IMG/VR virus record: IMGVR_UViG_3300006921_000093
Span: 1 to 29,009 of that record
Source: a virus
Strand: one strand, 5' to 3'
DNA length: 29,009 bases
This document shows positions 1 to 29,009 of the stretch, piece after piece. The notes below the pieces were generated by a model. It was not told the DNA's origin. It did no database searches and saw only the letters and a list, made by a program, of their open reading frames with translations. Position 1 is the first letter of the stretch. The number at the start of each line of letters is the position of its first letter. The position numbers were made by a program, and so were the translations under genes.

Positions 1-78
1 ACTATTGGTCGTGAGCGAGCTATTGTTGGCGACGAACCTGATTTTACTGCGGGAAGAAAAGATAAATATCGAGGCTAA
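1..78 (+). CDS. C-terminal end of an unidentified phage gene (partial)
   Basis: The first 25 codons of frame 1 are open and stop at TAA 76-78. The visible tail is charged and ends DEPDFTAGRKDKYRG. In T4 the gene before the sheath is the large terminase (gene 17), so this could be a terminase end, but nothing in 25 residues proves it. Frame 2 is also open here, up to a stop near 155-157, but it encodes a hydrophobic, low-complexity string and looks less like a protein end. The sequence GATAAATA near its end (61-68) differs by one base from the T4 late -10 element TATAAATA and could serve the sheath gene. Confidence 0.45.
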   Translation, partial: TIGRERAIVGDEPDFTAGRKDKYRG

Positions 79-114
79 CCATAATAGGATATTGGTGGGT
101 GTTTGGACATATCG

Positions 115-153
115 GCTACTATTTATTAGTAGCATTTATTGTATTTATGCTAC
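115..153 (+). repeat. Three-arm inverted repeat in the sheath leader
   Basis: GCTACTA (115-121) pairs perfectly with TAGTAGC (127-133) across the loop TTTAT. The overlapping GTAGCAT (129-135) pairs perfectly with ATGCTAC (147-153) across 11 nt. The middle arm can therefore form only one of the two hairpins at a time. No T-run follows, so this is not a terminator. It lies 36 nt before the sheath start codon and could affect stability or translation of that abundant late mRNA, which is inference. Apart from this the 79-188 gap holds only the ribosome site CGAGGAGAAG at 171-180. Confidence 0.55.
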
Positions 154-188
154 ACAATAGCGTTTAAAAACGAGGAGAAGTATTTTCA

Positions 189-3100
189 ATGGCTGACAAC
201 TCTTCCAGAAGATTCAAGTTTATTTCACCCGGCGTGTTCGTCAATGAGATTGATAACTCTCAATTTCCTGAACTGCCCGGCGAAGTCGGACCCCTATTAA
301 TTGGTAGATCAAGAAAAGGACCAGCTAACAAGCCTGTCAAGATGACATCCTTTTCAGATTTTGTACAAACATTCGGCTACCCAGTTCCTGGCAACAAGGG
401 TGGCGATGTATGGCGTGACGGCAACCTTACTGCCCCTACCTATGCTGCATTCGCTGCACAGGCTTGGCTAAGGAACGGTTCGCCCATTACTTTCCTTCTG
501 GTACTTGGTGATGAATCAAGTAATGCTACCGCTGCCGGTAAAGCCGGCTGGAAGGTTCCCGACTTTGTTGCTACGGGTGGCGATGTGCCAGCTACTAATA
601 ATGCTGGTGGTGTTTATGCCCTATGTGTGTGGCCTTCAAGTTCGATAGACCGACCAACACTCAAAGGCGCTGTCGCCGCTCAATTTTATATGGAGTCTGG
701 TCGAGTCCTACTCTCTGGTAACTTAGCTGGTGATGTTCGGGATGGTTTAGGTCTTCCTATCGCTTCCTGCTCGGGCTCCAGTGTATATGAAATTGCTACC
801 ATGGATGATTTTACTCTGCTCTTCACGGGTAGTGCTACTAATGAAAAAGTCACAGTCAGTTTAAATCCTGACAGTGAGAACTTCATTCGCAAGGCATTAA
901 ACACTAATCCCACAGTTACCAACTCTGCCATTACTGATGCCTCTACACAGGCTTTCTATCAGAATGGGATTACTTGGCTAGGAGAGTCCTTCGAACGATC
1001 TCTCACTGCTGAGGGAACTACTTCAATTGGTGTCCTTGGGTCCTCAACGACCAAGTATTTTGCGGCAATGCTTCCAATGGCTGTGAACAGTGGCAGTTAT
1101 GCTGTACAGCAAAGCAACTTTGAGGGTGGCGCTACTAAGGCAACCACAGGTTGGTTTATCGCACAGGATCTTACGAATGATTTTGCAAGTTATGCTCCAC
1201 GGAATATGCAGAAGCTCTTCCGCCTTGAAGCTCTTACCGCTGGTGAGTCAGTTCAAAGGGAAGTAAAAGTATCTATCTCAAACATAACTGCCCCCGCAGG
1301 CGATTATCAAGAATATGGCACCTTCTCTGTGCTAGTTCGCTCTATCTCTGATACAGATAGCCGACCCGAAATCATTGAACGCTTCGACGAGCTTAACTTG
1401 AATCCTGCTTCTGCAAATTATATTGCTAAGCGCATCGGTGACAAGTACGAAGTATACTCTCAGACTGAAAAGCGTATGCAAGAGTACGGTGAGTTTGACA
1501 ATAACTCTAACTACATCCGTGTAGTCATGAACGAAGATGTTGCTGCTGGCTCCGGCGAAAGCCGCTGGCTACCATTCGGCGTCTTCGGTCCACTTAAGTA
1601 TCGTGATGTTGGCATCCTCAGCGGCTCTGGCGGCTGGTCTTTCAACTATGCTACTCCAGTGTCCTCATCCCGTGGTGCTGTCCAAACGATGTTGGCTGGT
1701 AATGGCGAAGCTGATTTCGGTAACATCGGTCACGAGGCTGCTAACATTGATGTGTTGCAGGTTCCAGCCTTTGCTGGTGCGACTACAATTACTGTGACTG
1801 CTAGTGGCATAACCACTGGCGGTGTCAACGGTAATGATTTCGTACTTACAGACACTGAACTCACTGGTCTGACATTTAGATTTGACGACACCGTGGCAAC
1901 TCACGCCGCTCCTGTGATTGGTATTAATGGTCTAGGGGTCAATGACGCTTCCGGGTACGCTACTCAAATTGCTCTTACAATTAATGATTGGGCGGGCAAA
2001 GTAGCAGCCACGGTAACAACCCCTGGCGGCTTGAATGTCGATGCTGTTATTACACTTGTTCAAGATGTTGGTGGCAGTGCCGGGAACACAGTGCTCGACA
2101 TGTCTGGCGTCACCAACATGGCTGCCGCTGACTTTACTGGCGGTGGAACCTTCTCTGCCAAGGTTGCTTTCCCATCCGTACCTCTAAGACAGTTGAGCAC
2201 ATGGGGAACACCTCGTTCCATGAGAAACACTTTCTGGGGAGCATGGTCCGGAAGAACAGGTGCCGACACCTTCTTCAATCCACAGCTTGCTGATTGTCTC
2301 CGACTTCGAACCATGGATCTATCTGCGTACAATAATGATCCTGCTTCTACGGCGCATGATGTTGAAGGTCAAACCACAACATATGCTGCTTCTGCTGCTG
2401 CTACTGACCCCACAGCTATTGCCTGGTGCTTTTCACTAGATAATATCTCTGGCTCGGCTGATGCAGGCTACACCTATGCTGCTGGTCAGCGTGCTGCTGG
2501 AACCAGCCTTAGTGCTCCACTTGTTGCAAGCTATAAAACAACGCTTGCAGCCGGCGCTGATCGCTTTACTTCAATGCTCTTCGGTGGATCCGACGGTTAT
2601 GATGTAACGGAGCGTGAACCATTTAGAAATAGCAAAATGACGGCAACAGATGAAAATGATTCATACGAGTTGTTCTCCCTAAGAAAAGCCATCAACATTG
2701 CTTCAGACCCAGACTACATTCAAATGAATGCTGTGTCTATCCCAGGGATCTGGCGTCCTGCTGTGACTAACTACTTGTTAGATACAGTCGAGGAGCGTGC
2801 CGACGCCCTAGCTATCGTCGATATCCAGTACGGCTATGTGCCAAGTACTGAAGACACGGGCTCCGCTGAGACTCGTAATGCTAGTTCTACTGCTACGCAA
2901 GCTGCTGATACTTTGGCTGCTCGTAGCATCAACAACAGCTACGGTGCTACATACTACCCATGGGTACGCATCCTAGACACCAACACTAACCAGACCTTGT
3001 GGGCACCACCAAGTGTGGCTGCGATGGGCGTTCTTTCTTCAACTGACCGTCTAAACGCCCCATGGTTCGCTCCTGCTGGATTCACCCGAGGTGGATTGAG

Positions 3101-3581
3101 CGAAGGTGCTGCTGGCGTGCCAGTGTTGGATGTTTCTCGCCGTCTAACTTCAGACGAGCGTGACACACTATATGAAAACAATATTAACCCAATTGCTAAG
3201 TTCCCTGCTGAAGGTATCGTGGTCTTTGGTCAGAAGACACTACAGCAGACATCCTCTGCTCTAGATAGAATCAATGTTCGTCGCTTGATGATCTACTTGA
3301 AGAGAGAAATCTCCTTCATCGCTTCTAGGTTGCTCTTCGGACCCAATACTCAGGATACTTGGGATCGCTTCCTCGGTCAGGCTAACCCCTTACTAGAGAG
3401 CGTTCGTGCTGAGTTTGGTATCGAGGATTTCCGCCTCGTGCTAGACAACACAACAACTACGCCAGACTTGATTGACCGAAACATCATGTATGCTAAGTTG
3501 CTTGTGAAGCCAACCCGAGCAGTCGAGTATTTTGCAATTGATTTTGTGGTTACTAATAGCGGGGCATCCTTCGAAGATTAA
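189..3581 (+). CDS. 18: Tail sheath protein, gp18-like, with large insertions
   Basis: This forms the contractile sheath around the tail tube. The N-terminus (FISPGVFVNEID, then a GPLLIGRSRKGPANKPV stretch) and the C-terminal domain (VVFGQKTLQ, INVRRLMIYLKREI, FVVTNSG) match the polymerising core of T4 gp18-type sheaths. At 1130 residues it is far longer than T4 gp18 (about 660), so the extra length lies in surface insertions. One, about residues 521-657, is rich in Gly, Thr, Val and Asn and resembles a compact beta domain (NDFVLTD, INDWAG, VITLVQ, GSAGNT) that recurs in environmental phage structural proteins. The ATG at 189 follows a strong GAGGAG site. The tube gene follows after 42 nt, the usual T4 order. 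Confidence 0.95.
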   Translation: MADNSSRRFKFISPGVFVNEIDNSQFPELPGEVGPLLIGRSRKGPANKPVKMTSFSDFVQTFGYPVPGNKGGDVWRDGNLTAPTYAAFAAQAWLRNGSPITFLLVLGDESSNATAAGKAGWKVPDFVATGGDVPATNNAGGVYALCVWPSSSIDRPTLKGAVAAQFYMESGRVLLSGNLAGDVRDGLGLPIASCSGSSVYEIATMDDFTLLFTGSATNEKVTVSLNPDSENFIRKALNTNPTVTNSAITDASTQAFYQNGITWLGESFERSLTAEGTTSIGVLGSSTTKYFAAMLPMAVNSGSYAVQQSNFEGGATKATTGWFIAQDLTNDFASYAPRNMQKLFRLEALTAGESVQREVKVSISNITAPAGDYQEYGTFSVLVRSISDTDSRPEIIERFDELNLNPASANYIAKRIGDKYEVYSQTEKRMQEYGEFDNNSNYIRVVMNEDVAAGSGESRWLPFGVFGPLKYRDVGILSGSGGWSFNYATPVSSSRGAVQTMLAGNGEADFGNIGHEAANIDVLQVPAFAGATTITVTASGITTGGVNGNDFVLTDTELTGLTFRFDDTVATHAAPVIGINGLGVNDASGYATQIALTINDWAGKVAATVTTPGGLNVDAVITLVQDVGGSAGNTVLDMSGVTNMAAADFTGGGTFSAKVAFPSVPLRQLSTWGTPRSMRNTFWGAWSGRTGADTFFNPQLADCLRLRTMDLSAYNNDPASTAHDVEGQTTTYAASAAATDPTAIAWCFSLDNISGSADAGYTYAAGQRAAGTSLSAPLVASYKTTLAAGADRFTSMLFGGSDGYDVTEREPFRNSKMTATDENDSYELFSLRKAINIASDPDYIQMNAVSIPGIWRPAVTNYLLDTVEERADALAIVDIQYGYVPSTEDTGSAETRNASSTATQAADTLAARSINNSYGATYYPWVRILDTNTNQTLWAPPSVAAMGVLSSTDRLNAPWFAPAGFTRGGLSEGAAGVPVLDVSRRLTSDERDTLYENNINPIAKFPAEGIVVFGQKTLQQTSSALDRINVRRLMIYLKREISFIASRLLFGPNTQDTWDRFLGQANPLLESVRAEFGIEDFRLVLDNTTTTPDLIDRNIMYAKLLVKPTRAVEYFAIDFVVTNSGASFED

Positions 3582-3623
3582 TTCGAAAGCTGCCTAATTA
3601 TAATTGAGGAGTAAGATAAAATA

Positions 3624-4190
3624 ATGTCAAGTTTATTCTGGAATGATGTTAGAACTGAGCCAAAACGCCGCTTTAGGTTTGAGCTTAAGTTTAGTAGCCG
3701 CACACTAGGCGAGGGTGCTATCCCCGTCTGGACAATCAAGACTGCTAGTAAGCCAAAAGCTAACATCAGCACAATTGAACATCAGTATGTTGATCACACC
3801 TTCAAGTATCCCGGTCGTGTGACCTGGGATCCTATTTCAATTACTCTTGTAGATCCAGTTGATCCAGATCTATCTTGGGCATTTTTGGATGTGTTGGGTG
3901 CTTCAGGTTATAAGTATCCCACCACAGCTACTCGCTCCAAGGTCAGTCTTAGCAAGCAAGGCTTCGCTGATCAGATCGGCGCTGTCTACATCGACCAGAT
4001 TGATGAGAATGGTAGCATCATCGAACGCTGGGAATTGATGAACCCATTCATCACAAGCGTAGATTTTGGTGGCTCCTTAGATTATGCTTCTGACGACATG
4101 AATGAGGTGACAGTTGAGTTGACTTATGACTGGGCTAAGCTTACGCAGACTCAGGCCATGGGCACCAACCTGGGCGCTGCTGCTACCTGA
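3624..4190 (+). CDS. 19: Tail tube protein, gp19-like
   Basis: This is the inner tube subunit that stacks in hexameric rings inside the sheath and carries DNA into the cell. At 188 residues it has the size of the T4 gp19 family. It shows the family pattern: an N-terminal FWNDVRTEPKRRFRFEL strand, then PVWTIKTASKPKA, and the acidic-hydrophobic stretch VTWDPISITLVDPVDPDLS. The C-terminal half (QIDENGSIIERWELMNPFI, VDFGGSLDYASDDMNEV, VELTYDWAKL) is the typical tube beta-sandwich. A GAGGAG site 10-15 nt upstream supports the ATG start. It is probably co-transcribed with the sheath, since no terminator separates them. Confidence 0.93.
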   Translation: MSSLFWNDVRTEPKRRFRFELKFSSRTLGEGAIPVWTIKTASKPKANISTIEHQYVDHTFKYPGRVTWDPISITLVDPVDPDLSWAFLDVLGASGYKYPTTATRSKVSLSKQGFADQIGAVYIDQIDENGSIIERWELMNPFITSVDFGGSLDYASDDMNEVTVELTYDWAKLTQTQAMGTNLGAAAT

Positions 4191-4242
4191 TTCTAAACGG
4201 ATCAGATAATATAGGTTACAATTTAAAAAAGAAAGGTTACAT

Positions 4243-5127
4243 ATGAGTCGCAATCAGAATAGAACAGGGCAACCTGACGACAACTTCTTAAACGACGAAT
4301 CACCAGCGCCCATCTCTGCTGTAGGGACGGGCACTGGTGCATCTACAGATACGCAATCATTTGCTTGGTCAGTTCCTACTGAGTTTGTAGAGATCCCAAG
4401 CGGCGGTCGTTTTTATGGTCCCGATCACCCTCTCCATAATGCAACAAATGTGGAGATCAAGTTTATGACTGCTAAGGAGGAGGATATACTTACTTCTCGC
4501 TCTCTCCTTAAGGAAGGCGTGGCTCTAGACAGGATGCTACAAAACCTGCTAGTAGACAAGACAGTCCAGATCGATACTCTGTTGGTCGGAGACAAGAACG
4601 CACTTTTGGTCGCCGCCCGACGCACAGGTTATGGTCCTGATTATGACACTAATGTAACCTGTCCTGCGTGTGGTGCCCATGAGGAGTTCTCTTTCGACAT
4701 TTCGAATCCACCTACAAACTCTTTTGAGCAAAAGATTGTAGAGCACGGAGTAACCCTCACGGACAATCATACTTTGCTCGTGAATCTTCCCATGACCCAG
4801 GCAACGGTTGAGTGTCGCATGTTAAACGGCGCTGACGAACTCCGCCTCTACAAGGAGATGGAAAGAAAAGCTAAAAGAAAAGCAGCCGGCGGCGGAATGA
4901 CAGATGCCTTCCGGAGCTACATCATTAGTATAAACGGCAATCCTTCGCCAATAGCAATCGAATCTTTCATTCAGGCTCTCCCTGCTCGTGATGGTCGCTT
5001 GCTCCGAAATGTTTATACAGAGTGCATCCCCAATATTGACATGACGCAGCACTTTGAGTGCTCTAATTGTTCTCATACGGCGGACATGGAGGTTCCGCTC
5101 TCTGCGGACTTTTTTTGGCCTAAGTGA
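4243..5127 (+). CDS. 26: Baseplate hub protein, gp26-like (T4_baseplate family)
   Basis: This is a baseplate hub or hub-assembly protein of the family annotated as gp26 in T4-like phages of aquatic bacteria. The recognisable core is SGGRFYGPDHPL (about 53-64), KFMTAKEEDILTSRSLLKEG (73-92), LLVDKTVQIDTLLVGDKNAL (102-121) and an AARRTGYGPDY segment. Two CxxC pairs, Cys140/143 and Cys273/276, look like a split zinc ribbon. The C-terminus ends in DFFWPK. The first 45 residues are polar and low in complexity. Its 3' end overlaps the next frame through a run of seven T (5110-5116), where a +1 shift would extend it into the gp51-like sequence. An AAAGAAAGG site precedes the ATG. Confidence 0.85.
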   Translation: MSRNQNRTGQPDDNFLNDESPAPISAVGTGTGASTDTQSFAWSVPTEFVEIPSGGRFYGPDHPLHNATNVEIKFMTAKEEDILTSRSLLKEGVALDRMLQNLLVDKTVQIDTLLVGDKNALLVAARRTGYGPDYDTNVTCPACGAHEEFSFDISNPPTNSFEQKIVEHGVTLTDNHTLLVNLPMTQATVECRMLNGADELRLYKEMERKAKRKAAGGGMTDAFRSYIISINGNPSPIAIESFIQALPARDGRLLRNVYTECIPNIDMTQHFECSNCSHTADMEVPLSADFFWPK

Positions 5128-5332
5128 TGAGTATATTGAGAGCGTTTACGAACAGCTTTTCCAACTAAAATACCACGGCGGCTGGAGCTTCTTTGAGTCT
5201 TACAACTTGCCGGTCAATGTTCGATCATGGTTCCTTGGTCGCCTCATTAAGCAAAAAGAAGATGAAGCCGAGCAGTACAGGAAGGCAACCTCTTCCTCGT
5301 CCTCTGGTCGAGGTCGCACTTATACTCCGTAA
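5054..5332 (+). CDS. 51: gp51-like baseplate hub assembly protein, start uncertain
   Basis: The coding signal begins around FFGLSDEYIESVYEQLFQLKY and continues through GGWSFFESYNLPVNVRSWF to a Ser-rich tail. This is the pattern of the small gp51-type hub assembly protein that follows gene 26 in T4-like phages. The frame has no ATG or GTG near this point. The only standard start is TTG at 5054, which would add about 18 residues (rich in Arg, unlike the rest) read out of frame inside the upstream gene. Translation could instead come from a +1 shift at the T run 5110-5116, giving a fusion of about 362 residues, or from CTG at 5102. A homopolymer error in the assembly is also possible. Confidence 0.65.
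   Translation: MSALIVLIRRTWRFRSLRTFFGLSDEYIESVYEQLFQLKYHGGWSFFESYNLPVNVRSWFLGRLIKQKEDEAEQYRKATSSSSSGRGRTYTP
5108..5127 (+). other. Possible +1 frameshift or homopolymer error site
   Basis: Frame 1 reads GAC TTT TTT TGG CCT AAG TGA and stops three codons after the T run. The neighbouring frame reads ACT TTT TTT GGC CTA AGT GAT and continues 68 more codons with a recognisable protein. Seven T residues (5110-5116) allow slippage between the frames. Removing one T would fuse the two genes directly. No start codon other than TTG or CTG lies close by in the second frame. Confidence 0.4.
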
Positions 5333-5384
5333 GAATTTGTTTTGGACAACTATTTACTAAACAAAGAATTATGGAGATACTCTA

Positions 5385-5714
5385 GTGCAGATCGATTTTG
5401 AAAACGAGATCCTTGACTTAAACGACTTCAAGGGAAATGAACTCAACGAGAATATTCTTCATGTATTTGCTGCGTGGGTTGAGTATCTCTTATCTAAGAT
5501 GTTCAAGGGCAGACGAATCCCTGTCCGGGTTCGAGGGAACAAAATAGAAATAGAAAGATTCACTGACGCCCTAGTCAATGAGAAAAGGTACATGGACTTC
5601 ATTAAGAAGTACGGTCTAGACGACCCAATGACCTACAACCAGAAAGCCAAGCTCAACCTCGCCATCAAGCGATTTGAAAGAGAAGCCGGCATCAACTGGC
5701 CTATCTCAAGCTGA
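5385..5714 (+). CDS. Small conserved phage protein, probably tail-associated
   Basis: A 109-residue protein starting at GTG 5385, 8 nt after GGAG (5373-5376). It has no signal peptide or membrane segment. The C-terminal half (ALVNEKRYMDFIKKYGLDDP, then TYNQKAKLNLAIKRFEREAG and INWPI) has the look of a conserved helical module seen in T4-like phages of aquatic bacteria, where it is left as hypothetical. It sits between the gp51-like gene and the tape measure, so a role in tail or baseplate assembly is likely. A four-codon ATG GAG ATA CTC TAG string (5371-5385) ends on the first base of the GTG. It is probably chance but could couple initiation. No function can be assigned from sequence. Confidence 0.75.
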   Translation: MQIDFENEILDLNDFKGNELNENILHVFAAWVEYLLSKMFKGRRIPVRVRGNKIEIERFTDALVNEKRYMDFIKKYGLDDPMTYNQKAKLNLAIKRFEREAGINWPISS

Positions 5715-5724
5715 GGTGATATAG

Positions 5725-7629
5725 ATGGCTGATGATACAAACAATATTCAACAACAGACTGAGGCGATCAAAGCTCAACAGGTAGAAGCCGCTAGATTAG
5801 CCGCAGAAATTGAAAATCTAAACACCCAGCGCAAAGCAGGCTACGAGCTTACCGAGATCCAGAAGAGGTCTCTGGTTGATTTAACTCGTCAGCAAAAAGT
5901 TCTCACAGAGAAGATAGAAGATCGAACAAAAGCTCTTGAGGAACTCAAGAAGGCTAATGACGAATATAATGAGGGTCTTGATAACACCAAAGGGTTTCTG
6001 ACTGAAATAACTGGCATCAACATGAAACTTCTTGATAGCTTCAAGAAGAACGAGAAGGGTCAAAGGGATTTTAGCAAGGCTTCAAAAACTGTTGTGACTG
6101 GTATGTTGAGCTTTGCTAAGGCGATGGATAAGCAGAATGTTACTTTGGCTAGAGCTACTGGATATGCAACTGCGTTTCAGGACAATCTCGTAGATCTGGC
6201 AGACGCTAACAACGGGCTCTATTTATCAGTGGAGCAAGGAACACAGGTCCTGGGAGGCTTGAGTACTCAATTTAGCGACTTTAACTTCCTATCCGAAGAG
6301 GCTCAAAGGAGCACTGCTAAGATTACAGGAAGATTTTTGAATATGGGAGTGGGTGCCGAGGTTTCCGCCAAGGCGCTAGATGCATTGAAGCGAGGGATGA
6401 AGTTTAATCAAACCACCGCTGAGGCAACCCTGGCTTCTTTCGAGGACTTATCCATTGAGCTTGGCACCACTGTGGGCAAAGTCGCTGAAGATTTCAATGA
6501 CCTTTCTCCGGCACTTGCTCGTTTTGGTGTCGCCGGTACACGGGTATACCGAGATCTGGCAAACCAGGCTCGTAGTCTCGGGATGACAACCCGCCAGGCA
6601 TTTGACTTTACTGAAATGTTTGATACTTTTGAAGGATCAGCCGATGTGGCTGGCAAATTGAATGCACAGCTTGGACTTCAACTCAATTCTGTAGAGATGA
6701 TGTCCGCCTCGTCGGAAGAACGATTGAAGATTCTGAGAGCCGAATTTAATATGCAGGGCACAAACTTTAAGGACATGTCTCGACGCCAGAAGCAGATGAT
6801 TGCCGATATTATGGGGACGGATGTGGACATGGCTGCCAGGCTCTTCGGCGACCCTATGGAGATGAGGAAAGCCCAGCGTGACCAGATTAAAAACCAAGAA
6901 CGCCAAGAAAAGTTCATAGACATATCCCAGCGATGGCAATCGTCGATGCAGCAGTTCTTCATCAACATCTCCCCTATAATAGATGTGTTCGGGAAGGCTT
7001 TAGTCGGTATCTCCCAGTTTTTCAATGATGCGATGTCTAGTCCTTTTGGTAAGCTGATGTCCTATGTTGTAGGTCTTGGCTCTGCGATACATCTATTATG
7101 GAAAGGATTTAAGTATCTAGGAAAAGTTTGGCGTGTCCTGGGTGTAACCGCTCGGGGGTTTATGGCAGCTTTGGGACCTATTTTTGGTGTTCTAATGGCG
7201 ATCAACGATCTGGCTAACATGATCTTCGGCGATGAGACCCAGAAAAAAAAGGGTAAGATGGGAGCCATCGGCGGTATTATTGGCGGCATTGCAGGTTTTG
7301 TGGTGGGCGGTCCTCCGGGTGCTGCGATTGGTTATGGGCTTGGCTCGACGGCAGCTTCTTTTATGAGCGACGGTGAAATTGGTCCCGGAGACTCAAAGGT
7401 GATCTCTCAGGCCGGCAAGCGACCTATTAAAACCCGCCCCGATGACACAATATTCATGGGAACAGGCGATATTCATAGAACCCTAAAACAAATTGCAGAT
7501 AATACTTCTATGACCCGTGAAGGTCAGAAGTTTAGTATCACTGCCCCAGTTGAGATAGACTTGTATGCAGAAGGATTTAGGCAGAAGGTTGTACAAGATG
7601 TTATGTTCGAACTGAATCCAGTTAGATAA
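5725..7629 (+). CDS. 29: Tail tape measure protein, gp29 analogue
   Basis: This sets tail length and is packed inside the tube. The 634 residues are close to T4 gp29 (about 590). The order of elements is typical: an N-terminal coiled coil rich in Gln, Glu and Lys (about 8-80), a long helical middle (120-410), hydrophobic helices (about 418-505: VFGKALVGISQFF, LGSAIHLLWKGFKYLGKVW, AALGPIFGVLMAI), and a Gly-rich membrane-active stretch (about 513-545, AIGGIIGGIAGFVVGG). The last 100 residues (GDIHRTLKQIADN, VEIDLYAEGFRQKVVQDV) look like the hub-binding end. The ATG lies 10 nt after the previous stop with GAGGTGAT as ribosome site. The assignment rests on architecture and position more than on sequence identity. 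Confidence 0.8.
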   Translation: MADDTNNIQQQTEAIKAQQVEAARLAAEIENLNTQRKAGYELTEIQKRSLVDLTRQQKVLTEKIEDRTKALEELKKANDEYNEGLDNTKGFLTEITGINMKLLDSFKKNEKGQRDFSKASKTVVTGMLSFAKAMDKQNVTLARATGYATAFQDNLVDLADANNGLYLSVEQGTQVLGGLSTQFSDFNFLSEEAQRSTAKITGRFLNMGVGAEVSAKALDALKRGMKFNQTTAEATLASFEDLSIELGTTVGKVAEDFNDLSPALARFGVAGTRVYRDLANQARSLGMTTRQAFDFTEMFDTFEGSADVAGKLNAQLGLQLNSVEMMSASSEERLKILRAEFNMQGTNFKDMSRRQKQMIADIMGTDVDMAARLFGDPMEMRKAQRDQIKNQERQEKFIDISQRWQSSMQQFFINISPIIDVFGKALVGISQFFNDAMSSPFGKLMSYVVGLGSAIHLLWKGFKYLGKVWRVLGVTARGFMAALGPIFGVLMAINDLANMIFGDETQKKKGKMGAIGGIIGGIAGFVVGGPPGAAIGYGLGSTAASFMSDGEIGPGDSKVISQAGKRPIKTRPDDTIFMGTGDIHRTLKQIADNTSMTREGQKFSITAPVEIDLYAEGFRQKVVQDVMFELNPVR

Positions 7630-7653
7630 CCTTCAATAAACGGAATAATAACA

Positions 7654-8583
7654 ATGGCAGATAAGACCAAACCACCCGCATTCAAACAAAAGGCTCAGAA
7701 CGGCAATGTGTCGATGTATTCTGAGGGTTCACGGCAACTTTTTACGAAGGAGCGTCAAAACCTTGTTATATCCCATGTGCCAACTGGGTTCAAGGTAGCC
7801 TTTCCGGCATTTCTAGATATGCTTAGTGATGCCTATAACTCGAATTGGAATGCGGAGCAGGTTTATGGTCGTATGGATCCTATTGCTACATTTATGAATA
7901 CTCGTCGTGCGCTTGCTGTAGCCTGGAATGTGCCGGCTGATTCATTTGAGCACGCCCAGGAGAACTTATGGAAGCTCAATCAGCTTATGAGTTTTCTTTA
8001 TCCTCTTTATGATGAGTCTTCTGGCGGCGGCGCAACCGTCATTAATCAGGGTCCCCTCGTAAGGGTTAGTTTCGGTAACCTTATTAAGAACTCCGTAGGG
8101 ACTGGTTTGTTGGGGTATGTGAATGGGTTTACTTTCGATCCTGTGCTGGAGCACGGTATGTTCAACCGCCAACGCAAGCCGGGTGACGGTACCGGAGCCA
8201 TCGGCTCGCAGAGCAATGAATATTATCCCAAGACCTTTAGGCTCAATTTCGAGCTTAATGTTTTACATGAGCACGATCTAGGCTTCAAGGTAAGCGAAAA
8301 AAGATCCCCAGAACAATATGGAAGTGGCGTCTACAAGCAGACGGTGACTAGGAAGTACTCTTTTAATGATTCACGGACAAATTTTACCAATTATCCCTAC
8401 AACATTCCCGGCACGGGCAACCGCCGACCAGAATGGGAAAACAAGAAGTCGCTAAACAACCAGACTATTAAGATAACAAAGAAAGCTAAAGACCCCAACA
8501 GTGTTGCAGTGGCTAAGGCTGGCGGCGGTAGCGGTGGCAGCAGCAAGGGACAGTTGCCAGTTAATCCGGACGGACAAGTATGA
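7654..8583 (+). CDS. Baseplate tail-tube junction protein, gp48/gp54-like
   Basis: This 309-residue protein probably sits at the baseplate-tube junction, where T4 uses gp48 and gp54 to start tube polymerisation. The clue is the segment VYGRMDPIATFMNTRRALAVAW (about 70-91), a pattern typical of tube-initiator and tube-cap proteins that share the tube fold, followed by a long helix and KTFRLNFELNVLHEHDLGF. The C-terminus is a flexible Gly/Ser stretch (AGGGSGGSS). It stands directly after the tape measure, as gp48/54 follow gp29 in T4. Which of the two T4 proteins it matches cannot be decided by eye. It overlaps the next gene by ATGA at 8580-8583. Confidence 0.65.
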   Translation: MADKTKPPAFKQKAQNGNVSMYSEGSRQLFTKERQNLVISHVPTGFKVAFPAFLDMLSDAYNSNWNAEQVYGRMDPIATFMNTRRALAVAWNVPADSFEHAQENLWKLNQLMSFLYPLYDESSGGGATVINQGPLVRVSFGNLIKNSVGTGLLGYVNGFTFDPVLEHGMFNRQRKPGDGTGAIGSQSNEYYPKTFRLNFELNVLHEHDLGFKVSEKRSPEQYGSGVYKQTVTRKYSFNDSRTNFTNYPYNIPGTGNRRPEWENKKSLNNQTIKITKKAKDPNSVAVAKAGGGSGGSSKGQLPVNPDGQV

Positions 8584-8918
8584 GTTATTCTAGACTAAGC
8601 AAGAGAAATCTTTTTCTCAATGATGACAGAAACTATAGGAATGTTTTTTTCCGCAACAGGGGCATTGTGCAGACCTATCAATATGCCATGCCTCGTATAT
8701 CCTATCCTACCAACGAGGTTTTGGCATCTCTCACTACTGTAACTGGTGTCTGGCATTCAACGGACAAATTATATAATATTTCTAATGAGTATTACGGCTC
8801 ACCAGATTACTGGTGGGTGATCGCATGGTTTAACAAAAAGGCTACGGAAGCCGAGTTTGAAACCGGGGAAGTGTTTTTCATCCCAATGCCCCTGAGTGAT
8901 GTATTGGGGTATTTCTAG
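8580..8918 (+). CDS. 53: Baseplate wedge protein, gp53-like (LysM-like fold)
   Basis: A 112-residue protein with the gp53-type motif: a Tyr-rich N-terminal arm, then WHSTDKLYNISNEYYGSP, DYWWVIAWFN, ATEAEF and GEVFFIPMPLSDVL. The central half is a LysM-like fold, in which the DKLYNIS strand and the WWVIAWFN helix are diagnostic. In T4, gp53 joins wedges to each other around the hub. The start is translationally coupled to the upstream gene (ATGA), and its own stop TAG overlaps the GTG start of the next gene by one base, so the three genes form a tight baseplate operon. Confidence 0.82.
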   Translation: MSYSRLSKRNLFLNDDRNYRNVFFRNRGIVQTYQYAMPRISYPTNEVLASLTTVTGVWHSTDKLYNISNEYYGSPDYWWVIAWFNKKATEAEFETGEVFFIPMPLSDVLGYF

Positions 8919-11710
8919 TGGGCTTTTTTAAGACACTAAAAGAGGCTGGGTCCGCAACCTGGAAGGGCATCGTCGGAGGAGGCAGTCAAGCGATCAGCGC
9001 AGTTGGAGATCTCCCGAGCGATCTTGGGTCTTCCACTGTGGATGCCGCCAAAGGCGTTGGTCGAGGTGTAGTGTCGCTCCCTGGGGATGTCGCTGATGCC
9101 CTGGCAGCATCAGAAAGCCCAGCACAGATTGCACGGAAAGCGAAAGTCCGTCGTGATGCCGCTCAAGCTTTATTAGAGGCACAACTAATAGCAGAATCTA
9201 ATATCAACTCGCAGCAGCTATTGCTGGAAAACCTAAAAGATTGCATACAAAACAGTACTTATTTGACAGAACCCGAGAAATATAAGTTCGATACAGCCCA
9301 ATATGTGCTCCCTTATTACGGACCCCCAGAGGATGTCGTGACTAAAATGGTCAACCCTCCTAATAGCTCGACATTTCTCCAGGCTACACCTGCCCAGCTT
9401 TCTATGTTGGAGCCTTTGCTGCGTTTCTTTATTGTAGACAACGAAGGCAATCAACAGGAAGTTTATTTTAGCGATCACACCTTGGCTGAGAGGACTCTCA
9501 AATTAGCTTCCCTACGACGGGGAAATAGTGTAGATGAATTGTTAGCTCCTCGGGACCAACGGGGTTCTGATGTGGGCATTAAGTCATTTGACTGGAATTA
9601 TCACAACAAGCACGAAGGCGATAGAATTATTACCGCTAAGTTGAAGTTATATTTTGGCACCCTTACGGAACTTGTAAACCTAAACTACCTTCAGTTTTTA
9701 TTTACCGATGGTCGCCAATCCAGTTATGCTCCTCCCCTCAAACAGAATGCTAAAGAGAAGTCTTTAAAGGGCAGACTTAATAAGTTACACCAAGAGTTGG
9801 AGACCTTAACTCCGCTCATGGTGCCTGGAACAAGAGCCCAATCGTCTAGTTTAGCCACTAGGGCAAATTTTAGACAACTGAAGGTCGCCGTGGGCTGGTC
9901 TGTACCAAAAGGAAACAAGGAAGCCCTCCGGAGGATGTTCATACAGGATAGTGACCAGGCATTGGCTAAGGCGTCTGATCGCTATAAGGCGTCAAACCAA
10001 AGGTATATGGATTTTATTAATGGAATAGAATCGACCCAGAGAGTAATACTTCTGAGCATGAAGGCGTATGATGTGGACTTCAGCCAAGAGGGACCAACCA
10101 CACTGACCATTGACTATGTAGGATCTACTGATCAATACCTAGCAGGACCCGCTTCTGATGTCCTGGGTAAGAATAACTTTTCCACGGGAAACCTTAATCA
10201 AAAGCAGGTTGGTGTTTCGCTTGGGGAACTTAATTTAGAAAATGTTTACCCTAAAGGCTACATAGCGTCAAAACTAAAGCAACAACAAGCAAATAACACC
10301 GAGGAGACGGGTCTTCTATATGTCCGCTTGGACAGACTAAAAGCAGAGAGTGATGTTATTGCCACTCTCCAAAAAATATCTGAGATAAAGGGCGAGATTT
10401 ATGGAGAAAAGTCGGAGACGAAAAGATTAAAGGCTTATGAAGCTTATGCTAAATCAGTAGAGACTCTTTATTTCGCTGCTCAAAGAACTATTAGGACCCA
10501 GAGATACTCCCAGTTCATTAACGAATTGCTTGGTCAGGGCACAGAAAAGCATAGCAGGGTATTTGTTGCGACGGCTCACCATGACCCTAAATCTCAAACT
10601 AATTCTTTAACTTTTGCCGCTGCTAATAGTGCCAATCTACAGCCGCTTGCCACCCGCCTACGCTTGCTAGCTGCCCTCAAAGTAAAAGAAGCCAAGGCTG
10701 AAGAAATTGATCCCCTCGTAAAACAGAATCTCTTCTCAAGGGACCCTGAGGGCAAAGACGCCACGACTACACCTCTCAACGGAAGCAAGGTCCTCTTTGT
10801 CCGCTTTGGTGATATAGTTCGCACGGGCATGAGACTGGCTGGGTTAAGGGACGACATTAAGTTTGTGCTGGGTTCGATTTCTCCAGGTAGATTAGGGGTG
10901 AGTGGATATAATCTCTCTGGCGATGAAGATGTTTCCATCTATGATATTCCTATTGCTTTGGATTACTTTTCTCAATACTTTTTTGACAATGTTATTCGTC
11001 ATGAGCGTGCAGAGTATCCTTTTCGCCAATTCTTTGATGATCTAGTTACTACCCTTGGTCGCCTTCTTAATAACATTTCTAACTATGAGATGAGGGTCTC
11101 TTTTGGGTATACGCTTTACATGACCACGGATCCGCTAGAGAAGAATAACACCACCGGGGAGAAGAGAAGTCTCGGGGGTGACATTATTCATACCGTCCTG
11201 ACGCCTCAAATAGTTGATAGTCTATCGTCATCGCACAAGAACTTTGAATTATTTATGTCTACCGAACCAATTTATAACTACTATATCCTGTTCGCAAAAC
11301 AGACAGGAGAGGAAAGGAAGGGAAACAGGCTCAAGGATGAGGCAAATGGCATTTATCATTATGCCTTGGGTGCCGACCGTGGCTTAGCCAAAACCTTTAA
11401 TTTCTCAAAACAAGATGTTCCACAGTTTCAGGCGATGAATATCGAACAGGGAGTTTTAGCTTCTGCGGGTACAGCGTTATCTCAAGCTCTGATCCTTCCC
11501 CAGGATGTATCTATTGAAATGGTTGGCAACAGTTTGCATAGAAATGGCGATATGATTTATGTTGATAGTCGTGCGGCTTTGGGGACCTTTGCGAACCAAG
11601 TTTTAGCTCTTGGTGGATATTATCGGGTTGTTAGATCTAATCACTCTATAACTCCGGCGGGCTACAAGACTACAGTTGACGCTGTTTTCCAGGAGCGAAC
11701 CAATGGCTAA
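8918..11710 (+). CDS. Large baseplate hub-like structural protein
   Basis: A 930-residue protein starting with GTG that overlaps the gp53 stop by one base. The N-terminal 110 residues are Gly/Ala-rich and then helical. The middle has a charged helical section (about 465-540). The C-terminal 70 residues (SIEMVGNSLHRNGDMIYVD, ALGGYYRVVRSNHSITPAGY, VDAVFQER) resemble the closing beta barrel of hub proteins such as gp27 or gpD, in which a metal-free OB-like domain ends with a 'GYYRVV..HSI' strand pair. Position after tape measure, tube junction and gp53 agrees with a hub role. No lysozyme or peptidase motif was seen. The family is not identified, so the hub call is inference. Confidence 0.5.
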   Translation: MGFFKTLKEAGSATWKGIVGGGSQAISAVGDLPSDLGSSTVDAAKGVGRGVVSLPGDVADALAASESPAQIARKAKVRRDAAQALLEAQLIAESNINSQQLLLENLKDCIQNSTYLTEPEKYKFDTAQYVLPYYGPPEDVVTKMVNPPNSSTFLQATPAQLSMLEPLLRFFIVDNEGNQQEVYFSDHTLAERTLKLASLRRGNSVDELLAPRDQRGSDVGIKSFDWNYHNKHEGDRIITAKLKLYFGTLTELVNLNYLQFLFTDGRQSSYAPPLKQNAKEKSLKGRLNKLHQELETLTPLMVPGTRAQSSSLATRANFRQLKVAVGWSVPKGNKEALRRMFIQDSDQALAKASDRYKASNQRYMDFINGIESTQRVILLSMKAYDVDFSQEGPTTLTIDYVGSTDQYLAGPASDVLGKNNFSTGNLNQKQVGVSLGELNLENVYPKGYIASKLKQQQANNTEETGLLYVRLDRLKAESDVIATLQKISEIKGEIYGEKSETKRLKAYEAYAKSVETLYFAAQRTIRTQRYSQFINELLGQGTEKHSRVFVATAHHDPKSQTNSLTFAAANSANLQPLATRLRLLAALKVKEAKAEEIDPLVKQNLFSRDPEGKDATTTPLNGSKVLFVRFGDIVRTGMRLAGLRDDIKFVLGSISPGRLGVSGYNLSGDEDVSIYDIPIALDYFSQYFFDNVIRHERAEYPFRQFFDDLVTTLGRLLNNISNYEMRVSFGYTLYMTTDPLEKNNTTGEKRSLGGDIIHTVLTPQIVDSLSSSHKNFELFMSTEPIYNYYILFAKQTGEERKGNRLKDEANGIYHYALGADRGLAKTFNFSKQDVPQFQAMNIEQGVLASAGTALSQALILPQDVSIEMVGNSLHRNGDMIYVDSRAALGTFANQVLALGGYYRVVRSNHSITPAGYKTTVDAVFQERTNG

Positions 11711-13223
11711 ACAGGAAAGAGTAGACCCTAACGAGTCACCAGAGCTATATTCTTACGCTAGTAATACTTCGAACTCTCGGACTGTGTTCAACCAGCGCCA
11801 AGCATACAATAACGAGATCTTCCCAGATTCTTTAATATGGAACTTTTACGAAACCTGGAACGAGCAGCGTTTTTATGGAACCATCAATACAAGGGGAAAT
11901 TCTGTTATTCCCGACACTGATCAGTTAAAAAGCTTATATTATAGCGGCGAGCAAATACAAATGGCTATGAATTTTGTAGCAGATGCTTGGAGAGATTTCG
12001 CCATGCAGGTCCAAAAGTTGGTAGATAATAATATTATTTACAGCAACAGCCCGTGGGCAACAATGGAGGTCCGCAAAGCCTGGGTTCCAACCTCCCTGGG
12101 ATATAATAACTATATGGAGGACTCGGTATACCCAGTATTTCAGAACATTTTTATGGAATCTTTTGGTCGAGACCGCACTATCATGGGCATGGAATCCTTC
12201 TTGGATAATTTTGATGAATATATGGATACGATCTTGGTTCAGGCGGGACCCTTAACCCGATCAGGGTATATTGAGGGTTCTTATGTTTCTCCGTTGGTCT
12301 CCGGGCTAATGATAGAGGTAGCTAGCGCCGCTTATGATGATGATTTTGCCAAATCCTACCAGTTTTTGGACGGGAACTTTGAACTTATTGCTGAACTGGC
12401 TTCTCACTACGGCTTTGCTATTGATAAAAACACCCCTTGGCGTCTCATAGCGGACCTACGAAACCCAGCAATGCAAGAATATATGTACGGTGTGCCGATC
12501 GAAGAGTTTGACACTTCGGTCCCCCCGCAGCCTTGCGACCCGAAGCTATTAGATCCGGAAAACCCCCCGATGGCTTTCGGCTTTTCCCAACTACCGGGTC
12601 TTGAGGATGTTTATCGCCACATCGCTGTGCATTTTGATGATGACGGAATGGCTCAGCCCGGCTATGCGGAATACCAAAAAGTCAAAGATGCAAAAACACA
12701 GAAAGAAGTGTTTGACATATTGTTTACGACCGCATATAATGAGACTTGGCAAACTGACATCGACCTGGTACAGGAGCACTTAATTAAGTTTTATAACTCT
12801 TATATAGAGCAGGTGCCGACTACGACAACAAAGCCTGTCTACAATAAGGTGCTCCAGTGCGTCGAGCCGGCTGTTACCATTACCAGATCGCCAATTTCTG
12901 AGGAGGATTTTAATATAACTTATGGAGATAGGTGGAAGTTAAAAACTTTTTATATTGCTCGGGTAGCTGAGAGAGGTTTGCAAAAACCACTGCGACTCAG
13001 AAGCAGAGAACTTCAACAATCCATGAACATTTATAATTTATCTTCCCAGAACCGCTACCTCCGGGCACTACGAACGACGCAAGAAGAGTTTATTGGACCT
13101 TCGGACACAGACCCTTTAACATTAGACACTGTGGGTGATATACTGGAAGCCCAGAACAGAAGTGAACCCAATGATTTTTCAAACACTGGACGACAAGAGC
13201 GAATGCGTCGGAATTTATACTGA
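11703..13223 (+). CDS. Unidentified protein, probably virion structural
   Basis: The ATG at 11703 is preferred over the upstream TTG at 11676 because AGGAG lies 8-12 nt before it and the overlap with the upstream stop (TAA 11708-11710) is then only 8 nt. The 506-residue product is rich in Tyr, Trp, Asn and Asp, has no signal peptide or membrane helix, and opens with an Asn/Ser-rich arm. It contains no catalytic motif that I recognise. A PP/TTTT-rich linker near residue 385 (EQVPTTTTKP) separates a C-terminal basic region (LQKPLRLRSRELQQSM). Being the last gene of the tail run, it is likely a baseplate or fibre-attachment component. I do not recognise the family. Confidence 0.7.
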   Translation: MAKQERVDPNESPELYSYASNTSNSRTVFNQRQAYNNEIFPDSLIWNFYETWNEQRFYGTINTRGNSVIPDTDQLKSLYYSGEQIQMAMNFVADAWRDFAMQVQKLVDNNIIYSNSPWATMEVRKAWVPTSLGYNNYMEDSVYPVFQNIFMESFGRDRTIMGMESFLDNFDEYMDTILVQAGPLTRSGYIEGSYVSPLVSGLMIEVASAAYDDDFAKSYQFLDGNFELIAELASHYGFAIDKNTPWRLIADLRNPAMQEYMYGVPIEEFDTSVPPQPCDPKLLDPENPPMAFGFSQLPGLEDVYRHIAVHFDDDGMAQPGYAEYQKVKDAKTQKEVFDILFTTAYNETWQTDIDLVQEHLIKFYNSYIEQVPTTTTKPVYNKVLQCVEPAVTITRSPISEEDFNITYGDRWKLKTFYIARVAERGLQKPLRLRSRELQQSMNIYNLSSQNRYLRALRTTQEEFIGPSDTDPLTLDTVGDILEAQNRSEPNDFSNTGRQERMRRNLY

Positions 13224-14391
13224 CCACCGCCTTCTTTTTGACCTTGAAGAGTTCCCAGACACCTTGACAACGACTTGGAAATATGCTCCATATTTGCGAG
13301 GATTAGATATTGAGTATGTTTCTTTGTACCTAGAGGGCGGCAGCATCGCTGACAATGTCCCTGAGTATCTCCAGGAGGATTGGGAAGATGTGGCTAAGAA
13401 AATAGCAGCATTCAAAAGGTCGTTGGTCCTTTCGCAGGTTAATACTCTCGAAAACTGTTTTTTTGATCTAGTTCCTCAGAGGTTCTTGTTGGATTTTTGC
13501 GAGGTAAAAAATAAAATAACAGAACATATTCTTAAGTCAACGCCAAAACCAAAAAGGTATGAATTCTATAGACATGTTTCTATGATGCTAGAAGATATGG
13601 CACAGCACCCAGTACGGTTAAACCAACGAACCATACGGTCCTATGAAAAGGACCCCAAACTTAGAAACCAAGCGGCAAAATTACTAAGCTCCGAACCTAG
13701 AGTGGCGTATAAGCAGTTTGGAACCAAAACTGGAAGATTGACCACACAGAAGAACTCTTTTCCAATCCTTACTTTGAACAGGGCTTTCCGAGGAGCAGTA
13801 GAGCCTCAGAATGATTATTATATTGAACTAGACTTTAATGGAGCAGAGGTAAGAACATTGCTTGGTCTCCTCGAAAAAGAGCAACCAGTCGAGGATGTTC
13901 ATAATTTCCACCTTAGAGAAATATTTAGCACCATCACTAGCCGTGACGACGCCAAAGTCGCCTTCTTTGCGTGGCTTTATGGCTCCCGTCAGGCTGTCAG
14001 CAAGGAAGATGTGGCTAAATTAGCGTCTTATTACGAGAAGGACTCCTTGTTGGCGAAATATTGGGATGGCAACACAGTTACAACGCCCTTTGGGAAGAGA
14101 ATTCCCGACGCAACTCGTCATCACGCCTTGAACTACCTTGTGCAGTCTACCGCAGCAGAATTGACTCTAAACCAAGCTCTAAAGCTTGAATATCTCCTTC
14201 GGGAACGGTCCCAAGGCTCTCACATCGCCTTTCTGATTCATGATGCGGTGGTAATAGACATGAAAAATGAAGACTCAGAACTAATTAACTCACTGATTGC
14301 TTTGATGAGTTCGACGAAGTTGGGCAAATTTATGGTAAACATAAAAAGAGGTAAAACTCTAGGTTCCATGAGGGATATGCAAGTTGGATAA
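13171..14391 (+). CDS. Short family A DNA polymerase (PolA-like), no exonuclease domain
   Basis: This has the palm/fingers motifs of family A polymerases: KTGRLTT (about 186-192), motif A LDFNGAEVR with Asp221, motif B KVAFFAWLYGS (Lys262, Tyr-Gly 270-271), the NYLVQSTAAEL helix (321-331) and motif C IHDAVV with Asp358. Both metal-binding Asp residues are present. Motif C reads HDA where E. coli Pol I has HDE. At 406 residues there is no 3'-5' or 5'-3' exonuclease domain, and the N-terminal 110 residues match nothing I know. ATG 13171 is chosen because it shortens the overlap with the upstream gene to 53 nt; GTG 13162 and the 13135 start remain possible. A second polymerase, DnaE, lies at 26394, so this enzyme probably has a special task such as gap filling. 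Confidence 0.82.
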   Translation: MIFQTLDDKSECVGIYTDHRLLFDLEEFPDTLTTTWKYAPYLRGLDIEYVSLYLEGGSIADNVPEYLQEDWEDVAKKIAAFKRSLVLSQVNTLENCFFDLVPQRFLLDFCEVKNKITEHILKSTPKPKRYEFYRHVSMMLEDMAQHPVRLNQRTIRSYEKDPKLRNQAAKLLSSEPRVAYKQFGTKTGRLTTQKNSFPILTLNRAFRGAVEPQNDYYIELDFNGAEVRTLLGLLEKEQPVEDVHNFHLREIFSTITSRDDAKVAFFAWLYGSRQAVSKEDVAKLASYYEKDSLLAKYWDGNTVTTPFGKRIPDATRHHALNYLVQSTAAELTLNQALKLEYLLRERSQGSHIAFLIHDAVVIDMKNEDSELINSLIALMSSTKLGKFMVNIKRGKTLGSMRDMQVG

Positions 14392-15241
14392 AGTTATTGG
14401 CTTAGGCAAGCTGGGTTGTGCAATCGCAGAAGAGTTATCGAAGCACCCTGAGTATAGAATCTACAAAATTGAACCAGGCTTTACGGAGCGAGGTAGCCTA
14501 GAGTTGGGCGCATACACCACTCATGAGGAATGTGAAAGTGTGGTGGATCAGGACGAGGTATCGATATACCTCAGATCTATCAAGGATAAGCACGAGGTTC
14601 TGCTAATCGTGGAAGGCGGCGATCCAGCCTCTGGAGCCGCTCTGAGAATCCTGGAAACAGTAAGGGATTCAAAAATAAATGTTCTATACATTTGTCCCGA
14701 GAGGTCCATGATCTCCGAGTCCCGCAAGAGCAGCGATGAAATGTGTTTTCATGTATTGCAAGAGTATGCCCGCAGCGGCGTGTTTGAGAGGATTTTTCTA
14801 GTTGATTCTATTACCCTGGACACTTTAGTCGGTGATGTTTCTATCCAGAAATACGAACAGAGTGTATCTCATTTTGTTTCTTATGTTGTCGCTATGATTA
14901 ATTATTTTCATCACACTGAGCCGGTGTTATCAACCAAGATTGAGCCGAATCAAATTGCTCGCATTGCAACTTTCGGAATATCGTCCCTAACAGAGGGGGA
15001 GGAAGAGACCTCCTTGATGTTCCCTCTGGAAGAGATTGGCGATATTCACTTCTTTTATGGAGTCCCCGAGCAAGATCTAGAAGAGGACCCCACCCTAATT
15101 AAGCGCATCAAGGCCCATGTGAAGGGGTATAGGCACCAAAAGGTATCGTCAAGCTTTTCGGTATACTCGACCACTTTCGACAGTTTGATGGTATTGTGTT
15201 TGGCATACTCCTCCAAGATTCAGTCTATGATTGAAAGCTGA
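14384..15241 (+). CDS. Divergent tubulin/FtsZ-like GTPase-fold protein
   Basis: The order of elements parallels FtsZ/TubZ: an N-terminal strand-loop-helix VIGLGKLGCAIAEEL (4-18) like the FtsZ VIGVGGGGxNAV loop, strand YRIYKIE (24-30), strand EVLLIVEGG (71-79), a GGDPASGAAL loop (78-87) in the place of the GGGTGSG tubulin signature, the helix ALRILETV, strand INVLYICPE (98-106) in the place of the 'VVTRPF' strand, then a long helical run. The signature loop keeps G-G-x-x-x-S-G but has lost two glycines, so GTP binding is uncertain. Cytoskeletal function is inference. The TTG start at 14384 overlaps the polymerase stop and follows GAGGG by 10 nt. It runs as a unit with the next two genes. Confidence 0.55.
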   Translation: MDKVIGLGKLGCAIAEELSKHPEYRIYKIEPGFTERGSLELGAYTTHEECESVVDQDEVSIYLRSIKDKHEVLLIVEGGDPASGAALRILETVRDSKINVLYICPERSMISESRKSSDEMCFHVLQEYARSGVFERIFLVDSITLDTLVGDVSIQKYEQSVSHFVSYVVAMINYFHHTEPVLSTKIEPNQIARIATFGISSLTEGEEETSLMFPLEEIGDIHFFYGVPEQDLEEDPTLIKRIKAHVKGYRHQKVSSSFSVYSTTFDSLMVLCLAYSSKIQSMIES

Positions 15242-15292
15242 AAAACGATTTTCTGCTAACTATTTAAAGTGGACGATAGAGGGAACTTTTTA

Positions 15293-15736
15293 ATGCAACA
15301 TAAGAAAGGTATATTACTAGCCTCATTCATCACGACTGATGATGAGGAAGTTATTATGAATGAGGTTAATCACATTGTTGATACTATTGACATCACAAAT
15401 AATTATATTTTCTTACTCTCGGATGAAGAAAATCCCCAAAATAAGATATTGACCTATAATGCTCTGATAGAAAAGGGCAAGACTTTCAACTCTAGGCTAT
15501 ACACCATTCGGGTCCACCGCAAAAAGCAAACAAATACCTTGTATACGATTAATGCTCTAAACCAGGCGGTCGCTGCGGAACATGATGGCGCTACCGGCAA
15601 ACACCTTAAGCTTGATTGGGAGAAGTACAAAGACTCCATTTTACTGACGGCTGGTAAAGAATTGAAAGTTCACCCGGTCAGGGTGCTTAAAATATTCAAA
15701 ATAGAGGAAGAGCCTCAACCAGAGGAAGGGGAATAA
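15293..15736 (+). CDS. Small conserved hypothetical phage protein
   Basis: The ATG at 15293 is preferred to GTG 15269 because GAGGGAA (15279-15285) is well placed before it. The 147-residue product begins with KKGILLASFI (strand) and contains the well-formed block TIRVHRKKQTNTLYTINALN (about 78-97), followed by KLDWEKYKDSILLT and KVHPVRVLKIFKIEE. Basic HRKK and the TNTLYTINALN helix look like a conserved ligand or RNA-binding surface, but this is a guess. I recall similar hypothetical proteins in T4-like phages of aquatic bacteria next to genes like the upstream one, which suggests a functional pair. No known catalytic motif is visible. Confidence 0.75.
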   Translation: MQHKKGILLASFITTDDEEVIMNEVNHIVDTIDITNNYIFLLSDEENPQNKILTYNALIEKGKTFNSRLYTIRVHRKKQTNTLYTINALNQAVAAEHDGATGKHLKLDWEKYKDSILLTAGKELKVHPVRVLKIFKIEEEPQPEEGE

Positions 15737-15737
15737 T

Positions 15738-15836
15738 TTGTCTTCTCGGACACTTGACACACTAGTGGCTATTGCTTATTTACCGCTCTTGTATATTATC
15801 CTTACGATCGATGAAATAAGGGACTACATTCGATAG
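15738..15836 (+). CDS. 32-residue single-pass membrane peptide
   Basis: A short frame from TTG 15738 to TAG 15834-15836, starting one nucleotide after the upstream stop. The ribosome site AGGAAGGGG (15723-15731) is excellent and 6-7 nt from the TTG. The product has a polar start (SSRTLDT), a hydrophobic core (LVAIAYLPLLYIILTI, about residues 9-24) long enough to span or insert into a membrane, and a charged end (DEIRDYIR). It is the last element before the terminator at 15857. Promoter sequences could share the same bases (TTGACA at 15754-15759), so coding is likely but not certain. Confidence 0.5.
   Translation: MSSRTLDTLVAIAYLPLLYIILTIDEIRDYIR
15754..15782 (+). promoter_or_regulatory. Weak promoter-like sequence inside the small ORF
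   Basis: A perfect -35 hexamer TTGACA (15754-15759) is followed after 17 nt by TATTTA (15777-15782), a poor -10. If used, it would transcribe only the terminator below, so it may be fortuitous. Confidence 0.2.
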
Positions 15837-15856
15837 CGTTTATAGGACGCACAGAG

Positions 15857-15884
15857 AAGAGGGGCTCAAGCCCCTCTTTTTTCT
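15857..15884 (+). terminator. Rho-independent terminator closing the late/tail block
   Basis: AAGAGGGGC (15857-15865) pairs perfectly with GCCCCTCTT (15870-15878) across the tetraloop TCAA, and the stem runs into a T-rich tail (TTTTTTC). It sits between the tubulin-like cassette and the gp32 promoter, and separates two expression units. Confidence 0.9.
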
Positions 15885-15911
15885 TGGAAACAAAAAAAGA
15901 CTTTTAAAAGC

Positions 15912-15939
15912 TTTACACACTTCAGAGGTGTGGTATATT
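15912..15939 (+). promoter_or_regulatory. Extended -10 promoter for the replication operon
   Basis: TTTACA (15912-15917) is followed after 16 nt by TATATT (15934-15939), and TGG directly before it gives an extended -10. The gp32 start codon lies 37 nt downstream of the -10, with AAAGGAG as ribosome site. GAGGTGTG (15925-15932) lies just before the -10 and recurs in the promoter at 22642. Confidence 0.7.
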
Positions 15940-15975
15940 AGATACACGGTCAACTAACCAGTAAAGGAGAAAATC

Positions 15976-16761
15976 ATGGGTATTGACTTAGCTAAAATGA
16001 AAGCCAAACAGGCTGCCTTGACTAATCGAAGTGGAGGTTCCGACGACAATCACTATTGGAAGCCAGACGAGGGAACGCATCAGATCCGTCTTGTGTGCCC
16101 TGAAGGCGGCGATCCATTCTTTGAGGCGTATTACCACTACGGCATGGGTGCCGAAGGTAAGACTACCGTCCTCAGCCCACGCACTAACGGTGATGCTGAC
16201 CCCATCGCAGAGTGGGGAACCAAGCTGTGGAACGAAGGCACTGATGCTTCGAAGGAAGCTGCCAAGCGTTTCTGGCCTAAGATGCGAGTATTCGCCCCCA
16301 TCGTTGTTCGTGGTGAAGAGGGCAAAGGCGTTCGCTGGTGGGGCTTTTCCCGCACCACCTATCAGGCACTACTTGATGTAGTTCTTGACCCTGAGTATGG
16401 CGACATCACCGACACCGAAACGGGTACGGACATTCGCATTGACTATGGAAAGAAGCAAGGTCAGTCCTTCCCAACGACTGATGTGCGCCCAATGCGCCGA
16501 ACCAGCAAACTTGCCGCTACGGACGAGGAAGTCAACACCCTGTTAGGAAATATTGCCGCCGCAGCAGATGTGTTTGATGTCACCTCTTATGAGGAGTGTG
16601 AGCGCATTTTGAGCGCCACTCTCGGGGAGACTACCGTGGATGACAGCGACGGCACCACTCGCTATAACAATGACAATGCCAACCAAAAGGCAGATAATTC
16701 CGACTCAACCCTTAAGGGTGTTTCTGATATCGATAGTGCCTTTAATGAGTTGATGGCATAG
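15976..16761 (+). CDS. 32: Single-stranded DNA-binding protein, gp32-like
   Basis: This coats ssDNA during replication and recombination and recruits UvsX and helicase. The N-terminal basic helix (about 4-20) is the cooperativity arm. The core shows HYWKPDEGTHQIRLV (26-40), FFEAYYHYGMG, RFWPKMRVFAPIVVRG (98-113), VRWWGF, LDPEYGDITDTETGTDI and FPTTDVRPMRRTS. The C-terminus is acidic and flexible (DDSDGTT ... SDIDSAFNELMA). T4 gp32 binds zinc through a His and three Cys; here the corresponding loop (about 66-80, LSPRTNGDADPIAEW) has no Cys, so the zinc site is lost. The gene has its own promoter upstream and a hairpin downstream, fitting high expression. Confidence 0.9.
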   Translation: MGIDLAKMKAKQAALTNRSGGSDDNHYWKPDEGTHQIRLVCPEGGDPFFEAYYHYGMGAEGKTTVLSPRTNGDADPIAEWGTKLWNEGTDASKEAAKRFWPKMRVFAPIVVRGEEGKGVRWWGFSRTTYQALLDVVLDPEYGDITDTETGTDIRIDYGKKQGQSFPTTDVRPMRRTSKLAATDEEVNTLLGNIAAAADVFDVTSYEECERILSATLGETTVDDSDGTTRYNNDNANQKADNSDSTLKGVSDIDSAFNELMA

Positions 16762-16776
16762 TTGACCACCGCCCGC

Positions 16777-16810
16777 AGGAAGGCATGGGGTTACAGATGC
16801 CTTTCCTTTT
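16777..16810 (+). terminator. Hairpin between gp32 and uvsX, probable partial terminator
   Basis: AGGAAGGCAT (16777-16786) pairs with ATGCCTTTCCT (16797-16807) with one bulged T, and TTTT follows. It would lower transcription past the abundant SSB gene or protect its 3' end. The uvsX ribosome site GGAG overlaps the downstream side, so read-through must occur. Confidence 0.6.
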
Positions 16811-16819
16811 GGAGATAAG

Positions 16820-17890
16820 ATGAGCAGACAACGATCAAGTTCCTTAGTTGCCGATCTGCGCAACGAACTAAACAAGGCAGCCAAAGAAAATATTGCTTAT
16901 GACCTGCATGGGGAAAACCCAACGGATGTCAAAACATGGATTTCCACTGGCTCAACCTTGTTGAATTATATTATTTCCAACCGTCGTGACGGAGGGATTC
17001 CGGTAGGCAAGCTCACCACAATTGCTGGTGAATCCGCCAGCGGTAAGAGCCTTGTCGTGACTCAGATCCTAGCTAACTGCCAGAAGATGGGAGGGCTCGC
17101 TGTATATATTGATACAGAAAACGCCGCCTCTCCAGATTTTATGGAACAGTTGGGACTTGACACAAAGAACAATTTTATCTATGTTCAGCCGGGTACTATT
17201 GAGGAAGTGTTTGAAAACATTGAACGCCTCATTGGACTCATCCGAGAAAAGGCACCAGATAAACTTGTCTGTATTGTATGGGACAGTGTTGCCGGCACCC
17301 CAGTCAAAGCCGAGGTGGAAGGGGACTATGACCCCAACAGCCGTATCGGTCTGACAGCCAAGGCATTAGCCAAAGGTATGCGGAAAGTAACGGAGACACT
17401 CGGCAAAGAACAGATTGCTATGGTTTTCACTAACCAGTTGAAGACCAACATTGGCGTGATGTTCGGAGACAACCGAGTTGAGCCCGGCGGCAAGGCTCTG
17501 CCCTACCACGCTTCCAGCCGTATCTGGCTGACTCAGCACAAGGGAAAAGCTAATGGTCAGATTCTAAACGAGAAGAAGCAGGTCATTGGTTTCCATACCA
17601 GTGCGAAGACTATGAAGTCTCGTTTTGGCCCATCGCCAAGGAGTTGTCAGTTTGATGTATTATTTGATCTAGCTAATGATAGGGTAGGTGTAGACGATGA
17701 AGGTTCCTGGCTTAGCGCCATTGTTGGCACGCCTGGTTGCATTCGTAGTGGTGCTTGGTATACAATCAATGTTGACGGCGAAGATAAAAAGTTCCAATCC
17801 AAGGAATTCCCCGCCCTCCTAGAAGATAAGAAGTTTCGTAAAAGAGTTCTTGACATTCTAGAGGATGAGTATAAAATAGGGAAGAAGTAG
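16820..17890 (+). CDS. uvsX: UvsX/RecA-like recombinase
   Basis: This makes a filament on ssDNA and does ATP-dependent strand exchange, driving recombination-dependent replication and repair. Walker A is GESASGKS (70-77), the catalytic Glu is in DTE (98-100), and Walker B is VCIVWD (150-155). Loop sequences include NQLKTNIGVMFGDNRVEPGG (205-224), and the C-terminal half has FHTSAKTMKSRFGPSPRSCQF, typical of UvsX rather than bacterial RecA. The 356 residues are close to T4 UvsX (about 390). It follows gp32, its partner, in the same unit. No uvsY is seen in the window. Confidence 0.93.
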   Translation: MSRQRSSSLVADLRNELNKAAKENIAYDLHGENPTDVKTWISTGSTLLNYIISNRRDGGIPVGKLTTIAGESASGKSLVVTQILANCQKMGGLAVYIDTENAASPDFMEQLGLDTKNNFIYVQPGTIEEVFENIERLIGLIREKAPDKLVCIVWDSVAGTPVKAEVEGDYDPNSRIGLTAKALAKGMRKVTETLGKEQIAMVFTNQLKTNIGVMFGDNRVEPGGKALPYHASSRIWLTQHKGKANGQILNEKKQVIGFHTSAKTMKSRFGPSPRSCQFDVLFDLANDRVGVDDEGSWLSAIVGTPGCIRSGAWYTINVDGEDKKFQSKEFPALLEDKKFRKRVLDILEDEYKIGKK

Positions 17891-17904
17891 GGAATGAGTC
17901 AACA

Positions 17905-18336
17905 ATGGAATCCGACCCGACAAATGAGATCCGCAACAAGTTTCTCAAGCTGGCTCTTCGCCGCATCGACGGAGAAGACTACAGCCAAGACATTCAGCAT
18001 CGCCACGCTGCTGTTGTTGTAAAAGCAGGGCGTGTCCTTTCGGTGGGTAGAAACCGAGATAAGACCCATCCTGATGCTGTGGGAATTGATGAGGACGGCG
18101 AAGTCTTCACTCGGACTATCCATGCTGAAATGGACGCAATTTCTAAAGTAAAGAATAAACAACACTTAAAAGGTGCGACCATTTATGTGGCTCGCAAAGG
18201 CAGAAATCAAAAAGCGGGGATGTCTTGTCCCTGTAGGATGTGCCAGGGTGTCATCAGCAAGTACGGTCTCAAGAAGGCAGTATTTACGACCGACTATGGA
18301 ACTGGTATGCTAGAGTTTGACGGAGAAGAGAAATGA
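17905..18336 (+). CDS. Deoxycytidylate-type (CMP/dCMP) deaminase
   Basis: A zinc-dependent cytidine/deoxycytidylate deaminase: the HAE motif (73-75) gives the zinc His and catalytic Glu, and SCPCRMC (107-113) gives the PCxxC zinc cysteines 110 and 113. The 143 residues are short compared with T4 dCMP deaminase (about 190). The dCMP activity is inferred from phage context: making dUMP for thymidylate synthesis beside the reductase. A base-editing or nucleoside deaminase role cannot be excluded. It begins 14 nt after the uvsX stop, and its TGA overlaps the next ATG. Confidence 0.8.
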   Translation: MESDPTNEIRNKFLKLALRRIDGEDYSQDIQHRHAAVVVKAGRVLSVGRNRDKTHPDAVGIDEDGEVFTRTIHAEMDAISKVKNKQHLKGATIYVARKGRNQKAGMSCPCRMCQGVISKYGLKKAVFTTDYGTGMLEFDGEEK

Positions 18337-19286
18337 AGCGATTACTTATCATTGACGGACAGAACATGTTTATTAGAAACTATGTCATGTCTCCACAATT
18401 AGATTCTAACGGAAAGCCTATAGGGGGTTTGACGGGGTTTTTGAGGTCTCTGCAAAAAGAGATCCGCCGTACAAACCCCGATAGGGTAGTTGTGGCATGG
18501 GAGGGTCCTGGCGGATCACAGGCTCGCAGAGAAAAGAACAAAAACTATAAAGTTGGACGCAAGGCCCCCAAGCTGAATCGAGAATATGAATTCGCTAACC
18601 CCGACGAAGAGCGAGAAAACAAGTATGAGCAGATTATCCGTCTGACCGAGTACCTAGAGAAACTCCCCGTTTTGCAGCTTTCGGTGGAAAATGTTGAGGC
18701 AGATGATGTAATTGCGTGGCTGTGTCATTGTGGTGAGTATGATGACTGGCAAAAGGTTATCCTCTCTTCGGACAAAGACTTTATTCAACTTTGTAGCGAC
18801 AAGACCGTTTTGATCCGCCCTGGTAAAAATGAGGAGATTTTAAACCGTGAGCGCATTCTAGAACAATATAGTATTCACCCCCGAAATTTTGCTTGGGCAC
18901 GGGCTATCACAGGAGACAAATCGGACAATCTGGACGGCGTGAAGGGCTTGGGCTTAGCAACTGTGGCTAAGAGGTTTTCCTTCCTTTCAGAAAATAAAGA
19001 CTATGGGATCAAAGATATTTTAACACATGCAAAAAATAATAATTCTAAAATCAAGGCTTATCAGAATGTTCTGGATAGCGAAGATATTATTGCTTCAAAT
19101 TACGAAATCATGCAGCTATATACCTCTACCATTTCTAACCAAGGAGTTCAAAAACTCAAGTACGCAATACAGAATGATGGAGTCACTCTGGATCGCACCC
19201 AAATTAGAACGATGCTCCTCAAGGACGGAATTGGTACTCTTAACATTGACGAACTGATGCTTATGTTGCGCTCACACAAAAAATAG
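18333..19286 (+). CDS. rnh: 5'-3' exonuclease / RNase H, T4 Rnh-like FEN nuclease
   Basis: A flap/5' nuclease that removes RNA primers and short DNA flaps from lagging-strand fragments. The acidic metal cluster is readable: Asp8 (LLIIDGQNMF), Glu57 (VVVAWEG), EADD (122-125), SSDKDF (145-150) and GDKSDNLDGVKGLG (194-207), where the last matches the helix-hairpin-helix entry. Arg65/Arg66 and Lys68-Lys73 resemble the arch region. The 317 residues compare with about 305 in T4 RNase H. It starts at ATGA over the deaminase stop. Paired with the DnaE polymerase, it would supply the RNA-removing step that Pol I does in cells. Confidence 0.9.
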   Translation: MKRLLIIDGQNMFIRNYVMSPQLDSNGKPIGGLTGFLRSLQKEIRRTNPDRVVVAWEGPGGSQARREKNKNYKVGRKAPKLNREYEFANPDEERENKYEQIIRLTEYLEKLPVLQLSVENVEADDVIAWLCHCGEYDDWQKVILSSDKDFIQLCSDKTVLIRPGKNEEILNRERILEQYSIHPRNFAWARAITGDKSDNLDGVKGLGLATVAKRFSFLSENKDYGIKDILTHAKNNNSKIKAYQNVLDSEDIIASNYEIMQLYTSTISNQGVQKLKYAIQNDGVTLDRTQIRTMLLKDGIGTLNIDELMLMLRSHKK

Positions 19287-19297
19287 TGTGCGCCCTC

Positions 19298-19325
19298 TTC
19301 ACATTTTCATCTTTTGAGTTATAGT
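19298..19325 (+). promoter_or_regulatory. Candidate promoter before the helicase gene
   Basis: TTCACA (19298-19303) is followed after 16 nt by TATAGT (19320-19325) in a 62-nt gap. The helicase ATG lies 23 nt below the -10, with a weak ribosome site. This may boost expression of helicase and reductase inside the longer operon. Confidence 0.5.
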
Positions 19326-19348
19326 AGAAGTAGATAAAAGGTTGGCAG

Positions 19349-20767
19349 ATGACAGAACGAGAATACGAAACTTTTAGTAAATTTGGAAAATCTTTCCAAG
19401 AGAAGCTTGTAAAGCTGATTCTCTTTGATCGTCATTTTGCTAACCAAATGGAAGAGGTTCTCGATGTATCATATTTAGAACTTAAATACCTTCAGGTGTT
19501 TGTGGACCTCCTTTTTCGTCATAAAGAGTCCTACCCTCACCCCACCTATGAGGCGATGGTATCTGTTATCCGAACTCAGACTGAGGATTACTCCGACAGT
19601 GTCATAAAGCAAGTAATTGACTTCCTCGCCCGCATTAAAAGTAATGCTATTGGGGACGAGGACGCAGATTATGTCAAGGAGAAGTCTCTTGATTTCTGCA
19701 AAAAGCAGAAACTAAAAGAGGCGATTCTTAAATCTGTAAATCTACTCCAGACGCAAAGCTTCGAACAGATTCAAAAAGTTATCAATGATGCTATGAACCT
19801 AGGCGCAGACAACGATCACGGTCATGATTACCACAAGGATGTCCTTGATCGCTTTGAATTGCAAATGCGCAACCCTGTCTCTACCCACTGGGATGAGATT
19901 GATATGATCACCAAGGGCGGTCTGGGCAAACGAGAGCTTGGTGTAGTGGTCGCCCCAACCGGCGCAGGTAAGTCTATGGCACTTGCTCATCTTGGTGCGA
20001 TGGCTGTAGTTAAGGGCAAGACCGTTGTTCACTACACATTAGAGTTAGCAGACACAGTTGTAGGTCAGAGGTATGATTCGTGTATCACTGGGATTGAACT
20101 AAAGCACTTGATGACCATGAAGGACTCTATCCTAGAGGTGATCGAGCACATCCCCGGACAACTGATCATTAAAGAGTATCCAACTAAGTCAGCCTCCACT
20201 CGTACAATCTCAATGCACCTAGAGAAACTAAAACAAAAAGGCATCACTCCCGATATGATTATCGTAGACTACGCTGACCTTTTGAAGCCAACGGCATCTG
20301 GGTTCAAGACCCAGGAGCTACGCCACAGCCTTGGCAATATCTATGAAGAACTCCGAGCCATCGGACAAGTCTGGGATATTCCAGTGTGGACAGCATCCCA
20401 AACCAATCGCAGCGGATTGAACGCTGAGGTCATCACGATGGAATCCATCAGTGAAGCCTTTAGCAAGTGCTTTGTGGCTGATTTTATCTGTTCCATCTCC
20501 CGGACGGTTGATGACAAGACGGAGAACAAAGGGCGCATGTTCGTCGCTAAAAACCGCAACGGCATTGATGGTATCGTCTACCCTATGGAAATTAATACTG
20601 CCAAGGTTCACCTGCGAGTATTGCCTCCGGATGAGGATTCCTCAATCGACGCTGTGGTTATGAAAACAAAACAAGAGCAAGATGAGCACTTGCGGCAAAA
20701 GTATAAAAAGTTCAAACAAGAGAAGAAAAAACAACAACAAATTAAACAAGGAGCACCCGAGCTATGA
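19349..20767 (+). CDS. 41: Replicative DNA helicase, DnaB/gp41-like
   Basis: A RecA-fold hexameric helicase that unwinds the fork 5' to 3' on the lagging strand. Walker A is PTGAGKSM (203-210) and Walker B is MIIVDYAD (303-310). The sensor helix TASQTNRSG (348-356) is typical of DnaB/gp41. The N-terminal 160 residues form a helical domain as in T4 gp41. The 472 residues match gp41 (475). The C-terminal 35 residues are rich in Lys, Gln and Glu (KKFKQEKKKQQQIKQ) and could bind partners. No primase is in the window. It overlaps the reductase by ATGA. Confidence 0.93.
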   Translation: MTEREYETFSKFGKSFQEKLVKLILFDRHFANQMEEVLDVSYLELKYLQVFVDLLFRHKESYPHPTYEAMVSVIRTQTEDYSDSVIKQVIDFLARIKSNAIGDEDADYVKEKSLDFCKKQKLKEAILKSVNLLQTQSFEQIQKVINDAMNLGADNDHGHDYHKDVLDRFELQMRNPVSTHWDEIDMITKGGLGKRELGVVVAPTGAGKSMALAHLGAMAVVKGKTVVHYTLELADTVVGQRYDSCITGIELKHLMTMKDSILEVIEHIPGQLIIKEYPTKSASTRTISMHLEKLKQKGITPDMIIVDYADLLKPTASGFKTQELRHSLGNIYEELRAIGQVWDIPVWTASQTNRSGLNAEVITMESISEAFSKCFVADFICSISRTVDDKTENKGRMFVAKNRNGIDGIVYPMEINTAKVHLRVLPPDEDSSIDAVVMKTKQEQDEHLRQKYKKFKQEKKKQQQIKQGAPEL

Positions 20768-22635
20768 ACGACCACGATCTATCCAAAACTATCTTATCCG
20801 ACATCACTGTCTATATGAAGTATGCTCGGTATTTGCCGGAAAAGAACCGCAGAGAAACTTGGGAAGAGCTTGTCGGGCGCAATATGGAAATGCATATGCG
20901 CAAATATCCCGATCTTAAACAAGAGATTAAAGACTCTTATCAGCTTGTATACGACAAGAAGGTGCTCCCTTCCATGAGGTCTATGCAATTTGCCGGCAAG
21001 CCTATCGAGATTTCGCCCAACCGAGTTTTTAACTGCGCCTATGCTCCTGTAGATGACTGGCGAGTGTTTGGCGAAATTATGTTCTTGCTCCTCGGGGGCA
21101 CAGGCGTCGGCTACTCCGTCCAGCAGCACCATGTTGAGCAGCTACCTGAAATTCATAGACCAAACACAGAAAGAACCCGGAGGTATTTAATAAATGATAG
21201 TATTGAAGGATGGGCGGATGCAGTCAAGCATCTTGTCCGCAGCTACTTCTTTGGTGGCTCTAAGTTACGATTTGATTATAGTGATATTCGTGCAAAAGGT
21301 GCTCGCCTTGTAACCTCGGGAGGCAAAGCACCGGGTCCGCAGCCTCTACGGGAGTGCTTAGTAAAGGTTGAGGGAATCTTGAGCGAAAAAGCTGATGGTG
21401 ATAAGCTGTCTCCTATCGAGGTTCACGATATTGTTTGCCATATCGCTGACGCAGTATTGGCAGGCGGCATCCGGCGTGCAGCCTTGATCTGCCTGTTCTC
21501 GGCAAGTGATAACGAGATGATCTCTTGTAAGGCTGGCAACTGGTGGGAACAGAATCCACAGCGAGGTCGTGCTAACAATTCTGCCATGCTTTTGCGGCAT
21601 AGGATCACAAAAGAATTCTTCCTAGACTTGTGGAAGCGAGTGGAAGCATCTAACGCAGGCGAGCCCGGCATCTACTTGTCCAATGATAAGGACTGGGGAA
21701 CCAACCCGTGCTGTGAAATTGGACTACGACCCTTCCAGTTCTGTAACCTGACCGAAGTAAATGTCAGCAACATCACAGGACAAAACGACTTGGAAGAGCG
21801 AGTACGGGCTGCTGCCTTCATAGGAACACTACAGGCTGGATATACCGACTTCCACTATCTTCGTCCAGTCTGGCAACGGACCACGGAGAAGGATGCTCTT
21901 ATTGGAGTGTCTATGACTGGCATCGCTTCAGGGCGTGTTTTGTCAGATGACATAGATTTGACGGCGGCGGCTCATGTAGTCAAAGAGGAAAATGCCAGGG
22001 TAGCCCAGCTTATAGGAATCAACAAGGCAGCCCGCACAACCTGCGTAAAACCAGCAGGAACCACAAGTTTGACTCTGGGAACTTCCAGTGGTATCCATGC
22101 CTGGCACAACGATTATTATATCCGCCGAATCAGAGTTGGCAAAAATGAGCCAATTTATTGGCACCTCGCAATTCACCACCCAGAACTGGTGGAGGACGAG
22201 TACTTCCGTCCACACGATACCGCAGTCATCTCCGTGCCTCAACGAGCGCCCGAAGGGGCTATCTTGCGTGACGAGTCAGCCTTCCAGCTTTTTCGCCGGG
22301 TAAAGAAAATCACAAGAGAATGGGTTAGTCCAGGTAAACGCTCAGGTCAGAACGGGCACAATGTGTCGGCTACCATTTCTCTACACGAGAATGAGTGGAC
22401 CGACGCTGGGGAGTGGATGTGGGATAACCGAGAGCATTATAATGGCTTGGCTGTTCTCCCTTATGATGGCGGGTCTTATCAACAAGCCCCCTTCGAGGAT
22501 TGCTCTAAGGAGACCTTCCATGCCATGATGGCTACGCTGCAAGGTATCGACCTTACTAAGATAGTAGAAGAAGATGACAACACTGATTTGAAGGGTGAAC
22601 TGGCTTGCGCCGGCGGAGCTTGCGAGATTAGCTAA
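20764..22635 (+). CDS. nrdJ: Adenosylcobalamin-dependent ribonucleoside-triphosphate reductase (class II)
   Basis: This reduces NTPs to dNTPs using a B12-derived radical, with no oxygen requirement and no small subunit. The monomeric Lactobacillus-type pattern is clear: first redox Cys91 (VFNCAYAPVDDW), Asn314-Pro-Cys316-Cys-Glu318 with thiyl Cys316, partner Cys327 (FCNLTEVN), and the C-terminal redox pair Cys615 and Cys620 (CAGGAC). Length is 623 residues, against about 740 for the bacterial enzyme, so some regulatory insertion is shorter. The class differs from T4's NrdAB. Its activity depends on cobalamin from the host. It starts at ATGA over the helicase stop, and a new promoter begins just after it. 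Confidence 0.93.
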   Translation: MNDHDLSKTILSDITVYMKYARYLPEKNRRETWEELVGRNMEMHMRKYPDLKQEIKDSYQLVYDKKVLPSMRSMQFAGKPIEISPNRVFNCAYAPVDDWRVFGEIMFLLLGGTGVGYSVQQHHVEQLPEIHRPNTERTRRYLINDSIEGWADAVKHLVRSYFFGGSKLRFDYSDIRAKGARLVTSGGKAPGPQPLRECLVKVEGILSEKADGDKLSPIEVHDIVCHIADAVLAGGIRRAALICLFSASDNEMISCKAGNWWEQNPQRGRANNSAMLLRHRITKEFFLDLWKRVEASNAGEPGIYLSNDKDWGTNPCCEIGLRPFQFCNLTEVNVSNITGQNDLEERVRAAAFIGTLQAGYTDFHYLRPVWQRTTEKDALIGVSMTGIASGRVLSDDIDLTAAAHVVKEENARVAQLIGINKAARTTCVKPAGTTSLTLGTSSGIHAWHNDYYIRRIRVGKNEPIYWHLAIHHPELVEDEYFRPHDTAVISVPQRAPEGAILRDESAFQLFRRVKKITREWVSPGKRSGQNGHNVSATISLHENEWTDAGEWMWDNREHYNGLAVLPYDGGSYQQAPFEDCSKETFHAMMATLQGIDLTKIVEEDDNTDLKGELACAGGACEIS

Positions 22636-22641
22636 GGGCTC

Positions 22642-22670
22642 TTAAAGATGTGTGAGGTGTGTAGTATTAT
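22642..22670 (+). promoter_or_regulatory. Promoter for the co-chaperonin and accessory genes
   Basis: TTAAAG (22642-22647) is followed after 17 nt by TATTAT (22665-22670), and AGGAAAGGGG precedes the ATG at 22693. GAGGTGTG (22654-22661) between the boxes is shared with the gp32 promoter at 15925, so both may answer to one regulator. Confidence 0.6.
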
Positions 22671-22692
22671 ATCTCTAGGAAAGGGGACTAAG

Positions 22693-22950
22693 ATGAAACC
22701 ATTAAACCGCAGACTACTTATTGAAGTATTAAACCAAGAGGAGGAGAGCAGCGGAGCTTTCTTCGTGCCTCAAGAAAAGAAGGCACAGAGCGAGTTCACT
22801 ATAGGAATGGTTGTCGATTCAGCCGACGACTGCACATCAGACCTAAAGGGCAAGAAGGTTGTCTTCACAACCTTTGGGATTGAAACCGTCAAGGTGGGTG
22901 CAGAAGAATTTAGCTTCATCGGCGAGAGTCATGTAGTTTGCTGCGAATAA
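22693..22950 (+). CDS. GroES-like co-chaperonin, gp31 analogue
   Basis: This caps host GroEL to help fold the phage capsid protein. The start at 22693 is supported by AGGAAAGGGG 4-13 nt upstream and by the typical start KPLNRRLLIEVL (KPLxDRVLVxxL in GroES). The mobile loop region ESSGAFFVPQEKKAQSEFTIGMVVDS (about 18-43) and the strands KKVVFTTFGIETVKVGAEEFSFIGESHVV fit GroES fold. At 85 residues it is nearer to GroES (97) than to gp31 (111). In the loop the IVL-like triplet reads FFV. A longer frame from 22648 starts at the promoter and is rejected. Cys-Cys-Glu ends the chain. Confidence 0.85.
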   Translation: MKPLNRRLLIEVLNQEEESSGAFFVPQEKKAQSEFTIGMVVDSADDCTSDLKGKKVVFTTFGIETVKVGAEEFSFIGESHVVCCE

Positions 22951-22956
22951 TATTGT

Positions 22957-23553
22957 ATGAAATCTTTACTAGAGAAATGGAGCCAATTCGCTCTTGCTGC
23001 TGAGAGAAACAGGGGAAGAGAATATAATCATTCTTTTACAGAGAGGTTGTTTAGTTTAGACGAGGCAGATGCGGAAAAATCACAAGCCGCCCTTGAGAAA
23101 ATTGTAAATAACGACTGGGAACCCCAGTCCCCCAAGGCTTTCTACGAATCTCTTACTTGTAAATCTGATAATGATTCGTGCGTCAATAAGCATCCGGAAA
23201 TGACAACCGGATACAATGTGCCGGATCTTGCTAAGATGAAATTATATAAACTTGAGGGAATGAACATAGGCTTTGCCATCAAAGAACTGAAAGGTCGCCA
23301 CCAGGAAATAGTGGCGGTTCACAACAATGAAGACTCGGTGGGTGGCATTGGTCGAGCCCTTGTGGAGGCAGCAGTTGATAATGGCGGGTGCTTTTTAGAT
23401 CATTTTGCTACCCCTGCTCTTAATAATCTTTATAGTAAGCTAGGATTCGAAGAATATGAAAAATATGATTTTGACCCCCAGTATGTTAGTGACGGCTTTG
23501 TTGAGAAATATGGGGCAGTGGATGTCATTCTTCGCCGCCACAAGGACTGCTGA
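22957..23553 (+). CDS. GNAT-acetyltransferase-like protein with capsid-targeting-like N-terminus
   Basis: The C-terminal half (about 90-198) resembles a GNAT fold: strands GMNIGFAIKEL and QEIVAVHNN, the SVGGIGRALVEAA helix in the place of the acetyl-CoA loop, and ALNNLYSKLGFEEYEKYDFD, where YSKLGF is the usual GNAT signature. Substrate is unknown, and the acetyl-CoA loop (G-x-G-R-A) is short. The first 18 residues (MKSLLEKWSQFALAAER) resemble the N-terminus of the gene at 23836 and the MKTYQEFIAE capsid-targeting leader of T4 internal proteins. If real, this enzyme would be packaged and injected. It follows the co-chaperonin by 6 nt. Confidence 0.6.
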   Translation: MKSLLEKWSQFALAAERNRGREYNHSFTERLFSLDEADAEKSQAALEKIVNNDWEPQSPKAFYESLTCKSDNDSCVNKHPEMTTGYNVPDLAKMKLYKLEGMNIGFAIKELKGRHQEIVAVHNNEDSVGGIGRALVEAAVDNGGCFLDHFATPALNNLYSKLGFEEYEKYDFDPQYVSDGFVEKYGAVDVILRRHKDC

Positions 23554-23560
23554 GCCCCCC

Positions 23561-23839
23561 ATGACTACTGAAGAAAAAGCAGAGTACTATAGCCGCCTTG
23601 AGGAGGACCATCGTTTGGCACAAGAATTGTTTGCAGATGACCCTGCGCTTTTAGAGGGCGAATATAAAGATCGCATATCAACATTTACGCAAGAAGAGTT
23701 GGTGGCGAATCGTGGTCTTATGGAAAGTATTGAGGTCCGCTTAGCGAAAGCAGCGGACATGAGCAAAACTATTAAGTTTAGATGGCACCATACTCAACTC
23801 GCCAAGATTGAAATCAGTGCATTGGAGAATAAAAAATGA
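23561..23839 (+). CDS. Small unrecognised protein
   Basis: A 92-residue product from ATG 23561, which follows the upstream stop by 7 nt. A longer frame beginning at 23456 overlaps the previous gene by 98 nt and reads as shadow sequence before the ATG. The protein is acidic and helical (TTEEKAEYYSRLEEDHRLAQ, then DRISTFTQEELVANRGLMES and IKFRWHHTQLAKIEI), with no membrane segment. There is no good ribosome site, so it may depend on coupling to the upstream gene. It overlaps the next gene by ATGA. I do not recognise it. Confidence 0.6.
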   Translation: MTTEEKAEYYSRLEEDHRLAQELFADDPALLEGEYKDRISTFTQEELVANRGLMESIEVRLAKAADMSKTIKFRWHHTQLAKIEISALENKK

Positions 23840-24342
23840 ACTCAGTTACAGAGTGGAACTCTTTCCAGAAACTCCTCTCGGAAGTCTCCTATCGGACACT
23901 AACGGAAGGGGCAACAACTCCCATTTATCATTACACTAATGTAGATGCGGACAGCCTGGAGCTTGATCCGACCTATAAGAAACAATCTTATTCCAGTCGT
24001 GATTTTGAAACAGCTAGCACTCCACGCACCTTCTTTTATACCAACCCGAGCCAGAAGGAGAGGTTCTTTACTTCCTCGAAACTTTACAAGACAGAAGTCC
24101 CCTCAGGTCAAATATATAATCTCACTAGTGATCCTGACGGGTATGTAGCAAAACACAGACACCCAGTGTATGGTCTCCGTAAAGGGGAGGACTGGGATGC
24201 GATGCTTGAGGATATACGGGATTCTTTTGGGGGAATATTTTATTCGTTACCTAACTTTGATGTGGTGGCGTGGTTCCACCCCATCCTGGTGAACCGAGTA
24301 TCAGACGAAGAAAAAGAACAAGTAGAGAAAAGAGATAACTAA
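23836..24342 (+). CDS. ADP-ribosyltransferase-like protein with capsid-targeting-like N-terminus
   Basis: The order IYHYTNVD (about 31-38), ELDPTY, the polar loop SSRDFETAS, PRTFFYTN (60-67), LYKTEVPSGQIYNLTSDPDG (83-102) recalls small ART-fold enzymes of phages: a His or Arg near the first strand, an aromatic after the Pro-Arg loop, and a Glu before 'IYxL'. His33, Tyr66 and Glu86 are candidates for an H-Y-E triad. The match is by pattern only. The N-terminus (MNSVTEWNSFQKLLSE) resembles that of the gene at 22957, and LSE fits the T4 prohead protease consensus (L/I-x-E), so it may be packaged and cleaved like T4 Alt. No signal peptide is seen. It overlaps the next ATG by TAATG. Confidence 0.45.
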   Translation: MNSVTEWNSFQKLLSEVSYRTLTEGATTPIYHYTNVDADSLELDPTYKKQSYSSRDFETASTPRTFFYTNPSQKERFFTSSKLYKTEVPSGQIYNLTSDPDGYVAKHRHPVYGLRKGEDWDAMLEDIRDSFGGIFYSLPNFDVVAWFHPILVNRVSDEEKEQVEKRDN

Positions 24343-24605
24343 TGGATATTGGATCGTTAGTCTATAATAGATACGACGGCTTGCTCCGCTTTGGGGTTAT
24401 TGTCGAGAAGCTCGTGGGCAACCATGGTTGGACGCATTTTGAGATAAATTGGATAGAGGATGAGGCTTATGAAAGAGCCATGGCATGGCGAGAGAAGCTC
24501 TGTGCATCCAGGCATACACCTAAAGAGTTGTATCGAGCAGACGAAGTTCACCCAATAGACGGCGAGCGTCTTGCCGCCGTGGCTCATAACTACAGGAGGC
24601 TTTAG
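24342..24605 (+). CDS. Small conserved protein, SH3/KOW-like
   Basis: 87 residues starting inside the previous stop (TAATG). The first half (IGSLVYNRYDGLLRFGVIVEK, then GWTHFEINWI) reads like a small SH3/KOW-type barrel, in which an opening 'VGDLV ... GVIxEK' strand pair is common in phage proteins. A helix and 'LYRADEVHPI' follow. No catalytic residues are apparent. The neighbour at 24608 begins 3 nt after the stop and is of similar size, so the two are probably co-translated. Function is unknown, and the fold call is weak. Confidence 0.6.
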   Translation: MDIGSLVYNRYDGLLRFGVIVEKLVGNHGWTHFEINWIEDEAYERAMAWREKLCASRHTPKELYRADEVHPIDGERLAAVAHNYRRL

Positions 24606-24607
24606 GA

Positions 24608-24979
24608 ATGACGGATGAAATAAAAGAAGAGGTTGACCCCACCGAAGAGCAGGCAGAACTTGAAGCTCTTAAGCCCAAGCCTCCTGCACACCTAGCCCCT
24701 CAGGGTATTCGCACCTTTACTGTGTGCAGACGCTCTGATGAATCCGGCGTCAGCGGCGAAGGGATTGTTATTGAGGGAATTGAATTAGCCACAGGTCAGG
24801 CGGTTGTTCACTGGCTATGGCCTAGACCCCGTGGATCCATTGCTGTTTTTGACTCGTTTTCTGACTTTGTTAAAGTTCACATTAAGCCTCACCCAAAAAA
24901 TGGAACAATCATTACTTTTGAGGACGGAGAGCAGCAGCACTTTGGGATGCCTGACCCCACGGAACCCAAAGAAGAGTAA
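24608..24979 (+). CDS. Small conserved hypothetical protein
   Basis: 123 residues. The N-terminal 30 are acidic and Pro-rich (EEVDPTEEQAELEALKPKPP). The core begins FTVCRRSDESGVSGEGIVIEG and continues VVHWLWPRPRGSIAVFDSFSDFVKVH, a pattern I recall in many phage hypothetical proteins with the form 'R..D.SGVSGTG.V.EG....G..v..W...'. The C-terminus (IITFEDGE) closes the beta core. No active site can be proposed. It follows the previous gene by 3 nt, and an A/T-rich 27-nt gap (24980-25006) containing AAGGGGGAA precedes the glycosyltransferase gene. Confidence 0.65.
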   Translation: MTDEIKEEVDPTEEQAELEALKPKPPAHLAPQGIRTFTVCRRSDESGVSGEGIVIEGIELATGQAVVHWLWPRPRGSIAVFDSFSDFVKVHIKPHPKNGTIITFEDGEQQHFGMPDPTEPKEE

Positions 24980-25006
24980 ATATTATATTATAAGGGGGAA
25001 TCCGTT

Positions 25007-26257
25007 ATGAGTAATGCTGAGCAAACAAATGTAATCGTAGGAATAGCTATCAATGCAAACTCCTTAGAGTCTTGCACTGTGCGGCAACATGCCTTCTATT
25101 TGTATAGGCTGTTCCAAGGAGTGGGCGGGGTAGACCCTCTCTTGGTGTTCCTTCCTGCGGCAAACGCAGAACCTGTGGTTAGTGTTGAGATTTGTGGGGA
25201 AACTACGCACAATCTCAACCTCTTTGTGAGACAGTACCGCCTAGACGCTCTGTTGTTGGCAGGCGTCACACCGACTGCTGAGTATTTGAATTTGTTCCGG
25301 CAAAACGGAGTTAAAATAGGGGCGGTGGTCTTCGAGGAGAGGTACAGAACAGACCAGGAGATGACAGCATTTGGTCACTTCTTGGGGGCAGACGGAGCCA
25401 AAAGGGGTCCGAGCAATGCCCTCAAGGAGCACTTGCAACCCGATGCAGTTTGGCTGCCACCCCACCTTGCGTGGCAGCAGGATTATATCCAGCACAGGTA
25501 TGGTGCCCGCCGATCTTATCTCTCCCCTTATATTTGGGACTCGGAGCTATTGGACAATCAATTTGCCTCTCATCCATACTTCCGCACCCGATCTCCCCAA
25601 TTTTCTAAGAATAGACCCCACAATAAGAACATTTTCTGCGTGGAGCCAGGTTCCGATACTCTCCGAGCATTGCTTTTCGCTCACCAAACCGCAGCGATCA
25701 CGGAGAAACGCTCCCCCAGTTGTTTTAATCTTTTAAGGTTACATAATGCCCGCCATCAATTTGAGCACAATGATGATCTGCTTTATTATTTGAGGGGCAC
25801 CTCTAATCTCTTGGAAGAGAAGCGTCTTGTATTTGGACGCCAAGCATCTTTCCCGGATATTATTAAACGAAGCAGCGTAATGTTTCAACATGGTTTTGAT
25901 AATGAGCTTAGTTATTCGTTGCTAGAAGCTGCCCACCTTCGTCTTCCTGTTATTCATAATTCTAATCTCCTGATGCAGTTGGGGTATTACTATCCTGGCA
26001 CTCATCTTACTGATGCTTCTAGACAGCTTGCCCGTGCTGTGCTTCACGAGGAGAGGGATGATTTAGCTATGTACAATAAGAGTTGTGAAGATATTTTGAA
26101 GAAATATTCTATTCGCAATGAAGACAATAGACGAGGATACCAGACGCTTCTTGCTAACCTTTTAAATAAAAAGTTGTCCCCTGTTTTACCCTCCCATATT
26201 GGGGAAACTGAAGACTTAGAAACCTGTAGCTCCGGATATATTTCTCCCTTTTATTAG
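25007..26257 (+). CDS. GT-B glycosyltransferase-like protein (DUF2827-like)
   Basis: The 416 residues divide into an N-terminal Rossmann-like half (VIVGIAINANSLES, YRLDALLLAGV, KIGAVVFEE) and a C-terminal half (KNIFCVEPGSD, LLYYLRGTSNLLEEKRLVF, FDNELSYSLLEAAHLRLPVIHNS, LGYYYPGTHL). The Glu in SYSLLEAAH and the NS.LL..LGYYYPG tail fit the nucleotide-sugar site of GT-B enzymes and DUF2827 proteins. In T4 such enzymes glucosylate DNA. Here the acceptor is unknown, and a capsule or tail target is possible. No membrane segment is present. A strong terminator follows. AAGGGGG precedes the ATG. Confidence 0.6.
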   Translation: MSNAEQTNVIVGIAINANSLESCTVRQHAFYLYRLFQGVGGVDPLLVFLPAANAEPVVSVEICGETTHNLNLFVRQYRLDALLLAGVTPTAEYLNLFRQNGVKIGAVVFEERYRTDQEMTAFGHFLGADGAKRGPSNALKEHLQPDAVWLPPHLAWQQDYIQHRYGARRSYLSPYIWDSELLDNQFASHPYFRTRSPQFSKNRPHNKNIFCVEPGSDTLRALLFAHQTAAITEKRSPSCFNLLRLHNARHQFEHNDDLLYYLRGTSNLLEEKRLVFGRQASFPDIIKRSSVMFQHGFDNELSYSLLEAAHLRLPVIHNSNLLMQLGYYYPGTHLTDASRQLARAVLHEERDDLAMYNKSCEDILKKYSIRNEDNRRGYQTLLANLLNKKLSPVLPSHIGETEDLETCSSGYISPFY

Positions 26258-26283
26258 TGACACTATATACTCTAATGGTGTTT

Positions 26284-26335
26284 CCCTGCTGCGGCAGGTG
26301 GCTGAGCAGGGTGTTGGTGCCCTGCTCATTTTTTT
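26284..26335 (+). terminator. Terminator with competing upstream arm (attenuator-like)
   Basis: TGAGCAGGG (26303-26311) pairs perfectly with CCCTGCTCA (26320-26328) across TGTTGGTG, followed by TTTTTTT (26329-26335): a strong intrinsic terminator. The upstream CCCTGCT (26284-26290) can also pair with AGCAGGG (26305-26311), which would prevent the terminator. CCTGC/GCAGG (26285-26289 with 26294-26298) forms a third hairpin that would free the terminator again. Confidence 0.85.
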
Positions 26336-26336
26336 C

Positions 26337-26364
26337 TTGAACTATTTCAAAAGTACGCTATAAT
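26337..26364 (+). promoter_or_regulatory. Sigma70-type promoter for dnaE
   Basis: TTGAAC (26337-26342) is followed after 16 nt by a perfect TATAAT (26359-26364). The dnaE ATG lies 29 nt downstream of the -10, preceded by GAAAGG. This is the strongest promoter in the window and implies recognition by the host RNA polymerase, most likely early in infection. Confidence 0.85.
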
Positions 26365-26393
26365 AGTATCGCACCAAAATAGAAAGGTTGTGT

Positions 26394-29009
26394 ATGACCA
26401 ACCGCATTGAAAGCAAGATCCCGTTCGTGGGATTACATGCTCACTCAGGACTCTCTCCGTTTGACGGGCTGGGGATGCCTGGGGAGCATATGGACTTCGC
26501 CTACGAGAACGGGATGAACGCCCACGCCCTAACCGACCATGGTCATATGAACGGGCTCTCGTTTCAAGTGGAACATTTAAAGAAAATGAAGGAGGACGGT
26601 AAAGACTTCCGAGCCATCTACGGATGTGAATCCTACTTCATCAAGTCCCATCGTAAATGGCGCAAGATGTACGAGGAGCACAAGGCTAATGCCAAGCGCC
26701 AAAAGAAGGAAGAGTATGGGATGGTCATCGAAGACGAGGACCGGCAGAAGAAGTTTAACCCACTCAATAGCCGTAGCCACCTTGTCATGGTCGCACAGAA
26801 CCAGACCGGTCTTAACAATCTTTTCAAGTTAGTGTCTGATAGTTATCAGCCTGAAAACTTTTATCGCTATCCTCGCATGGACTTCGAAATGCTCGACAAG
26901 TATAACGAGGGGCTAATAATCAGCAGTGCCTGCATGTCGGGTCCGTTGTTCGCCGACTTCTGGAAGAACCGAGACAAGAGCCCAGACCATGTGCTCTCTG
27001 CTATGCGAGACACCATCGCCCAGTTTAAAGAGATCTTTGGCGACCGCTTTTACGGCGAGGTTCAGTGGAACGACATTCCAGAACAGCATCTCGGCAATAA
27101 TTATATTATTCAAGCTTGCATGGAAATGGGCGTCGAGATCATTAGCACTGCCGATAGTCATTATCCACGACCAGAACTCTGGAAAGACCGTGAGATGTAT
27201 AAGCGTATTGGCTGGGGGGGCAAGATCCCTGCTTGGGCTGAAGGCGATAATGGTCTTCCTGAGTCCGTGGAAGAAGTGGGGTACGAACTTTATCCAAAGA
27301 ACGGCGACCAGATGTGGGAGAGCTATAAACGATACTCCGCCAAGCATAAGGTCGAATATGATGACTCAATTGTTCGTGAGAGTATTGAGCGCACTCACCA
27401 CATCGCCCACGAGCGATGCGAAGATTTCATGCCCGATAGCCAAGTTCGCTTGCCGGAGTTTGTTGTGCCCGAGGGGAAGACAGCCATTCAGGCGCTAACT
27501 TCTGACGCCTTGGCGGGAATGAAAGAAAAAAATATTACAGACCCTGAGTATGTCGATCGCCTTAAGTATGAACTCAACATCATTAAAGATCGTGGATTCG
27601 CTCAGTACTTTCTCACAATGAAGGCTATCTCAGACAAGGCACAAGAGGAGATGCTGGTGGGTCTCGGGCGTGGCTCGGCTGCGGGCTCGCTGTTATCGTA
27701 TGTGCTGGATATTACTCAGATTGATCCTATCAAGTATGCGCTACAATTCGAGAGGTTCCTGACAAAGGGGGGCAAAGGCTATCCCGATATTGATTTCGAT
27801 GTAGAGGAGCCGATGCAACTCAAGGAGCAACTGGCTAATGAATGGGCTGAGATCGGCGTTAATGTTGTCCCCATCAGTAACTTCAATACACTTCAGTTGC
27901 GCTCTCTGATTAAAGACATTGGCAAGTTTTACAATGTACCCTTCATGGAAGTCAATAAGGTGACGGGCGTTATGATGAGCGAAGCCACCCCGCTGGCTAA
28001 GAAAGCCCACGGTCAAACGGCTGGGGTCTACACTCCCACATTTGACGAGGTAAAGGAATATAGTGAAACTCTTCAGAACTTCTTCCAAAAGTATCCTCAC
28101 ATTGAGACTCATGTTGATAATCTGTTTGGCAATATGCGGAGCATCTCACGCCACGCCGGCGGAGTCGTGGTCGCCGAAAATCTAGACAAGCACATGCCTC
28201 TGATCAATTCCGGTGGCGTTATTCAAACGCCATGGAGCGAAGGTCAGAATGTTCGACACCTAGAGCCCCTCGGCTTTATTAAGTTTGACTTGCTCGGCTT
28301 ATCAACTCTCCGTATGATTTCGGGAGCCATTCGTCACATCCTCAAGCGCCATCAAGGCATTGAGGAGCCGACCTTTGAGCAGGTGAGAGATTATTATAAT
28401 ACTCATCTCCATCCCGATACGATTGACTTTGATAATCAAGAAGTCTGGCGAGAAGTTTTCCACAAAGGCAAGTGGGCTGGCATCTTCCAGATGACCAACG
28501 GGGGAGCCCAGCGGTTCTGCCAAGAAGCCCAACCAGAATCTCTTTTGGACTTCGCAGCAGTCACGGCTATCTTCCGCCCTGGTCCACTTAGCGCCAAGGC
28601 TCACAGCCTGTATGTGACGAACAAGACCAACCCTGGGCAAGTCCATTACGACCACCCAATCATCAAAGAAGTGCTCGGAGAAACCTATGGTCTTCTAGTC
28701 TTCCAAGAGCAGTTGGCTATGCTTGCCCACAAACTCGGCAAGGACATCTCACTGGATGAGGGCAACCTCCTCCGCAAGGTCCTAACGAAAAAGGGAACAG
28801 GGAAAGACAAAGTAAAAGATAATCTCTACAAGAAGTTCGTAGCAGGCTGTGCCGAACACGGATTGTCTAAAGAGATTGCCGACAAGCAGTGGGCGAACAT
28901 GGAGTTCTTCTCAGGCTACGGCTTCAACTTATCGCACGCCGTATCCTACGGAGCGGTGTCCTTCCAGTGTGCGTGGCTCAGTCACTACTACCCAGTAGAG
29001 TGGATGGCT
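26394..29009 (+). CDS. dnaE: DNA polymerase III alpha subunit (DnaE), partial
   Basis: A family C replicative polymerase, open to the window end (872 codons; bacterial DnaE is about 1160). The N-terminal PHP domain keeps its metal residues: HAHSGLSPFDG (His15, His17), TDHGH (Asp48, His49), GCES (Glu79) and ADSHY (Asp254, His256), so proofreading by PHP is possible. The palm has GRGSAAGS (425-432), PDIDFD (Asp465, Asp467) and KFDLLGL (Asp632), the catalytic triad. FRPGPL, VFQEQLAM and SGYGFNLSHAVSYG mark fingers and beta-binding regions. No intein is seen. It is driven by its own sigma70 promoter. Clamp and loader partners are not in the window, so the host or other phage genes must supply them. 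Confidence 0.95.
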   Translation, partial: MTNRIESKIPFVGLHAHSGLSPFDGLGMPGEHMDFAYENGMNAHALTDHGHMNGLSFQVEHLKKMKEDGKDFRAIYGCESYFIKSHRKWRKMYEEHKANAKRQKKEEYGMVIEDEDRQKKFNPLNSRSHLVMVAQNQTGLNNLFKLVSDSYQPENFYRYPRMDFEMLDKYNEGLIISSACMSGPLFADFWKNRDKSPDHVLSAMRDTIAQFKEIFGDRFYGEVQWNDIPEQHLGNNYIIQACMEMGVEIISTADSHYPRPELWKDREMYKRIGWGGKIPAWAEGDNGLPESVEEVGYELYPKNGDQMWESYKRYSAKHKVEYDDSIVRESIERTHHIAHERCEDFMPDSQVRLPEFVVPEGKTAIQALTSDALAGMKEKNITDPEYVDRLKYELNIIKDRGFAQYFLTMKAISDKAQEEMLVGLGRGSAAGSLLSYVLDITQIDPIKYALQFERFLTKGGKGYPDIDFDVEEPMQLKEQLANEWAEIGVNVVPISNFNTLQLRSLIKDIGKFYNVPFMEVNKVTGVMMSEATPLAKKAHGQTAGVYTPTFDEVKEYSETLQNFFQKYPHIETHVDNLFGNMRSISRHAGGVVVAENLDKHMPLINSGGVIQTPWSEGQNVRHLEPLGFIKFDLLGLSTLRMISGAIRHILKRHQGIEEPTFEQVRDYYNTHLHPDTIDFDNQEVWREVFHKGKWAGIFQMTNGGAQRFCQEAQPESLLDFAAVTAIFRPGPLSAKAHSLYVTNKTNPGQVHYDHPIIKEVLGETYGLLVFQEQLAMLAHKLGKDISLDEGNLLRKVLTKKGTGKDKVKDNLYKKFVAGCAEHGLSKEIADKQWANMEFFSGYGFNLSHAVSYGAVSFQCAWLSHYYPVEWMA

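Follow-up and report, generated by a model that had tools for sequence, protein, structure and literature searches.

FtsZ is the GTPase of bacterial cell division, TubZ is the partition tubulin of plasmids and phages, PhuZ is the spindle tubulin of the nucleus-forming jumbo phages, and the CetZ proteins (3zid, 4b45) are members of the tubulin superfamily concerned with cell shape in archaea. The tubulins described in phages so far are mainly PhuZ, from jumbo phages, and TubZ, from plasmid-like phages (PMC7950403). The window analyzed here, a stretch of 29,009 nt (positions 1 to 29,009 of IMG/VR record IMGVR_UViG_3300006921_000093), carries a gene whose product, judged by its predicted structure, almost certainly belongs to the tubulin/FtsZ superfamily by fold. 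It would represent a third family of phage tubulins, apparently much more numerous, encoded in mostly non-jumbo T4-like phages; the appropriate name for it is tubulin-superfamily (tubulin-fold) protein, in a new family distinct from FtsZ, TubZ, and PhuZ. The features of the gene and its surroundings are collected in Table 1.

Table 1. Position of the tubulin-fold gene, its motifs, and the neighboring replication genes in the window
Feature	Position	Strand	Description and basis
Short family-A DNA polymerase (PolA)	13135..14391	+	418 aa as called; PF00476 5e-13, phrog_17; no exonuclease domain seen
Tubulin/FtsZ-fold protein gene	14384..15241	+	285 aa, TTG start; models, Foldseek/VIA matches, homologues, dN/dS
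T1 loop GLGKLGC, residues 6-12	14399..14419	+	nucleotide-end glycine loop; placed by HHalign on FtsZ GVGGxGGN
PEYR, residues 22-25, H1-S2 turn	14447..14458	+	Y24 invariant
T4 loop GGDPASG, residues 78-84, replacing GGGTGSG	14615..14635	+	model, conservation, HHalign
QEYARSG, residues 126-132, end of helix H5	14759..14779	+	best-conserved loop in the family; invariant residues Q126, R130, S131, G132
T7 position, residues 177-193, after helix H7	14912..14962	+	model, conservation
Conserved small ORF (orf155)	15269..15736	+	155 aa; in the window's clade and Mel-JY01
gp32-like single-stranded DNA-binding protein (SSB)	15976..16761	+	phrog_1192 5e-17
UvsX-like recombinase	16820..17890	+	phrog_97 7e-75
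Rest of replication block	18333..22635	+	
Exonuclease	18333-19286	+	
DnaB-like helicase	19349-20767	+	
Ribonucleotide reductase	20764-22635	+	

The first eight bases of the tubulin-fold gene are shared with the end of the polymerase gene upstream, and its homologues start with ATG, GTG, or TTG at the same codon as the TTG of the window. Since there are 111 distinct homologous proteins, which also form the conservation set used below, and since dN/dS between close pairs of homologues is 0.02–0.05, indicating strong purifying selection, this is a real gene and a chance reading frame is ruled out.

The structure of the monomer was predicted with AlphaFold2, without templates, from an alignment of 43 sequences (pLDDT 90.9, pTM 0.90). 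A second model, built from a largely different alignment of 37 sequences, was obtained for a relative that is 29% identical to the window protein (L194; pLDDT 93.1, pTM 0.90). Both models show the full-length two-domain tubulin/FtsZ fold, including the C-terminal domain, and their matches to FtsZ, TubZ, CetZ, and tubulin extend along the entire chain, with Z of 21–25 and 254–281 residues aligned. FtsZ and TubZ make up all of the top 50 Foldseek matches of the window model in the PDB (best E 2.7e-12). A plain Rossmann fold, named in the initial annotation as an outcome that would speak against a relative of FtsZ, is found nowhere among the PDB matches listed, and a plain Rossmann or NAD-binding protein is ruled out as the main reading because the match spans the whole chain together with the C-terminal domain. 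The elements that had been assigned from the sequence, namely the N-terminal VIGLGKLGCAIAEEL (residues 4–18), the strand at 25–31, GGDPASG, and INVLYICPE (98–106), are all present as described; the model of the window protein has strands 3–7, 25–31, 71–77, and 97–104, and GGDPASG forms a loop between the third of these and helix 81–92, a position that it keeps among the relatives.

The best whole-chain match of both models is CetZ, with Z of 25.3 in VIA-align for the window model (3zid, 264 residues aligned, rmsd 3.1) and of 24.6 for the L194 model (254 residues). The window model also matches CetZ2 (Z 24.8), TubZ (23.9), FtsZ (23.7), and tubulin (about 22.5); the same families are matched by the L194 model, with Z of 22.8 for TubZ. 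Identity to CetZ is nevertheless 13–14%, and the tubulin-fold protein differs from it in lacking the T4 signature, in being encoded by phages within a replication block, and in being about 50 residues shorter. FtsZ shares with the family the fold, the order of elements, the T1 glycine loop, and a weak profile similarity at the family level, and it is among the top Foldseek matches, whereas the window protein has neither GGGTGSG nor the T7 motif NxDxxD nor an FtsZ-type C-terminal peptide, at an identity of about 10–18%. TubZ is similar in fold as well as in its origin on mobile elements, but again the signature is missing from the tubulin-fold protein, and its neighbors are a polymerase and an SSB, none of them being recognized as TubR-like.

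In the viral structure library BFVD, the best match of the window model is a protein of an uncultured Caudovirales phage labeled 'FtsZ Cell division GTPase' (A0A6J5RW92, TMq 0.78), which, however, comprises 452 aa, is 12% identical, and was not recovered as a sequence homologue. PhuZ, likewise a phage-encoded tubulin fold, appears lower down (E 3.5e-6, TMq 0.53); its match is far weaker than those of FtsZ and CetZ, and the new family differs further in its degenerate GTPase motifs and in its T4-like carriers, with contigs mostly below 200 kb. By sequence, the protein belongs to none of the known phage tubulin families, with no significant match in PHROG and none in INPHARED.

Profile comparison points the same way as the structures. 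The broad family of 111 sequences aligns with 17 FtsZ sequences in HHalign with a score of 36.4 (P 4e-4), T1 falling on T1 and T4 on T4, above all 13 control families from the same loci (scores 11.8–24.3, P 0.035 or worse), although the window's clade alone gives P 0.035 against FtsZ, no better than the controls. Homology to the tubulin superfamily is thus close to certain because of the structure, with modest independent support from sequence.

Eight residues are invariant over the 111 sequences (G6, G8, Y24, L87, Q126, R130, S131, and G132), and the third T1 glycine, G11, is present in 107 of them. In the T4 loop, most members of the window's clade have GG[DE]PxSG, and the wider family shows G[AS]GxISG or TSCGxxSG. 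The initial annotation correctly noted that the GTPase signature GGGTGSG is absent from this loop in the window protein, but its description of two glycines replaced by Asp and Pro does not hold: three residues differ in GGDPASG, where Asp and Ala each replace a glycine and Pro replaces the threonine. At the T7 position, no conserved acid that would correspond to the catalytic motif NxDxxD is found in the 111 sequences. T2 and T6 belong to the least conserved stretches of the family, and the T6 Asn that FtsZ has is shared by the wider clade but has been lost from the window's clade. Among the loops, conservation is highest in QEYARSG, not in the catalytic ones; going by the topology of the fold, QEYARSG, the turn between H1 and S2, and the beginning of S7 would lie on the face opposite the nucleotide pocket. 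As the T1 and T4 glycines are kept, the protein may bind a nucleotide, although, to judge from its motifs, it apparently lacks the normal GTP-hydrolyzing parts.

The kept fold and the T1 and T4 glycines also make possible, if unlikely, a PhuZ- or TubZ-like cytoskeletal filament, in which a head-to-tail polymer with a non-canonical nucleotide site would position replicating DNA or capsids. The full-length fold with its C-terminal domain, the T6 Asn of the wider clade, and a C-terminal tail LDDQxI[SG] in 20 of the 111 members, disordered in the L194 model, are what such a polymer might have; the missing T4 signature in the window protein, the lack of a conserved T7 acid, the poor conservation of T2 and T6, and the loss of the T6 Asn in the window's clade argue against it. 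The tail, which in full reads LDDQ[DEK]I[SG] (L141, L194, and 18 more members), resembles the partner-binding tails of FtsZ. The invariant GxG with its nearly invariant third Gly, along with weak, sub-threshold TrkA_N matches, would also suit an enzyme or sensor that binds nucleotides or dinucleotides with a reused GxGxxG loop and feeds the replication block, but this is improbable in view of a whole-chain match to the tubulin superfamily that includes the C-terminal domain and of an invariant residue set without a catalytic pattern.

Used as the sole query, the window protein recovers two relatives from IMG/VR, an alignment query recovers 47 and then 53 loci with 37–97% identity, and a scan with a profile broadened by deeper members picked up through UvsX yields at least 596 stretches confirmed as tubulin-fold relatives. 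The family is invisible to the sequence libraries searched, in line with the earlier suspicion that standard searches leave the protein hypothetical. There was no significant match in PHROG (43 and 8 family members scanned), no homology to a known family in Pfam or among PDB sequences, and no match of the window protein above the cut-off for PF00091, the Tubulin/FtsZ GTPase model of Pfam, to which a relative (L192) came at E 0.17. In INPHARED, tblastn with four family members matched no phage, and the family was not found in distant UvsX records, a search run without a positive control. The literature consulted on FtsZ/tubulin evolution, pelagimyophages, and B12-dependent virioplankton, with little coverage of subscription sources, mentions no such phage gene, and an earlier report elsewhere is possible. 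A search of 84,980 bacterial and archaeal species genomes with the broadened profile gave a single locus, which lies in a MAG of candidate division WOR-3. On this chromosome (CP070664; L202, G001 contig C1, about 2,145,971–2,254,533), the tubulin-fold gene occurs with PolA, SSB, and UvsX, a T4-like terminase lies about 105 kb away from it, and no GC shift is seen. We take the locus to be an integrated or co-assembled phage; it is the sole host hint found.

The placement of the gene next to replication genes, already remarked on in the window, holds at the testable loci of the family, with the fixed order PolA - tubulin-fold gene - (orf155) - SSB - UvsX; ahead of PolA come the tail genes and then u515. 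The short family-A polymerase is the preceding recognized gene in 156/156 testable loci and orf155 or SSB is the next gene in 141/141, counts in which several loci share one contig and of which the downstream one is biased by loci found via UvsX. Of the 80 closest loci kept from a polymerase scan that made no use of the tubulin-fold gene, all 78 with room downstream encode it. The polymerase itself retains its catalytic residues, with motif A and the HD of motif C present in 100/100 aligned homologues.

Tail and baseplate genes upstream would be compatible with a virion or assembly protein, but PolA always stands between them and the tubulin-fold gene, SSB and UvsX come after it, and no phage structural family is matched, so that such a role is most improbable. 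Phages are known to block FtsZ, and a degenerate FtsZ-like protein might act as a decoy that poisons the FtsZ of the host, blocking division during infection; this too is very improbable, given an identity of about 10–18% to FtsZ, TubZ, and CetZ and a gene kept in place across very diverse phages, always with the polymerase, unlike a host-specific inhibitor. FtsZ poisoning, an enzymatic function, and a virion role are all less likely than a partnership with the polymerase. As the gene is always directly behind the phage DNA polymerase, its product probably has a role in phage DNA replication, although this linkage is no proof of contact, since the whole tail-to-replication block is syntenic and a neighbor may be linked for regulation only.

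The nearest cultured phage, Microcystis phage Mel-JY01, has UvsX (38%), the reductase (65%), and the gene order in common with the carriers, and has no tubulin-fold gene. It encodes a family-B polymerase (1.5e-36) and a gp44-type clamp loader (6e-77), while its counterpart of the short PolA, followed by orf155, is a weak and degenerate match in which the HD of motif C has become YD (His to Tyr). In five large carriers (G002–G006, 165–190 kb), the short PolA (about 400 aa) is apparently the sole family A or B DNA polymerase; neither a family-B polymerase nor a gp44-type clamp loader was found in them, the clamp-loader model giving only generic AAA+ hits, and other carriers look the same with regard to the clamp loader. 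By this contrast, drawn between a single cultured phage and contigs of unstated completeness, the tubulin-fold protein would accompany the short PolA where the latter is the working polymerase. The gp45 sliding clamp (PF09116, phrog_223) had no match in the carriers, but this test is insensitive because it gives no match in Mel-JY01 either.

We therefore favor, tentatively, a GTPase-degenerate tubulin-superfamily protein that would be the direct partner or scaffold of the short family-A polymerase of this phage group, a reading that could well be correct. It would bind the polymerase, or a complex of polymerase, SSB, and DNA, through the invariant QxxxRSG, Y24, and RxxTxG. It would then serve processivity or architecture as a subunit, or form a short oligomer, insensitive to nucleotide, by which replisomes are held together; a role as a GTP-driven spindle is not what we envisage. 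A stronger version, in which a minimal replisome built on the family-A polymerase has the protein as an obligate subunit without GTPase activity, standing in for the T4-type PolB, clamp, and clamp loader, is rather doubtful; if true, a cytoskeletal fold would have turned into a replication factor in a very large phage group. With its degenerate GTPase parts and its unbroken tie to a DNA polymerase, the family makes it testable whether a tubulin fold can serve replication without GTP-driven dynamics, and it offers a lead to the function of an unannotated core gene in a large group of uncultured phages.

That the carrier is a T4-like phage, as first proposed, is supported by a sheath protein, a gp19-like tube protein, a T4 baseplate protein, UvsX, and the gp32-like SSB. 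Contigs of the group reach about 204 kb and are mostly below 200 kb. The tail sheath protein of the window (189-3581) is unusually long, with 1130 aa, and the sheath profile matches both of its ends, which points to a large insertion. Just downstream of the replication block, a 100-aa ORF (22648-22950) matches a phage co-chaperonin GroES (phrog_3188, 3.9e-7).
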